Assembly (NCBI GenBank): GCA_030604885.1
Contig: JAUVUZ010000005.1
Coordinates: 62,001 to 126,000, forward strand
DNA from: Alphaproteobacteria bacterium
GTDB taxonomy: Bacteria; Pseudomonadota; Alphaproteobacteria; Rhodospirillales; Rhodospirillaceae
Length of the DNA stretch: 64,000 bases
Direction: 5' to 3'
Part shown: positions 1 to 64,000 of the stretch, one piece after another
Numbering within the stretch: position 1 is the stretch's first letter
Layout: each line of letters starts with the position of its first letter
Position numbers and translations under genes: made by a program
Notes under the pieces: generated by a model
The model's database searches: none
Told to the model about the DNA's origin: nothing
What the model saw: only the letters and a program-made list of their open reading frames with translations

Positions 1-113
1 ATGATCTGCAGGACCTTCTTGATGTTGCCGGTGAATTGCACCCGCACCACCTCGTAGCCCATGTCGGCGAGGGAGGGCGCGATCAGCTCCGCCACGTGCC
101 GCGAAATATCCAT
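1..113 (-). CDS. rimP: Ribosome maturation factor RimP, N-terminal fragment (cut by window edge)
   Basis: Only the first ~37 codons lie in the window; the gene runs off the left edge. The reverse-strand translation begins MDISRHVAELIAPSLADMG and continues YEVVRVQFTG, the typical start of RimP, which assists 30S subunit maturation. A GTG four codons upstream (base 125) is an alternative start (VDERMDIS). The gene lies downstream of metK-trmB in the same direction, separated by a palindromic repeat element. The call rests on a short N-terminal match plus context, since rimP follows metK-trmB in many alphaproteobacteria. Confidence 0.82.
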   Translation of the reverse strand, partial: MDISRHVAELIAPSLADMGYEVVRVQFTGNIKKVLQI

Positions 114-262
114 GCGTTCGTCCACCCGTTCCGGCCGAACGGCGCACAAACAAAAAAAGTGGGCCACCGGCCCACCCTCATCGGCGTCCGTGAGCCGTCC
201 AATAAGAATGTCGAGGCACAATCTAGACGATCGGGGGGAAGTGTAAAGAAGATTCTAAAACT

Positions 263-441
263 AGGCCGGGCGCTGCCCGGACCCGCGAGGGGACAGAGGT
301 CCCCTCGACCCCCGTTCCTGGTTTTTCCGCGAAGCGGGAGTCATCCGTCACGCCGCGCGATGGTTCGATCCCGCTTCGCGGAAAAACAAATGGGTTCACA
401 GGGCCACCCGGCCCTGTGCGGGTCCGGGCAGCGCCCGGCCT
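263..441. repeat. Composite palindromic intergenic repeat, copy A
   Basis: About 180 bases between the trmB stop and rimP. The two ends are a perfect 24-base inverted repeat (263-286 and 418-441) that includes GGCCGGGCGCTGCCCGGACC. Inside is a second nested inverted pair, TTTTTCCGCGAAGCGGGA and its complement. Each arm also carries its own small hairpin. Related modules recur six more times in this window, always after a gene's stop codon. ORFs called through it (for example 36-515 plus) are artefacts. The rest of the 114-445 gap holds no gene. Confidence 0.85.
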
Positions 442-445
442 GGTT

Positions 446-1156
446 TTATCGCGGATTGCGCCGGAACCGCAGGATCACCGGCGCGCGGCCCTGGCGGATG
501 GCTTTCCGTTCGTAGCGGGTCGGCACCCAGTCGTCCGGGCGGCCGAGCCAGTCGGTCGGGGTTTCGGCCATCCAGGTGAAGTCGGGCGAGTCCATCAGGT
601 GGCGGAGCGACCAGCGGATGTAGGTCATGTCGTCGGAGGCGACGCGGAGTTCGCCGCCGTCGGCGAGCAGGCGCGCGAGTTCGGGCAGGTTGTCCGGCCC
701 GATGAAGCGGCGCTTGGCGTGGCGCAGCTTGGGCCACGGGTCGGGGAAGAGGACGAACACCCGGGAGAACCCGGCGTCGGGGAAGCGCGGCGTGAGGGCG
801 CGCACGTCGCCGTGGTGGATGCGCACGCGATCGGTGGCGTTGCCCGCGTCGAGCAGCGACATCAGGCGGGCGACGCCGTTGAGGAAGACCTCGCAGCCGA
901 CGATGCCGACGGATGGGTTGGCTTCCGCCTGGCCCGCCAGGTGTTCGCCGCCGCCGAAGCCGATTTCGAGCCAGGCTTCGGCCACCGGCGCGGCGAACAG
1001 CGCCTTCGGCTCCAGCGGACCCTCGCCGCCGGGGACCGAAATCTCCGGCAGCAGGGTTTCCATCAGGCGGGCGCGGCCGGGCCGCAGGGCCTTGCCCTTG
1101 CGGCGACCGTAGAACTTGAGATCCCGCGCCTCGGGCGGAAGGTCCTCGGGCCGCAT
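446..1156 (-). CDS. trmB: tRNA (guanine-N7-)-methyltransferase TrmB
   Basis: This is a 236-residue class I SAM-dependent methyltransferase that makes m7G46 in the variable loop of tRNAs. Visible signatures are the SAM-binding stretch WLEIGFGGGEHL near residues 62-73 and the family motif FVLFPDPWPKLRHAKRR around residue 135. The C-terminus has the T-x-Y-E element (PTRYERKA) that contacts tRNA. I start at [11 protein letters not shown] (base 1156) rather than the ORF-track start: its ATG overlaps the metK stop as ATGA, implying translational coupling to metK. The length is normal for the family. Confidence 0.95.
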   Translation of the reverse strand: MRPEDLPPEARDLKFYGRRKGKALRPGRARLMETLLPEISVPGGEGPLEPKALFAAPVAEAWLEIGFGGGEHLAGQAEANPSVGIVGCEVFLNGVARLMSLLDAGNATDRVRIHHGDVRALTPRFPDAGFSRVFVLFPDPWPKLRHAKRRFIGPDNLPELARLLADGGELRVASDDMTYIRWSLRHLMDSPDFTWMAETPTDWLGRPDDWVPTRYERKAIRQGRAPVILRFRRNPR

Positions 1157-2325
1157 CAGCGGATCAGCCCCCGCAGCTTGTCCGCGAGGTCGGTGCGCTC
1201 CCACGAGAATCCGCCGTCCGCTTCGGCCGGGCGGCCGAAGTGGCCGTAGGCGGCGGTGCGGGCGTAGATCGGACGGTTGAGCGACAGGTGCTCGCGGATG
1301 CCGCGGGGCGACAGGTCCATCAGCTCCTGGAGGGCGCGGGACAGCTCGGCCTCCGGCGCCTTGCCGGTGCCGTAGGTCTCGACGTAGACCGACAGCGGCT
1401 TCGAGACGCCGATGGCGTAGGAGAGCTGGATCAGGCAGCGCGCGGCGAGGCCCGCCGCGACCACGTTCTTGGCGAGGTAGCGGGCGGCGTAGGCGGCCGA
1501 GCGATCGACCTTGGTCGGGTCCTTGCCGGAGAACGCGCCGCCGCCGTGGGGGGCCGCGCCGCCGTAGGTGTCGACGATGATCTTGCGCCCGGTGAGGCCG
1601 CAGTCGCCGTCCGGCCCGCCGATGACGAAGCGGCCGGTGGGGTTGACGTAGAACTCGTCCTCCGGCGGCATCCAGCCTTCCGGCAGCACCGCCTCGACGA
1701 ACGGGCGCACGAGGCGGCGGATGTCCGCCTGGGAGACGCCCTCGACGTGCTGGGTGGAGACCACCACCGAGGTGGCGCCCACCGGCTTGCCGTCGACGTA
1801 GCGCAGGCTGACCTGGCTCTTGGCGTCGGGGCCGAACTCGGGGCGGCTGCCGTCGTGGCGGGCGGCGGCCATGTGCTGGAGGATGGCGTGGGCGTAGACG
1901 ATCGGCGCGGGCATCAGCTCCGGCGTTTCGTCCACCGCGTAGCCGAACATGATGCCCTGGTCGCCGGCGCCCTCATCCTTGTTGCCCGCGGCGTCCACGC
2001 CCATGGCGATGTCGGAGGACTGGGCGTGCAGCAGCACCTCGACCTCGCAGTCGGCGTGGTGGAAGCCGTCCTGTTCGTAGCCGATCGCCTTCACCGCGTC
2101 GCGCGCCACCCGTTCGAGGGTCTCGGAGGTGATCGACGCGGGGCCGCGCACCTCGCCCGCGAGGACGATGCGGTTGGTGGTCGCCAGGGTTTCGCAGGCG
2201 ACGCGGGCGTGCGGATCGGCGGCGAGGAAGGTGTCCACCACGGCATCGGAGATACGGTCGCAGACCTTGTCCGGGTGGCCTTCGGCGACCGACTCGCTGG
2301 TGAACACATAATCGGTTTGGAACAT
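1156..2325 (-). CDS. metK: S-adenosylmethionine synthase MetK
   Basis: This 389-residue cytosolic enzyme makes S-adenosylmethionine from methionine and ATP. Signature motifs are GHPDK near residue 16, [12 protein letters not shown] near residue 118, and the P-loop-like [19 protein letters not shown] in the second half. The start [20 protein letters not shown] matches the usual N-terminus; the 54 extra residues in the ORF track are leader sequence. It is followed by trmB with a 4-base overlap and preceded by an Xre-family gene. The ~195-base leader holds two strong hairpins. I see no recognisable SAM riboswitch. Confidence 0.98.
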
Positions 2326-2405
2326 CTTTTCGGGACCCCTTTCCGTAACCACCCATGTCGGAGAACCCGACAACGGCGCAATCCTGGCGGTGAACGAACG
2401 AACCG

Positions 2406-2431
2406 TTGGCGCGCCGCGGGCGGCGCGCCAA
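2406..2431 (-). promoter_or_regulatory. Strong hairpin in metK leader
   Basis: Perfect inverted repeat TTGGCGCGCC / GGCGCGCCAA with a 6-base loop, about 80 bases before the metK start. It has no U-tract on the minus strand, so it is not a classical intrinsic terminator. It could be an mRNA structure controlling metK, or part of the 3' end of the upstream xre transcript. Its role is inferred only from position. Confidence 0.5.
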
Positions 2432-2488
2432 ATCGCTTCATCTGGTATCCGAACTGGACCGGCAACGCAAGGACGGCAGGAAGACACT

Positions 2489-2505
2489 GGGCGCGAAGCG
2501 CGCCC
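2489..2505 (-). terminator. Hairpin just after the xre stop codon
   Basis: Perfect GGGCGCG-CTT-CGCGCCC stem-loop (minus-strand reading) 16 bases past the stop of the Xre gene. It lacks a U-run, so it may be a weak or Rho-assisted terminator, or a processing or stabilising hairpin between xre and metK. Confidence 0.45.
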
Positions 2506-2520
2506 GGTGCAACCGGCGGG

Positions 2521-3033
2521 TCAGGAAATCTTCTGGCGCTCGACCACGGAGAGGGCCTCCGCCGCCGCCGCGAGGGCCTTGGCGAGGTCGAACACCTTCT
2601 TGCGGACGGTGGGATCCTGGATGCGGTAATAGGCGCGCACCAGTTCGAGGGTTTCCCGCTTGGTGAGGGGATCGGCCTCGACCGCCTCCGGCTCCTCGGC
2701 GAAGCCCGAGATCAACCGCGGGCTGTGTTCGGCGACGTCGTCGGCCATGTCGTCGTAGAAAAAGCTCACCGGAACGTCGAGGACGCGGCTCAGGTCCCAC
2801 AGGCGGCTGGCGCCCACCCGGTTGGTGCCGCGCTCGTACTTCTGCACCTGTTGGAAGGTGAGGCCCAGGGCGTCGCCCAGGCGTTCCTGGCTCATCCCGA
2901 GCAGCGTGCGGCGCAGGCGGATGCGCCCGCCCACATGCACGTCGACCGGGTTGGGATTGCCTTGCGGCGTGCGTCCCCGCGACGACCCGCGGCCGCGCAG
3001 TTCCTCTTTCTGCATATCCCTCATCTCTGGCAT
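2521..3033 (-). CDS. Xre-family helix-turn-helix transcriptional regulator
   Basis: The DNA-binding HTH_3 domain is RIRLRRTLLGMSQERLGDALGLTFQQVQKYERG, in roughly the second quarter of the protein. The C-terminal half includes TLELVRAYYRIQDPTVRKKVFDLAKALA, seen in a conserved alphaproteobacterial Xre subfamily found beside metK/lnt. The function is unknown beyond DNA binding. The start at 3033 (MPEMRDMQKEEL) has AGGAG five bases upstream; 3015 (MQKEEL) is an alternative. The ORF-track start at 3117 lies in the predicted -35 box, so it is unlikely. A paralogue lies at 57082-57549 next to hslV. Confidence 0.88.
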   Translation of the reverse strand: MPEMRDMQKEELRGRGSSRGRTPQGNPNPVDVHVGGRIRLRRTLLGMSQERLGDALGLTFQQVQKYERGTNRVGASRLWDLSRVLDVPVSFFYDDMADDVAEHSPRLISGFAEEPEAVEADPLTKRETLELVRAYYRIQDPTVRKKVFDLAKALAAAAEALSVVERQKIS

Positions 3034-3089
3034 TCCCTCTCCTGGAATTGCCCCACATCTCCCACCAGTATCCCTCCCCCGGCGCCGAG

Positions 3090-3117
3090 TGTATACATGC
3101 GGTTGTATGAGCGTCAA
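3090..3117 (-). promoter_or_regulatory. Predicted sigma-70-type promoter of xre-metK
   Basis: On the minus strand, TTGACG, 16 bases, then TATACA. The predicted start of transcription is near base 3083, giving a ~50-base leader before the chosen xre start. It would drive xre and probably metK-trmB. Confidence 0.55.
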
Positions 3118-3185
3118 CGAAGAAACGTCGGCCTTTGATTATCGAAAGTATGAGATTACGGGTGCGGGGACTTAGATTTGGGGAT

Positions 3186-4742
3186 TCAGGGGCGTCGGCG
3201 CAAACCGCCGCGCAAAAGAATTCCGCAGACCAGGGCACCCGCCGCCAGCGCCAGCGCGGAAAGGTTGCCCCACGCGGCGAACCGGGTGGGCGGCAGGGGC
3301 CGGGGCAGCGGCGCGTCGAGCACGCCGCGGCGGCCGAGATCGAGGCGGGCGACGATCCGGCCGTAGGGGTCCACCACCGCGCTGATGCCGGTGTTGGCGG
3401 CGCGCACCAGGGGCAGCCCCTCCTCCACCGCGCGCAGGGTGGCGGAGGCGAAGTGCTGGTGCGGCCCGGCGGAGAGGCCGAACCACGCGTCGTTGGTGAC
3501 GTTGAGCAGCCAGTCCGGGCGGTCGCGGCGGTCGGCGACGGCGGCGGGGAAGATCACCTCGTAGCACACCAGCGGGCTGTAGGGCGGCGTGCCGGGCAGG
3601 CGCTCGGTCTCCACCCCCGGCCCGGGCGAGAAGTCCACCCGGCCGTGGGTGAGCTTGGCCACCGGCAGGATCCCGGCGAACGGCACGTATTCGCCGAACG
3701 GCACCAGGTGGGCCTTGTCGTAGACCGCGCCGATCTCGCCCGCCGCCGAGAGGGCGACGATGCTGTTCCAGATCTTGAGCGGCGCGCCCTGGGGGGTCTG
3801 GCGCGGCGCGCCGGTGATCAGCCAACCGCCCGGCGGCGCGGCGGGGCCGACGAGATTGCGCATCAGCGCATCGTCCGGCCCGTCCACCGGCCAGGTGGCG
3901 GCGGTCTCGGACCAGATCACGTGGGTGGCGGTCTCCCAGCCCGGAGCGCGGCTCAGCAGCACCTGTTCGTAGAGGTTGTCGCGCCGCGCGATCGGGTCCC
4001 ACTTCAGGCTTTGCGGAATGTTGGGCTGCACCAGCCGCAGCGCCACGCCGGGCTGGGTCGGCATCGGCTCGGCGGGCAGGCGCGCCGCGCCGCCGACGCC
4101 CCAGGCGGCGACGAGCGCGGCGGCGAGGGCGGTGCCGCGCAGCGTGCCGCGGCGGAGGCCGAAGGCACCCAGGCGCCCGGCGGCGGGGGCGGTGGCGGCG
4201 AGCACGGTGAGCCAGGCGAGGCCGTACATGCCGATCCACGCCGCCGGTTGGGCGAACGCGGGGAACGGCGCCCAGGCGGTGCCGAGGGAGTTCCAGGGAA
4301 AGCCGGTGAGCGCCCAGCCGCGCAGCCACTCGACGCCGGTCCACGCGGCGGCGAAGGCGAGCCAGCGCAGCGGGGCCGCGGCCGGGGCCAGCCCGGCGAG
4401 CCAGAACGCGAGGCCGGTGAACAGCCCGAGGCCCGCCCCCAGCCCCGCCAGGGCGAAGGGGATCATCCAGCCGTAGGTTTCCGCGTCGACCAGGAAGGCG
4501 TAGGACACCCAGTAGAGACCGGCGGCGAAGTGGCCGACGCCGAACGCCCAGCCCACCAGGAAGCGCCGCCGCCCCGGCCGGGGCGCGGCGTCGGCGGCGT
4601 TCCAGACGAGATAGGCGAGGGACAGCCCGAGCGGCAGCAGCGGCAGCCACGAGAGCGGCGGCAGCGCCGTCACCAGCGCCGCGCCCGCGGCGAGGGCGAG
4701 CCAGGGAGCGCCGATCCGCGGGCGGGGAGTGGCGCCGATCAC
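3186..4742 (-). CDS. lnt: Apolipoprotein N-acyltransferase Lnt
   Basis: This 518-residue inner-membrane enzyme adds the third acyl chain to the N-terminal cysteine of lipoproteins. The N-terminal half is a run of hydrophobic segments. The C-terminal half is a nitrilase-fold domain with IWSETAATWP, the lysine-bearing YDKAHLVPFGEYVPF, and VCYEVIFP containing the catalytic cysteine. The start is a GTG (VIGATPRPRIG) whose GTGA overlaps the corC stop. The longer ORF in the track reads into corC in another frame. It is the last gene of the miaB-phoH-ybeY-corC-lnt run, a common alphaproteobacterial arrangement. Confidence 0.95.
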   Translation of the reverse strand: MIGATPRPRIGAPWLALAAGAALVTALPPLSWLPLLPLGLSLAYLVWNAADAAPRPGRRRFLVGWAFGVGHFAAGLYWVSYAFLVDAETYGWMIPFALAGLGAGLGLFTGLAFWLAGLAPAAAPLRWLAFAAAWTGVEWLRGWALTGFPWNSLGTAWAPFPAFAQPAAWIGMYGLAWLTVLAATAPAAGRLGAFGLRRGTLRGTALAAALVAAWGVGGAARLPAEPMPTQPGVALRLVQPNIPQSLKWDPIARRDNLYEQVLLSRAPGWETATHVIWSETAATWPVDGPDDALMRNLVGPAAPPGGWLITGAPRQTPQGAPLKIWNSIVALSAAGEIGAVYDKAHLVPFGEYVPFAGILPVAKLTHGRVDFSPGPGVETERLPGTPPYSPLVCYEVIFPAAVADRRDRPDWLLNVTNDAWFGLSAGPHQHFASATLRAVEEGLPLVRAANTGISAVVDPYGRIVARLDLGRRGVLDAPLPRPLPPTRFAAWGNLSALALAAGALVCGILLRGGLRRRP

Positions 4743-5650
4743 GACGCCCCGGCGGGGCGGCTGCCCGGCGGCAGGTTGCGCACCCGCAGGCGCTTGATCC
4801 GGCGCGGGTCCGCGTCGACGATCTGGAACTCGATGCCGGAGGAATGGGGGACGATCTCGCCGCGCGCCGGAATGTGCCCGGCGAGGGCGAACACCAGGCC
4901 GCCCAGGGTGTCGGCGTCGTCCCGCTCCTCGGGCGTGAGCATCGGCCCGACGGCGTGCTCGAAATCCTCGATCGAGACCCGCGCGTCGGCCTCGAGCACG
5001 GTGTCGGCGCGCCACGCCAGTTCCGGGTCCTCCTCGATGTCGTGCTCGTCGTCGATCTCGCCGACGATCTGCTCCACCAGGTCCTCGATCGTCACCAGCC
5101 CGTCCACGCCGCCGTATTCGTCGATCACCAGCGCCATGTGGGTGCGCTTGACGCGCATCTCCAGCAGCAGGTCGAGCACCCGCATCGACGGCGCGACGAA
5201 CAGGATCGGGCGGAGGATGCGGCTGAGCGAGGCCTCGGGGCCGCCCGCGAGGTGGCGCACCGCGTCCTTGATGTGGACGAGGCCGACGGCGTCGTCGAGG
5301 GTTTCGCGGTAGACCGGCATGCGCGACACGCCTTCCGCGACGATGCGCTGGACCAGTTCGGCGATCGGCGTGTCGATGGCGGCGGCGACGATGTCGGCGC
5401 GCGGCATCATCACGTCGGCGGCGGTGACGTCGCGCAGGCGGAGGATGTTGGTGAGCAGCAGGCGCTCGTGGGCGTCCATGGGCGCGCCCGGTTCGCCGCC
5501 CTCCTCGATCAGTTCGGCGATCGCCTCGCGCACCGTCGGCTCGCTCGTGGTCCAGGGCAGGCTGCCCTTGAGGGCCTGCCACCACGAGCGTTCGTGTCGA
5601 GGCTGGGGGTCTTCGGCGGCGGCGGGGGTTTCGGGCGTGGGATCAGTCAT
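4739..5650 (-). CDS. corC: CBS/CorC_HlyC-domain protein (CorC/YbeX-like)
   Basis: This 303-residue protein has two CBS modules (about residues 75-200, including VSRMPVYRETLDDAVGLVHIKD and ALVIDEYGGVDGLVTIEDLVEQIVGEI). They are followed by a CorC_HlyC transporter-associated domain (roughly 215-295, with DTLGGLVFALAGHIP). No transmembrane segment is visible, so this is the soluble YbeX/CorC type linked to Mg/Co homeostasis and ribosome-related processes. It overlaps ybeY by 8 bases and lnt by 4, consistent with the conserved ybeY-corC-lnt operon. The exact biochemical role of this family is unsettled. Confidence 0.92.
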   Translation of the reverse strand: MTDPTPETPAAAEDPQPRHERSWWQALKGSLPWTTSEPTVREAIAELIEEGGEPGAPMDAHERLLLTNILRLRDVTAADVMMPRADIVAAAIDTPIAELVQRIVAEGVSRMPVYRETLDDAVGLVHIKDAVRHLAGGPEASLSRILRPILFVAPSMRVLDLLLEMRVKRTHMALVIDEYGGVDGLVTIEDLVEQIVGEIDDEHDIEEDPELAWRADTVLEADARVSIEDFEHAVGPMLTPEERDDADTLGGLVFALAGHIPARGEIVPHSSGIEFQIVDADPRRIKRLRVRNLPPGSRPAGAS

Positions 5651-6210
5651 CTCCGTCTCCGTGCAGCAGGGCCGCGGCGTGGGGATCGGCGATCCCCAGC
5701 CCGGCGAGCAGGCGGGTTTCCAGGGTTTCCATGGCGTGGGCCTCGTCGGCGTCCTCGTGGTCGTAGCCGAGCAGGTGCAGCACGCCGTGCAGCAGCAGGT
5801 GGGCGAAGTGGTGCTCCGGCGCCAGCCCGCCGGCCTCCGCCTCGGCCAGCACCGTCTCGCGCGCCACCGCGATGTCGCCGAGGATCAGCGGCGCGCCGGG
5901 CGGCGGCGGCGGGCAGTCGTCGTCCCACCAGGTGGCGAAGGAGAGGACGTTGGTGGCGGCATCCTTGTCGCGCCAGTCGCGGTTGAGTTCGCGCACGTCG
6001 TCGTCGCCCGCCAGCAGCAGGGCGATCTCCACCGGCGCCAGGGTCCCCGCCTCGGCCAGCGCGTCGGCGAGGGCCGGGCGCGCGGCGGCGCCCACCTCGG
6101 CCACCACCCGGCGCCACGCGGGCAGGGCGGCGTCCCACGCCGGGTCGGCGGTCACCTCGAAGCCCCAGGCGCCGCCCGGGTCGGCGACGCGTTCGGAAAG
6201 CTCGGCCTCG

Positions 6211-6218
<8 letters not shown>
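5643..6218 (-). CDS. ybeY: Endoribonuclease YbeY (16S rRNA maturation)
   Basis: This 191-residue metalloprotein is recognised by the zinc-binding signature HGVLHLLGYDHEDADEAHAM near the C-terminus and by LNRDWRDKDAATNVLSFA in the middle, both hallmarks of YbeY. The family acts in 16S rRNA 3'-end maturation and ribosome quality control. The start MADEAELSERV is chosen over the ORF-track start because the extra N-terminal residues are read from the phoH 3' end. It overlaps phoH by 8 bases and corC by 8 bases. The C-terminal tail after the zinc motif is somewhat long. Confidence 0.95.
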
Positions 6219-7199
<981 letters not shown>

Positions 7200-7203
<4 letters not shown>

Positions 7204-8546
7204 TCCGCCGCTTCCCTTTCGTCGCCGGAGAGGAGTTCGCCCGCAAGGCTGTTGGGGCCGACGCCGACGATCCGCACCGGGCGGACCGTGCCCATGGCGT
7301 CGGCGGGGGCTTCGGCGTGGACCGCCTGCATCGTCGGGCTGCGGCCGATCAGCTGGCCGGGGTGGCGGCCCGGCCGGTCGAACAGCACCGGCAGCACCCG
7401 GCCGACGCACCCGGCGTTGAACGCCGCCTGCAACTCGCCCAGCGCCGCCTGCACCGCCGCGAGGCGGGCTTCCGCCACCTCCTGCGGCACGCGGTTGGGC
7501 ATCAGCGCCGCCGGGGTGCCGGGGCGCGCCGAATACTTGAACGAGAACGCCTGGATGAACCCCACCTCGCGGATCACCGCGAGGGTCTCGGCGAACTCGG
7601 CGTCGGTCTCGCCGGGGAAGCCGACGATGAAGTCGGACGACATCGCGAGATCGGGCCGCGCCGCGCGCAGGCGCTCGACGGTGCGGAGGTAGTCGGCGGC
7701 GGTGTGGCCGCGGTTCATCGCCTTCAGCACCCGGTCCGAGCCGGACTGGATCGGCAGGTGGAGGAACGGCACCAGCTTCGCCACGTCGCGGTGGGCGGCG
7801 ATCAGCTCGTCGTCCACCGCCAGCGGGTGCGAGGTGGTGTAGCGCAGCCGCGCGAGGCCGTCGATCTCCGCCAGTTCCCGCAGCAGGCGGCCGAAGCTCC
7901 AGCCGTCCGCCGCCCAGGCGTTGACGTTCTGGCCGAGCAGCGTGAGTTCGCGCGCGCCGGTGGCCACCAGGCGTTTCGCCTCGGCCAGCACGTCGGCGGC
8001 GGGCCGGGCGTATTCGGCGCCCCGGGTGTAGGGCACCACGCAATAGGTGCAGAAGCGGTCGCAGCCCTCCTGGATCGCCAGGAACGCCGAGGGTCCCTCG
8101 GCGCCGGGCGGCGGCAGGAAGTCGAACTTCGGCTCCACCGGGAACTCGGTGTCGAACACCGCGCCCTCGTCGCGGAGGGCGCGGGCGACCATTTCCGGCA
8201 GGCGGTGATAGGTTTGCGGCCCGAGCACGATGTCGACGATCGGCGCGCGCTTTTTCATCGCCTCGCCCTCGGCCTGGGCGACGCAGCCCGCCACCGCCAC
8301 CAGCATGCGGCCCCCGGCCTCGGCCTTCTCTGCGGCGAGGGGGCGCAGGCGGCCGAGGTCCGAATAGACCTTCTCCGCCGCCTTTTCGCGGATGTGGCAG
8401 GTGTTGAGAACCACGAGGTCGGCGCCCGCCGGAGTCTCGACGGCGGCGTATCCCAGGGGCGCGAGCACGTCCTTCATCCGCGCGGTGTCGTAGACGTTCA
8501 TCTGACAGCCGTAGGTCTTGATGAATACCTTCTTGCGTTCGCTCAC
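7200..8546 (-). CDS. miaB: tRNA-2-methylthio-N6-isopentenyladenosine(37) synthase MiaB
   Basis: This 448-residue radical-SAM methylthiotransferase modifies A37 of tRNAs reading UNN codons. The N-terminal UPF0004 domain carries three cluster cysteines ([23 protein letters not shown]). The radical SAM core has [15 protein letters not shown]. The C-terminal TRAM domain is consistent with [17 protein letters not shown] at the end. The length is typical. It is the upstream partner of phoH, with a 4-base overlap. Confidence 0.97.
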
Positions 8547-8604
8547 CGGGCGTGGGTGTCCCTCTGTTGTCGAAAGCCCGACCGTATCACCGGGCTTTTC
8601 AAAG

Positions 8605-9435
8605 TCAAGACGGCGACCGGCCGCTCAACGACCGCGCCACCGCCGCGCGCACCGCGGCGTGGCAGTGCTCGGCGGCGGCCTTGCGACTGCCGAGCGCCGA
8701 AAGCATGCGCGGCTCCAGGAACGTCACCTCGACGGTGAGGCGCCCCATGCGCAGCACCTGCCAGAGATGGGGCGCCAGGTCCATGTCGCCGTACCAGGCG
8801 AAAAAATGCCGCCAGACGTAGCCGATCGGCATGCCGAAGCAGCGGGTGTAGGCCACCGCCACCGGCTGCACCATCACCGGCTGGCCGTCCACCGCCTCCT
8901 CGGCGATGGCGAACAGGGTGCTCTTGAACGGATAGACGCGGTTGCCGTCGTCGCTGGTGCCCTCGGGGAACAGGATCAGCGGCACGCCGCGCCCCAGGCG
9001 GCGGGTCAGCTCCTCCTTCTGCCGCGCCGCCTCGGTGCGCTTGCGCTCCACGAACACCGCGCGGCCGAGCTTGGCGACGAGGCCGAGGCCCGGCCACTTG
9101 GCGATTTCCGCCTTCGCCACGAAGCTTCCGGGCAGCAGGCTGCCGAGCACCGGAATGTCGAGATACGACACGTGGTTGGAGACGAACAGCAGCGGCCGCA
9201 GCGGCGACGCCCGGCCGAACACCCGCACCCGCACGTTGGCGAGGCGCAGCACGCCGCGCCAGAACAGCTTGTTGAGGACGGTCTGGGCGGGCTCCCACAT
9301 CATTACCGGCAGGTAGACCGGCAACAGCAGCAGCAGCCACGCCAGGATCAAAGCCAGCCGCAAACCCGCGATCGCGGATTCGATGCGGCCGTGCTGTCCG
9401 AACGTCCCGGGCGTCGGTTCGGCGGCGCGCTGCAT
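8605..9435 (-). CDS. 1-acyl-sn-glycerol-3-phosphate acyltransferase family protein (PlsC/OlsA-like)
   Basis: This 276-residue acyltransferase has an N-terminal membrane segment (residues ~25-47). Its catalytic motif is HX4D ([11 protein letters not shown]), and the later block is [20 protein letters not shown]. Such enzymes transfer acyl groups to lysophospholipids; OlsA acylates lyso-ornithine lipid. Only 4 bases separate it from the olsB-like gene upstream. That spacing favours an OlsA role, but a general PlsC function cannot be excluded from sequence alone. It sits between olsB and miaB in the same direction. Confidence 0.87.
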
Positions 9436-9439
9436 CGGC

Positions 9440-10231
9440 TCAGCCGCGCGCGGTGCGGTCGTAGTGGCGGAAATACTTGTCCGTCACCAGGTCGGTCTTC
9501 ACCATCACGCACACGTCGGTGGTGTTGAACTGGTCGTCCACCACCGCCCCGTCGCCGACGAAGCCGCCGAGGCGGAGATACCCCTTGATCAGCGGCGGCA
9601 GCGCGTTGAGAGCGGTCTTGGGCGAGACCGCCTCCTTCTCCCGGCGGTTCATCTCGGTGTAGAGGTGCGGCAGCGCGCGCGGGCGGAAGTCCTCGGGCGC
9701 GCGGTGGAAGTGGTGGAGGTACGACAGCTCCAGCGCCAGCGCCTCCGGATCGGTGCCGCCCATCGAGGCGCAGCCGAACATCATGCCGATGTCGTGGGCG
9801 AAGACGTAGGCGGCGATCCCCTGCCACAGCAGCTGCATGGTGGAACGGGTGCGATACGCCGGGTCGGTACACGAGCGGCCGAGTTCGAGGATCGGCCCCG
9901 GCAGCGCGAGGATGCGGGAGATGTCGTATTCGGCGGCGGTGTAGAACCGCCCCACCTTCTCCGCGTGCTCGCGGCGCATCAGGCGATAGGTGCCGACGAT
10001 GTTGTCGCGCGGGTCGTCGCCGCGGCTGCGATCGATCACCAGCAGGTGGTCGCACACCGCGTCGAAGGCGTCGCTGTCGCGTTCGAGCGCCGCCGTCTCG
10101 GCCGAGGCCTGCGCCCCGCCCTCGGTGTAGAAGACGCGGAACCGCAGCGCCTGCGCCGCGTCCACCTCACGCGGCGCGGCGGCCAGGCGAACCTCCATGG
10201 TGCCGCCGGCGAGTGCTTCGATAGGATCCAT
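9440..10231 (-). CDS. olsB: GNAT-fold L-ornithine N(alpha)-acyltransferase-like protein (OlsB)
   Basis: This protein of about 263 residues matches the OlsB/hemolysin-like acyltransferase family. Visible elements are ALRFRVFYTEGGA, DHLLVIDRSRGDDPRDNIVGTYRLM, LELGRSCTDPAYRT, LLWQGIAAYVFAHDIGMMFGCASM, and PLIKGYLRLGGFVGDGAVVDDQFNTTDVCV. OlsB makes lyso-ornithine lipid from 3-hydroxyacyl-ACP and ornithine, the first step of phosphate-free ornithine lipids. The start MDPIEALAGG has GGAG six bases upstream; the track start lies inside the fur gene. The acyltransferase 4 bases downstream would supply the second acyl chain. Confidence 0.85.
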   Translation of the reverse strand: MDPIEALAGGTMEVRLAAAPREVDAAQALRFRVFYTEGGAQASAETAALERDSDAFDAVCDHLLVIDRSRGDDPRDNIVGTYRLMRREHAEKVGRFYTAAEYDISRILALPGPILELGRSCTDPAYRTRSTMQLLWQGIAAYVFAHDIGMMFGCASMGGTDPEALALELSYLHHFHRAPEDFRPRALPHLYTEMNRREKEAVSPKTALNALPPLIKGYLRLGGFVGDGAVVDDQFNTTDVCVMVKTDLVTDKYFRHYDRTARG

Positions 10232-10266
10232 GATGCTCCGTTGTCTGCTCGGATCGGTCCGCCGGG

Positions 10267-10701
10267 TCAGTCCTGGGGCTCGTCCCCGCCGGACTTGCCG
10301 AGCGGCTTGCAATAGAGTTCGAGGCGGTGGCCGACCAGGCGGAAGCCGTGGTCGCGCGCGATCTTGCGCTGCAGGTCCTCGATCTCCTTGCAGTGGAACT
10401 CGATCACCTGGCCGCTGCCGATGTCGATCAGATGATCGTGGTGGTCGTCCGACATTTCCTCGTAGCGCGCCCGGCCGTCGCCGAAGTCGAGGCGCTCGAG
10501 GATCTTCTCCTCCTCGAACAGCCGCACGGTGCGGTAGACGGTGGCGATGCTGATGCGCGGGTCGATCAGGGTGGCGCGGCGATAGACGTCCTCGACGTCC
10601 GGGTGGTCCTCGGAATCCGACAGCACCTGGGCGATCACCCGCCGCTGGCCGGTCATCTTGAGGCCGAGTTCGAGGCAGCGTTTTTCAATCCGGGAGGTCA
10701 T
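10267..10701 (-). CDS. fur: Fur-family transcriptional repressor
   Basis: This 144-residue protein has a winged-helix domain (KMTGQRRVIAQVLSDSEDHPDVEDVYRRA, ISIATVYRTVRLFEE). The metal-sensing region is HHDHLIDIGSGQVIEFHCKEIEDLQRKIARDHGF. It lacks the paired CxxC motifs of E. coli-type Fur, as do many alphaproteobacterial Fur/Mur proteins, so the metal sensed may be iron or manganese. It lies between mucR and olsB, a common alphaproteobacterial order. The length is normal. Confidence 0.9.
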   Translation of the reverse strand: MTSRIEKRCLELGLKMTGQRRVIAQVLSDSEDHPDVEDVYRRATLIDPRISIATVYRTVRLFEEEKILERLDFGDGRARYEEMSDDHHDHLIDIGSGQVIEFHCKEIEDLQRKIARDHGFRLVGHRLELYCKPLGKSGGDEPQD

Positions 10702-10864
10702 GTCCTGCCATTTGTCCTAGAAGAAAGGGTCCCCGCCGCCACGGTAGTCCGAAACCGCGCGGATGAAAAGCCACGCGGCCCATTGTGGCAGAAGCGGCCC
10801 CGAACGCGCAACGGCGGACTGCCGGAAAGGCGGTCCGCCGCACGGGACGATCAGGAATGGCGCG

Positions 10865-11281
10865 TCACTCGCCCCGGCCGCGCCGGGCGCGGGTGCCGAG
10901 GCCGATCTTCTTGGCGAGGGAGGAACGGTGCCGGGCGTAGTTGGGCGCCACCATCGGATAGTCGGCGGGCAGGCCCCACTTCTCGCGATAGTCTTCCGGC
11001 GTCATGTCGTAGGCGGTCTTGAGGTGACGCTTGAGCATCTTCAGCTTTTTGCCGTCTTCCAGGCAAATGATGTACTCGGGGGTCACGGATTTCTTGACCG
11101 CGATCGCGGGCTGCGGGCGATCCGCCGCCGCCGGGGCCTCCCCCAGCGTCGCCAGGGTCGAATACACGTTGCGGATCAAGGCGGAGAGATCGGTCGGCGC
11201 GACCTCGTTCTTGCTCACGTGCGCCGCGACGATCTGCGACGTAAGATGAAGTAGGCTTTCCTTGCTTTCTTGACCAGACAT
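10865..11281 (-). CDS. mucR: MucR/Ros-family transcriptional regulator
   Basis: This 138-residue protein has the Ros/MucR domain: YIICLEDGKKLKMLKRHLKTAYDMTPEDYREKWGL followed by DYPMVAPNYARHRSSLAKKIGLG. These are H-NS-like repressors of AT-rich promoters in alphaproteobacteria. Compared with Ros, the second cysteine of the zinc finger is Asp (CLED) and the second histidine is missing (RHLKTAY), so zinc binding is doubtful. The start MSGQESKESL is preceded by GGAGG; upstream ATGs are too close to that site. A good promoter lies just upstream. Confidence 0.92.
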   Translation of the reverse strand: MSGQESKESLLHLTSQIVAAHVSKNEVAPTDLSALIRNVYSTLATLGEAPAAADRPQPAIAVKKSVTPEYIICLEDGKKLKMLKRHLKTAYDMTPEDYREKWGLPADYPMVAPNYARHRSSLAKKIGLGTRARRGRGE

Positions 11282-11314
11282 GTACCGCATCCCTCCAATC
11301 ATCAGTTCATCTAT

Positions 11315-11343
11315 CTTATAAAATGCCCTTCAAACATTATCAA
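11315..11343 (-). promoter_or_regulatory. Predicted sigma-70-type promoter of mucR
   Basis: On the minus strand, TTGATA, exactly 17 bases, then TATAAG: the best consensus promoter I see in the window. The predicted transcript start is near 11308, 27 bases before the mucR start. The surrounding 11282-11460 region is unusually AT-rich, fitting MucR autorepression (inference). The remaining bases to 11576 hold nothing I recognise. Confidence 0.65.
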
Positions 11344-11576
11344 CCGTGAAATCGTGGCCAATAAAATCCCGCGGCACCCATGGCCGGGTCCGCCGATCCA
11401 CTTGACGCCATAGAAAATCCCGTCCGGCTCCTCCTATTTGATACTTAGGGGTTAGCCGATTCGCGAAATTTCTCATCCGAAAGTCGCACGATGGCGTGCA
11501 GCGGGGAGTGCAGGGGCGCGGGCGGACAAATCGCGGCGGCCCGGGGCGGCCCGCCCGATTGACGGCATGCCCGCCA

Positions 11577-12062
11577 TTACTTTCCCGGTTCGGCGGTTCC
11601 CGTCGCCGGGTTCAGGTTCTTGGCGAGAATCCTGGCGTCGGTCTCGATCGTTCGTCCGCCGACCTGCGCGCGGTAATAGCCGCGCCGCGTGCCCACCGGG
11701 TGGAATCCGGCACGGCCATAGAGGGCGAGGGCCGCGTCGTTGGTCACCGCCACCTCGAGGAACATCCGCTCCGCCCCCCGCGACGCCGCCGCCGCCTCGG
11801 CGCGGCACAGCAGCGCCCCGGCGACGCCGCGTCCGCGCGCCTCGGGCAGGGTGCCGATGGCGAGGATCTCCGCCTCGTCGGCCACCGCGCGGCACAGCAC
11901 GAAGCCGAGCGGCGCCGCCTCCGCCGCGGCGATCGCGCCGAACACGCCGGGGCCGGACAACAGCTCGGCGATCGCGGCGGCGCTCCACCCCTCGGCGAAG
12001 CAGCGCCCGTGCAGCGCCGCGTAGACTTCGGCGAACGCCGCCCCCGCGTCGTCTAGACGCAT
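11577..12062 (-). CDS. rimI: GNAT acetyltransferase, RimI-like ribosomal protein S18 N-acetyltransferase
   Basis: This 161-residue GNAT protein has the acetyl-CoA loop LAIGTLPEARGRGVAGALL and the C-terminal NDAALALYGRAGFHPVGTRRGYYR, both typical of RimI. Its position directly after tsaB with a 10-base overlap is the usual tsaB-rimI pair. The start MRLDDAGAAF is chosen by that overlap; the 340-residue track ORF reads tsaB in another frame. The substrate assignment (S18) is by family and context. The gene lies 295 bases downstream of the mucR start, so it ends in the AT-rich mucR promoter zone. Confidence 0.88.
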   Translation of the reverse strand: MRLDDAGAAFAEVYAALHGRCFAEGWSAAAIAELLSGPGVFGAIAAAEAAPLGFVLCRAVADEAEILAIGTLPEARGRGVAGALLCRAEAAAASRGAERMFLEVAVTNDAALALYGRAGFHPVGTRRGYYRAQVGGRTIETDARILAKNLNPATGTAEPGK

Positions 12063-12661
12063 GGCGCGCCGCCCCGGGGCACCGCGTCCGCCTCGCGCAG
12101 GTAGATCGGCAAGGGCGGCCGCCGCGCCTCGGGCCGCCGCGCCGCCGCGAACACCGCCGCGAGGCCGGGCGCCACGCCACCCGCGAGATCGCCCACCGCG
12201 CCCGGCGCCTGCGCCAGCGCCGCCGGGCCGAGGAACGGCTCGCCCGCCGCCCGCCCCGCCGCGTCGAAATCCTGGACGAAGGCGTCGCCGCGCCGGGTGT
12301 CGAGCACCACCCGCACCGCGCCCCCGGCCTCCGCCGCCCACGCCGCGAACGAACTCACCGCCACCACCGGGCAGCCGATCGCGAGGCCGAGGCCCTGGGC
12401 CGCCGCCAGCCCCACCCGCAGGCCGGTGAACGACCCCGGCCCGGCGGTGACCGCCACCGCCCGCACGGCGGCGTAATCCACCCCCGCTTCGGCCATCGCC
12501 TCCGCCAGCATCGGCAGCAGCGCCTCCGCCTGGCCGTGCAGCATCTCGGCGCGGCGCAGCGCCCGCGGCGCGCCGTCCACGAACACCCCCGCCTGGCACG
12601 CGCGCCCGGCGGTGTCGAGCACGATCGCCGCGCCGACGCCAAGTTCGTCTTGTTCCGACAT
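12053..12661 (-). CDS. tsaB: tRNA N6-threonylcarbamoyladenosine biosynthesis protein TsaB
   Basis: This 202-residue non-catalytic ASKHA-fold partner of TsaD takes part in t6A37 synthesis. Signature elements are AIVLDTAG at the N-terminus and AVTAGPGSFTGLRVGLAAAQGL in the middle. The start MSEQDELGVG fits the family; the track start at 12733 would overlap the divergent dipeptidase gene. It is translated ahead of rimI with overlapping ends. It is divergent from the dipeptidase gene, with about 55 bases between the starts. Confidence 0.93.
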   Translation of the reverse strand: MSEQDELGVGAAIVLDTAGRACQAGVFVDGAPRALRRAEMLHGQAEALLPMLAEAMAEAGVDYAAVRAVAVTAGPGSFTGLRVGLAAAQGLGLAIGCPVVAVSSFAAWAAEAGGAVRVVLDTRRGDAFVQDFDAAGRAAGEPFLGPAALAQAPGAVGDLAGGVAPGLAAVFAAARRPEARRPPLPIYLREADAVPRGGAPCV

Positions 12662-12716
12662 GCCCGCCAATCCTATGCTTGGGTCATTCCGTGTCGCCCG
12701 CCCGAACCGAGGCCCC

Positions 12717-13271
12717 ATGCTGATCGAAGTCACGCCCGAGGATCACGGCGTCGTTGTCGACCTCGCCTACGCCACCGCCGATAACTTCACCGGGCGGCCG
12801 ATCTATCGCCGCGCGGCATGTTATCTGCACGCCGAAGCCCTTGCCAAGCTCGAACGCGCCCGCGACCTCGCCGCCGCCCAGGGCCTGCGGCTCAAGATTC
12901 TCGACGCCTTCCGCCCCGCCGAGGCGCAGTGGGCGCTGTGGTCCCACACCCCCGACCCGCAGTTCGTCGCCGACCCCCGGCGCGGCAGCGCCCACGGACG
13001 CGGCGCCGCCGTCGACCTCACCCTGCTCGACGCGGACGGCGCCGAACTCGACATGGGCACCGCCTTCGACGCCTTCGCCCCCCAGGCCCACCACGGCCGC
13101 ACCGACATCTCCGCCACGGCGCAGCGCAACCGCGCCCTGCTGCTGGGGCTGATGACCGCCGCCGGGTGGGAGTTCTACGCCCACGAATGGTGGCATTACC
13201 AACTGTTCGACGCGCGCACCCGCTTTCCCCTGCTGTCCGACAGCGTGCTCCCGATCCCGATGATGCGATGA
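12717..13271 (+). CDS. ddpX: D-alanyl-D-alanine dipeptidase (peptidase M15D, DdpX/VanX-like)
   Basis: This protein of about 184 residues has the M15D zinc site: SAHGRGAAVDLTLLD (SxHxxGxxxD) and HEWWHYQLF near the C-terminus (catalytic Glu and zinc His). The preceding LKILDAFRPAEAQ motif is also typical. It cleaves D-Ala-D-Ala, recycling peptidoglycan peptides. No signal peptide is visible from the chosen start (MLIEVTPEDHG), so it is predicted cytosolic. It is coupled by ATGA overlap to a secreted polysaccharide deacetylase. There is no vanA/vanH context, so a glycopeptide-resistance role is not supported. Confidence 0.92.
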   Translation: MLIEVTPEDHGVVVDLAYATADNFTGRPIYRRAACYLHAEALAKLERARDLAAAQGLRLKILDAFRPAEAQWALWSHTPDPQFVADPRRGSAHGRGAAVDLTLLDADGAELDMGTAFDAFAPQAHHGRTDISATAQRNRALLLGLMTAAGWEFYAHEWWHYQLFDARTRFPLLSDSVLPIPMMR

Positions 13272-14323
13272 GGCCCCCGATGCTTCGCCCCCTGTTCGCC
13301 GCGTTCGCCGCGTTTCTCGCCGCCGCCCCCGCCCTCGCCCAAACCCCGGAGGAGGCATCCTCGGCGGTGGTGCTGATGTACCACCGCTTCGGCGAAACCG
13401 GCATCCCCTCCACCAACATCCGCACCGAGCAGTTCGAGCGCCACCTCGAAAAACTCGCCGAGGGCGGCTACCGCGTCGCGCCGCTGGAGGAGATCGCCGC
13501 CGCGATCAAGGCGCGCCAGCCCATCCCGCCCAAGACCGTCGCCATCACCGTCGACGACGCCTACGCCTCGGCGCTCCACGTCGCCTGGCCGCGCCTCAAG
13601 GCGCGCGGCTGGCCGATGACCATCTTCGTCGCCACCGAGGCGGTGGACCGGGGCACCCGCGGCTACCTCACCTGGGACCAGCTGCGGCAGATGGCCAAGG
13701 AGGGCGTCGCCATCGGCGCCCATTCGGAAGCCCACGGCCACATGGCCAAGCTCTCCGCCGCCGAGGCCGAGGCCGACATGAAGCGCGCCAACGCCCGCTT
13801 CCAGGCCGAGCTGGGGTTCGTGCCGAAGCTGTTCGCCTATCCCTACGGCGAGGCCAGCAGCGCCACCGTCGCCGCCGCCCGCAAGCTCTACGTCGCCGCC
13901 TTCGGCCAGCACTCGGGCGTCGCCGACGCCGCCGACGACCCGTGGTTCCTGCCGCGCTTCGCCCTCAACGAACGCTACGGCGACGACGACCGCTTCCGCG
14001 TGCTGGTCGGCGCGCTGCCGCTGCCGGTTACCGACGTCACCCCCGCCTCGCCCACCCTCTCCGCCAACCCGCCGATGTTCGGCTTCACCGTCACCGACCC
14101 GGCGCTGCCGCTGCGCAACCTGCGCTGCTACGCCACGCCGGAAACCAAAACCACCACCGACATCCTCGGCAACCGCGTCGAGGTGCGGATGGAAAAACCC
14201 TTCCCCGGCACCCGCGGCCGCCTCAACTGCACCCTGCCCGGCCGCGACGGCCGCTGGCACTGGTACGGCCGCCTGTTCTACCTGCCGGAAGGCGTGCGCC
14301 TGCCCGGCGTCAAGGACGACTGA
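13268..14323 (+). CDS. Secreted polysaccharide deacetylase (NodB-like)
   Basis: This 351-residue protein starts with a signal peptide (MRPPMLRPLFAAFAAFLAAAPALA, probable cleavage after ALA). The NodB fold follows: VVLMYHRFGE, motif 1 as ITVDDAYAS (both Asp kept, usual TFDDG altered), motif 2 as IGAHSEAHGHM (His pair kept) and AYPYGE. It probably removes acetyl groups from a periplasmic glycan. About 110 residues beyond the catalytic domain (after NERYGDDDRF) form an additional C-terminal region I do not recognise. The ATG overlaps the dipeptidase stop, suggesting a joint role in wall metabolism. Confidence 0.9.
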   Translation: MRPPMLRPLFAAFAAFLAAAPALAQTPEEASSAVVLMYHRFGETGIPSTNIRTEQFERHLEKLAEGGYRVAPLEEIAAAIKARQPIPPKTVAITVDDAYASALHVAWPRLKARGWPMTIFVATEAVDRGTRGYLTWDQLRQMAKEGVAIGAHSEAHGHMAKLSAAEAEADMKRANARFQAELGFVPKLFAYPYGEASSATVAAARKLYVAAFGQHSGVADAADDPWFLPRFALNERYGDDDRFRVLVGALPLPVTDVTPASPTLSANPPMFGFTVTDPALPLRNLRCYATPETKTTTDILGNRVEVRMEKPFPGTRGRLNCTLPGRDGRWHWYGRLFYLPEGVRLPGVKDD

Positions 14324-14333
14324 GAGGGTTGAC

Positions 14334-14395
14334 GCGCGGCGGCACGACCCCTAGCTTGCCGCCCGCGCGCCTTCTTCGCGGGTTTCCGGGCGCGC
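14334..14395 (+). promoter_or_regulatory. Structured leader before the SMR exporter (two overlapping hairpins)
   Basis: Hairpin 1 pairs GCGCGGCGGCA (14334-14344) with TGCCGCCCGCGC (14357-14368, one bulge). Hairpin 2 pairs GCGCGCC (14365-14371) with GGCGCGC (about 14389-14395). They share bases, so only one can form at a time. It lies in the 109-base gap between the deacetylase stop and the exporter. SugE-type exporters are often under guanidine riboswitches, but I cannot match the known motifs here. Hairpin 1 could also end the upstream transcript. Confidence 0.4.
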
Positions 14396-14432
14396 CTCCC
14401 GACACCGAGCCTGCGCACCTCCGCGAGGCAAC

Positions 14433-14753
14433 ATGTCGTTCCACTGGCTCGTCCTCTTCATCGCCGTCGTCACCGAAATCGCCTGGGCGCTGTCGCTCAA
14501 GGCGATCCAGACCCACCCCTCGATCTGGTCGATCGGCGGCGCGGGCGTCCTCACCGTCCTCAACATGACCCTGCTCTCCACCGCCATGCGCGGCATCCCG
14601 GTGGGAACCGCCTACGGCGTCTGGACCGGCCTCGGCGCCGTCGGCATCACCATCGCGGGCGTCGTCCTCTACGACGACCCCATGGGCGCCAAACGCCTCG
14701 CCTTCCTCGCCCTCATCATCGCCGGGGTGGTCGGGCTGAAGCTGGAAGCCTGA
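14433..14753 (+). CDS. sugE: SMR-family transporter, SugE/Gdx-type (guanidinium exporter-like)
   Basis: This 106-residue protein has four transmembrane helices. TM1 contains the essential glutamate (VVTEIAWALSLKAIQTHPS) in the SugE/Gdx context. The TM3 region reads IPVGTAYGVWTGLGAVGITIAGVVLYDDP, close to E. coli SugE/Gdx rather than EmrE. Gdx proteins export guanidinium in exchange for protons. It is a stand-alone gene rather than a paired heterodimer. A structured leader precedes it and a palindromic repeat follows it. Confidence 0.9.
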   Translation: MSFHWLVLFIAVVTEIAWALSLKAIQTHPSIWSIGGAGVLTVLNMTLLSTAMRGIPVGTAYGVWTGLGAVGITIAGVVLYDDPMGAKRLAFLALIIAGVVGLKLEA

Positions 14754-14776
14754 AAAGAAGCCGAAGGAAAAACGTC

Positions 14777-14935
14777 GCGGAGGGTCTCGGACCCTCCGCA
14801 CCTCCCATTCCCTTGGTTTTCCGCGCAGCGGGATTCACCCGTCACGCCGCGCGAAGATCTCATGGCGCTTCGCGCAAAAAAATGTCCGGGAGGTCCGGAG
14901 GGGCGCGCCCCTCCGGCCCGGGCGGAGCCCATCTT
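14777..14935. repeat. Composite palindromic intergenic repeat, copy B
   Basis: It lies between the convergent ends of sugE and the radical SAM gene. It contains GCGGAGGGTC-TCG-GACCCTCCGC (perfect 10-base stem, 14777-14799). The conserved module TTGGTTTTCCGCGCAGCGGG, the CACGCCGCGCG core and CGCTTCGCGCAAAAA follow, then the GGTCCGGAGGGG...CCCCTCCGG hairpin. The outer CCGGGCGCTGCCCGG module seen in copy A is replaced here. It could act as a bidirectional terminator. Confidence 0.75.
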
Positions 14936-14963
14936 CCCTTCTCTCTTCCTTTTCCCCCGCCCC

Positions 14964-16070
14964 TCAGAACAGCGCCAGTTGGTCCCCCGGGCGGGGTGGG
15001 GGTTTGAAGAGGTCGGTACGGAGTTTGGGGTAGCCTTTGTCGAGGCCGAGTTTGCGGCAGGCGATGGCGCAGCGTTGGCCGAGGAGTTCGGCGATCGGTC
15101 CGGTGCCGCGCATGCGTTGGCCGAAGCGGGCATCGTCGAGGGCGCCGTCGCGGGTTTGGCGGATGAGGGAGAGGACGCGGTCGGCGCGGTCCGGGGCGTG
15201 GGTGGCGAGCCAGTCGGCGAACAGGTCTTTGACGTCTTCCGGCAGGCGCAGGAGGATGAACGACCCGGCGCGGGCGCCCGCCTCGGCGGCGGCGGCGAGG
15301 ATGGCTTCGAGTTCGTGGTCGGTGAGGCCGGGGATCATCGGCGCCGCCATCACCGCCACCGGCACGCCCGCGGCGGCGAGGGCGCGGATGGCGTTGAGGC
15401 GCCCGGCGGGGGGCGTGGCGCGGGGTTCCATGCGCCGGGCGAGGTCGCGGTCGAGGGTGGTGATCGAGAGGGAGACGGAGACGAGGCCCCGGCGCGCCAG
15501 GCTTTTGAGGATGTCGAGGTCGCGCAGCACCATGGCGGACTTGGTGGTGATGGTGACCGGGTGGTTGAACTCGGAGAGGGTTTCGAGGACGGCGCGGGTG
15601 ATCGCGAAGCGGCGTTCGATCGGCTGGTAGGGATCGGTGTTGGTGCCCATCGCCAGGGGGGTGACGGGCTTGGCGCGGTAGGCCGGGGCGCGCAGCTCGC
15701 GGGCGAGCAGGCTGGCGGCGTCGGATTTGACGAACAGCCGGGTTTCGAAATCGAGGCCGGAGGAGAGGCCGAGGAAGTTGTGGCTGGGCCGGGCGTAGCA
15801 ATAGATGCAGCCGTGCTCGCAGCCGCGATAAGCGTTGAGCGAGCGGTCGAAGGGGATATCCGGGCTGTCGTTGCGGGCGATGGCGGAGCGGGCGGCGTCT
15901 TCCGCCACGGTGGTGGCGAGCGGCGGGAGGTCCGGGTCGTTCCAGGACTCCCAGCCGTCGTCGGCGGGCACGTGGCCGCGGCTTTCGAACCGCCCCGGGG
16001 CGTTCAGCCCGGCGGCGCGGTGGGCCGCGTTGGCGACCTGGGGCTGCGCCTTGAAAGGAATCTCGTCCAT
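14964..16070 (-). CDS. PA0069-family radical SAM protein
   Basis: This protein of about 368 residues has the radical SAM cluster motif in NAYRGCEHGCIYCYARPSH (CxxxCxxC). The family-specific FRIxRAVLET-like segment reads RRFAITRAVLETLSEFNHPVTITTKS. Members of this family (PA0069/Rv2578c) resemble the spore photoproduct lyase group but have no assigned reaction. The start MDEIPFKAQPQ is preferred; the track start adds 14 residues with no family support. It converges on the SMR exporter with a palindromic repeat between them. Confidence 0.9.
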   Translation of the reverse strand: MDEIPFKAQPQVANAAHRAAGLNAPGRFESRGHVPADDGWESWNDPDLPPLATTVAEDAARSAIARNDSPDIPFDRSLNAYRGCEHGCIYCYARPSHNFLGLSSGLDFETRLFVKSDAASLLARELRAPAYRAKPVTPLAMGTNTDPYQPIERRFAITRAVLETLSEFNHPVTITTKSAMVLRDLDILKSLARRGLVSVSLSITTLDRDLARRMEPRATPPAGRLNAIRALAAAGVPVAVMAAPMIPGLTDHELEAILAAAAEAGARAGSFILLRLPEDVKDLFADWLATHAPDRADRVLSLIRQTRDGALDDARFGQRMRGTGPIAELLGQRCAIACRKLGLDKGYPKLRTDLFKPPPRPGDQLALF

Positions 16071-16131
16071 GCCGCCAGGATAACGCAAAACCCCCGCGCG
16101 ATAGAAGAACAAAAAATGAACTTCCGGCGAC

Positions 16132-17019
16132 TCAGGGGTTCCCGGCCACCTGCACCTCGGTGGCGAGGCGGGCGTCGTCCAGCCCGGCGAGGCGGTTGGC
16201 GCGGATGATCATGCGCAGGGTCTCGCCGTATTCGCCGCCGCGCTCGGAATAGCGGTCGAGGGCGCGGGTCAGCTCGTAGCCCGAGGCGCCGGAGGCGCGC
16301 AGGGCGCGGAAGCGGGCGTAGGCGCGGTGGGAATTGAGGTTGTGGACGTAGGCCGCCACCGCGCCCTTGACCGAGGGGAAGGCGCGCACCCGCCGCGCGG
16401 TGTCGCCGGGTTCGTTGTCCTGGGGCAGGATGCCGTCGTGGTCGTCGTTCCAGGTGTATTGGCCGAACAGGGCGTTGCCCTCGCGGACGAAGCGCGAGGA
16501 CCCCCAGCCGCTTTCCTCCGCCGCCTGGGCCAGCACCAGCGAGGGCGGCACGCCGTCGACGCGGGTCATCAGGCTCTCGACGGTGGCGGCGCCGTAGCGT
16601 TCGGAGAGGGCCGCCAGCCAAGCTTCGTCGCGCGGGGGAAGGAATTCGCCGCGCCGCAGCGTCTGCCCCAGCTCGGCGAGGCGGCGGCGCTCGGCGGCGA
16701 TTTCGGCGTTGACCTGCAGCACCACCGGCAGCAGGGCGCGGAAGAACAGGCTTTTCTTGAGTTCCAGGTCGGCGAGCCGGGCGAGATCGCGGGGCAGGGC
16801 GCGGGTGGAGAGCTTGGGCACCTCGGCCTCGCCGGCGCGCACCGCCTCCCAATCGTAGCCGCTCGCCGCGAACACGTCGGCCAGCGCCATCGCCTCGGGG
16901 GCGGTTGCCTCGGGGTTGGCCCGCGCCGGGGAGGCGAGCAGCGCGGCCGCGACGAACGCGGCGGCGGCGAGGGCGGAACGCAGGGATTTTCGCGTGACGG
17001 GTTGATCCGATTCCGTCAA
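16132..17019 (-). CDS. Bax-like glucosaminidase-domain protein (paralogue 1)
   Basis: This 295-residue exported protein has a hydrophobic N-terminal segment (residues ~12-34, ending SPARA). The C-terminal glucosaminidase (lysozyme-like) domain contains VPPSLVLAQAAEESGWGSSRFVREGNALFGQYTWN, with the catalytic Glu in AAEESGWG, then YVHNLNSHRAYARFR and LDRYSERGGEYGETLRMII. E. coli Bax is the closest well-known relative. The predicted role is peptidoglycan cleavage between GlcNAc and MurNAc. A close paralogue (17203-18204) lies immediately upstream on the same strand, so this is a tandem duplication. Confidence 0.87.
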   Translation of the reverse strand: MTESDQPVTRKSLRSALAAAAFVAAALLASPARANPEATAPEAMALADVFAASGYDWEAVRAGEAEVPKLSTRALPRDLARLADLELKKSLFFRALLPVVLQVNAEIAAERRRLAELGQTLRRGEFLPPRDEAWLAALSERYGAATVESLMTRVDGVPPSLVLAQAAEESGWGSSRFVREGNALFGQYTWNDDHDGILPQDNEPGDTARRVRAFPSVKGAVAAYVHNLNSHRAYARFRALRASGASGYELTRALDRYSERGGEYGETLRMIIRANRLAGLDDARLATEVQVAGNP

Positions 17020-17202
17020 TGGTCACTCCTCGTTTTCTCCGATTTCGACAACCGCCAACGCGAAAAGCCGGATATCGGTTCCCGAAAAGGCGCAGAATCC
17101 CGTCTCAGTTGCGCGGGATTTTGCGAAATGCGGGGATGTTCGCGGAAAAGGCGAAGACGCCGGAAGGACGTCGCCGCGCGGCGGAGCCGCGACGGCGACG
17201 CC

Positions 17203-18204
17203 TCAGCGGCTGACCACCTGGACCTCGGTGGCGAGGCGCGCGTCGTCGAGCGACGCCAGGCGGTTGGCGGTCATGATCGACCGCAGGGTGTCCACGTATT
17301 TCTCGCGCCGCTCGGAGTAGCGGTCGAGGGTGGCGGTGAGTTCGTAGCCCGAGGCACCCATCGCCCGCTGCAGGCGGAAACGCTCGTAGGCGGGGTGGGT
17401 GTTGAGGTTGCGCACGTAGGCCGCCACCGCGCTCTTGACGCTGGGGAAGGCGCGGATGCGGTGGGTTTCGCCGCTGCCGCGTTCGGCCGGAACGATCCCC
17501 GCGTGGCTGTCGGACCAGGTCCACTGGCCGAACACCGCGTTGCCCTCACGGGCGAAGCGCGAGGTGCCCCAGCCGCTTTCCTCCGCCGCCTGGGCGAGCA
17601 TCAGCGAGGGCGGCACGCCGTCCACCCGCAGCAGCAGGGCGGCGAGGTCGTCGGGGGCGGTGCCGTACTTGGTCGCCAGCGCCTGGAGCCACGCGGCGTC
17701 GGCGCGGCCGGGGGCGGCGCCCGCGTCGATTTCGGCCTTGAGGGTGGCGAGGCGGCGGCGCTCGGCCTCGATCTCCGCGTTCACCTGCAACGCCATCGGC
17801 AGCAGGGTGCGGAAGAACAGGCTCTTCTTCAAATCCACGTCCTGAAGGTGGACGAGATCCTTGGGCAGGTTGCGCACCGCCACCGGCGGCACGTCGGCGG
17901 TGCCCCGGAGCACCGCGTCCCACTCGTAGCCCTGCGCCGCGAAGCGTTGCGCGAGGGCGAGGGACTCGGTGGGCACCACCGGGGTTTCGGCGGCGACGGC
18001 GGGGCGGGCGCTCGGCGGCGCGTCGCTCTCCGTCGCGGTCACCACCGCGATCCGGGGAATCGAGGCCGGAGCCTCGACCGGGAATCCGTGAAGCGCCGCG
18101 ACGCCGATCGACGCCGCGACGAGGGCGGACGCGCAGGCGACGCGCGGCCGTTGGCCCAGAACGTTAAGGCTGAATCCCGCCAATAACCCGATCTCCCATT
18201 GCAA
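17203..18204 (-). CDS. Bax-like glucosaminidase-domain protein (paralogue 2)
   Basis: This protein of up to 333 residues has the same domain as its neighbour: VPPSLMLAQAAEESGWGTSRFAREGNAVFGQWTW, YVRNLNTHPAYERFR, LDRYSERREKYVDTLRSIM. The conserved segment before it (VDLKKSLFFRTLLPMALQVNAEIEAERRRL) is also shared. The N-terminus is hydrophobic (ACASALVAASIGVAALHG), consistent with export. No ATG fits: the ORF start is TTG, and a second TTG at 18183 has GGGAG at better spacing, so the true start is uncertain. The 183 bases to paralogue 1 hold no other gene. Confidence 0.85.
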   Translation of the reverse strand: MQWEIGLLAGFSLNVLGQRPRVACASALVAASIGVAALHGFPVEAPASIPRIAVVTATESDAPPSARPAVAAETPVVPTESLALAQRFAAQGYEWDAVLRGTADVPPVAVRNLPKDLVHLQDVDLKKSLFFRTLLPMALQVNAEIEAERRRLATLKAEIDAGAAPGRADAAWLQALATKYGTAPDDLAALLLRVDGVPPSLMLAQAAEESGWGTSRFAREGNAVFGQWTWSDSHAGIVPAERGSGETHRIRAFPSVKSAVAAYVRNLNTHPAYERFRLQRAMGASGYELTATLDRYSERREKYVDTLRSIMTANRLASLDDARLATEVQVVSR

Positions 18205-18270
18205 AGTCGCACGTCAACATACCAACGCCCTTGCCCCGGCGCGGGGTTCCGCCGATTGGCGAAAATCGCG

Positions 18271-18819
18271 TCAAACGATCTGACGCACCCCGACCACCTC
18301 GGGGACATAGGTCTTGAGCATCTGCTCGACGCCGTTCTTGAGCGTCACCGTGGCGCTCGGGCACCCGGCGCAGGCGCCGCGCATGCGCAAATAGACGATG
18401 CCGTCGTCGAAGCGGTCGAAGACGATGTCGCCGCCGTCGCGCGCCACCGCCGGGCGCACCCGGGTTTCGATCAGCCTGCGCACGCGCCCGGCGACGCTGT
18501 CGTCGTCGTCCTCCGCCGCCGTCGCCGCCGTCGGGTGCAGAACCGCGTGGCCGCGCGACAGGTGCTCCACCAGCAGCCCCATCACCTGGAGCTTGAGAAC
18601 CTCCCAGCGCGCGTCGGCGGCCTTGGTCACCGACACCGCGTCGCCGCCGATCATCACCCCGGCGACGCCGTCGATCTGGAACAGCCGCTCGGCGAGCGGC
18701 GACAGTTCGGCCGCGGCCTCGGGGGTGGGGCAATCCACCGCCGCGCCCGGGTTCAGAACCCGCCCCGGCAGGAACTTCACGGTCGCCGGATTGGGGGTGG
18801 CCTCGGTCTGAATGAACAT
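18271..18819 (-). CDS. nfuA: NfuA-type Fe-S cluster carrier (NifU family)
   Basis: This 182-residue protein has an N-terminal Nfu domain (MFIQTEATPNPATVKFLPGR, with PLAERLFQIDGVAGVMIGGDAVSVTK). The C-terminal NifU-like domain has the cluster-binding CxxC in MRGACAGCPSATVTLKNGVEQML. It delivers Fe-S clusters to targets in the cytosol. The domain order and size match the alphaproteobacterial/mitochondrial NFU1 type. It stands alone, with 66 bases to the next gene downstream on the strand. Confidence 0.94.
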   Translation of the reverse strand: MFIQTEATPNPATVKFLPGRVLNPGAAVDCPTPEAAAELSPLAERLFQIDGVAGVMIGGDAVSVTKAADARWEVLKLQVMGLLVEHLSRGHAVLHPTAATAAEDDDDSVAGRVRRLIETRVRPAVARDGGDIVFDRFDDGIVYLRMRGACAGCPSATVTLKNGVEQMLKTYVPEVVGVRQIV

Positions 18820-18887
18820 CGCGCCGGCCTCCTCGCCGGTGCCCTGAGATATGGGGAAGAGGCGCGAGGGTCAAGTCTCAATCGACC

Positions 18888-19649
18888 TCAGCGTCGGAAC
18901 ACCAACGCCGCCGCCCACCCGGCGAAGACCGCGAACAGAATTGAAGCGAAAGCGTAACGGGCCGCGCTATACATGGCGAAATCATAGACATCGGCGGAGA
19001 ATCCGGTCTTCGACACGAACAGCGGCGTGATCTCCGCGCCGATCACTTGCCCCTCCTGAACGAAGTAGACTTCGACGGAGTAGGACCCCACCGGCACCGT
19101 CGCGGGGAGGTCCAGCTCGGCGCGGAACAGGCGATTCTCGAGGGTGGAGACGAGGCCGAGGGCCTCGGGGTAGAGGCCCGCCTGCTGCTTGATCCGCACC
19201 AGGGCGGAGCGGAAGCGGCGGCTCGCCTCCTCGCCCAGCGCGCGGCCCGAGCTGTCGGTGGCGGCGAGCGGCAGCGCCTCCACGCCGATGCCGTGGCGCT
19301 TGCGGATTTCCCAGGGCATCACCGCGTTGAGCGGCGCCGTCGCCGCCACCGCGTAATAGGCGGGAATCGCCGGGAACTCGGCGGCGTTGCGGTTCACCCA
19401 CACCCCCGCCACCCGCACCTTTTCGCGCACCACGTGGGTTTCGCGGGGGCCGCGCACCACCATCACGATGTCGCCCTTGCGGTCGTCGGTGGCGCCGAAC
19501 ACCAGCACGTGGGTGCCGGAAAAGCCGGTGGTGATGGCGACCAGATGGTTGGAGAGGTCCGCCACCACCGGCCGCGCCGCGCCCGCGCCGTCGCCCGAGA
19601 GGGCGAGCAGGCCGAGGCAGGCGAGGAGGGGTGACAGCAGCTTGCGCAT
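18888..19649 (-). CDS. TIGR02186 family membrane-anchored protein
   Basis: This 253-residue protein has an N-terminal signal segment (LLSPLLACLGLLALSGDGAGA) and one C-terminal transmembrane helix (YAFASILFAVFAGWAAALVF). The body has DLSNHLVAITTGFSGTHVLVFGA and GDIVMVVRGPRETHVVREK, typical of the alphaproteobacterial TIGR02186 family, whose function is unknown. The start MRKLLSPLL overlaps the TauE/SafE stop by 4 bases. That is the usual pairing of this family and suggests a joint role in anion or sulfur-compound export. Confidence 0.85.
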   Translation of the reverse strand: MRKLLSPLLACLGLLALSGDGAGAARPVVADLSNHLVAITTGFSGTHVLVFGATDDRKGDIVMVVRGPRETHVVREKVRVAGVWVNRNAAEFPAIPAYYAVAATAPLNAVMPWEIRKRHGIGVEALPLAATDSSGRALGEEASRRFRSALVRIKQQAGLYPEALGLVSTLENRLFRAELDLPATVPVGSYSVEVYFVQEGQVIGAEITPLFVSKTGFSADVYDFAMYSAARYAFASILFAVFAGWAAALVFRR

Positions 19650-20569
19650 CACGACCTCACCACCACCACCGAATAGGGGTCCTCGGGCGTGGCGATCAGC
19701 TCGCCCACCAGCCCCGAGCACACCCCCAGCACCAGCAGCGCCAGCAGGATGCGCAGGTTGCGGCCGCCGATCCGGGCGCCCGCCCGCGCCCCCCACTGGG
19801 CGCCGACGATGCCGCCCGCGATCAGCAGCAGGGTCAGCACCGCGTCGACGTTGTGGTTGAGCGTCGCCTGCATGAAGGTGGTGGCGACGGTGACGAAAAT
19901 GATCTGAAACAGCGAGGTGCCGATCACCACCTGGGTCGGCATGCCGAGCAGGTAGATCATCGCCGGGACCATGATGAAGCCGCCGCCGACGCCCATGATC
20001 GCCACCAGGATGCCGACCGCCACCCCCATCCCCAGCGGCAGCACCGCCGAGACATACAGCCCCGACTTCGGGAACCGCATCGGCCACGGCAGGCGCGCCG
20101 CCCAGGCGAAGTTGTCCGGCCCGCGCGGCTTGCTCGCCGCCGGGCGGCGGCGGATCAGCGAGACCACGCTCTCCACCAGCATCAGCCCGCCCACCGAGGC
20201 GAGGAAGATGACGTAGGACAGGCGGATGGTGAGGTCGATCTGGCCGACCGTCTTCAGCAGGTTGAACAGCAGCACGCCGAGGCCGGAGCCGACCATGCCG
20301 CCCGCCAGCAACACGCCGCCCATCTTCACGTCCACGTTGCCGCGGCGGAAGTGGGCGATCACCCCGGAAACCGAGGAGGCGATGATCTGGTTGGTGCCCG
20401 ACCCCACCGCCACCGACGGCGGAATGCCGAGAAAGATCAGCAGCGGCGTGAGGAGGAAGCCGCCGCCGACGCCGAACAGCCCGGAGGTGAAGCCGACCAG
20501 CGCGCCCATGCCGACGATCACCACGGCGTCGACGGACATTTCGGCGACCGGCAGGTACATCTGGATCAT
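19649..20569 (-). CDS. Sulfite exporter TauE/SafE family permease
   Basis: This 306-residue permease has about eight hydrophobic segments and the duplicated glycine motif of the family (GFTSGLFGVGGGFLLTPLLIFLGIP in the first half, VAIMGVGGGFIMVPAMIYLLGMP in the second). The family moves organosulfonates, sulfite or similar anions across the inner membrane; the substrate cannot be told from sequence. It is coupled to the TIGR02186 gene by a 4-base overlap. A DUF2333 gene lies 25 bases upstream. Confidence 0.9.
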   Translation of the reverse strand: MIQMYLPVAEMSVDAVVIVGMGALVGFTSGLFGVGGGFLLTPLLIFLGIPPSVAVGSGTNQIIASSVSGVIAHFRRGNVDVKMGGVLLAGGMVGSGLGVLLFNLLKTVGQIDLTIRLSYVIFLASVGGLMLVESVVSLIRRRPAASKPRGPDNFAWAARLPWPMRFPKSGLYVSAVLPLGMGVAVGILVAIMGVGGGFIMVPAMIYLLGMPTQVVIGTSLFQIIFVTVATTFMQATLNHNVDAVLTLLLIAGGIVGAQWGARAGARIGGRNLRILLALLVLGVCSGLVGELIATPEDPYSVVVVRS

Positions 20570-20594
20570 CTGCGCCCTCCGCCCGCCGCCGCCG

Positions 20595-21623
20595 TTACTT
20601 CAGCAGGATGTTGGAGACTTCCTGCAACTGGGTGCGCGCCCGCAACAGATAGAACCCCTGAGAGGCGAGATGGTTCGGGCAGACCTGGCCGTCCGGGTCG
20701 CAGTTGGCGACGATCAGCGGATCGAGGGTGGCGGCGATGCGGAAGGAGGCGAGCATCTGCTCCCACGCGCCGCCCAATTGCTTGTCGCGGATCACCAGCT
20801 CGAAGTCCTTGCCGAGCGCCTTCAGGATCATGTAGGTGCCGTAGAGCCGCCCCTTGGCGCGGTAGTAGACGTCGTCGGACGAGCGGTCGAACAGCAGCCC
20901 GCCGCCCGCCTGGATGCGCCGGTCGATCTGCGCCGAGGTCGAGCCGAGGTCGGAGCCGACGCGGTCGAGGGTGGAGATCAGGTTGTCGGCGCGGCGCTCG
21001 AACACCGCGGTGGCGGCGGCGAGGCGGTCGTTATAGCGGCCGAGGGCGCGGTAGGCGCCCATGTACTGGCTCTCCGACGAGGCGGTCGGCAGCATCGAGG
21101 TGGAGAAGTTGAAGATCCACACGTCGGCCGGATACTTCATCAGCCCCATGGCGGTTTCCACGTCCGGGTCGATCTGCGACGAGCCGCGGGTGCGCGCCAG
21201 CTGGTCCGCCAGCTCGGTGCCGAAGCGGGAGAGCGCGCTCATCATGCCGATCTGGAAGTTCGGCATGTTGTCGAGGGCGGCGGAGGGCAGGAAGAACGGA
21301 TCGTTGGCGCGCCAGCCGTGGCGGTTCACCTCGCGGTCGATCAGCGCCATGGTGGTCGCCACCGCGAGGGACTGGCCGTCGCGGATGTCGGGCGGGGCGA
21401 AATCCGGGTCGTCGTCGACGCGGTGGGTCATCGCCATGCCGATGGGGTAGTAGAGCACGCAGACGGCCACCAGCGCCGCCACCGTCCACTTCGCCGCGCG
21501 CCAGTGCCCCGGCCCGCGATTGAGGCGGGAGACGCCGCTCTTGAGTCCCTCGCCGGTGCAGCGGCGGCGCAGGCCGTCCCACCCCCGGCGGGCGTGGGCG
21601 CCCAGGTCCTCGAAAAACGGCAT
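20595..21623 (-). CDS. DUF2333 family membrane-anchored protein
   Basis: This 342-residue protein has one N-terminal transmembrane helix (WTVAALVAVCVLYYPIGMAM, about residues 46-65). The large soluble domain has DREVNRHGWRANDPFFLPSAALDNMPNFQIGMM and LYGTYMILKALGKDFE, matching DUF2333. No reaction is known for the family. The topology suggests a periplasmic body. It lies between trpS and the TauE/SafE gene on the same strand, 40 bases from trpS. Confidence 0.85.
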   Translation of the reverse strand: MPFFEDLGAHARRGWDGLRRRCTGEGLKSGVSRLNRGPGHWRAAKWTVAALVAVCVLYYPIGMAMTHRVDDDPDFAPPDIRDGQSLAVATTMALIDREVNRHGWRANDPFFLPSAALDNMPNFQIGMMSALSRFGTELADQLARTRGSSQIDPDVETAMGLMKYPADVWIFNFSTSMLPTASSESQYMGAYRALGRYNDRLAAATAVFERRADNLISTLDRVGSDLGSTSAQIDRRIQAGGGLLFDRSSDDVYYRAKGRLYGTYMILKALGKDFELVIRDKQLGGAWEQMLASFRIAATLDPLIVANCDPDGQVCPNHLASQGFYLLRARTQLQEVSNILLK

Positions 21624-21663
21624 GCGGAGCCTCCTCTTCTGCGTGTTCTCCGGGTCGGCCGCC

Positions 21664-22662
21664 TCACGGACGGAGGAAGCCCACCACCTCGTAAACCTCG
21701 TCCATCACCGGCTTCGCCAGCGCCGCCGCCTTGGCGCCGCCCTCGCGCAGGAGTCCGTCCACATAGGCGGGATCGTTGCGCAGGCGGGTCATCTCGGCGT
21801 TGATCGGGCCGAGCTTGGCCACCGCCGCGTCGGCGAGCTTGCCCTTGAAGTCGGCGAACGGCAGGCCGCCCACGTCGGCGATCGCCTGATCGAGGGTCTT
21901 GTCCAGCAGCGCGGCGTAGATGCCGAGCAGGTTCGCCGCCTCCGGCCGTCCCACCAGGCCCTCGGTCGTCTCGGGCAGGGGGTTGGGGTCGGTCTTGGCC
22001 TTGCGGATCTTGAGGGCGATGGTGTCGGCGTCGTCGGTCATGTTGATGCGCGAATAGTCCGAGGGGTCGGACTTGCTCATCTTCTTCTCGCCGTCGCGCA
22101 GCGACATCACCCGCGTCGCGGTGCCGAAGATCAGCGGCTCGGGCAGGGGAAACACCTCGCGGCCGAAATCGGTGTTGAACTTCTGCGCCACGTCGCGGGT
22201 CAGCTCCAGGTGCTGCTTCTGGTCCTCGCCCACCGGCACGTGGGTGGCCTTGTAGGCGAGGATGTCGGCGGCCATCAGACAGGGGTAGGCGAACAGCCCG
22301 ACCGAGACGTTCTCGCGGTTCTTGCCCGCCTTTTCCTTGAACTGGGTCATGCGGTTGAGCCAGCCCATGCGCGCCACGCAGTTGAACACCCAGGCGAGCT
22401 CGGCGTGCGCCGCCACCTGGCTCTGGTTGAACAGCACGTTCTTCGCCGGGTCGATGCCCGCGGCGATCATTCCGGCGGCGAGTTCGCGCGTCGTCGCGCG
22501 CAGCTCGGCGGGATCCTGCCACACCGTGATCGCGTGCATGTCGACCATGCAGAAGATGCACTCGTACTCGTGCTGCAACGCGACCCAGTTCTTCATCGCG
22601 CCGAGATAGTTGCCGAGATGAAGATTGCCCGAGGGCTGGATGCCCGAAAAAATCCGTTTCAT
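21664..22662 (-). CDS. trpS: Tryptophanyl-tRNA synthetase
   Basis: This 332-residue class I synthetase charges tRNA-Trp. The HIGH-like motif is in [20 protein letters not shown] and the KMSKS motif in [29 protein letters not shown] lines the active site. The length is typical. It follows murJ in the conserved glnD-murJ-trpS order but has its own predicted promoter in the 107-base gap. Confidence 0.98.
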
Positions 22663-22713
22663 GTCTGGAAGACTCTGCTGAAATTCGAAATCCGCCCGCG
22701 CGGCGTCCTAAAG

Positions 22714-22743
22714 GGTATCCCCCATTTCGCCGCGCAGGGTCAA
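22714..22743 (-). promoter_or_regulatory. Predicted promoter of trpS
   Basis: On the minus strand, TTGACC, 18 bases, then GATACC, with a predicted transcript start near 22707 and a ~45-base leader. The -10 box is a moderate match. Confidence 0.45.
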
Positions 22744-22769
22744 GGTTCCGCCCTCAATATAGTGACGAT

Positions 22770-24320
22770 TCAGCCGCGCCGGAGCGCCGCCTTCAACTCC
22801 GCCACGGTGGCGGCGCGGAACAGCCGCGCGAACCCCGCGTAGACCACCGCGCCCACCCCCACCCACACCGTCAGCTGGCCCCAGGCGGGCAGCGCCGCGA
22901 GGCCGGGCAGCGCGCCGCCCCACGCCTGCGCCGCCACCAGCGCCGCCGCCATCGCCACCGCCGCGGCGAGGATGCGCGGCGCCCGGTCGAGCAGCCGCGC
23001 GTCGCAGCGGAAGTGGCCGCGGCGATAGAGCACCCACCCCAGCAGCCCGGCGTTGATCCAGGCGGAAACGGCGGTGGCGGTGGCGATCCCCACGTGGCCG
23101 AGCGGCCCCATCAGCGCCAGGTTGAGCACCACGTTCGACACCAGGCAGACGGCGGCGACGCGCACCGGGGTGGCGGTGTCCTCGCGGGCGAAGAAGCCGG
23201 GCACCAGGCACTTCACCAGCACGTGGGCGGGCAGGCCGCAGGCGAACGCGATCAGCGCCGCGCTGGTGGCGGCGGTGTCCTCGGGCGAGAAGCGACCGCG
23301 CTCGAACAGGGTCTCGACGATCGGCAGCGCCAGCGCCGCCAGCGCGGTGGCGGCGGGCAGGGTGAGGAACAGCGCGAACTCGAGGCCGCGATTCTGGGTG
23401 TGGGCGGCCACGTCTTCCCGCCCGCCCTTGATCTGGCGGCTGAGCATCGGCAGCATCGCGGTGCCGATGGCGATGCCGACCACGCCCAGGGGCAGCTGGT
23501 TGACGCGGTCGGCGTAATAGAGCCACGACACCGCGCCCTCGGACACCAGCGAGGCGATCACCGTGTCCACCAGCAGGTTGATCTGGTAGACGCCCATGCC
23601 GACCACGCCGGGGAGAATCCGCCCGCCGAGGCGCGCCACGTCGGCGTTCCAGCGCGGCAGGGCGAGGCCCGGCCCCATGCCGCTCTTGCGGTTGTGGTGC
23701 CACAGCCAGAGGAACTGCACCGCGCCCGAGATCGACACCGCCCAGGCGAGCACGTAGCCCGGCCCCTCGCCGCTCCAGGCGCGGCCGTAGCCCACCGCCG
23801 CCACGATCAGGCAGAGGTTGAGCAGAATCGGCGCGGCGGCGGCGGCGGCGAAGCGGCCGAGGGAGTTCTGGATGCCCGACAGCAACGACACCAGGGCGAT
23901 GAAGAACAGATAGGGGAAGGCGATCCGCGCCAGCTCGCCGGTCAGCTCGATCTTGCCCGGGGTTTCGAGGAAGCCGGGGGCGAACACCGCGATCGCCCAC
24001 GGCATGATCACTTCCATCACCAGCACCATCGCCAGCAGCACCAGCGCCAGCCCGGCGAACACCACGTCGGAAAACCGCTTGGCCGCCGCCTTGCCCTCGG
24101 CCTCGAGCTTGCGCGCGAACAGCGGCACGAACGCGGCGGAGAACGCCCCTTCCGCGAACAGGTGGCGGAACAGGTTGGGGAAGCGGAAGGCGACGAAGAA
24201 CGCGTCGGCCTCGGTGCCCGCGCCCAGCATCCGCGCCAGCAGAACGTCGCGCACGAAGCCGGTGACGCGGCTGATCAGGGTGAAGCCGCCGACGGTGGCG
24301 ACGGCACGGTAAAGGCTCAT
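22770..24320 (-). CDS. murJ: Lipid II flippase MurJ (MviN)
   Basis: This 516-residue polytopic membrane protein of the MOP superfamily has about 14 hydrophobic segments. The N-terminal signature is VGGFTLISRVTGFVRDVLLARMLGAGTEADAFFVAFR, followed by RHLFAEGAFSAAFVPLF. It flips lipid II to the periplasm for peptidoglycan synthesis. The start MSLYRAVATVGG overlaps the glnD stop by 4 bases. The 1476-residue track ORF is an artefact that runs on into the glnD region in the wrong frame. Confidence 0.96.
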   Translation of the reverse strand: MSLYRAVATVGGFTLISRVTGFVRDVLLARMLGAGTEADAFFVAFRFPNLFRHLFAEGAFSAAFVPLFARKLEAEGKAAAKRFSDVVFAGLALVLLAMVLVMEVIMPWAIAVFAPGFLETPGKIELTGELARIAFPYLFFIALVSLLSGIQNSLGRFAAAAAAPILLNLCLIVAAVGYGRAWSGEGPGYVLAWAVSISGAVQFLWLWHHNRKSGMGPGLALPRWNADVARLGGRILPGVVGMGVYQINLLVDTVIASLVSEGAVSWLYYADRVNQLPLGVVGIAIGTAMLPMLSRQIKGGREDVAAHTQNRGLEFALFLTLPAATALAALALPIVETLFERGRFSPEDTAATSAALIAFACGLPAHVLVKCLVPGFFAREDTATPVRVAAVCLVSNVVLNLALMGPLGHVGIATATAVSAWINAGLLGWVLYRRGHFRCDARLLDRAPRILAAAVAMAAALVAAQAWGGALPGLAALPAWGQLTVWVGVGAVVYAGFARLFRAATVAELKAALRRG

Positions 24321-27193
24321 CGGTTGGCGGCTTTCGGCGCTTCGCGTTCGGAGGGGGGGTCGATGACGTCGAGCAGGCGGCGGCGGATCGCCTTGATCTT
24401 CTCGTCGTGCATCACCTTCATGCCGAACACGTCCTTGACGTAGAACACGTCGACGACCCGTTCGCCGTAGGTGGAAATGTGCGCCGAGTTGATCTGCAGG
24501 CCGAGGTCGCGGATCGCCGCGGTGACCTCGTAGAGGAAGCCCGGCCGGTCGCGGCCGTTGATCTCGATCAGGGTGTGGGCGGCGGAGGCGGTGTTGTCCA
24601 CCAGCACCCGCGGCGGCACGGTGAAAACGCTCATCCGCTTGGCGCCGCGCATCGGCCGCTGGGCAATCTCGCGGGCGAGGTGAACCTCGCCCTTCAGCAC
24701 CCGGGCGACGGCGCGCTCGATGCGGTCGGTCTCGGTGTAGACCTCGCCGTCGAGGCCCTGGACGGTGAACACGTCCATCGCCGTGCCGTCGGCGAAGGTG
24801 GTGATGCGGGCGTCGAGGATGGTGGCGGAGGCCAGCACCATCGCCCCGGCGATCTTCGAGAACAGGCCGGGATGGTCGGCGGTGTAGACCAGCACCTCGG
24901 TGTGCGCGGTCTCCGGATTGGCGCGGCACACCACGGTGAGCTGGGCGCCGCTCTCGTCCGCCTCGCGCATGATCCGCGCCTGGCGCTCGTGCTCGTCGGC
25001 GGTGAAGGAGTGCCAGTAGGCGCGGTAGCCCCGGTCCACATAGCGCGCCGCCAGCTCGGCCGGCCAGTCCTTGAGGCGCTCGCGCAGGGTTTCCCGCGCG
25101 TTGGTCTCCTGCGCCGCCGAAACCCCGCCCTTGAGGCCGGAATCCGCGCCGAGGCCGCCGGTGATGCGGTCGAGGGTCTTGAGATAGAGCGCCCGCAGCA
25201 GCTGCGCCTTCCAGCCGTTCCAGATGTCCGGCCCGACGCCGCGAATATCGGCGCAGGTGAGGATGTGCAGCAGGCGCAGGCGCTCGGGGCTTTGCACCTT
25301 GTCGGCGAAGTCGGCGATCGCCTTCGGGTCGTCGAGGTCGCGCTTGAACGCCACCTTCGACATGATCAGGTGGTTGCGCACCAGCCACGCCACCGTCTCG
25401 GTCTCCTCGGCATCGAGACCGAGGCGCGGGCACAGCGCCTGCGCCACCCGCTCGCCCGCCACCGAGTGGTCCTCCCCCGACCCCTTGGCGATGTCGTGCA
25501 TCATCATCGCCACATAGAGCGCGCGGCGCGACTGCACCAGCGGGAACAGCTGGGTGGCGGTGGGCATGTCGTGGGCGTAGTTGCCCAGCTCGATGTCGTG
25601 CAGCATGCCGACGGTGCGGATGGTGTGCTCGTCGGTGGTGTAGACGTGGTACATGTCGTACTGCATCTGCGCCACGACGCGGCCGAAATCCGGCACGAAG
25701 CGGGCGAACACGCCGCACTCGTTCATCTTGCGCAGCGTGCCCTCGGAATTCTTGGGGTGCGCGAGAATCTCCACGAACAGCCGGTTCGCCTCCGGGTCGC
25801 GCCGCAGGCCCTTGACACGCCACAGCTCCTCGGTGATGCGCCGCGCCGCGTGGGGATGGATGCCCAAGTTCTGCGCCTGCACCGCGTGGAACAGCCGCAT
25901 GATGTTGCGCGGGTCCTTGGCGAACAGGTCGTCGGAGCCGATGTCGATGCGGCCGCGCTCGATCACGAAGCCCTCGGGCGTCACCCGCTTGCGCGACAGG
26001 CCGATGCCGAAGCGCGGACGGCGTTTGTTCTGCTCCTCCAACAAGGCGCAGAACAGCCGGGTCAAATCGCCCACCTCCTTCGCCACCAGGAAGTAGTGCT
26101 TCATGAAGCGCTCGACGTTCTTCTGCCCGGTGCGGTTCTGATACCCCATCCGCCGCGCGATCTCGGGCTGAAGATCGAAGGTCAGGCGATCCTCGGCGCG
26201 GCCGGTGAGGTAGTGCATGTGGCAGCGCACCGTCCACAGGAAGTTCTGCGCGCGGGTGAAGGTGCGCACCGCCTCGTCGTTCAACAGACCGCGCCCGACC
26301 AAGTCCTCCACCGCCTCCACGCCGTAGACGAACTTCGCGATCCAATAGAGGGTGTGGAGGTCGCGCAGGCCGCCCTTGCCCTCCTTGATGTTCGGCTCCA
26401 GCACATAGCGCGAGCAGCCGGTGCGCTCGTGGCGGTCGTCGCGCTCCGCCAGCTTCTGCTCGATGAAGGCGATGCTGCTGCCCGCCACCACGTCCTCGAA
26501 ATAACGGCGGCGCATCTCGTCGTACAGCGCGCGGTCGCCCCACAGCCAGCGGCACTCCAGAAGCGCGGTCTTGACCGTCGCGTCGTCCTTCGCCTGGCGC
26601 ACGCATTCGTCGGGCGAGCGGGTCGAATGCCCCACCTTCAGCCCCAAATCCCACAGCATGTACAGCACGTATTCGACGACGTTCTCGTGATACGCGGTCG
26701 CCTTGTAGGGCAGCAGGAACAACAGATCGATATCGGAATGAGGCGACAGCTCGCCGCGCCCGTAGCCTCCCACCGCCGACACCGTCAGGCTCTCGCCCGC
26801 GGTGCGCACGCCGTGGCCGAACACCCGCTTGGTCGCCAGCTCCATCAGCGCATGCAGAATCCGATCCACCAGAAACGCCTGGGCGCGCACCACCTGGGTG
26901 CCCGAAGCCGCCTCCGCCTCGAACCGGCGCCGAACCTCCTCCGACCCGTCCTTCAGCGCCGCCTTCAACGCCGCCAGAACCTGCGGCCGCGCCCGCGACG
27001 CCTCGCCCTCCGCCGCGCGCCAAACCTCCTCCAGCCGCTCCAGCAAAGCCGCCGAACTGACGATCTGTTCCGGATCTGGAATAACCGCGAGCACCTCCGG
27101 CGCCACCCCCGACGCCCCAAGGCGCTTGTGATCCGGGTCCCACTCGCAGTAGTCCGCCGCGCGCGGCGTCATCGTCGTCGTGTCCATGCGCAT
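24317..27193 (-). CDS. glnD: [Protein-PII] uridylyltransferase / uridylyl-removing enzyme GlnD
   Basis: This 958-residue nitrogen sensor adds or removes UMP on PII proteins. Domains in order are: nucleotidyltransferase with AVGGYGRGELSPHSDIDLLFL (~165-185); the GlnE-like middle; an HD domain with MMHDIAKGSGEDHSVAGE (~500-520); and two C-terminal ACT domains (TEVLVYTADHPGLFSKIAGA and LIEINGRDRPGFLYEVTAAIRDLGL) for glutamine sensing. ATG at 27193 and at 27187 are both possible starts. Downstream murJ overlaps by 4 bases. A long repeat region separates it from mutS. Confidence 0.97.
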   Translation of the reverse strand: MRMDTTTMTPRAADYCEWDPDHKRLGASGVAPEVLAVIPDPEQIVSSAALLERLEEVWRAAEGEASRARPQVLAALKAALKDGSEEVRRRFEAEAASGTQVVRAQAFLVDRILHALMELATKRVFGHGVRTAGESLTVSAVGGYGRGELSPHSDIDLLFLLPYKATAYHENVVEYVLYMLWDLGLKVGHSTRSPDECVRQAKDDATVKTALLECRWLWGDRALYDEMRRRYFEDVVAGSSIAFIEQKLAERDDRHERTGCSRYVLEPNIKEGKGGLRDLHTLYWIAKFVYGVEAVEDLVGRGLLNDEAVRTFTRAQNFLWTVRCHMHYLTGRAEDRLTFDLQPEIARRMGYQNRTGQKNVERFMKHYFLVAKEVGDLTRLFCALLEEQNKRRPRFGIGLSRKRVTPEGFVIERGRIDIGSDDLFAKDPRNIMRLFHAVQAQNLGIHPHAARRITEELWRVKGLRRDPEANRLFVEILAHPKNSEGTLRKMNECGVFARFVPDFGRVVAQMQYDMYHVYTTDEHTIRTVGMLHDIELGNYAHDMPTATQLFPLVQSRRALYVAMMMHDIAKGSGEDHSVAGERVAQALCPRLGLDAEETETVAWLVRNHLIMSKVAFKRDLDDPKAIADFADKVQSPERLRLLHILTCADIRGVGPDIWNGWKAQLLRALYLKTLDRITGGLGADSGLKGGVSAAQETNARETLRERLKDWPAELAARYVDRGYRAYWHSFTADEHERQARIMREADESGAQLTVVCRANPETAHTEVLVYTADHPGLFSKIAGAMVLASATILDARITTFADGTAMDVFTVQGLDGEVYTETDRIERAVARVLKGEVHLAREIAQRPMRGAKRMSVFTVPPRVLVDNTASAAHTLIEINGRDRPGFLYEVTAAIRDLGLQINSAHISTYGERVVDVFYVKDVFGMKVMHDEKIKAIRRRLLDVIDPPSEREAPKAANR

Positions 27194-27292
27194 CCCTCAC
27201 CGCCCCACACGCGGGCCGTCCGCCACACTAATTTAGAAACGAGTTCAAGGAAAGGCGACTGCGGTGCAGGAAAAACCCCACCCAGGGCAGCA

Positions 27293-27560
27293 AGGCCGGG
27301 CGCTGCCCGGACCCGCGAGGGGACTCGGTCCCCTCGACCCCATTCGTTGGTTTTCCGCGAAGCGGGATCAATTCGGCACGCGGCACGCGAACAGAAAACA
27401 AGGCCGGGCGCCGCCCGGACCCGCACAGGGCCGGAGGCCCTGTGAACCCATTCCTTTTCCGCGAAGCGGGATCGAACCATCGCGTGGCGCGATCGTCCTC
27501 TAGCGCTCCGCGCAAAACCAAAACGTCCGGGAGGTCCGGAGGGACCGAGTCCCTCCGGAG
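27293..27560. repeat. Composite palindromic intergenic repeat, copy C (double unit)
   Basis: It fills most of the 370-base gap between mutS (3' end) and glnD (5' end). Two direct half-units each begin with AGGCCGGGCGC(T/C)GCCCGGACCCGC (27293 and 27401). Each is followed by a variable hairpin (GAGGGGACTCGGTCCCCTC in the first, ACAGGGCCGGAGGCCCTGT in the second) and TTTTCCGCGAAGCGGGATC. The right end has the GGTCCGGAGGGACCGAGTCCCTCCGGA hairpin directly before the mutS stop. No gene is seen in it. Confidence 0.83.
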
Positions 27561-27563
27561 TCT

Positions 27564-30257
27564 TTAATCCCTTTCACCTCTCCCCGCCGCCGCCACGCCT
27601 TTGAGGGCGTAGAGTGCGTCGAGGGCGTCGCGGGGGGTCATGGCATCCGGGTCGAGGGTGGCGAGGGCGGTTCGGACCGGGTCCGGTTTGGCGGGTTCGG
27701 CGGGTTGGGGTTTGGGGCGGGCGGCCGAGAACAGGGGGAGGTCGTCGGCGAGGCGGGTGGCGCCGGAGGATTTTTCGTCGGATTCGACGGTTTGGAGGAC
27801 GACTTCGGCGCGGTCGATGACGGCAGGCGGGAGTCCGGCGATGCGGGCGACGTGGATGCCGTAGGAGCGGTCGGCGGTTCCGGGCGCCACTTCGTGCAGG
27901 AACACAAGGTCGCCTTTCCACTCCTTGATTCGCATGGTGAAGGGGGCGAGGGCGGGGAGTTTGGCGGCGAGGGCTTTGAGTTCGTGGTAGTGGGTGGCGA
28001 ACAGGGCGCGGCAGCGGTTGACGTCGTGGAGGTGTTCGGTGACCGCCCAGGCGATCGCCATGCCGTCGTAGGTGGCGGTGCCGCGGCCGATCTCGTCCAG
28101 CACGACCATGGAACGATCCGTCGCCTGGTTGAGGATGGCGGCGGTTTCGACCATTTCGACCATGAAGGTGGAGCGGCCGGAGGCGAGGTCGTCGGCGGCG
28201 CCGACGCGGCTGAACAGGCGATCGACGACGCCGATTTCGGCAGAATCGGCGGGCACGAAGGCGCCGATGTGCGCGAGCACGGCGATCAGGGCGTTTTGGC
28301 GCAAAAAGGTGCTCTTACCGGCCATGTTGGGGCCGGTAATCAGCCAAAGTCGCGCGTTTTCGTCCATAACGCAGTCGTTGGCGACGAATTTTCCCTTGTC
28401 GGCGGCGATCATCGCCTCTTCGACCACCGGATGCCGCCCGTTGCGGACGATAAAGCGGGTGTCGTCGGCGATTTGGGGGCGGACGTGGTTGCGCGCGGCG
28501 GCGAGATCGGCGAGGGCGGCGGCGACGTCGAGCACCGCGAGAGCCTGGGCGGTGGCCATCAGGTCGCGGCCGCGGGCGAGGGTATCGGCGCAGAGGTCGG
28601 CGAACAGGGCGAGTTCCATCGCCAGCGCCTTGTCGGCGGCGCCGCGCACCTTGTCCTCGAGGCCGGAGAGTTCGACGGTGGTGAAGCGCATGGCGTTGGC
28701 CATGCTCTGGCGGTGGATGAACAGGCCCTTGTCGGCGGCCAACACCTCGCCGTGCTTCTGCGTCACTTCGATGAAGTAGCCGAGCACGTTGTTGTATTTG
28801 ATCTTAAGCGCGGAAATCCCGGTTTCGGCGGCATAGCGGGCCTGGAGGGCGGCGATCAGCTTGCGGCTGTCGTCGCGCAGTTCGCGCAGTTCGTCCAATT
28901 CGGGTGCGTAATGTTTGGCGATGACGCCGCCGTCCCGCGCCAGCAGCGGCAGGTCTTCGGCCAGCGCGCGGGTGAGGCGGTCCACCAGCGGGCCGTGCTC
29001 GCCCAGGCCCGCGTAGCAGCGCATCAGTCCTTCCGGCAGCGAGCCGTCGGGGCTGGCGGCGCGCAGCAGGTCGCGCAGGGCGGGCACCAGGCCGAGGGCG
29101 TCGCGGATCGCCGCGAGGTCGCGCGGGCCGCCGCGTTGCAGCGACAGGCGCGACAGGGCGCGGGCGACGTCGGGGCAGGATTTCAGCATCCGACGCAGGT
29201 CCGCCCGCGCGTCCGGCCGTTCGAGGAAGAACGCCACGTCGTCCTGGCGGCGCACCAGCCGGGGGATGTCGGTGACCGGCTGGTTGAGGCGGTCGGCGAG
29301 CAGGCGCGCGCCCGCGCCGGTGACAGTGCGGTCGATGGTGGCGAGCAGCGAACCGCGGCGCTCGCCGGTCTGGGTTTGCGTGAGTTCGAGGCTGCGGCGG
29401 GTGGCGGCGTCGATTTCCAGCACCGATCCCTGGCTCACCCGCTTCGGCGGCTGCACCAGCGGCAGGCGCCCCGCCTGGGTGGCGACGGCGTAATCGAGCG
29501 CCGCGCCCGCCGCCGCCACCTCGGCCCGGCGGATTTGGCCAAAGCCGTCGAGGGTCGCCACGCCAAACGCCTCGGCGAGCCTGCGGGAACAACTTTCGCT
29601 ATCGAAACGATTGTTCGGCAGGGGCGTGAGCTGGGGCTTCAGCCGCGCCCAGAGGTCGAAGAACTCCGGGGTTTCGAGCATCCGCTGGGGCAGCAGGATC
29701 TCGCCCGGGCCGATCTGCTCGATCACCCCGCCGAGGGCGGCCTCGGCGACACTGCGGCAGAAGAACCGGCCGGTGGAGAGGTCGAGCCACGCCGCGCCGA
29801 TCTCGCCGTGGACCTGGGCCACCGCCAGCAGATAGTTGGCGCGCCGGGCGTCCAGCAGCGAATCCTCGGTGAGGGTGCCGGGGGTGACGATGCGCACCAC
29901 CGCGCGCTCCACCACCGATTTGGCGCCGCGCTTCTTCGCCTCCGCCGGGTCTTCGATCTGCTCGCAGATCGCCACCTTGAAACCTTTGAGGATCAGCCGC
30001 GCGAGATAGCTTTCATAGGCGTGGTGGGGCACGCCGCACATGGCGATCGGCTCGCCCGCGTGCTGGCCGCGCGCGGTGAGCGCGATATCGAGGGCGCCCG
30101 CCGCCGCCACCGCGTCGTCGAAGAACAGTTCGTAGAAGTCGCCCATGCGGTAGAACAGCAGGCAGCCGGGATGCTCCGCCTTGATGCGCAGATACTGCTC
30201 CATCAACGGCGTGGTTTTGGTCGGTTCGGCGGATGGCCGGGCGGTCTCTGCGGTCAT
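27564..30257 (-). CDS. mutS: DNA mismatch repair protein MutS
   Basis: This 897-residue mismatch-recognition ATPase has the N-terminal MutS I domain with the mismatch-reading Phe/Glu in [11 protein letters not shown]. The connector and lever domains follow, then the C-terminal ABC-type ATPase with Walker [36 protein letters not shown], Walker [16 protein letters not shown] and ATHYHEL. The start [23 protein letters not shown] matches other alphaproteobacterial MutS. It is transcribed toward glnD with a repeat element after the stop. Confidence 0.98.
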
Positions 30258-30509
30258 ACCATTGTCCTCAGTCTACACGAATCGTCGTTCTGCATAAGTT
30301 CGCGGATTCGGCCGAAAGTCGAGGGGTCTCCCCCACTTATCCCGACATTTGGTAATAAAATTTCAGCCAAAACCCCAAGACTTTTCCAGATAATTGGTAT
30401 AAAGGGGAAACTTCCCAACCTGTGGGACCCCGATAACAAAACTCAACAAACGTACCCCAAGCTGGCGCGAAAGAGACCGCTTTAAGACACGCAGGAGACG
30501 ACCAGTCAC
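30258..30509. other. Divergent intergenic region, mutS / malic enzyme
   Basis: 252 bases between divergent starts, more AT-rich than the surroundings, so it should hold promoters for both genes. I see a TATAAA-like box near 30397-30402 on the plus strand without a convincing -35 partner. AGGAG lies 13 bases before the malic enzyme ATG (CAGGAGACGACC). The minus ORFs reported here (30254-30439 and the 621-residue ORF) are not supported. Confidence 0.4.
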
Positions 30510-31829
<1,320 letters not shown>

Positions 31830-31847
31830 GGGCGCGAACACCGGAAG

Positions 31848-31871
31848 CGGCGGGGGAAACCCCGCCGTTTT
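31848..31871 (+). terminator. Intrinsic terminator of the malic enzyme gene
   Basis: CGGCGGGG, GAAA tetraloop, CCCCGCCG, then TTTT, 19 bases past the stop codon. This is a textbook factor-independent terminator. Confidence 0.88.
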
Positions 31872-32019
31872 CGCATATTCCGATTTTACCAAACCGTCAT
31901 CTCCGCCGCGCCTGCGGTGTGACAGACTGCGCGGCTGCCCGGGAGGATTTGACGCCGCCGGGCGCAAGATCATACTGGAGAGACCGGCCGAAACCCCGGC
32001 CGCCGGAGATCGGACCCGC

Positions 32020-33504
32020 ATGGTGGACCGCCCAGCCGACCGCGCCGACGCCGCGCCCGCGCCGACGCCAGAGCCGCCCGGAGCCTCGGACCGGGGGCGG
32101 GCGCTGCGCTGGTTCGCGCTCGCCCTGGTGCCCTCGGCGCTGACCTTCGCGGCGCTGGCGGCGCTGCGCCGCCTCGACCTCGCCGAGGCGCTGCTCGCCT
32201 GGATCGCCACCGCCGCGGCCACCGCCATCGTCGCCCTGGCGCCGCTGCTCGACCTCGCGCGGCTGCTGCGCTACGTGCAGGCGCTCTCCCTCGGCGCCGC
32301 GCCGCCGCCGCCCGAGATGCGCACCACCGGCGTCGCCGCCGCCGCCGCGTTCGCGATCTCGCAAATCCGCCGCGACATGCGCCGCGCCCTGGCCGCCGCC
32401 GAGAACGCCGCGCAAACCCACGAGGACGTGTTCGACGCCCTGCCCGACGCGGTGGTGATGCTGGGCGCCGACCACCGCGTGCTGCGCGCCAACCTCGCGG
32501 CGCGCGGCCTGTTCGGCCGCAACCTGGTGGGGCGCGACGTCTCCTCGCTGGTGCGCCACCCGCCGATCCTCGCGGCGCTCGACGCCATCGAGGACGGCCA
32601 CGGCCGCGAGATCGAGTTCTCCCTGCCGATCCCGGTGGAGCGCCGCTTCATCGTCGCGATCCGCCCCCTGCCGGGCGAGATCGCGGGCGACGCGGCGATC
32701 CTGATCTCGTTCCACGACATCACCACGATCCGCCGCATGGAGCAGATGCGCGCCGATTTCGTCGCCAACGCCAGCCACGAGCTGCGCACGCCGCTGTCCT
32801 CGCTGATCGGCTTCATCGACACCCTGCGCGGCCCGGCGCGGGACGACGCCGAGGCGCGCGACCGCTTCCTCGGCATCATGGCCGAGCAGGCGGCGCGCAT
32901 GGCGCGGCTGATCGAGGACCTGCTGTCGCTCTCGCGCATCGAGCTGAACGAGCACACCCAGCCCGCGGGCACGGTGGACCTGCGCCGGGTGATCGCCTCG
33001 GTGGTCGACCTGCTGGAGCCGAAGGCGCGGGCGCGCGGCGTCTCCATCGCCGTCGCCGCGCCGCCCGACCTGCCCGAGGTGCGCGGCGACGCCGACGAAC
33101 TCACCCAGGTGTTCCAGAACCTCGTGGACAACGCGGTGAAATACACCCTGCCCGACACCGAGGTGACGGTGAGCCTGGCGCCGCTGAACCACGGCCCGGT
33201 GAACATGCCGCGCGAGATCGAGGGCGCGGTGGTGGCGGTGGCGGTGCGCGACCGCGGCGAAGGCATCGCCCAGGAGCACCTGCCGCGCCTCACCGAGCGC
33301 TTCTACCGCGTCGATTCCGCCCGCTCGCGCAAGATGGGCGGCACCGGCCTCGGCCTCGCCATCGTCAAGCACGTGACGAACCGCCACCGCGGCGTGCTCA
33401 CCGTCGACAGCACCGTGGGCCTCGGCAGCGTCTTCACCGTCTATTTGCCCGCGGCCGAACCCCAGGCCGCCGCCCAACCGCAACGCCTCAGCCGCCGCGG
33501 CTGA
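32020..33504 (+). CDS. phoR: Phosphate regulon sensor histidine kinase PhoR
   Basis: This 494-residue membrane kinase has two N-terminal hydrophobic helices (about residues 30-75), then a PAS domain (DALPDAVVMLGADHRVLRAN). HisKA follows with the phospho-accepting His in FVANASHELRTPLSSLIGF, then HATPase with QNLVDNAVKYT, VRDRGEGI and GGTGLGLAIVKHV. The pattern and the adjacent phoU support PhoR, which signals external phosphate to PhoB. In contrast to the common phoR-pst-phoU-phoB order, phoU follows directly and no pst or phoB gene is in the window. Confidence 0.88.
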   Translation: MVDRPADRADAAPAPTPEPPGASDRGRALRWFALALVPSALTFAALAALRRLDLAEALLAWIATAAATAIVALAPLLDLARLLRYVQALSLGAAPPPPEMRTTGVAAAAAFAISQIRRDMRRALAAAENAAQTHEDVFDALPDAVVMLGADHRVLRANLAARGLFGRNLVGRDVSSLVRHPPILAALDAIEDGHGREIEFSLPIPVERRFIVAIRPLPGEIAGDAAILISFHDITTIRRMEQMRADFVANASHELRTPLSSLIGFIDTLRGPARDDAEARDRFLGIMAEQAARMARLIEDLLSLSRIELNEHTQPAGTVDLRRVIASVVDLLEPKARARGVSIAVAAPPDLPEVRGDADELTQVFQNLVDNAVKYTLPDTEVTVSLAPLNHGPVNMPREIEGAVVAVAVRDRGEGIAQEHLPRLTERFYRVDSARSRKMGGTGLGLAIVKHVTNRHRGVLTVDSTVGLGSVFTVYLPAAEPQAAAQPQRLSRRG

Positions 33505-33522
33505 TTTTCCGGAGGACCGCCC

Positions 33523-34242
33523 ATGCCCAACCTCACCCAGCCCCACACCACCAAGGCCCTCGACCGCGAACTCGCCGACCTGCTGAAGGCGATCGCCCGC
33601 ATCGGCGGCATGGCCGAAAGCCAGATCGAGGAAGCCGCCCGGGCGATGATCGAGCGCGACGACCGCCTCGCCGCCGAGGTGATCAAGCGCGACCACGACA
33701 TCGACCGCCTGGAGGCGGAAATCCAGCAGAAGACCCTCCACCTGCTGGCGCTGCGCGCGCCGGTGGCCGACGACCTGCGTCTGGTGGTCTCGGCGATCTC
33801 GGCGGCCTCGGCGTTCGAGCGGGTGGCGGATTACGCCGCCAACGCCGCCAAGCGCTCGATGGTGCTCAACACCATGCCCACGGTTCCGGCGCTGCGGGCG
33901 GTGGTGCGGCTGATGCACATGGTGAAGCGCCAGCTCCACGCCGCGATCACCGCGTTCGTCGAGGGCGACGCCCAGCAGGCGGTGGCGGTGTGGGAACACG
34001 ACGACGAGATCGACGCGATCTACTCCAGCCTGTTCCGCGAAATCCTCACCTACATGATGGAGGACCCGCGCCAGATCTCCGCCTGCACCCACCTGCTGTT
34101 CATCGCCAAGAACGTCGAGCGGGTCGGCGACCACTCCACCAACATCGCCGAGCTGACCTACTTCATGGTTACCGGCCAGCAGCTCCGCGACCGCCCGAAG
34201 GCCGACGTCACCGCCGCGCTTCCCGCCGAGCCGCAGGACTGA
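33523..34242 (+). CDS. phoU: Phosphate signalling protein PhoU
   Basis: This 239-residue all-helical protein has two PhoU repeats, with the signature AISAASAFERVADYAANAAKRS in the first and LFIAKNVERVGDHSTNIAELTYFMVTG in the second. It restrains PhoR and modulates the Pst transporter when phosphate is plentiful. It starts 18 bases after phoR with GGAGG upstream, so the two are probably co-transcribed. A bidirectional terminator follows. Confidence 0.96.
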   Translation: MPNLTQPHTTKALDRELADLLKAIARIGGMAESQIEEAARAMIERDDRLAAEVIKRDHDIDRLEAEIQQKTLHLLALRAPVADDLRLVVSAISAASAFERVADYAANAAKRSMVLNTMPTVPALRAVVRLMHMVKRQLHAAITAFVEGDAQQAVAVWEHDDEIDAIYSSLFREILTYMMEDPRQISACTHLLFIAKNVERVGDHSTNIAELTYFMVTGQQLRDRPKADVTAALPAEPQD

Positions 34243-34262
34243 GGCCGTACCCCTTCCATACG

Positions 34263-34292
34263 AAAAGGCCCGGGGTCGCCCCCGGGCCTTTT
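34263..34292. terminator. Bidirectional terminator between phoU and ppa
   Basis: AAAAGGCCCGGGG - TCGC - CCCCGGGCCTTTT: a perfect 13-base stem with A and T tracts on both sides. It serves the convergent phoU and ppa transcripts. Confidence 0.92.
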
Positions 34293-34312
34293 GCGTTCGC
34301 GCGGGAAGGGCC

Positions 34313-34852
34313 TCAGCCCTTTTTCGCGGCGTCGTGGCGCTCGATCGCCTCGATCAGCACCTGCTTCGCCTCCGCGCAGTCGCCCCAGCCGATGATCTTC
34401 ACCCACTTGCCCTTTTCCAGGTCCTTGTAGTGGGCGAAGAAGTGCTCCAGCCGCTCGCGGTCGAAGGGGTCGATGTCGGCGATGTCCTGGGCGGTCGAGT
34501 AGTAGGACTTCAGCGCCTCGTGCGGCACGCACAGGAGCTTCTCGTCCATGCCCTTCTCGTCTTCCATCCGCAGCACGCCCACCGGCTTGGCGCGCACCAC
34601 CGCGCCGGGGATCACCGGCAGGCGGCCCATCATCAGAACGTCCACCGGGTCGCCGTCTTCCGAAAGGGTGTGCGGAACGAAGCCGTAGTTGCAGGGATAG
34701 TGCATCGCGGTGTGGAGGAAGCGATCCACCACCATCGCGCCGGATTCCTTGTCCATCTCGTACTTGACCGGCGGCGACAGCAGCGAAACCTCGACGATCA
34801 CGTTGACGTCGTGGGGCGGGTTCCTGCCGATCGAGATCTTGTCGATATTCAT
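34313..34852 (-). CDS. ppa: Inorganic pyrophosphatase (family I)
   Basis: This 179-residue cytosolic enzyme hydrolyses PPi. The metal-binding core SEDGDPVDVLMMGRLP and the N-terminal NVIVEVSLLSPPVKYEMDKESG are typical of family I. Other conserved parts are HYPCNYGFVPHT and HFFAHYKDLEKGKWVKI. The start MNIDKISIGRNPPHDVNV overlaps the end of the AmpG-like gene by 4 bases. The 669-residue track ORF reads upstream sequence in the wrong frame. Confidence 0.97.
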   Translation of the reverse strand: MNIDKISIGRNPPHDVNVIVEVSLLSPPVKYEMDKESGAMVVDRFLHTAMHYPCNYGFVPHTLSEDGDPVDVLMMGRLPVIPGAVVRAKPVGVLRMEDEKGMDEKLLCVPHEALKSYYSTAQDIADIDPFDRERLEHFFAHYKDLEKGKWVKIIGWGDCAEAKQVLIEAIERHDAAKKG

Positions 34853-36171
34853 GAAGACTTCCTGTTGGTGCGGGAGAAGACGCCGTCCCCCATGCGGCCG
34901 CTGCGGAGTATATGGGCAAGCAATAGCAGCCCCGGAACCGCCAGCAGCGCGGTCGAGCCGAAAAACATGCCCCAGTCGCCGTCGAGCCGGTCCACCATCC
35001 ATCCGGCGCTCCCCGCCATCAGAAGGCGGGCGAGGTTGCCGAAGGAGGCGAGCAGCGCGTACTGCGTTGCGGCGTGACCGGAATCGCACAACCGCGACAA
35101 AAAGGCAACGAATGCGACGACCCCGAAGCCCGAGGTCAAGCCGTCGCCCACCACCGCCGCGATGAACCACGGCCGCCCCGGGTCGGCCGCGAGCCCGGCG
35201 AACAGCAGGTTGGTGGCGGCCATCAGCACCCCGGCGAGCAGCAACCCCCGCCCCAGGCCCATGACCCGCAGCAGCGCGCCCCCGGCGACGCCCCCCGCCA
35301 AGGTCGCGCCGATGCCGTAGATCTTGCTCACCTCGGCGATCGTTGCGTAATCGAAACCCATCTCGCGGTAGAACACCCCGCTCATCCGCCCGAGCATCGC
35401 GTCGCCCAGCTTGAACAGCACGATGAAGGCGAGAATCTCCCCCCACAGCGGCCGCGCCGCCAGCAACCGCAACGGCTCGGTCACCGCCTCCGCCAGCCGC
35501 GCCCGCCAGCCCGAGGCGCCCGAACGCGGCCGCGGCGGAACCTCCGGCTCGCGCATCAGCAGAACCGCGACCAACGGCACCGCCAGCGCCAGCGCCAGCG
35601 CCGCATAGGCGGCGGGCCAGCCGAACCGCGCCGCCAGCAGCAGCCCGCCCGCGCCCCCCGCCACGGTGCCGCCGAGGTGCCAGCCCAGAATCGCCGCCGC
35701 CGACCCGGCCCCCATGCGCGGCGCATCCAAAACCTCGATGCGGTAGGCGTCCACCACCACGTCCAGCGAGGCGGAAACCGCCGCCACCGCAACCGCAACC
35801 GCCGCCATCCGCCCCAGCCCCGCCAGCGGGTCCTGCGCCGCGAACCCGAGAATCGCCGCGATCAACGCCGCCAACAGCACCAGCAGCCAGCCGCGCCGCT
35901 GCCCCAGCCGCCACGCCCCCAGCGGCGGCGGCACCCGGTCGAACACCGGCGCCCACAGAAAATTCACCGCATACGGCGCCGCCACCGCGCCGAACGCCGC
36001 AACCGCCGCCCGCCCCAGCCCCGCATCGCGCAGCCAAATCGACAAATTCACCGCCAGCAACGGCGCGGGCAACCCGCTCGCGATCCCCAACACCACCACC
36101 GACAGCAGCCGCGAATCCCGATACACGGCCAACGCCGCCCGTATCCGCGAATTCCGTTCCGCTTCCGGCAT
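34849..36171 (-). CDS. MFS permease, AmpG-like (muropeptide transporter family)
   Basis: This protein of about 440 residues has roughly twelve hydrophobic segments. The N-terminal LSVVVLGIASGLPAPLLAVNLSIWLRDAGLGRAAV resembles AmpG (SGLPLLL...WL...G). The middle FIVLFKLGDAMLGRMSGVFYREMGF is also AmpG-like. AmpG imports anhydro-muropeptides for peptidoglycan recycling. The start MPEAERNSRIR is preferred because the 26 extra track residues come from the repeat element. It is translationally coupled to ppa, an unusual partner. The exact substrate is inferred. Confidence 0.82.
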   Translation of the reverse strand: MPEAERNSRIRAALAVYRDSRLLSVVVLGIASGLPAPLLAVNLSIWLRDAGLGRAAVAAFGAVAAPYAVNFLWAPVFDRVPPPLGAWRLGQRRGWLLVLLAALIAAILGFAAQDPLAGLGRMAAVAVAVAAVSASLDVVVDAYRIEVLDAPRMGAGSAAAILGWHLGGTVAGGAGGLLLAARFGWPAAYAALALALAVPLVAVLLMREPEVPPRPRSGASGWRARLAEAVTEPLRLLAARPLWGEILAFIVLFKLGDAMLGRMSGVFYREMGFDYATIAEVSKIYGIGATLAGGVAGGALLRVMGLGRGLLLAGVLMAATNLLFAGLAADPGRPWFIAAVVGDGLTSGFGVVAFVAFLSRLCDSGHAATQYALLASFGNLARLLMAGSAGWMVDRLDGDWGMFFGSTALLAVPGLLLLAHILRSGRMGDGVFSRTNRKSS

Positions 36172-36195
36172 GATCGCTCCGCTCGACGTCGAGGA

Positions 36196-36465
36196 AAGGC
36201 CAGGGCGCTGCCCTGGACCCGGCAAGGGACTCGGTCCCTTGCATCCCATTTGTCGGGGGTTTTGGCGGGAAAGGCAATCGTCGTGCCCGAAAAGAACCAG
36301 GGCGCCGCCCTGGACCCGGCAAGGGCCGAAGGCCCTTGCATCCCGTTCGTTCTGGTTTTCGCGCGAAGCGCTATTCGACCATCACGCCGCGCGAACCGGC
36401 TTATGGCGCTTCGCGCAAAAACAAACGGGGTGCGCGAGGGGACCGAGTCCCCTCGCACCCTTACG
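36196..36465. repeat. Composite palindromic intergenic repeat, copy D (double unit)
   Basis: It fills the ~300 bases between typA (3' end) and the AmpG-like gene. Two direct half-units start with CCAGGGCG(C/CC)..GCCCTGGACCCGG (36200 and about 36298). They are followed by GCAAGGGACTCGGTCCCTTGC and GCAAGGGCCGAAGGCCCTTGC hairpins, respectively. The CGCGCGAAGCGC ... GCGCTTCGCGCAAAAA inverted pair follows, then GCGAGGGGACCGAGTCCCCTCGC just before the typA stop. The sequence differs from copies A and C but the architecture is the same. Confidence 0.8.
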
Positions 36466-36475
36466 TCCGCTTTTT

Positions 36476-38299
36476 TTACGCGTCCTTCGACGCCCGCGAC
36501 GCGCGTTTGCGGTCGTTGGAGTCGAGGATCGCCTTGCGCAGGCGGATGGTGGTGGGCGTCACCTCGACGCGTTCGTCGTCCTCGATGTAGGAGAGGGCTT
36601 CTTCGAGGGACATTTTGCGCGGCGGGGTGAGGGTCACCGCCTCGTCCTTGGAGGTGGTGCGGATGTTGGTGAGCTGCTTGGACTTGAGCGGGTTGACCTC
36701 GAGGTCCTGGCCGCGCGCGTTCTCGCCGATGATCATGCCGGTGTAGACGTCGACGCCGCCGCCGATGAACAGCGGGCCGCGTTCCTCCAGGTACCACAGG
36801 GCGTAGGGGACCGAGGTACCCTGGGCGGTGGAGATCAGCACGCCGTTGCGGCGGCCTTCGATGGCGCCCTTGTAGGGGGCGTAGCCGTGGAACAGGCGGT
36901 TCATCACGCCGGTGCCGCGGGTATCGGTCATGAACTCGCCATGGTAGCCGATCAGCCCGCGCGAGGGCGCGCGGAACACCAGGCGCATCTTGCCGCCGCC
37001 GGAGGGCCGCATTTCGGTCATTTCGGCCTTGCGTTGCGACATCTTGTCGACCACCGCGCCCGAGTATTCCTCGTCCACGTCGATCACCACTTCCTCGACC
37101 GGCTCCATGCGTTCGCCGGTTTCCGGGTCCTCGCGGAACAGCACGCGGGGGCGGGAGACCGAGAGTTCGAAGCCTTCGCGGCGCATGGTTTCGATCAGCA
37201 CGCCGAGCTGGAGTTCGCCGCGGCCGCCGACTTCGAAGGCGTCGCGGTCGGCGCTTTCCTTGACGGTGAGGGCGACGTTGCCTTCCGCCTCGCGCTTCAG
37301 GCGTTCGCCGATCATGCGGCCGGTGACCTTGGTGCCTTCGCGCCCGGCGAGCGGGGAGTCGTTGACCGAGAAGGTCATGGCGAGGGTCGGCGGGTCGATC
37401 GGCTGGGCGTTGAGGGCCTCGGTGACGTCGGGGGCGCAGAGGGTGTCCGCCACCGTGGCGTCGGTGAAGCCTGCGAGCGCGATGATGTCGCCCGCTTCCG
37501 CCGAGTCCACCGGCACCCGCTCGAGGCCGCGGAAGGCGAGGATCTGGCTGGCGCGCGCCTGTTCGACGAGGCTGCCGTCGCGGTGCAGGGCCTTGATCGC
37601 CATGTTGCGGGTGAGGGTGCCGTCGAGGATGCGGCCGGTGAGCACGCGGCCGAGGTAGGGGTCGGCTTCGAGCGTGGTGGCGAGCATGCGGAACGGCTTG
37701 TCGAGGTGCGCGGTCGGCGGCGGCACGTGGGCGACGATCAGCTCGAACAGCGGGGTAAGGTCCTTGCGCTCGTCCTCGAGGGTCTTGGCGGCCCAGCCGT
37801 CGCGGCCCACCGCGTAGAGCATCGGGAAGTCGAGCTGCGCCTCGTTGGCGTCGAGGGCGGCGAACAGGTCGAACACCTCGTCGTGGACTTCGTCGGGGCG
37901 GGCGTCGCCGCGGTCGACCTTGTTGATCACCACGATCGGGCGGAGGCCGAGCTTGAGCGCCTTGCCGACCACGAACTTGGTCTGCGGCATCGGGCCTTCG
38001 GCCGCGTCCACCAGCACCACCACGCCGTCGACCATGTCGAGGATGCGTTCCACCTCGCCGCCGAAGTCGGCGTGGCCGGGGGTGTCGACGATGTTGATGC
38101 GGATGTCGTTCCACAGCACCGACGTACACTTGGCGAGGATGGTGATGCCGCGCTCGCGTTCGAGATCGTTGGAATCCATGGCCCGCTCCGCCACCTGCTG
38201 GTTGGCGCGGAAGGTGCCGCTCTGCTTCAAGAGGTTGTCGACGAGGGTGGTCTTGCCGTGGTCGACGTGCGCAATGATCGCAATATTGCGACGCTGCAT
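36476..38299 (-). CDS. typA: Ribosome-associated GTPase TypA/BipA
   Basis: This 607-residue translational GTPase has G1 HVDHGKTTL, the switch region [12 protein letters not shown]3 [16 protein letters not shown] and G4 NKVDR in the N-terminal domain. EF-G-like domains III and V follow, then the BipA-specific C-terminal domain ([32 protein letters not shown]). It aids 50S assembly and translation under cold or stress. The start [15 protein letters not shown] is the family N-terminus; the longer track ORF enters the kinase gene antisense frame. Confidence 0.97.
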
Positions 38300-38325
38300 C
38301 TGCTGTGTCCTGTCAAAAAAGGGGA

Positions 38326-39327
38326 TCAGGCGGTGGCCTGAACGTAAAGGTCGGCCATCGGCCGATCGGGCCGTGCTCCGAAATGGGTGATGATCCGCGC
38401 CGCCGCCATGTTGCCGAGCCGGCCGCACACTTGGGGTTCGAAGCCCTGGGTGTGCGCACGCAGGAATCCGGCGGCGAAGGCGTCGCCCGCGCCGGTGGTG
38501 TCCGCCACGTCGTAGACCGCCTGGCCCGCCACCTCGAAGGTGGCGTTGCCGGACACCACGACGCAGCCCTTGGCGCCGCGGGTGATCGCCGCGAGCTTCA
38601 CATGGGGACGGATCGCCGCGATCGCATCGTCGAGGGTGCGGGATTCGAACAGGGCGAGGGCTTCCTCCTCGTTGGCGAAGAGGATGTCGGTCTCCGTCTT
38701 CACCAGCGCCTGGAACTCGGGGCGGTGGCGGGTGACGCAGAACGGGTCGGACAGGGTGAGCGCCACCTCGCGGCCCGCGCCGCGCGCGATTTCCGCGGCG
38801 CGGCGCATCGCCGCCTTGGCGGCCGGCTCGTCCCACAGATAGCCTTCGAGGTAGACCGCCTTGGCGCCCGCGATCAGATCCGCGTCGATGTCGTCGGGGG
38901 TCAGCTCGCGGCAGGCGCCGAGATAGGTGTTCATGGTGCGCTGCGCGTCCTTGGTGACGAGGATCAGGCAGCGCGCGGTGGCGGCGCCGTCGGCGCCCGG
39001 CTTGCAGGAAAAGGTCACGCCCGCCGCCTCGATGTCGTGGCGGAACACCGCGCCGAGGAGATCGTCGCGCACCTTGCCGACGTAGGCCGGGCGGCCGCCG
39101 AGCGCCGCCATCACCGCCGCGGTGTTGGCGGCCGAGCCGCCCGAGCACTCGACACCGGGACCCATGGCGCGATAGATTTCCTCCGCCCGATCGGCGTCGA
39201 TCAGCGTCATCATGCCCTTCGCCATCCCGTGGGCGTCGAGGAAGGCGTCGTCCGCGTGCGCGAGCACGTCCACGATCGCGTTGCCCACGGCGACCACGTC
39301 GTGGCTCGCGGGATGAGCCGATGACAT
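38326..39327 (-). CDS. PfkB-family carbohydrate/adenosine kinase
   Basis: This 333-residue protein has PfkB motif 1 in [27 protein letters not shown] and motif 2 with the catalytic Asp in [16 protein letters not shown]. The N-terminal [18 protein letters not shown] resembles alphaproteobacterial enzymes annotated as adenosine kinase. The substrate (adenosine versus a sugar) is not settled by the motifs. The start [15 protein letters not shown] is preferred. It precedes typA by 26 bases on the same strand. Confidence 0.88.
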
Positions 39328-39451
39328 TGGCGTTCTCCTGGTCCGTTCGGTTCGAGAAAATTGGGCGGCAGTATACAGAGCCGCCCGCCAATCACAAGCG
39401 CTGCCGGGTTGCGGCTCGATGACACCCCGCCCGGGCGCCGCCGGAGGACCC

Positions 39452-40120
39452 ATGTACGACACCCTCGTCGCCTCGCTCGCCCAGCTCGCCGACCGCCAGA
39501 CCCGCGGGGTGTTGTGGCGCTGCGTCGGCCTGGCGCTCGCGCTCTATCTCGCGGTGGTGGCCGCGGTGTGGTGGGGGCTTTCGCGGCTTTCCGAAACCGG
39601 CTGGGGCGGACTCGACACCGCCATCGCGGTGCTGGGGGGCCTGGCGGCGCTTATTCTCGGCGGGCTGATCTACCCGGCGCTGGTCACGGTTCTGGTGGGC
39701 CTGTTCGCCGAGCCGATCGCGCGGCGGGTGGAGATCCTCCATTACCCCGAGCGGGGCGCCGGGCGGGCGCAGCCGATCGGCGAAATCGTCGTGGGCACCA
39801 TCAACTTCGCTGGCAAGACCCTCGCGTTCAACCTGTTCGCGTTACTGCTGACCTTCGTGCTGCCGGGATTGAATATCTTTGTCTTCGTCGCCGTCAACGG
39901 CTATCTTGTGTCGGTCGAATACTTCGAGATGGTTGCAGTCCGGCGAATGGACCTCAAGCAGGCCCGGGCTCTGCGCAAACAGCACTTCGTGAGACTGTGG
40001 TGCGCCGGAGCCCTGTTCGCCACCGGCATGGCGGTCCCGGTGATCGGGGTGATCGCGCCGGTGGTGGCGGTGGTGTTCATGGTCCACACCCTCGAATCGC
40101 TGCGCGCGCCCGCGCGGTGA
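39452..40120 (+). CDS. EI24/CysZ-like multi-pass membrane protein
   Basis: This 222-residue protein has about four hydrophobic helical stretches (LALALYLAVVAAVWWGL, AIAVLGGLAALILGGLIYPALVTVLVGLF, FNLFALLLTFVLPGLNIFVFVAVNGYLV, TGMAVPVIGVIAPVVAVVFMVHTL). The pattern fits the EI24 domain family, whose CysZ members import sulfate. No sulfate-assimilation genes are nearby, so the role is unknown. The start MYDTLVASLAQL has GGAGG upstream. It is divergent from the kinase gene. The bactofilin gene follows 38 bases later. Confidence 0.82.
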   Translation: MYDTLVASLAQLADRQTRGVLWRCVGLALALYLAVVAAVWWGLSRLSETGWGGLDTAIAVLGGLAALILGGLIYPALVTVLVGLFAEPIARRVEILHYPERGAGRAQPIGEIVVGTINFAGKTLAFNLFALLLTFVLPGLNIFVFVAVNGYLVSVEYFEMVAVRRMDLKQARALRKQHFVRLWCAGALFATGMAVPVIGVIAPVVAVVFMVHTLESLRAPAR

Positions 40121-40158
40121 ACCCGGCGCCGCGCGCGCCCGAACGGGAGAATGGTTCG

Positions 40159-40752
40159 ATGTTCCGATTGTCCGGCCCGGGTCAGATCCGCACCGAGTCC
40201 GAAAAGCCCGCCGACGCCGACGCCGCCCCGGCCGTCCTCGACACCGCGCCGCCGCTCAAACCCTTCTCCTCCAAGGGGACCCACATGCCGCCCTCCAAGC
40301 CCACCCAATCGCCGTTCCGCACCGAGTTGCCGCGCCGCCTGCCCGACCTGCCCGGCGCGCCGCGCAAACCCGACTCCCCGGAAGGCAAGAAGCTGGTGGT
40401 GGGCCGCGACATCCGCCTCTCCGGCGCGATCTGCTCGTGCGACTGCCTGGTGGTGGAAGGCACGGTGGAGGCCGACCTCACCGACACCCGCACCCTGGTG
40501 GTGGCGGCGGGCGGCACCTTCACCGGCACCGCCATCGTCGCCTCCGCCGACATCTCCGGCCTGTTCGAGGGCGAACTCACCGCCGTCGAGGTGACGGTGC
40601 GCCAGGGCGGCGCGGTCAAGGGCAAGATCGACTACACCCAGATGGTGATGGAGCGCGGCGCGATGGTGGACGGCACCCTCGCCCAGGTGTCGCGCAAGGC
40701 GGCGCCGGTCAAGGCGCTGATCGGCGGCGACCCCGCCGAGACCGCCGGCTGA
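40159..40752 (+). CDS. Bactofilin-family cytoskeletal protein
   Basis: This 197-residue protein has a disordered Pro-rich N-terminus (~75 residues). A right-handed beta-helix bactofilin domain (DUF583) follows: KLVVGRDIRLSGAICSCDCLVVEGTVEADL, then repeating GGTFTGTAIVASADISGLFEGEL and GGAVKGKIDYTQMVMERGAMVDGTL. Bactofilins polymerise without nucleotide and organise cell shape, stalks or wall enzymes. Two cysteines (CSCDC) in the first coil are unusual. It lies between an EI24-like membrane protein and a lipoprotein, all on the same strand. Confidence 0.9.
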   Translation: MFRLSGPGQIRTESEKPADADAAPAVLDTAPPLKPFSSKGTHMPPSKPTQSPFRTELPRRLPDLPGAPRKPDSPEGKKLVVGRDIRLSGAICSCDCLVVEGTVEADLTDTRTLVVAAGGTFTGTAIVASADISGLFEGELTAVEVTVRQGGAVKGKIDYTQMVMERGAMVDGTLAQVSRKAAPVKALIGGDPAETAG

Positions 40753-40755
40753 ACG

Positions 40756-41205
40756 GTGCCGAAGGCCTTCTTCCGCGCCGCGGCGAGCCTCGCGCTCGGC
40801 CTCGGCCTCGCCGCCTGCGCGGGCACGCCGCCACCCGCGGCGCGACCCGCCATCGATCCCCGCATCGCCGCCGCCCTCGAAGCCCTCGCCCAGCCCGACC
40901 CGCACCTCGCGATCGCCCGCGTGCCGGGCGAACGCACCCTCGGCACCCCCGACGGCACCCTGCTCAACGGCCTCACCGGCACCGAGGTGGAGCTGATCCT
41001 CGGCGCGCCCGCGCGGGTGCGCGTCGACCCGCCCGCCCAGGTGTGGCAATACGACCGGCCGCGCTGCTTCGTCGACGTGTTCCTCTACACCGACGACGGC
41101 GAAACCCGCGTCGTCTACGTGCAGGAACGCTCCCGCGAGGTGAAAAAGGTGCCGCCCGGGGTGTGCATCGGCGGCGTGTGGATGGCGCGGCAGGGCCGCC
41201 GCTAG
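40756..41205 (+). CDS. Putative lipoprotein of unknown function
   Basis: This 149-residue protein has a type II signal peptide: KAFFRAAASLALGLGLAAC, lipobox LAAC with Cys about residue 21. The mature part has NGLTGTEVELILGAPARVRVDPPAQVWQYDRPRCFVDVFLYTDDGETRVVYV. Its G-T-E-hh-LGxPxxxRxE-like layout with VWQY and a Cys resembles BamE/SmpA-like alphaproteobacterial lipoproteins, but I cannot name it. It starts with GTG only 3 bases after the bactofilin stop, so it is probably co-translated. Confidence 0.8.
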   Translation: MPKAFFRAAASLALGLGLAACAGTPPPAARPAIDPRIAAALEALAQPDPHLAIARVPGERTLGTPDGTLLNGLTGTEVELILGAPARVRVDPPAQVWQYDRPRCFVDVFLYTDDGETRVVYVQERSREVKKVPPGVCIGGVWMARQGRR

Positions 41206-41846
41206 ATCGTTTTTGCGTCGTAACGACACAGGCTGGGCAAGGGGCAAACGCCGCAATTGGGCTTGGGCGCCTTGCACACGTAACGCCCGTGCAGGATCAG
41301 CCAGTGGTGGGCGTGCTGCATGAACTCCATCGGCACCGCCAGCTCCAGCCCCTTCTCCACCTCGAGCGGCGTCTTGCCGGTGGCGAGACCGGTGCGGTTC
41401 GCCACCCGGAACACGTGGGTGTCCACCGCCAGGGTCGGCTGGCCGAAGGCGATGTTCAACACCACGTTGGCGGTCTTGCGCCCCACCCCGGGCAGGGATT
41501 CCAGCGCCTCGCGATCCTGCGGCACCGCGCCGCCGAACTCGGCGAGCAATCGTTGGCTCAGCGCAATGACGTTCTTCGCCTTGGTCTTGTATAGCCCGAT
41601 GGTGCGGATCGCCTCGGCCAGCCGTTCCTCGCCCAGGGCCACCATCTTCTCCGGCGTGTCCACCGTGGCGAACAACGGCCCGGTCGCCTTGTTCACGCCC
41701 TTGTCGGTCGCCTGCGCCGACAACACCACCGCCACCAGCAAGGTGTAGGGGTTGACGGACTCCAGCTCCCCCTTCGGCTCCGGATTGCCCGCCCGCAGAC
41801 GCGCGAACAGCTCGTAAATCTCGGAGTCGGTGAGAAGGGTGGGCAT
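41202..41846 (-). CDS. nth: Endonuclease III
   Basis: This 214-residue DNA glycosylase/AP lyase repairs oxidised pyrimidines. The helix-hairpin-helix ESLPGVGRKTANVVLN holds the catalytic Lys, VDTHVFRVANR the catalytic Asp. The C-terminal cluster loop CKAPKPNCGVCPLPSLC has the exact C-x6-C-x2-C-x5-C spacing for [4Fe-4S]. The start MPTLLTDSEIYELF is chosen; the 48 extra residues in the track are translated repeat element. It converges on the lipoprotein gene, with the two stop codons overlapping by 4 bases. Confidence 0.97.
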   Translation of the reverse strand: MPTLLTDSEIYELFARLRAGNPEPKGELESVNPYTLLVAVVLSAQATDKGVNKATGPLFATVDTPEKMVALGEERLAEAIRTIGLYKTKAKNVIALSQRLLAEFGGAVPQDREALESLPGVGRKTANVVLNIAFGQPTLAVDTHVFRVANRTGLATGKTPLEVEKGLELAVPMEFMQHAHHWLILHGRYVCKAPKPNCGVCPLPSLCRYDAKTI

Positions 41847-41863
41847 CGGTGGTCTCCTGAAAA

Positions 41864-42003
41864 CCAGGCCGGGCGCTGCCCGGACCCGCACAGGGCCAGG
41901 TGGCCCTGTGTACCCGTTCGTTTTTTCCGCGAAGCGGGACAACCCTACCACGCCGCGTGAAAATCTTCCCGCGCTTCGCGCAAAAACCAAACGAACGGGA
42001 GGT
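41864..42003. repeat. Composite palindromic intergenic repeat, copy E
   Basis: It lies between nth (5' end) and dapB (3' end). It begins CCAGGCCGGGCGCTGCCCGG, then the ACAGGGCCAGGTGGCCCTGT hairpin, the TTTTTTCCGCGAAGCGGGA module, a core with CACGCCGCG, then CGCTTCGCGCAAAAACCAAACG. Only one outer module is present, so this is a half-type copy. No gene is seen in the gap besides the terminator that follows. Confidence 0.8.
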
Positions 42004-42037
42004 GCGGACGGGATTGGAGCCGGTCGCCGAAGGCGAC

Positions 42038-42060
42038 AAAAGCGCCCGGTGGGCGCTTTT
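42038..42060. terminator. Bidirectional intrinsic terminator downstream of dapB
   Basis: AAAAGCGCCC - GGT - GGGCGCTTTT: a perfect 10-base stem with A/T tracts at the base, about 55 bases after the dapB stop. A smaller GTCGCC-GAA-GGCGAC hairpin (about 42023-42037) sits next to it. Confidence 0.82.
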
Positions 42061-42113
42061 GAGGCGCAAATGCCCGAAGGGCGGCCCTCCGCGACCTTTC
42101 TTTTCGATCCGCT

Positions 42114-42914
42114 TTACAGCCCCAGCACGTCGCTCATGGCATAGAGGCCGGGCTTGCGGGATTGGAGCCACTGGGCGGCGCGGACGGCACCGGCGGCGTA
42201 GATGCCGCGGTTGGAGGCGCGGTGGGTGAGTTCGATGCGTTCGCCGGGTCCGGCGAGGGTGACGACGTGGTCGCCGACGACGTCGCCGCCGCGCAGGGCG
42301 GCGAAGCCGATGTCTCCGGCGCGGCGTTCGCCGGTGTGGCCGTCGCGGGCGCGCTGGGAGACCTGGGCGAGATCGACGCCGCGGCCCTTGGCGGCGGCCT
42401 CGCCGAGGAGGATGGCGGTGCCGGAGGGGGCGTCGACCTTGTGCTTGTGGTGCATCTCGAAGATTTCGATATCGAACGCATCCGGCCCGAGGGCGGCGGC
42501 GGCCTTTTCGACGAGGGCGGCGAGCAGGTTGACGCCGAGGCTCATGTTGAACGACTGGACGATCGCGACGGTGCGGGCCGCCTCGGCGATGGCGTCGAGA
42601 TCGGCGGGCGAGAGGCCGGTGGTGCCGATCACCAGGGCGGTACCGGTTTCGGCGGCGCGCCGGGCGTGGGCGACGCTGGCGGCGGGGGCGGTGAAATCGA
42701 TCACCGCGTCGGCGGCGGCGAACAGGGCGGCGACGTCGGCGGTGGCGGCGACGCCGAGGGGCGCGTCGCCCGCGAGCACGCCGAGGTCCTGGCCGAGGAG
42801 GGCCGAGCCTTCGCGCTCGGTGCCGCCCGCGAGGGTGCAGCCGGGGGTGGCGAGAACCTGCTTGAGCAGCATCCGGCCCATGCGCCCGGCGCAGCCGACG
42901 ATTCCGATCTTCAT
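42114..42914 (-). CDS. dapB: 4-hydroxy-tetrahydrodipicolinate reductase
   Basis: This 266-residue enzyme of lysine/diaminopimelate synthesis reduces HTPA with NAD(P)H. The N-terminal Rossmann loop is IGIVGCAGRMGRMLL. The signature is FEMHHKHKVDAPSGTA, with the catalytic His-His and Lys. VIGTTGLSPADLDAI and FNMSLGVNLL are also conserved. It lies 25 bases downstream of dnaJ and may be co-transcribed with dnaKJ, an arrangement common in alphaproteobacteria. Confidence 0.97.
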   Translation of the reverse strand: MKIGIVGCAGRMGRMLLKQVLATPGCTLAGGTEREGSALLGQDLGVLAGDAPLGVAATADVAALFAAADAVIDFTAPAASVAHARRAAETGTALVIGTTGLSPADLDAIAEAARTVAIVQSFNMSLGVNLLAALVEKAAAALGPDAFDIEIFEMHHKHKVDAPSGTAILLGEAAAKGRGVDLAQVSQRARDGHTGERRAGDIGFAALRGGDVVGDHVVTLAGPGERIELTHRASNRGIYAAGAVRAAQWLQSRKPGLYAMSDVLGL

Positions 42915-42939
42915 GGCGGTTCCCCCTCGGTGGATGGTT

Positions 42940-44079
42940 CTATTCGGTCAGGTCTTCCCAGAATTCCCTGACCTTCTTGAAGAAGCTCGTGGATTCCGGG
43001 CTGTGGTCGTGGTCCCCCGCCTCGGCGGCGAACTCGCGCAGCAGGTCTTCCTGGCGCTTGGAGAGGTTGACCGGGGTTTCCACCACGCAGCGGACGAACA
43101 TGTCGCCGCGCGCCGGGCTGCGGAGCACGCTCATGCCCTTGCCCTTTTCGCGGAACTGGGCGCCGGTCTGGGTGCCGCGCGGAATCTCCACCTTCACCCG
43201 GCTGCCGTCGATCACCGGCACCTCGACGGTGCCGCCGAGGGCGGCGGTGGTCATGGGGATCGGCACGGTGCAGTAGATGTCCGCCCCTTCGCGCTGGAAG
43301 ATGCGGTGCGGCGCGATGGCGAGGAAGATGTAGAGATCGCCGGGCGGCGCGCCGCGCATGCCCGCCTCGCCCTCGCCGGAGAGGCGGATGCGGGTGTCTT
43401 CCTCGACGCCCGCGGGGATCGCCACCTGGAGGGTTTTGCTGCGCTGCACCCGGCCCTGGCCGTGGCACGCCGGGCACGGGTCCTTGATCACCCGGCCCTG
43501 GCCGTGGCAGGTGGGGCAGGCGCGCTCGATGGTGAAGAAGCCCTGCTGCGCGCGGATCTTGCCGGTGCCGCGGCAGGTGTTGCAGGTGACCGGCTCGGCG
43601 CCGTCCTTGCCGCCGGAGCCGTGGCAGGTGTCGCAGACCACCGCGGTGGGCACCTCGATGGTGGTCTTGACCCCGGCGAACGCCTCCTCGAGGGTGATCT
43701 GCATGTTGTAGCGCAAATCGGCGCCGCGCATCGCGCCTTGGGCGGAGCGGCGGCCGCCCATGAACTCGCCGAACATTTCGTCGAAGATGTCGGAGAAGCC
43801 CGAGGCGAACTCGAAATCGAAGCCGCCCGCGCGCCCGCCGCCGCCGCCGTTTTCGAAGGCGCGATGGCCGTAGCGGTCGTAGGCCGCCCGCTTCTGGTCG
43901 TCCTTGAGGATTTCGTAGGCTTCGCTGACTTCCTTGAACGCGCGTTCCGCGTCCTGATCGCCCGGATTGCGGTCCGGGTGGAACTGCATGGCGAGCTTGC
44001 GGTAGGCCTTTTTCAGTTCGTCCGGCGACGCCTGGCGCGCGACGCCCAGAACCTCGTAGTAATCCCGTTTCGTGCTCAA
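42940..44079 (-). CDS. dnaJ: Chaperone protein DnaJ
   Basis: This 379-residue DnaK co-chaperone has an N-terminal J domain with HPD in [11 protein letters not shown]. The Gly/Phe-rich linker reads [18 protein letters not shown]. Four zinc repeats follow: [27 protein letters not shown] and CPACHGQGR. The start codon is TTG (CAA at 44077-44079 on the plus strand), six bases after AGAGG, and gives the family N-terminus [13 protein letters not shown]. It follows dnaK with 123 bases between. Confidence 0.97.
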
Positions 44080-44101
44080 CCGCCACCTCTATCGGATCCG
44101 G

Positions 44102-44190
44102 CCTTTCCGTCGGAAAGGTCGGGCGCCCCACGCCCGATGGTCCCCCGTTGCCGTCTTCGGAAGCGGGGCGGGGCCTTGCGGCCTCGCCCC
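44102..44190 (-). promoter_or_regulatory. Intercistronic hairpins between dnaK and dnaJ
   Basis: Two stem-loops occur. GGGGCGAGGCC-GCAA-GGCCCCGCCCC (44165-44190) lies just past the dnaK stop and has one mismatch. CCTTTCC-GAC-GGAAAGG (about 44102-44118) lies before dnaJ. They could cap or process the dnaK part of the message and lower dnaJ output. I see no U-tract, so full termination is not expected. Confidence 0.45.
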
Positions 44191-44202
44191 GTTCACCAGC
44201 TC

Positions 44203-46104
<1,902 letters not shown>

Positions 46105-46286
46105 TTTCACCCTCTTCTGTTGCGGCAGGTTCCAGAGGCCCCGGTCCTCGCGGACCTATGCATAAGCACCCCGTGAAACCCCCAGGGACATTTTGCAGTT
46201 GAACTCCGGCCGCCGCGCCTGTCCCGCTTCCGTGGCGAGCGGAGGGCGGAACGTCGCGGCCGACACTTGTCCGATTGACACCGGAC

Positions 46287-46315
46287 GATATAAGAAAAGG
46301 CTTACCCCGTCGCAA
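46287..46315 (-). promoter_or_regulatory. Predicted sigma-70-type promoter of dnaK
   Basis: On the minus strand, TTGCGA, exactly 17 bases, then TATATC. The predicted transcript start is near 46280, leaving a ~175-base leader. A second, heat-shock-like start could overlap the CIRCE-like site upstream (CTTGGC at 46368-46373). Confidence 0.5.
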
Positions 46316-46345
46316 CACCCGCTTTCGGGCCGCGACAGGGAGCTA

Positions 46346-46372
46346 TTAGCACTCTTTCCGCGCGATTGCCAA
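46346..46372. promoter_or_regulatory. Degenerate CIRCE-like operator (HrcA site)
   Basis: TTAGCACTC - 9 bases - GATTGCCAA. The left arm matches the CIRCE consensus exactly, the spacer is exactly 9, and the right arm matches GAGTGCTAA at 7 of 9 positions. It lies between dnaK (minus) and the DUF1178 gene (plus, start 46388), so it may affect either. HrcA itself is not in the window. Confidence 0.6.
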
Positions 46373-46387
46373 GACCCGGAGGGACCG

Positions 46388-46618
46388 ATGATCCGCTACC
46401 GCCTGCGCTGCGCCGAGGGACACGCGTTCGACCACTGGTTCGACAACGCCGCCGCCGCCGACACCGAACTTTCCGCCGCCGCCGTCGCCTGCCCCGATTG
46501 CGGCGACACCGCCGTCGCCAAGGCGATCATGGCGCCCTCCGTGGCCAAGGCCGCCCCGGCGCCCACGCCCTGCGGCAACCCGGTGTGCGCCTGCGGCTGC
46601 CCGGCCCTCGACGGATGA
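46388..46618 (+). CDS. Short DUF1178-family zinc-ribbon protein
   Basis: This 76-residue protein is too short for most callers and is hidden in a longer track ORF. It reads MIRYRLRCAEGHAFDHWFDN, then VACPDCGDTAVAKAIMAPSVAKA, the DUF1178 zinc-ribbon pattern. DUF1178 proteins are commonly ~140-150 residues, so about half of the usual C-terminal region is missing. Instead it ends in a Cys-rich tail (CGNPVCACGCPALDG). The start is an ATG after GGAGG. Its stop overlaps the DUF1848 start as ATGA. The function is unknown. Confidence 0.78.
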   Translation: MIRYRLRCAEGHAFDHWFDNAAAADTELSAAAVACPDCGDTAVAKAIMAPSVAKAAPAPTPCGNPVCACGCPALDG

Positions 46619-47430
46619 TCGTCTCGGCGAGCTACCGCACCGACATCCCCGCGTTCTTCGCCCCCTGGTTCGAGGAACGCTGGAAGGCCGGGTTCGCGCT
46701 GGTCGCCAACCCCTACAACCGCAAGCTCCACCGCGTCGGCCTCAACCCGGAGGAAACCGACGCGATGGTGTTCTGGACCCGCTGGCTCGCGCCGTTCTTC
46801 GGCTGCCTCGACCGGGTGTTCGGCGACGGCGTGCCGTTCGTCGTCCAATACACCGCCACCGGCCTCGGCGAGGAAATCGAACCCGGCGTGCCCGACTGGC
46901 GCCGCGCGGTGGACACCATGCACCGCGCCGCCGACCGCTACGGCGCGGGCCGGGTGGTGTGGCGCTTCGACCCGATCGTGCTGCGCGAGGGCGAAGACTG
47001 GCACGACACCGCGCTGCGCTTCGCCGCCATCGCCGAACAGGCGCGCGGCGCGGCGGACGAAGCGGTGGTGTCGTTCACCCAGTTCTACGCCAAGACCCGC
47101 CGCGCCCTCGACGCGCTCGCCGCCACCGGCGGCAGCCGCATCGCCGACCCGCCCGCCGAAACCAAACGCCGCATCCTCGAAGCCCTGGCGGAAATCGCCC
47201 GCCGCAACGGCATGAAACTCAGCGTCTGCGGCCAGCCCGACATCGCCATGGGCGTCCCCGGCGTCGCCGAGGCCGCCTGCGTCGACGCCGAACGCCTCTC
47301 CCGCGTCGCCGACCGCACCATCCCGGCCAAGAACAAACCCCACCGCAACGCCTGCCGCTGCGCCGAATCCCGCGATATCGGAACCTTCGCCACCTGCCGC
47401 TTCGGCTGCCGCTACTGCTACGCGGCGTAA
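46615..47430 (+). CDS. DUF1848 family protein (putative Fe-S protein)
   Basis: This 271-residue protein begins MIVSASYRTDIPAFFAPWF, with NPYNRKLHRVGLNPEETDAMVFWTRW, matching DUF1848. The C-terminus carries a cysteine cluster (RNACRCAESRDIGTFATCRFGCRYCYAA) with a CxxxCxYC-like layout suggestive of a radical-SAM-type or other Fe-S site. No reaction is known. It is translationally coupled to the short DUF1178 gene. The 354-residue track ORF adds upstream wrong-frame sequence. Confidence 0.88.
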   Translation: MIVSASYRTDIPAFFAPWFEERWKAGFALVANPYNRKLHRVGLNPEETDAMVFWTRWLAPFFGCLDRVFGDGVPFVVQYTATGLGEEIEPGVPDWRRAVDTMHRAADRYGAGRVVWRFDPIVLREGEDWHDTALRFAAIAEQARGAADEAVVSFTQFYAKTRRALDALAATGGSRIADPPAETKRRILEALAEIARRNGMKLSVCGQPDIAMGVPGVAEAACVDAERLSRVADRTIPAKNKPHRNACRCAESRDIGTFATCRFGCRYCYAA

Positions 47431-47431
47431 C

Positions 47432-47605
47432 GCCAGGCCAGGGGCGCTGCCCCTGACCCCGCCGGGGGGTCTCGGACCCCCCGGACCCCGCGCTCACTTC
47501 CAAAGAAAAGGGGCCTCCGCCAGGGAGGCCCCTTTTCTTTGGAAACGAATGGGATCCAAGGGCCCAAGGCCCTTGGCGGGTCCAGGGCGGAGCCCTGGCC
47601 TGGCG
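47432..47605. repeat. Composite palindromic intergenic repeat, copy F
   Basis: It lies between the convergent ends of the DUF1848 gene and secB. The left part is GCCAGGGGCGCTGCCCCTGACC with the CGGGGGGTCTCGGACCCCCCG hairpin. The right part is CCAAGGGCCCAAGGCCCTTGG and GGGTCCAGGGCGGAGCCCTGGCC. A separate perfect terminator stem sits in the centre where other copies have the CGCGAAGCGGG module. Confidence 0.78.
47500..47542. terminator. Bidirectional terminator between DUF1848 gene and secB
   Basis: CCAAAGAAAAGGGGCCTCC and its exact complement GGAGGCCCCTTTTCTTTGG flank a 5-base loop: a perfect 19-base stem with A/T-rich base. It should stop both convergent transcripts. Confidence 0.9.
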
Positions 47606-48064
47606 TTACGCCTGCGCTTCGCCTTCGCCCATGCGCTGGCGGAACATGTCGACGAAGTCGATGGGGGCGATCATCAGCGGCGGGAAGCCGGCGTCGCGGG
47701 TGGTGGAGGCGATCACCGCGCGGGCGAACGGGAAGAGGTGGCGCGGCACTTCGATGAACAGCATCGGCTGGATGTGTTCCTCGGGCACGTTGAGGGTGAC
47801 GATGCCGCAGAATTCCAGTTCGACCAGGAACGCGACCTTGTCGCCCGCCTTCGCCTCGACCTTCATCAGGAGGTCGACTTCGTACATGTTGGCGTGCAGC
47901 TGCGAGGCCTTGACGTCCACGTCGATGCCGATCGCCGGGCCGTTGCCGTTCGCCATGTCGGCGAAGATTTCCGGCACGTGCGGCGCCTCGAACGAGAGGT
48001 CCTTGATGAACTGGCCGTTGATCGCGAGCGGCGGCTGGTTGGCGGCCTGGGCGTCTTCACTCAT
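47606..48064 (-). CDS. secB: Protein-export chaperone SecB
   Basis: This 152-residue tetrameric chaperone keeps preproteins unfolded for SecA. Conserved blocks are INGQFIKDLSFEAPHVP, YEVDLLMKVEAKAGDKVAFLVELEFCGIV, and PMLFIEVPRHLFPFARAVIASTTRDAGFPPLMIAPIDF. The length is normal. It follows fxsA on the same strand, 70 bases apart, and faces the DUF1848 gene. Confidence 0.97.
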   Translation of the reverse strand: MSEDAQAANQPPLAINGQFIKDLSFEAPHVPEIFADMANGNGPAIGIDVDVKASQLHANMYEVDLLMKVEAKAGDKVAFLVELEFCGIVTLNVPEEHIQPMLFIEVPRHLFPFARAVIASTTRDAGFPPLMIAPIDFVDMFRQRMGEGEAQA

Positions 48065-48134
48065 AGCGGTGCTCTCCGTTCGGGAAGTGGGTGTGGCAAT
48101 GCGATAGCGCGCTTCGGCGCGGAAGGCAAATCGT

Positions 48135-48626
48135 TCAGGAGCGCTTGTCGGCCTCGGGCGGCGGCAGCGGCCGGAGCGGCTCCACCGGGCCTTCGGGCGT
48201 GCCGTCGGGCGGGGTGTCCACCACCGTGAACTCGCCCTCGACGACGCCGTCGTCGCGCCGCCTCACCGCCTCGGCGGCGGTGCGCGCGGCCACCGCGGCG
48301 CCGAGCGCGGTGCGCAGCGGCGCGATCAGCAGCAGCAGGCCGATGGCGTCGGTGAGGAAGCCGGGGATGATCAGCAGGATCGAGGCGATCGAGAGGGCGG
48401 CGCCCTCGAACATCTCGCCCATCGGCATCTTGCCGCGGCGCATCGCGTCGTGGACCTTGCGCGCGGTCACCCAGCCGGTGATGCGCAGCAAGTTGACGCC
48501 CGCGATGGCGGAGAGGATTGCCCAGGCGAGCACCGGCAGAACCCCCATTTCGCGGCCGACGAAGATCAGCCCGGCGAGTTCGAGCACCGGCAATGCGAGC
48601 AGAAGGATGGCGAACGGGAACGGCAT
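48135..48626 (-). CDS. fxsA: FxsA family membrane protein
   Basis: This 163-residue inner-membrane protein has two N-terminal helices (AILLLALPVLELAGLIFV, VLPVLAWAILSAIAGVNLL), the family region RKVHDAMRRGKMPMGEMFEGAALSIASILLIIPGFLTDAIGLLLLI, and a charged cytosolic tail. FxsA overproduction in E. coli relieves F-plasmid phage exclusion; its normal role is unknown. It sits between secB and the divergent timA, a conserved alphaproteobacterial layout. Confidence 0.94.
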   Translation of the reverse strand: MPFPFAILLLALPVLELAGLIFVGREMGVLPVLAWAILSAIAGVNLLRITGWVTARKVHDAMRRGKMPMGEMFEGAALSIASILLIIPGFLTDAIGLLLLIAPLRTALGAAVAARTAAEAVRRRDDGVVEGEFTVVDTPPDGTPEGPVEPLRPLPPPEADKRS

Positions 48627-48784
48627 GCTTGTCCTTTGCCTAGGGAACGCTTAGTTTCTCAAGGAGGAAACCCGGGCTGGCGGCGCGTGCCGCCGATCAT
48701 GGACGATTTCGGCGACGCGCGTCCATCGTTCTTTCCCGTCCTGGGAGTCCGCAGCCGCAGTTCGTGTCCCACCTGGAGCCGCCG

Positions 48785-49462
48785 ATGGACGGTAACTTCC
48801 AATTTCTCGACCTGATCTTCCTGGCTCTGGTTGCCGGGTTCCTGGTGTATCGCCTGCGAAACGTTCTCGGGCGCCGCGACGGCTACGAGCAGAAGCCCGA
48901 CGAGATCGTCAACCGCAAGCCTTCCGAGGACAATGTCGTCGATCTCACCAAGGTTCGCCAGCCCGACGCCGCGGACATCGTCGAGACCGGCACGGTGTCG
49001 AACCGCAGCGTCGCCGCCGGGCTGGTGCAGATTCAGACCGCCGACCCCAGCTTCGACCCCGAGGCGTTCCTGGGCGGCGCCAAGGCCGCGTTCGAGATGA
49101 TCGTCGGCGCCTTCGCCGAGGGCCGGGTGGAGGACATCAAGCCGTACCTCGGCTCCGAGGTCTACGCCAACTTCGCCGCCGCGGTGCGCGAGCGCGAGGA
49201 AGCGGGCGAGAAGGCGGAAACCCAGGTGGTGTCGATCCGCAAGGGGACCATCGTCGACGCGGCGATGAAGGGCCGCGACGCGGTGGTGTCGGTGGAGTTC
49301 GTCACCGAGCAGGTCAACGTGGTGCGCGACGCCGAGGACCGGGTGGTGGACGGCGACCCCAACACCGTGGTGGTGCTCACCGACGTGTGGACCTTCTCCC
49401 GCGACGTGCGCGCCGCCGACCCCAACTGGAAACTCATGGTCACGCGCAGTGTCGAACCTTGA
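48785..49462 (+). CDS. timA: Tim44/TimA family protein
   Basis: This 225-residue protein has one N-terminal membrane helix (FLDLIFLALVAGFLVYRLRNVLG). The Tim44-like domain follows (FDPEAFLGGAKAAFEMIVGAFAEGRVEDIKPYLGSEVYANFAAAV, DVWTFSRDVRAADPNWKLMVTR). It is the bacterial relative of mitochondrial Tim44, with a probable envelope or protein-transport role. The start MDGNFQFLD has GGAG six bases upstream. It overlaps mltA by 14 bases. The 158 bases to fxsA carry the divergent promoters. Confidence 0.9.
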   Translation: MDGNFQFLDLIFLALVAGFLVYRLRNVLGRRDGYEQKPDEIVNRKPSEDNVVDLTKVRQPDAADIVETGTVSNRSVAAGLVQIQTADPSFDPEAFLGGAKAAFEMIVGAFAEGRVEDIKPYLGSEVYANFAAAVREREEAGEKAETQVVSIRKGTIVDAAMKGRDAVVSVEFVTEQVNVVRDAEDRVVDGDPNTVVVLTDVWTFSRDVRAADPNWKLMVTRSVEP

Positions 49463-50630
49463 ACGGCGCGTCCGGGCCGGTCGCGTCGCCTCCGTCCTTC
49501 TGCTGCTGCTGACCGCCGCCTGCACCCAGGCCCCGGTGGCGCCGGTGCGCCCGGCGACTCCCGCGCCGGCGCCCGCGCCCTCCACCGGCGTGGCGGTGGC
49601 GCCGGTGGGCTTCGACGCCCTGCCCGGCTGGCGCGCCGACGCGGTGAACGAGGCGCTGCCCGCCCTCGCGCGATCCTGCGCGGCGATCGCCAAGCGCGCG
49701 CCCACCGCCACCGTCGGCCAGGGTCCGCTCGCCCGCAACGCCGCCGCGTGGCAGCGCGCCTGCGCCGCGGTGCCCGCCTCGGCGGCGCCCGAGGCGGCGC
49801 GGCAGGCGATCATGCGCGCCTTCACCCCCTATCGCGTCACCTTCGCCGACGGCAACCCGGACGGCCTGTTCACCGGCTATTACGAGGCCGAGCTGGAAGG
49901 CTCGCTGTTCAAGAGCGCGCGCTACGCCTATCCGGTCTACGGTCGGCCGGTGGACCTGGTGGAGCAGGGCGAGGGCAACACCCGCGTCGCCGGGCGCCTG
50001 CGCAACGGCCGCCTGGAACCCTATCCGGCGCGCACCGAAATCGAGACCGGCGGCATCGCCGACGTGGCGCCAGTGCTGTTCTGGGTGGACAGCGCGGTCG
50101 ACCTGCACATCGCGCAGATTCAAGGCTCCACCCAGGTGCGCCTCGCCGACGGCCGGGTGTTCCGGATCGGCTACGGCGGCAACAACGGCCGCCCGTTCAA
50201 GGGCCTGGGCCGGATTCTGCTGGACCACGGCTACCTCCAGCCCGGCCAGGCGACGATGCCCGACATCCGCGCCTGGCTCCACGCCAACCCCAATCTGGCG
50301 CAGGGCTTGATGCAGGAGAACCCGCGGTATATTTTCTTCCGTCCGATCGAGGGCGAAGGCCCGGTCGGCGCGATGGGCGTTCCGCTGACGCCCGGCCGCA
50401 CCCTGGCGGTCGATCCGTCGGTGGTGCCGCTCGGCGCGCCGGTGTGGCTCGACAGCGTCGATCCCGACGGCAGGCCGCTCAAGCGCCTGATGGTGGCGCA
50501 GGACATCGGCAGCGCGATCAAGGGCGCGGTGCGCGGCGACTTCTTCTGGGGGTCCGGCGATCCGGCCCTGGCGATGGCCGGGCGGATGAAAAGCACCGGC
50601 CGCTATTTCGTTCTGATTCCGAGTCGTTGA
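49449..50630 (+). CDS. mltA: Membrane-bound lytic murein transglycosylase A
   Basis: This 393-residue lipoprotein has the signal VASVLLLLLTAAC with lipobox Cys about residue 25. The MltA domain has DGLFTGYYEAELEGSLF, DLHIAQIQGSTQVRL and RIGYGGNNGRPFKGLGRIL. The 3D-type domain contains PLKRLMVAQDIGSAIKGAVRGDFFWGSG with the catalytic Asp. It cleaves glycan strands, forming anhydro-MurNAc. The GTG start lies inside timA. The lutA start lies 4 bases after its stop. Confidence 0.95.
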   Translation: MSNLERRVRAGRVASVLLLLLTAACTQAPVAPVRPATPAPAPAPSTGVAVAPVGFDALPGWRADAVNEALPALARSCAAIAKRAPTATVGQGPLARNAAAWQRACAAVPASAAPEAARQAIMRAFTPYRVTFADGNPDGLFTGYYEAELEGSLFKSARYAYPVYGRPVDLVEQGEGNTRVAGRLRNGRLEPYPARTEIETGGIADVAPVLFWVDSAVDLHIAQIQGSTQVRLADGRVFRIGYGGNNGRPFKGLGRILLDHGYLQPGQATMPDIRAWLHANPNLAQGLMQENPRYIFFRPIEGEGPVGAMGVPLTPGRTLAVDPSVVPLGAPVWLDSVDPDGRPLKRLMVAQDIGSAIKGAVRGDFFWGSGDPALAMAGRMKSTGRYFVLIPSR

Positions 50631-50634
50631 TGCG

Positions 50635-51405
50635 ATGACCGATCTGCCCGCCCCGCGCCGCGTCGCCCTGTTCGCCACCTGCCTGGTGGAGACGATGCGC
50701 CCCTCCGTCGGCTTCGCCACCCTGAAGCTGCTGAAAGCCGCCGGAGTCGAGGTGGTGGTGCCGCCGGGGCAGACCTGCTGCGGCCAGCCCCAATACAACT
50801 CGGGCGACAAGGCGGGCGCCAAACGCCTCGCCAGGCGGGTGATCGCCGAGTTCGAGCGGTTCGAGGCGGTGGTGATTCCCTCCGGCTCGTGCGCGGGCAT
50901 GGTGCGGGTCCACTACCCCGAGCTTTTCGAGGACGAACCCGACTGGGCGGCGCGCGCCCGCGCCCTGGCGGAGAAGACCTTCGAGCTGACCCAGTTCCTG
51001 GTGGACGTGCTGAAGGTGTCCGCCGTGCCCGGCCGCCACCCGGGCGCGGTGGCGTATCACGACAGCTGCTCCAGCCGCCGCGAGATGCACGTCCACGCCC
51101 AGCCGCGCGCGCTGCTCGCCGCCGCCGGGGCGGAGGTGCGCGACGTCGAACACGCCGAGGACTGCTGCGGCTTCGGCGGCACCTTCTGCGTCAAGATGGC
51201 GGACGTCTCGGGCGCGATGGTGGACGCCAAGGCCCAGGCCGCCATCGCCACCGGCGCCGACACCCTGCTGGCGGGCGACCTCGGTTGCCTGCTCAACATC
51301 GCCGGGCGGCTGAAGCGCCTCGGCTCGCCGATCGCGGTGCGCCACGTCGCCGAGGTTCTCGCGGGCGAACCCGCCGCCCCCGGCATCGGCGAGGTGCGCG
51401 AATGA
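50635..51405 (+). CDS. lutA: Lactate utilization protein A (CCG-domain Fe-S oxidoreductase subunit)
   Basis: This 256-residue protein has two CCG cysteine-rich domains: LFATCLVETM...GQTCCGQPQYNSGD with PSGSCAGMVRVHY, and YHDSCSSRREMHVH...AEDCCGFGGTFCVK. This is the LutA/LldE type. With LutB and LutC it oxidises L-lactate to pyruvate. It starts 4 bases after mltA and overlaps lutB as ATGA. No lactate permease or GntR-type regulator is seen nearby. Confidence 0.94.
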   Translation: MTDLPAPRRVALFATCLVETMRPSVGFATLKLLKAAGVEVVVPPGQTCCGQPQYNSGDKAGAKRLARRVIAEFERFEAVVIPSGSCAGMVRVHYPELFEDEPDWAARARALAEKTFELTQFLVDVLKVSAVPGRHPGAVAYHDSCSSRREMHVHAQPRALLAAAGAEVRDVEHAEDCCGFGGTFCVKMADVSGAMVDAKAQAAIATGADTLLAGDLGCLLNIAGRLKRLGSPIAVRHVAEVLAGEPAAPGIGEVRE

Positions 51406-52817
51406 CCCTGCTCAAAAGCCTCGAGTTCGCCGCCAACGCCCGCGCCGCGATCGCCGACCCCAAGCTTCAGGCGGCGCTCGTCAACATCCGCACGATGTTC
51501 CAGAGCGGCCGCGCCCGCCAGGTGGCCGCCACGCCCGAGTTCGAGGACCTGCGCGAGGCGGGCGCCGCGCTCAAGCGCGAAACCCTCGCCAACCTCGACG
51601 CCTACGTCGCCCGCTTCGTCGCCGAGGCCGAGGCGCGCGGCGCCCAGGTCCACATCTGCGCCGACGCCCGCTCGGCCCGCGAGACCATCGCCGCCATCTG
51701 CCGCGCCCAGGGCGCCAAGCTCGTCACCAAGGGCAAGTCGATGGTGACCGAGGAGATCGGCCTCAACCCCTATCTCGTCGAACAGGGCTTCACCCCGGTG
51801 GAGACCGACCTCGGCGAATACATCATCCAGCTGCGGAACGAGCCGCCCAGCCACATCATCGCCCCGGCGGTGCACGTGAAGAAGGAGCAGGTGGCGGAAA
51901 CCTTCCGCGCCGCCCACGGCAACCGCCCGGCCGACCGCGACCTCTCCACCCACGACGCCCTGCTGGCCGAGGCCCGCGCCGAGCTGCGCGCCCGCTTCCT
52001 CGCCGCCGACGTGGGCATCACCGGCGCCAACATGCTGGTGGCGGAAACCGGCCAGATGGTCCTCGTCACCAACGAGGGCAACGGCGACCTCACGCAGACC
52101 CTGCCCAAGTGCCACGTGGTCGTCGCCTCCATCGAGAAGCTGGTGCCGAACCTCGACGACGCCGCCACCGTGCTGCGCCTGCTCGGCCGCTCCGCCACCG
52201 GCCAGCACGCCTCCTCCTACACCACCCTGTCGGTGGGCACCCGCCGCCCGGGCGAGACCGACGGGCCGGAAGTCGCCCACGTGGTGCTGGTGGACAACGG
52301 CCGCACCGCCATGCTCGGCACGCCGTTCGAGGAAATGCTGCGCTGCATCCGCTGCGGCGCCTGCATCAACCACTGCCCGGTGTTCGTCAACGTCGGCGGC
52401 CACGCCTACGGCGCCGTCTACGTCGGGCCGATGGGATCGGTGCTCACCCCCAGCCTGGGCGACCTGGACCCGGCGCGCTACCTGCCCCACGCCTGCACCA
52501 TGTGCGGCCGCTGCGCCGAAGTCTGCCCGATGAAGATCCCGCTGCCCGACCTGCTGCGCCGGTTGCGCTTCGAAACCCACGAGCGCAAGCTCACCTCGCG
52601 CGTCAGCCGCGCCGGGCTGGCGGCGTGGACCTTCCTCGCCGAGCGGCCGCGCCTGATGCGCGCCGCCGCCCGCCTCGGCGGCTGGGCGATGCGGCTTTCC
52701 GGCAAGGGCGCGCTGCGGCGCTGGCCGCTGGCGGGCGAGTGGACCCGCGCCCGCGACCTGCCCGCGCCGGAAGGCGGCGGCTTCGTCGCCCGCGCCAACG
52801 CGAACCGCGGAGACTGA
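51402..52817 (+). CDS. lutB: Lactate utilization protein B (LUD domain, 2x[4Fe-4S])
   Basis: This 471-residue protein has an N-terminal LUD domain (KLVTKGKSMVTEEIGLNPYLVEQG, DVGITGANMLVAETGQMVLVTNEGNG). Two C-terminal ferredoxin-type clusters follow, CIRCGACINHCPVF and CTMCGRCAEVCPMKIPLPDLL. It is the central subunit of the LutABC lactate dehydrogenase complex. The ATG overlaps lutA by 4 bases. The next gene starts 4 bases after its stop but is not lutC. Confidence 0.96.
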   Translation: MTLLKSLEFAANARAAIADPKLQAALVNIRTMFQSGRARQVAATPEFEDLREAGAALKRETLANLDAYVARFVAEAEARGAQVHICADARSARETIAAICRAQGAKLVTKGKSMVTEEIGLNPYLVEQGFTPVETDLGEYIIQLRNEPPSHIIAPAVHVKKEQVAETFRAAHGNRPADRDLSTHDALLAEARAELRARFLAADVGITGANMLVAETGQMVLVTNEGNGDLTQTLPKCHVVVASIEKLVPNLDDAATVLRLLGRSATGQHASSYTTLSVGTRRPGETDGPEVAHVVLVDNGRTAMLGTPFEEMLRCIRCGACINHCPVFVNVGGHAYGAVYVGPMGSVLTPSLGDLDPARYLPHACTMCGRCAEVCPMKIPLPDLLRRLRFETHERKLTSRVSRAGLAAWTFLAERPRLMRAAARLGGWAMRLSGKGALRRWPLAGEWTRARDLPAPEGGGFVARANANRGD

Positions 52818-52821
52818 CCCC

Positions 52822-53349
52822 ATGGCCGCCGCCGAAAACCGCAAGCAGCGCATGGAAAAGGAGTTCGACTACCGCGTCCTGCAACACGGCGTCAGCTCCG
52901 GCCGTCTCAAGATCTTCACCGACTTCCGGGTGTTCAACCAGGGCCACTCGCCCACCTACAGCCCGTGGGACAACGTCGCGCCGCTGCTGGTGCTGGTGCT
53001 GGTGAGCCTGGCGCTGCTGGTGCTGGTGGGGATCATCGTCGGGGTGCTGGCGCTGGTGCTCTCGGTGGTGCTCTACGCCTTCCTCATCCGCATCTGGGTG
53101 ATGCACCGCCTGCACGAGCGCACCCGCCAGGCGATGATGCAGAACCTCTACAATTGGGAACTGCTGTGGGGCATGGGCGGCGTGGTGCTCGCCAACGAGC
53201 GCACCGGCCAGATGTGCCACGCCCCCGGCGGCAACTGGCGCACCTTCGTCGTCAACGGCCTCGCCGACATCGCGAGCGCCCTGCGCGGCGACGCCGACAT
53301 GGCCAACCTGCGCGAACAAGGCTCGATGAACCGCGGAGACGGCCGATGA
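52822..53349 (+). CDS. Unknown two-helix membrane protein inside the lut operon
   Basis: This 175-residue protein belongs to no family I recognise. A charged N-terminus (RKQRMEKEFDYRVLQHG) is followed by two closely spaced hydrophobic helices (about residues 53-95, VAPLLVLVLVSLALLVLVGIIVGVL and LALVLSVVLYAFLIRIWVM), then a soluble C-terminal half with MQNLYNWELLWGMGGVVLANERTGQMCHAPGGNWR. It starts 4 bases after lutB and overlaps lutC as ATGA, so it is made with the complex. It may anchor or modify LutABC at the membrane (inference). Confidence 0.75.
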   Translation: MAAAENRKQRMEKEFDYRVLQHGVSSGRLKIFTDFRVFNQGHSPTYSPWDNVAPLLVLVLVSLALLVLVGIIVGVLALVLSVVLYAFLIRIWVMHRLHERTRQAMMQNLYNWELLWGMGGVVLANERTGQMCHAPGGNWRTFVVNGLADIASALRGDADMANLREQGSMNRGDGR

Positions 53350-54011
53350 GCGACGACCGCGCCGCCGTGCTCGCCGCCATCGCCCGCAGCCGCTCCGGCA
53401 CCGCCGAAGCCCGCGCCGAGGCCGCCGCCCGCCGCATCGCCCGGCCGCCCGCCGCGCCGCGCCTCGGCTTCGTCGCCCAGGCGGTGGCCGAGGGCCGCAC
53501 CCTCGCCGACGTGTTCGCCGAAGTCGCCGCCCGCGCGGGCGCCACCGTCCACCGCGCCGCCACCGCCGCCGACGTCGCCCCCACCCTGCGCCGGATCTGG
53601 GTCGAACGCCGCCTCGAAGGCCCGCTGGTGCGCGCCGACGACCCGCTCTGCGCCGCCTGCGACGACCTCGCCGACACCCGCACCGGCCCCGCCGTCGGCG
53701 ACGAAAAGGTCGGCATCGCCCGCGCCGCCGCCGCTCTCGCCGAAACCGGGTCCCTCGTCCTGGTCTCCGACGCCGCGACCCCCACCACCGCCAACTTCCT
53801 GCCCGAAACCCACGTCGTCGTCGTCGCCGCCGCCGAGGTGGTGCCCGCGTTCGAGGATTTCTGGACCGACCTGCGCGCCCGGCCCGCCCTGCCCCGCACC
53901 GTCAACCTCGTCACCGGCCCCTCGCGCACCGGCGATATCGAACTCACCTTGCAGATCGGCGTCCACGGCCCGCGCGCGCTGCATGTCGTGGTGTTCGGCG
54001 ATGGCCGGTAA
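53346..54011 (+). CDS. lutC: Lactate utilization protein C (LUD domain)
   Basis: This 221-residue protein has the LUD (DUF162) fold: VGDEKVGIARAAAALAETGSLVLVSDAATPTTANFLPETHVVVVAAAEVV and the C-terminal RTVNLVTGPSRTGDIELTLQIGVHGPRALHVVVFGD, characteristic of LutC. It is the third subunit of the lactate oxidation complex. It overlaps the upstream membrane protein by 4 bases and smr by 11 bases. Confidence 0.94.
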   Translation: MSDDRAAVLAAIARSRSGTAEARAEAAARRIARPPAAPRLGFVAQAVAEGRTLADVFAEVAARAGATVHRAATAADVAPTLRRIWVERRLEGPLVRADDPLCAACDDLADTRTGPAVGDEKVGIARAAAALAETGSLVLVSDAATPTTANFLPETHVVVVAAAEVVPAFEDFWTDLRARPALPRTVNLVTGPSRTGDIELTLQIGVHGPRALHVVVFGDGR

Positions 54012-54570
54012 ACGCCGCCGCCCGCCGCCGATCACCGCCGACGACGCCCGCCTGTGGGCCGAGGTGACCCGCCGCGCCAAACCCATCGGCGACGCCCCCC
54101 TGCCCGAGATCGCCGCCGACCCGGCGCCGCCCGACGACGAACCGCCCGCCTTCGACCCCCCGTCGCCGCGCCTGCCGCCGGTCCGCCCGTCCGCCGGAAC
54201 CGTGCGCCGCCACGCCATCCTCACCCACGGCTCCACCGCGGGCATCGACAAACGCACCGCCGAACGCTTCAAACGCGGCGAAATGGATATCCAGGCCCGC
54301 CTCGACCTCCACGGCCTCACCCGCGAAGCCGCCCACGAAGCCCTCCACGACTTCATGCGCGAAAGCTTCGAACGCGGCCGCCGCTGCGTCATCGTCGTCA
54401 CCGGCAAGGGCCGCCGCTCGGGCGGCGAAGGCATCCTCCGCTCGGAGGTGCCGCGCTGGCTCAACGAAGCCCAGCTCCGCCCGCTGATCCTCAGCTTCTC
54501 CTACGCCCAACCCCGCGACGGCGGCGAAGGCGCGCTCTACGTCTTCCTCCGCCGGGAACGGGAGCGATGA
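54001..54570 (+). CDS. Smr/MutS2-domain protein
   Basis: This 189-residue protein has a Pro-rich N-terminal half. The C-terminal Smr domain has LDLHGLTREAAHEALHDFMRESF (DLHG motif) and VVTGKGRRSGGEGILRSEVPRWL (TGKG motif). Smr domains are nucleases acting on branched DNA or RNA. The start MAGKRRRPPPIT lies in the end of lutC. In related genomes this gene normally follows mltA; here the lut genes lie between. It overlaps the next xre gene as ATGA. Confidence 0.92.
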   Translation: MAGKRRRPPPITADDARLWAEVTRRAKPIGDAPLPEIAADPAPPDDEPPAFDPPSPRLPPVRPSAGTVRRHAILTHGSTAGIDKRTAERFKRGEMDIQARLDLHGLTREAAHEALHDFMRESFERGRRCVIVVTGKGRRSGGEGILRSEVPRWLNEAQLRPLILSFSYAQPRDGGEGALYVFLRRERER

Positions 54571-54941
54571 CCCCCTTCGGCCTGCGCCTGCGCGAACTCC
54601 GCGCCCAACGCGGCGCCACCCTCTCCGCCATGGCCGCCGAACTCGGCATCTCCGCCGCCTACCTCTCCGCCCTCGAACGCGGCCACCGCGGCAAACCCAC
54701 CCCGGGCCTGATCCAGCAAATCTGCGGCTACTTCGGCCTGATCTGGGACGACGTCGAAACCCTCAAACGCCTCGCCGACCTCTCCCACCCCCGCGTCACC
54801 CTCGATACCTCCGGCCTTACCCCCGGCGCCACCGCCCTCGCCAACGAACTCGCCCAATCCATCCGGACCCTCCCCGAACCCACCATCCAGGAACTCCGCA
54901 AAGTGCTCGCGGAACGCCGGGGACGGGAGCGGAAAAGGTAG
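54567..54941 (+). CDS. Xre-family helix-turn-helix regulator
   Basis: This 124-residue protein has an N-terminal HTH_3 domain (LRLRELRAQRGATLSAMAAELGISAAYLSALERGHRGKPTP). The C-terminus has SHPRVTLDTSGLTPGATALANELAQSIRTLPEPTIQELRKVL. It is transcribed at the end of the timA-mltA-lut-smr chain with a 4-base overlap to smr. The target is unknown. It is not closely related to the two longer Xre proteins at 2.5 and 57 kb. Confidence 0.88.
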   Translation: MTPFGLRLRELRAQRGATLSAMAAELGISAAYLSALERGHRGKPTPGLIQQICGYFGLIWDDVETLKRLADLSHPRVTLDTSGLTPGATALANELAQSIRTLPEPTIQELRKVLAERRGRERKR

Positions 54942-54977
54942 GGGACAGGAAAAGGGCAGGGGAAAGGAAAGGACGCG

Positions 54978-55148
54978 GAGGGACTCGGTCCCTCCGCACC
55001 TCCCATTCGCTTTGGTTTTGCGCGTAGCGCGATAAAGCCATCACGCGGCGTGACGGGGGAATCCCGCTTCGCGGAAAAACCAGAACGAACGGGTACACAG
55101 GGCCTCGGCCCTGTGCGGGTCCGGGCAGCGCCCGGCCTGGTTTTTTCC
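54978..55148. repeat. Composite palindromic intergenic repeat, copy G
   Basis: It fills the 210-base gap between the convergent xre and hslU genes. It starts with the GGAGGGACTCGGTCCCTCC hairpin and a TTTTGCGCGTAGCGCGAT module. A core with CACGCGGCGTGACG follows, then TCCCGCTTCGCGGAAAAACC, the ACAGGGCCTCGGCCCTGT hairpin, and GCGGGTCCGGGCAGCGCCCG followed by GCCTGGTTTTTT beside the hslU stop. The right half is nearly identical to the right half of copy A. Confidence 0.83.
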
Positions 55149-55150
55149 GC

Positions 55151-56464
55151 CTAGAGGATGAACTTCGACAGGTCGGCGGATTTGGCGAGTTTGCCGACGC
55201 GGTCGCGGACGAGGTCGGCGGTGATGGTGACGGTTTCGCCGGAGCGGTCGGCGGCGGTGAAGGAGATCTCTTCGAGCAGGCGTTCGAGGACGGTTTGGAG
55301 GCGTCGGGCGCCGATATTTTCGACGGAGTCGTTGATTTCGGCGGCGAGGCCGGCGATCGCGTCGAGGGCTTCGTCCTGGAAGTCGAGGGTGACGTTTTCG
55401 GTGCCGAGCAGGGCGACGTATTGGCGGATCAGGCTGGCTTCCGGTTCCACCAGGATGCGTTTGAAGTCGTCGCGGCCGAGGGCTTTGAGTTCGACGCGGT
55501 TGGGCAGGCGGCCCTGGAGTTCGGGCAGCAGGTCCGAGGGTTTGGCGAGGTGGAAGGCGCCCGAGGCGATGAACAGGATGTGGTCGGTTTTGACCGCGCC
55601 GTGTTTGGTGGTGACGGTGGTGCCTTCGATCAGCGGCAGGAGGTCGCGCTGCACGCCCTCGCGGGAGACGTCGGCGCCGCCGCGGTGTTCGGAGCGGGCG
55701 CAGATCTTGTCGATTTCGTCGATGAAGACGATGCCGTCGTTTTCGGCGGAGAGGATGGCTTCGCGCACCACCTGTTCCTCGTCGAGCAGGCGGTCGCTTT
55801 CGTCGGCGATCAGGAGGTCGTAGCTGTCGGCGACGCGCACCTTGCGTTTTTTGGTCTGGCCGCCGAAGGCCTTGCCGAAGATGTCGTTGAGGTTGAGCAC
55901 GCCCATTTGCGCGCCGGGCATGTTGGGGATGTCGAAGGTGGGCAGCCCGGCGTTGCCGCCGTCCTTGACCTCGATTTCGATGGTGCGGTCGTCGAGTTCG
56001 CCCTGGCGCAGCATGACGCGGAATTTCTGCCGGGTTTCCGGGTTGGCGGTGCTGCCCACGAGGGCGTCGAGGACGCGTTCCTCGGCGGCGAGTTCGGCCT
56101 TGGCGCGGACGTTCTGGCGCAGGCGCGCGCGGGTCATCTGGATCGCGGTTTCGACGAGGTCGCGGACGATGCTTTCGACGTCGCGGCCGACGTAGCCGAC
56201 CTCGGTGAACTTGGTGGCTTCCACCTTGATGAACGGCGCCTGGGCGAGCTTGGCGAGGCGGCGGGCGATTTCGGTCTTGCCGACGCCGGTGGGGCCGATC
56301 ATCAGGATGTTTTTCGGCAGCACCTCCTCGCGCAGGCCCTCGGGCAGCTGCTGGCGGCGCCAGCGGTTGCGCAGCGCCACGGCGACGGCGCGCTTGGCGT
56401 CGGCCTGGCCGACGATGTGGCGGTCCAGTTCGGAGACGATTTCGCGGGGGCTGAAGGAGGTCAT
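55151..56464 (-). CDS. hslU: ATP-dependent protease ATPase subunit HslU (ClpY)
   Basis: This 437-residue AAA+ unfoldase has Walker [21 protein letters not shown] and the insertion domain in the middle. Walker B is [20 protein letters not shown], the sensor region [18 protein letters not shown], and the C-terminus ends SKFIL, which docks on HslV. The start [20 protein letters not shown] overlaps the hslV stop by 4 bases. The long track ORF adds hslV read in the wrong frame. Confidence 0.97.
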
Positions 56465-57000
56465 AGGCTTTCGACCACGATGTTGCGGTTGGTGTAGATG
56501 CAGATGTCGGCGGCGATCTCGACGGCGCGGCGGGCCACCGCCTCGGCGTCGAGGTCCGGCCGGTCGATCATCGCGCGGGCGGCGGCGAGGGCGAACGGGC
56601 CGCCCGAGCCGATGCCGATCAGGGCGTCGTCGGGTTCGAGCACGTCGCCGGTGCCGGAGAGGATCAGCGAGGTTTCGGCGTCGGCCACCGCCATCATCGC
56701 CTCGAGGCGGCGGAGGTAGCGGTCGGTGCGCCAGTCCTTGGCGAGTTCGACGCAGGCGCGGGTGAGCTGGCCCGGGTAGCGTTCGAGCTTGGCTTCCAGG
56801 CGTTCGAACAGGGTGAAGGCGTCGGCGGTGGCGCCCGCGAACCCGGCGAGGACCTTGCCGTCGCCGAGCCGGCGCACCTTGCGCGCGGTGGATTTGACCA
56901 CGGTGTTGCCGAGGGTGACTTGGCCGTCGGCGGCGATCACCACGCGGCCGTCCTTGCGGACCGAGACCACGGTGGTCCCGTGCCAGGATTGGGGTTCCAC
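56461..57000 (-). CDS. hslV: ATP-dependent protease peptidase subunit HslV (ClpQ)
   Basis: This 179-residue proteasome-like peptidase becomes active when the N-terminal residues are removed to expose Thr in [73 protein letters not shown] completes the fold. It is coupled to hslU. The upstream xre gene lies 81 bases away, so it may be co-transcribed. Confidence 0.97.
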
Positions 57001-57081
57001 GGATGGGGGCTCCCTGCTGAAATCCGAAACAGGGAAGCAATGTAAGGCGGCCGCGCGGCCCGCGCCAGCGGCGCGAGGCGG

Positions 57082-57549
57082 TCAGCTCTCCGACTGGGCC
57101 ATCGCCTTGACCAGGGCGTAGACCTGGGCGCGCGCCTTGTCGTTGCGGATTTTCCAGTAGTTGCGCACCAGCTCGAGGGTTTCGGTGCGCGACAGCGGGT
57201 CTTCCTCGAAGCCGTCCTCCTCGGCGAGGTGGGCGGTGCCCGGCTCGAAGGTTTCGGGCAGCGAGCCGTAGCGTTCCTCCGCCACCTGGGCCGAGACATC
57301 CTGGAAGAAGAAGCTGATCGGCACCGAGAGCACGTTGCCGATGTCGTAGAGGCGGCTGGCGCTGACCCGGTTGAAGCCGCGCTCGTACTTCTGAATCTGC
57401 TGGAAGGTGACGCCCACCGACGACGCGAGCTGTTCCTGGGTCATGCCGACGAGGTTGCGGCGCAGTCGGATCCGCTGTCCGACGTGGACGTCGATGGGAT
57501 CCGGGCCGTTCTCGGTCACGACGTTTTTGGGAATGCGGCGTTCGATCAT
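57082..57549 (-). CDS. Xre-family helix-turn-helix regulator (paralogue of the metK-adjacent one)
   Basis: This protein of about 155 residues has the [36 protein letters not shown] and the C-terminal [28 protein letters not shown]. It is clearly paralogous to the protein at 2521-3033: both share DVHVGxRIRLRR, FQQ(V/I)QKYERGxNRV and TLELVR. The start [11 protein letters not shown] (57549) is chosen because the predicted promoter puts the transcript start near 57578, downstream of the track start at 57585. The target is unknown; it precedes hslVU. Confidence 0.87.
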
Positions 57550-57584
57550 GGTAAGGTGACTCTGTAGCGAGATTCGAGACTGCA

Positions 57585-57614
57585 TGCATACGTGCGTTTT
57601 TTTGCCCTTGTCAA
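57585..57614 (-). promoter_or_regulatory. Predicted promoter of xre-hslVU
   Basis: On the minus strand, TTGACA, 18 bases (including an A7 run), then TATGCA. It has a perfect -35 box and a moderate -10 box, with a predicted start near 57578. It overlaps the upstream ATG at 57585, which argues against that start codon. Confidence 0.58.
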
Positions 57615-57686
57615 CGCCTAATGGGTAGTTTTACGGCGAAATCGTTCGCGTATCCGTTTAGGTGAAATCGGCGCGGGAGCCAGGAT

Positions 57687-57715
57687 TTGCTTCGCACACG
57701 CCAATCCTGTAATAC
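57687..57715 (+). promoter_or_regulatory. Predicted promoter of the his cluster
   Basis: TTGCTT, 17 bases, then TAATAC, with a predicted start near 57722, about 50 bases before hisB. I see no his leader peptide (no run of His codons) or attenuator in the leader. Confidence 0.55.
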
Positions 57716-57772
57716 ACCTATACGGACGAACCAGAGCGGCCGGGCATGGCGGCCGACCAGCGGGAGACGATG

Positions 57773-58393
57773 ATGCGTATCGGAACGGTCGAACGGGTGA
57801 CTCGGGAAACCTCGATTTCCGTGCGGGTCGACCTGGACGGAACCGGCGTCTACGACGTCGAGACCGGCGTCGGATTTCTCGACCACATGCTGGAGCAGCT
57901 CTCCCGCCACAGCCTGATCGACCTCACCGTGCGCGCCAAGGGCGACACCCACATCGACGCCCACCACACCACCGAGGACTGCGGCCTCGCCATCGGCCAG
58001 GCGGTCGCCCAGGCGCTCGGCGCCCGCGCCGGCATCCGCCGCTACGGCGACGCCCTGATCCCGATGGATGAAAGCCTGGCACGCTGCGCCATCGACCTCT
58101 CCAACCGGCCGTATCTCGTCTGGCGGGTGGGGCTGGCGGCGCCCACCCTCGGCGGAATGGAAACCGAGCTGTTCCGCGAATGGTTCCAGGCGTTCGCGCA
58201 GACCTGCGGCGCCACCCTCCACATGGAGTCCGTCCACGACGGCGGCAACACCCACCACGTGATCGAGGCGTGCTTCAAGGCGCTCGCCCGGGCGCTGCGG
58301 GCGGCGGTGGAGATCGACCCGCGGGCGGCGGCGGCGGTGCCGTCCACCAAGGGCGTGCTCGGCGGCTCGCTGCCCTCCGGGACGGCGCCATGA
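57773..58393 (+). CDS. hisB: Imidazoleglycerol-phosphate dehydratase
   Basis: This 206-residue manganese enzyme performs the sixth step of histidine synthesis. The metal-binding histidine motifs are [39 protein letters not shown] and [23 protein letters not shown]. It is the monofunctional form, without the phosphatase domain. [15 protein letters not shown] at 57773 has GGGAG six bases upstream; 57770 is also possible. The stop overlaps hisH as ATGA. Confidence 0.96.
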
Positions 58394-59046
58394 AAACCGT
58401 CGCCATCGTCGATTACGGCTCGGGCAACCTCCGCTCCGCCGCCAACGCGTTCGAGCGCGCCGCGCGCGAGGCCGGGCTGCCCCACGCCATCCGCGTCACC
58501 GACGACGCGCGGGAGATCCGCGCCGCCGACCGCATCGTCCTGCCCGGCGTCGGCGCCTTCGGCGACTGCCGCGCCGGGCTGGACGCGCGGCCGGGGCTGA
58601 CGGAGGCGCTCCAGGCGGCGGTGCTCGGCGACGGCCGCCCGTTCTTCGGCATTTGCGTCGGCATGCAGCTGCTCGCCTCCGAGGGGCGGGAGCACGGCGT
58701 CCACCCGGGCCTCGGCTGGGTGCCGGGCTGGGTGGAGCGGCTGGCGGCGGCGCCGGGCCGCAAGATTCCCCACATGGGCTGGAACCACCTCGCCCTCACC
58801 CCCGAGGGCGCCGCGCATCCGGTGCTGCGGGGGCTTCCGGCGGGCGGGCAGGTGTATTTCGTCCACAGCTACGCCCTCACCGCCGAGCGGCCCGAGCACG
58901 TTCTCGCCACCGCCGACTACGGCGGCGCGATCACCGCCGCGGTCGGCCGCGACAACCTCTTCGGCACCCAATTCCACCCGGAAAAGAGCCAGGCGGTGGG
59001 GCTAGCCGTGATTCGCAACTTTCTCGCCTGGGACCCCGCACGATGA
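58390..59046 (+). CDS. hisH: Imidazole glycerol phosphate synthase subunit HisH (glutamine amidotransferase)
   Basis: This 218-residue class I glutaminase feeds ammonia to HisF. The nucleophile Cys is in [15 protein letters not shown], and the His/Glu pair in [32 protein letters not shown] is the typical N-terminus, and [11 protein letters not shown] is conserved. It is coupled by 4-base overlaps to hisB and hisA. Confidence 0.97.
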
Positions 59047-59783
59047 ACCTTTTCCCCGCCATCGACCTCAAGGACGGCGCCTGCGTGCGCCTCTACAAGG
59101 GCGAAATGACCCAGGCGACGGTGTTCAACGCCTCCCCCGCCGACCAGGCGTCGCGCTTCGTCGCCGCCGGGTGCCGCTGGCTGCACGTGGTCGACCTCAA
59201 CGGCGCGTTCGCGGGCAAGCCGGTGAACGCCGACGCGGTGGCGGAGATTCTCCGCGTCGCCCGCGACAACGACGTGGAGGTACAGCTGGGCGGCGGCATC
59301 CGCGACATGGCGACGATCGAGGACTGGCTCTCCCGCGGCGTCGCCCGGGTGATCCTCGGCACCGCGGCGCTGCGCCAGCCGGATCTGGTGAAGGACGCCT
59401 GCCGCCTGCACCCCGGCCGCGTCGCCGTGGGCATCGACGCCCGCGACGGCCGGGTGGCGGTGGAAGGCTGGGCGGAAACCTCCGAGGTGACCGCCGAGGA
59501 GCTGGCGCTGCGCTTCGCCGACGCGGGCGTGGCGGCGATCGTCCACACCGACATCGGCCGCGACGGCGCGATGCAGGGCGCCAACGTGGCGGCCTCGGCG
59601 CGGCTCGCCGCCGCCTGCGGCATTCCGGTGATCGTCTCGGGCGGCGTGGCGGGGATCGACGACATCCGCGCGGTGGCCGGGCAGCGCGCCAGCGGCGTGG
59701 TCGGCGCGATCGCCGGGCGGGCGCTCTACGACGGCAAGCTCGACCTGGTCGAGGCCTGCCGGGTTCTCGCGGCGGCGGCCTGA
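59043..59783 (+). CDS. hisA: Phosphoribosylformimino-5-aminoimidazole carboxamide ribotide isomerase
   Basis: This 246-residue TIM-barrel enzyme has the catalytic Asp pair in [17 protein letters not shown] and [16 protein letters not shown]. The phosphate-binding loops are [12 protein letters not shown] and [14 protein letters not shown]. The ATG overlaps the hisH stop. hisF follows 10 bases downstream. Confidence 0.97.
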
Positions 59784-59793
59784 GGAGAACGCG

Positions 59794-60552
59794 ATGCTCA
59801 GCGTGCGCATCATACCCTGCCTCGACGTCAAGGACGGGCGGGTGGTCAAGGGGGTCAACTTCGTCGACCTGATCGACGCGGGCGACCCGGTGGAGCAGGC
59901 GCGGGTCTACGACGCCGCGGGCGCCGACGAGCTGTGCTTCCTCGACATCACCGCCAGCTCCGACAACCGCGACACCCTTTACGACGTGGTGAGCCGCACC
60001 GCCGCGCAGTGCTTCATGCCGCTCACCGTGGGCGGCGGGGTGCGCGCGGTGGAGGACATCCGCAAGCTGCTGCTGGCGGGGGCCGACAAGGTGTCGATCA
60101 ACACCGCCGCGGTGCACCGCCCCGAGTTCGTGCGCGAGGCGGCGGAGAAGTTCGGCAACCAGTGCATCGTCGTCGCCATCGACGCCAAGCGGGTGGCCCC
60201 CGGCCGGTTCGAGATCTTCACCCACGGCGGCCGCAACCCCACCGGCCTCGACGCGGTGGAGTGGGCGCGGCGGATGACCGCCTACGGCGCGGGCGAAATC
60301 CTGCTCACCTCGATGGACCGGGACGGCACCCGCAGCGGCTTCGACCTCGCGCTCACCCGCGCGGTGGCCGACGCGGTGACGGTTCCGGTGATCGCCTCGG
60401 GCGGCGTCGGCACCCTCGAGCACCTGGCCGAGGGCATCCGCGAGGGCGGCGCCACGGCGGTTCTGGCGGCGTCGATCTTCCATTTCGGCGAATACTCGAT
60501 CGGCGAGGCCAAGGCCCATCTTGCCGCGGCGGGGTTGCCGGTGCGACTCTAA
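59794..60552 (+). CDS. hisF: Imidazole glycerol phosphate synthase subunit HisF (cyclase)
   Basis: This 252-residue TIM-barrel cyclase has [21 protein letters not shown] (Asp11 region), [16 protein letters not shown] (Asp130 region) and [17 protein letters not shown]. It joins HisH to make imidazole glycerol phosphate and AICAR. A GGDEF gene, not hisE, follows 22 bases later. Confidence 0.98.
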
Positions 60553-60574
60553 GGCCCTCCGGAGGAGGACCCCG

Positions 60575-62113
60575 ATGGTGAAATGGCCGCATCTGTTCGT
60601 CCGGGTGTTCGGGCTCGGCGCCGCGGCGATCCTCGCCGTCGCGTTCGCCATCTACGAGGCGCGGCGCGGCGAGGCGCTGGTGCAGCTGGAGGCCGAGCAG
60701 GGGGCCACCGTCGCCGCCCAGGCGTCGTTCTTCCTCGACGTGCTGCACCGCCTCAACGCCGACCTGCAAATCCTCAGCCGCCAGAGCGAACTCAAAATGG
60801 CGGAGCCGGAGGCCCTGGCGCGGCTCGCCGACGAGTTCGGCGAATTCGTGCGCGCCACCCGCAACTATCACAGCATCCGCCTGGTGGACTCGCTGCAGGT
60901 GGAGCGGCTGCGCGCCAGCACCGACGAATTCGGCGTGGTCCACACCCACGTGGGTCCCAGCCTCGCCCTGGCCGACGACGTCCGGCTGGCGACGGCGCTG
61001 GCGACGCTGGCCCCGGACACCATGCTGCTGACCGACCGGGTGGACACGAGTTCCGGCCATCCGCGCCCGCTGTGGCGGCTGGCCGTCACCGCACCCGACG
61101 GCGCCACCCCCGCCCGCCACGTCGTCGCCGTCTATCGCGCCGACACCCTGTTCGACCGCCTGACCCGCCTCGCCCGGGGCGCCGAAACCGCGCTGATTCT
61201 CGCCAGCCGCTCCGGCGTCTGGAGCATCTCCACCGGCTCCGGCCGGGCGGGAAGCTGGGACTACCGCCCCCTCGGCGCCGAGCCGCCCGAGTTCGCCAGC
61301 CGCCACCCCGGCGCCTGGGAGGCGATGGAGCGCGATTTCGGCGGCACCGTCCACGTCGGCGAGGGGTTCTTCGTGTTCCGCACGCTGTTCCCGGCGATCA
61401 GCGGCTTCTGGGGAATCGACGCCACGGGCGCGGCGGTGCCCGAGGCCTCGGAATGGCGGGTGATCGCGTTCGTCTCGCCCCAGGCGGTGGCGCGGCTGGA
61501 GGGGCGGATTCTCGACTCCCTGGTGCCGTCCACCATCGCCGCGCTGCTGGCCCTCGCGCTGATCGCCTGGATCGGCACCCTGCACTGGACCTCGCAGCGC
61601 CACCGCCACGCGCGGCTGATGCACCAGGCCACCACCGACGCCCTCACCGGCGCCCTCAACCGCGCCGCCTTCGACGAGGGCTTCCGCGCCGCCCTCGACC
61701 GCTATGCCGAAACCGGCAGCGGCTTCGCGCTGATCTACGTGGATCTCGACCGCTTCAAGTCGGTCAACGACCGCTTCGGCCACGAGGCGGGCGACGCCTG
61801 CCTCAAGGAGACGGTGCGGCGGATGCGCGCGGTGATCCGCGAGACCGACCTGCTCGGCCGCCTCGGCGGCGACGAGTTCGCGGCGGTGCTGGCGCCGATC
61901 AAGGGCCGCGCCGCAGCGGAGGCGATCCTCGACAAGGTGCGCGGCGCCCTGGCCGACGGGCCGCCGCCGTTCCCGGGGGCGGAGCGGGCGATCGCCGCCA
62001 GCCTCGGCGTCGCCCTCTGCCCCGAGGACGGCACCGAGGCGGAAATGCTTTTGCGCACCGCCGACCGCGGCATGTATGGTGCCAAGCGGCGGCACGCCGA
62101 GCCGCAGGTTTGA
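60575..62113 (+). CDS. Membrane-anchored diguanylate cyclase (GGDEF) within the his cluster
   Basis: This 512-residue protein has an N-terminal helix (LGAAAILAVAFAIYEA) and a periplasmic sensor region of ~290 residues. A second helix follows (IAALLALALIAWIGTLHW), then a cytosolic GGDEF domain (ATTDALTGALNRAAFDEGF ... GRLGGDEFAAVL). The active GGDEF signature is intact. An inhibitory I-site RxxD (RETD) lies five residues before it, so c-di-GMP synthesis with product inhibition is expected. The sensor region is not one I recognise. GGAGGAGG precedes the start MVKWPHLF. It separates hisF from hisE. Confidence 0.9.
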   Translation: MVKWPHLFVRVFGLGAAAILAVAFAIYEARRGEALVQLEAEQGATVAAQASFFLDVLHRLNADLQILSRQSELKMAEPEALARLADEFGEFVRATRNYHSIRLVDSLQVERLRASTDEFGVVHTHVGPSLALADDVRLATALATLAPDTMLLTDRVDTSSGHPRPLWRLAVTAPDGATPARHVVAVYRADTLFDRLTRLARGAETALILASRSGVWSISTGSGRAGSWDYRPLGAEPPEFASRHPGAWEAMERDFGGTVHVGEGFFVFRTLFPAISGFWGIDATGAAVPEASEWRVIAFVSPQAVARLEGRILDSLVPSTIAALLALALIAWIGTLHWTSQRHRHARLMHQATTDALTGALNRAAFDEGFRAALDRYAETGSGFALIYVDLDRFKSVNDRFGHEAGDACLKETVRRMRAVIRETDLLGRLGGDEFAAVLAPIKGRAAAEAILDKVRGALADGPPPFPGAERAIAASLGVALCPEDGTEAEMLLRTADRGMYGAKRRHAEPQV

Positions 62114-62127
62114 AAGGTTCCCCGACC

Positions 62128-62448
62128 ATGAGCGGACACCCCCTCGATACCCTCTTCGCGGTGATCGCCGCCCGCAAGGGCGCGGACCCGAGCGAGTCCT
62201 ACACCGCCAAGCTGTTCTCCCGCGGCCGCGCCAAGATCGCCCAGAAGCTGGGCGAGGAGGCGGTGGAGCTGGTGATCGCGGGCTGCATCGAGCCGGACAA
62301 GATGGTGGGCGAGAGCGCCGACCTGCTCTACCACATGCTGGTGCTGTGGGCCGACGCGGGCGTCGCCCCCGAGGCGGTGTGGGCGGAGCTGGCGCGCCGC
62401 GCCGGAACCTCGGGCCTCGCCGAAAAGGCGTCGCGCAAGGCCGACTGA
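62128..62448 (+). CDS. hisE: Phosphoribosyl-ATP pyrophosphatase
   Basis: This 106-residue all-helical pyrophosphatase performs the second histidine step. Conserved blocks are SYTAKLFSRGRAKIAQKLGEEAVELVIA and ESADLLYHMLVLWADAGV, with the metal-binding EExxE and E-x2-D residues. It is the separate HisE form; hisI is not in the window. It lies 14 bases after the GGDEF gene. Confidence 0.95.
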   Translation: MSGHPLDTLFAVIAARKGADPSESYTAKLFSRGRAKIAQKLGEEAVELVIAGCIEPDKMVGESADLLYHMLVLWADAGVAPEAVWAELARRAGTSGLAEKASRKAD

Positions 62449-62475
62449 GTTCATCCATTCGTCAGGGAGGTCAAG

Positions 62476-62838
62476 GTGTACGATCCGAACAACGTGTTCG
62501 CGCGGATTCTGCGGAAGGAAATCCCCTGCAAGACGGTGCTCGAAACCGAGCACAGCCTGGCGTTCCACGACGTCAACCCGCAGGCGCCGGTCCACGTGCT
62601 GGTGATCCCCAAGGGCGCCTACGTGTCGATGGACGATTTCTCCGCCCGCGCCCCGGCGGAGGAAATCGCCGATTTCGTCCGCGCCGTGGGCGAAACCGCG
62701 CGCAGCCTGGGCGCGGTGGCCGGGGGCTACCGCATCCTCAGCAACGCGGGCGCCAACGCCGGGCAGGAGGTGCCGCACCTCCACGTCCACGTCTTCGCCG
62801 GCCGCCCCCTCGGCCCGATGCTGAGCCGCCGGGATTAA
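62476..62838 (+). CDS. HIT-family purine nucleoside phosphoramidase-like protein
   Basis: This 120-residue histidine-triad protein has the motif VPHLHVHVFAG near the C-terminus. The N-terminal DPNNVFARILRKEIPCKTVLETEHSLAFHDVNPQAPVHVLVIPKG is typical of HinT-like hydrolases. GTG start with GGGAGG five bases upstream. It is the last gene of the high-G+C his cluster. The low-G+C restriction gene begins 17 bases after its stop. Confidence 0.95.
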   Translation: MYDPNNVFARILRKEIPCKTVLETEHSLAFHDVNPQAPVHVLVIPKGAYVSMDDFSARAPAEEIADFVRAVGETARSLGAVAGGYRILSNAGANAGQEVPHLHVHVFAGRPLGPMLSRRD

Positions 62839-62855
62839 GAAGCTGGAGAGATGAC

Positions 62856-63605
62856 GTGTCAGAGATCCATCTGAACGGCTTAGAAAGCCTTGAAGCACGA
62901 GGTTTTCAAATAGAATTCCATTCCCACGCCAAGGCAATTCTCAATATTGACTATCCCTCTTTGTTAGAGGAGTTGGAAACGACTCTGACGGGACTTTCTA
63001 TCCCTATTGAGTCGTTAGTCCGGGGCGGCGGCGGAGAGCACGAAACCACCCAGGGTCTTCGGCGCACACTAGCGGATCTAGGCTGGATTAAGCATAACTT
63101 TCAAATCAGAAAACTCATCGACGGGGTTGAACGCGAATCGACGTCCCACGAAGTCGATCATGTCCGCTCGTCGGGTCTGGGAAAGGTAGCTCTAGAGATC
63201 GAGTGGAACAATAAGGATCCCTTCTTCGATAGAGACCTGGAAAATTTCAAACGACTCCACGCAGAAGCCGCGATCTCCGTGGGCATAATCCTGACACGCG
63301 GCTCCAGCCTTCAAGATCGCATCAAGGACGCGATCTTGCGCTTCGCCCACGAGCGAGACATTAACTCCTATGCTGATCTCGCAGCCTGGATTGAACCGAC
63401 AGGGCGCCAAAAGCAGGCGGTTCAGCGTCGGATGGAATCAAGCTCCTGCTCTTTCGCTGAAGCTTGGGCGTCACAGTTCGTGGCTGACAAATTCGGGCAA
63501 GCAACCACACACTGGCGCAAGCTAGAAGACAGGATCCACCGCGGCGTCGGGAATCCATGCCCTCTTCTGCTGATCGGCATTCCTGACTCTGTAATCGTGT
63601 TCTGA
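62856..63605 (+). CDS. BglII/BstYI-type type II restriction endonuclease
   Basis: This 249-residue protein is hidden in the second half of a longer track ORF. Its centre reads STSHEVDHVRSSGLGKVALEIEWNNKDPFFDRDLENFKRL. This is the PD-(D/E)xK-type active site of the BglII family (catalytic Asp, then E-x-E), followed by AAISVGIILTRGSSLQD. BglII and BstYI cut AGATCT and RGATCY, so a GATC-core target is a reasonable guess. GTG start with GGAG seven bases upstream. G+C is far below the neighbours (26/60 in bases 62881-62940), a sign of transfer. The partner methyltransferase faces it with 8 bases between stops. Confidence 0.85.
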   Translation: MSEIHLNGLESLEARGFQIEFHSHAKAILNIDYPSLLEELETTLTGLSIPIESLVRGGGGEHETTQGLRRTLADLGWIKHNFQIRKLIDGVERESTSHEVDHVRSSGLGKVALEIEWNNKDPFFDRDLENFKRLHAEAAISVGIILTRGSSLQDRIKDAILRFAHERDINSYADLAAWIEPTGRQKQAVQRRMESSSCSFAEAWASQFVADKFGQATTHWRKLEDRIHRGVGNPCPLLLIGIPDSVIVF

Positions 63606-63613
63606 ACGTACCT

Positions 63614-64000
63614 TCACTCTGCTGGAATACGATTCGTCGCGGAGTTGTATGAATATGTCGGCCAGCTTGGGGTATAATCATCTTCAGCTTGATTACCCCA
63701 AGCGCACCAGTTTTCCCGAGTACCCCGGGCAAACATTTCAAGATAAGGTCCAGGACTACAAGCTTCGATTAGATCATATTGCTCATCTGGCTTGCGGGAG
63801 TGTTCCCTCTTACGAGTTCCTAGGTAGTTGACCTGAGTACGACCAGGATCAAGTGTCCGAGCATTCTTCCCACGGACCCCGAAAAGTATCAATTCCGTGA
63901 CGTTGCGGAAATAGAATCCAACTCCACGGCCATCGCTTCCTCCATCTTTACGGAGTTTATGCCAAACCAAGTTGGTTTTATATTCAAACCCCCACGCACG
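63614..64000 (-). CDS. MT-A70-family DNA adenine methyltransferase, C-terminal part (cut by window edge)
   Basis: The last 128 codons of a gene whose 5' end lies beyond the right edge. The frame is open to base 64000 (RAWGFEYKTNLVWHKLRKDGG), so the ORF-track ATG at 63970 is internal. GRGVGFYFRNVTELILFGVRGKN and RKREHSRKPDEQYDLIEACSPGPYLEMFARG, then NWCAWGNQ, are typical of MT-A70-like adenine-N6 methyltransferases. The catalytic DPPW lies outside the window. It probably protects host DNA from the adjacent endonuclease. G+C is low, like its partner. Confidence 0.85.
   Translation of the reverse strand, partial: RAWGFEYKTNLVWHKLRKDGGSDGRGVGFYFRNVTELILFGVRGKNARTLDPGRTQVNYLGTRKREHSRKPDEQYDLIEACSPGPYLEMFARGTRENWCAWGNQAEDDYTPSWPTYSYNSATNRIPAE

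What the first reader, a model, noticed from the sequence alone, without database searches (positions are those of the whole stretch)
62856..64000. Horizontally acquired BglII/BstYI-type restriction-modification pair at the right edge
Base composition drops sharply at 62.85 kb, right after the HIT gene. A BglII-like endonuclease (E-x-D...LEIEWNNKDP) faces, tail to tail with 8 bases between stops, a gene with MT-A70 methyltransferase motifs. The endonuclease is buried in a longer artefactual ORF and starts with GTG, so automatic annotation may miss it. BglII itself is partnered by a cytosine-N4 enzyme, so an adenine-type MT-A70 partner would be notable. Two such genes at a composition break suggest the beginning of a defence or accessory island.
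Basis: partly seen in the sequence, partly recalled or inferred. Interest (0 to 1): 0.7.

Follow-up and report, generated by a model that had tools for sequence, protein, structure and literature searches.

The report
Small acquired RGATCY-type restriction-modification cassette
A bacterium has picked up a tiny self-contained DNA-cutting and DNA-protecting gene pair of a kind already characterised in a deep-sea phage; it is probably a genuine defence cassette, but an ordinary new copy of a known system.

Summary
Window 62856-63605 (+) encodes a BglII/BstYI-family endonuclease (Pfam PF09195, 85 bits). Tail to tail, 8 bases away, lies an MT-A70 methyltransferase gene (63614 to about 64279, running off the window; 101 bits for the full protein).

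The island reading does not hold. The insert is 1709 bp (62839-64547), 51.7% G+C in a 70.7% genome, exactly between two convergent host genes. A same-genus relative has those genes 3 bp apart with no insert; all seven same-genus genomes searched lack both R-M genes. Normal chromosomal genes resume straight after. A third small, ribbon-helix-helix-like gene overlaps the methyltransferase start behind GCATGC repeats: a candidate controller.

The adenine-type partner is the rule: 68 of 80 nearest named loci have MT-A70 beside the endonuclease. The methyltransferase is 71% identical to M.Nph3I, shown to make RG(m6A)TCY, whose partner R.Nph3I cuts RGATCY and is blocked by m6A. Best explanation: a Type II R-M cassette with RGATCY as the methylated site. 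The endonuclease belongs to a subfamily with an extra helical segment of about 48 residues, for which I found no characterised member.

Verdict: new member of a known kind.

The parts
62839..64000 (.). R-M insert; full extent 62839-64547 (1709 bp; runs past the window end; L002:440-2148), bounded by the HIT stop codon and the LysE/RhtB stop codon. Its part outside the window also holds a 65-aa ribbon-helix-helix-like ORF (L002:1846-2043, minus strand) and GCATGC-rich repeats (L002:2055-2102)
   Evidence: G+C 51.7% against 70.7% for the genome sample; relative G001 has the two flanking genes 3 bp apart; ORF and repeats:
62856..63605 (+). BglII/BstYI-family restriction endonuclease, 249 aa, GTG start; predicted catalytic residues D101, E114, E116; helical insert at about residues 155-205
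   Evidence: PF09195; AlphaFold pLDDT 93.7; Foldseek's only significant hits are BstYI, BamHI and OkrAI; invariant residues
63614..64000 (-). MT-A70 methyltransferase, C-terminal part; whole gene 63614 to 64279 (L002:1215-1880, minus), 221 aa, DPPW motif
   Evidence: PF05063 101 bits; 71% identical to M.Nph3I

Best explanation
A compact, horizontally acquired Type II restriction-modification cassette of the Nph3I kind. The MT-A70 enzyme puts m6A on the adenine of RGATCY. The endonuclease, probably a homodimer with the BamHI/BglII/BstYI fold and a D...ExE active site, cuts unmodified RGATCY (or a subset of it) in incoming DNA and is blocked by the methyl group. A small ribbon-helix-helix-like protein encoded ahead of the methyltransferase probably regulates the promoter of its own operon through the GCATGC repeats. 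Shown by computation: protein families, fold, conserved catalytic residues, insertion between two host genes, absence from relatives. Inferred: specificity, methylation sensitivity, activity, dimer form and regulation.
For: PF09195 and MT-A70 matches; model pLDDT 93.7 with significant fold matches only to BstYI, BamHI and OkrAI; catalytic residues invariant in 61 homologues. The methyltransferase is 71% identical over 203 residues to M.Nph3I, shown in vitro to methylate RGATCY to RG(m6A)TCY; R.Nph3I, encoded next to it, cuts RGATCY and is fully inhibited by m6A (PMC10734518). Our endonuclease is 30% identical to R.Nph3I. MT-A70 adjoins the endonuclease in 68 of 80 nearest named loci. An A. baumannii BglII/BstYI-family R-M system also makes m6A:RGATCY:3 and restricts transforming DNA (PMC10287943). 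Insert and empty site.
Against: No assay or methylome. R.Nph3I lacks the roughly 48-residue helical insert of our subfamily, so cleavage specificity is extrapolated over 30% identity. RGATCY is not selectively avoided in this genome compared with relatives lacking the system (observed/expected 0.69, against 0.83 and 0.64), so there is no independent sign of long-term activity. No convincing promoter was found by a sigma-70 scan, which does not cover other promoter types.
Confidence: 0.85

Rival explanations
1. The endonuclease has a narrower specificity than its methyltransferase (for example AGATCT only), with the helical insert adding contacts, while the methyltransferase covers all RGATCY.
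For: The insert is specific to this subfamily; BglII reads AGATCT while R.Nph3I reads RGATCY within one family (PMC10734518).
Against: Nothing observed shows a narrower site; the catalytic region matches R.Nph3I closely (ALEIEWNNKDPFFDRDL).
Confidence: 0.1
2. The pair is a decaying or silent remnant: intact frames but not expressed or not active.
For: No RGATCY avoidance beyond relatives; low G+C against a high-G+C host; no recognisable promoter.
Against: Both frames are full length with invariant catalytic residues, and a controller-like ORF is kept ahead of the methyltransferase.
Confidence: 0.05
3. It is the edge of a larger defence or accessory island.
For: Composition break.
Against: G+C is back near 70% from about 64.5 kb on; LysE/RhtB and ComM-type genes follow, and the HIT-LysE order is kept in the same-genus relatives where HIT was found.
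Confidence: 0.01

Closest known systems
Nph3I R-M system of Nitratiruptor phage NrS-3 (PMC10734518)
   Same: BglII-family endonuclease next to an MT-A70 methyltransferase; methyltransferases 71% identical; shared ALEIEWNNKDPFFDRDL core
   Different: tandem rather than tail to tail; endonuclease 30% identical and without the helical insert; followed by an HTH-type rather than RHH-like regulator ORF
A. baumannii A118 R-M cluster H0N27_10820-30 (PMC10287943)
   Same: BglII/BstYI-family endonuclease with an adenine methyltransferase; m6A:RGATCY:3
   Different: has an HTH regulator between the genes; a similarly arranged Acinetobacter plasmid system seen here uses a D12-class enzyme, not MT-A70; the class of the A118 enzyme itself was not tested here
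BglII and BstYI
   Same: endonuclease fold family (PF09195; Foldseek to BstYI E 8e-7)
   Different: ExE instead of the ExQ seen in BstYI; the commercial BglII and BstYI are not blocked by Dam-type m6A (PMC10287943); the BglII partner is a cytosine-N4 enzyme (own knowledge)
Rhizobium and Xanthomonas plasmid BglII-family/MT-A70 pairs (NZ_CP072159.1, NZ_CP011164.1)
   Same: same tail-to-tail arrangement, same insert-bearing endonuclease subfamily (59% and 55% identity)
   Different: plasmid-borne; no homologue of the 65-aa ORF found

Membership tests
BglII/BstYI endonuclease family (PF09195) | profile match above the curated cut-off | tested here: met
   85.2 bits against 26
BglII/BstYI endonuclease family (PF09195) | BamHI/BglII/BstYI-type PD-(D/E)XK fold | tested here: met
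   only BstYI, BamHI and OkrAI reach E < 0.001
BglII/BstYI endonuclease family (PF09195) | cleavage at a GATC-core palindrome | not testable with these tools
   inferred from R.Nph3I and the partner's specificity
MT-A70 methyltransferases (PF05063) | profile match and DPPW motif | tested here: met
   101 bits against 23.9; D32-P33-P34-W35 invariant
Type II R-M system | adjacent endonuclease and methyltransferase genes with conserved linkage | tested here: met
   68 of 80 nearest named loci carry MT-A70 near the endonuclease
Type II R-M system | endonuclease blocked by the partner's methylation | not testable with these tools
   shown for the Nph3I pair only (PMC10734518)
Defence or accessory island | several further defence or mobility genes in the same low-G+C block | tested here: not met
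   only one small extra ORF before host genes
C-protein-controlled R-M systems | controller of the HTH type | tested here: inconclusive
   the candidate has no Pfam match and looks RHH-like: strand segment plus two helices in its homologue's model of modest confidence; C proteins are described as HTH (PMC3874152)

The most novel reading that the evidence does not exclude
An RGATCY-type R-M cassette whose timing is set by a ribbon-helix-helix controller instead of the usual helix-turn-helix C protein, with an endonuclease subfamily whose helical insert changes site choice or methylation sensitivity.
Probability: 0.15. Interest if true: 0.4.

Novelty: new member of a known kind. Interest (0 to 1): 0.2.

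Why it matters
It gives a clean filled-site/empty-site pair for a minimal acquired R-M unit in a high-G+C host, and shows that m6A-type MT-A70 partners are standard in one large branch of the BglII family, so BglII's cytosine-N4 partner is not representative of that branch. It also makes DNA uptake by the strain predictable: Dam-methylated DNA from E. coli should be protected.

Tried and rejected
Larger island to the right: rejected. RGATCY avoidance as evidence of activity: relatives without the system show similar ratios. Selection for a self-target site: an RGATCY site at the KDP codons is present in 46 of 94 endonuclease genes, but GAT at that Asp (48) is near the number expected from codon use (44.1), so it is not enriched. 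Terminal inverted repeats of the insert: one 26-nt imperfect pair, weak (35 of 2000 shuffles score as high), and the left-end motif occurs once in the genome, so no transposon is claimed. tRNA integration site: none found. The NCBIfam scan gave no match for either protein; PADLOC matched only the methyltransferase. Sequence search of the endonuclease alone against PDB gave no relative; a profile gave BstYI weakly; only the fold search was clear.

Full report
What is there. The window is bases 62001-126000 of contig C3 of a 3.37-Mb genome, so the finding could be followed past the window edge. The endonuclease gene is 62856-63605 (+), GTG start, 249 aa. Pfam gives Endonuc-BglII at 85 bits, E 5e-24. 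The converging methyltransferase gene ends 8 bases further on and starts at about 64279; the full 221-aa protein matches MT-A70 at 101 bits, and PADLOC calls it a Type II methyltransferase.

Acquisition. The low-G+C block is the stretch between the HIT stop codon and the stop codon of the converging LysE/RhtB gene: 1709 bp, 51.7% G+C. Third-position G+C is 0.59 (endonuclease) and 0.43 (methyltransferase) against 0.93-0.96 in the neighbouring HIT, LysE and ComM-type genes. In the close relative G001 HIT and LysE are 3 bp apart. Seven same-genus genomes, some of them incomplete, have neither the endonuclease family nor this methyltransferase. The endonuclease family is sporadic: 8 of 61 genomes among relatives and 10 of 399 across the phylum. 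The other same-genus relatives have about 300-1000 bp between HIT and LysE, once with an unrelated small gene, so the spot is variable but not an island.

No island. To the right come LysE/RhtB, a ComM/YifB-type gene and other ordinary genes (ComM named from its sequence, not from a family search), with G+C back near 70%. No tRNA is near.

A third component, outside the window. On the methyltransferase strand a 65-aa ORF (L002:1846-2043, equal to window positions 64245-64442 if the window went on) overlaps the methyltransferase start by 35 nt. [quoted passage not shown] A homologue stands directly upstream of MT-A70 in Roseomonas oleicola and models as a strand segment plus two helices, with pLDDT of 90 or more for residues 31-60 but modest overall (73.6). 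GCATGC-rich repeats lie just before it (L002:2055-2102): all 6 strand matches to GCATGCNNGCATG in the 20-kb locus fall there, and none of 200 shuffles reaches 6. A similar stretch precedes the Roseomonas gene. Pfam has no match. It was not found in the other 316 genomes searched in the order, and no other locus examined has it. The controller role is inferred.

How the endonuclease is built. The AlphaFold model (pLDDT 93.7) has significant Foldseek matches only to BstYI, BamHI and OkrAI. D101, E114 and E116 are invariant in 61 homologues and align with the active-site region of BstYI, with ExE where BstYI has ExQ. Compared with R.Nph3I the subfamily has about 48 extra residues, helical in the model, before the conserved FGxATTHWxKL motif.

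Partners across the family. Among the 80 nearest named loci, 68 have an MT-A70 gene nearby, 8 a C5-cytosine methyltransferase instead, and 4 none (one of these near a contig end). The C5 loci lie within the MT-A70 branch of the tree, mostly with modest support, so the partner appears to have been exchanged. In 7 of the 8 C5 loci a second endonuclease of the same superfamily faces the first, head to head: close to BstYI in three (for L029, E 3e-71 to the BstYI structure), more diverged in four.

Function by comparison. M.Nph3I (MT-A70 by Pfam) is 71% identical to the methyltransferase here. Zhang et al. 2023 (PMC10734518) showed that it makes RG(m6A)TCY and that R.Nph3I cuts RGATCY and is blocked by m6A. 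An Acinetobacter BglII/BstYI-family system makes m6A:RGATCY:3, limits transformation, and is bypassed by Dam methylation (PMC10287943). Together these make RGATCY the expected methylation site here, and RGATCY or a subset of it the expected cleavage site.

What does not help. RGATCY is under-represented in the host sample, but relatives without the system show similar ratios. The insert ends carry only a weak inverted repeat. A review describes some R-M units with imperfect terminal inverted repeats as mobile (PMC3874152), but that is not established here.

Conclusion. A genuine, horizontally acquired, compact Type II R-M cassette; a new member of a known kind. Its two mildly unusual points, the RHH-like candidate controller and the helical insert of the endonuclease, are open and testable.

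Noticed in passing
L029:1563-4813, L032, L033, L044, L047, L052, L070: Two endonucleases of the BglII/BstYI superfamily, head to head, beside one C5-cytosine methyltransferase. The second endonuclease is BstYI-like in three loci and a more diverged type in four. This might be two enzymes sharing one methyltransferase, or a heterodimer; not resolved.
   Followed up: partly
L028, L034, L035 (Nitrospirillum): Endonuclease of this subfamily with no methyltransferase of the tested types within about 4 kb in three related genomes.
   Followed up: partly
L142, L143 (Herbiconiux and Arthrobacter plasmids): Close MT-A70 relatives (about 68-69% identity) without a BglII-family neighbour but next to an AAA ATPase gene; possibly a different defence system.
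   Followed up: no
L019 (phage NrS-3) and 45 other endonuclease genes: The RGATCY site inside the endonuclease gene, which the Nph3I paper read as meaningful for self-protection, falls on the codons of the conserved KDP motif; its frequency across the family is about what codon use predicts.
   Followed up: yes
L104-L108 (same-genus relatives), HIT-LysE gap: The gap between the convergent HIT and LysE genes varies from 3 to about 1000 bp among relatives, with an unrelated small gene in G007 and a possible remnant of one in G004.
   Followed up: partly
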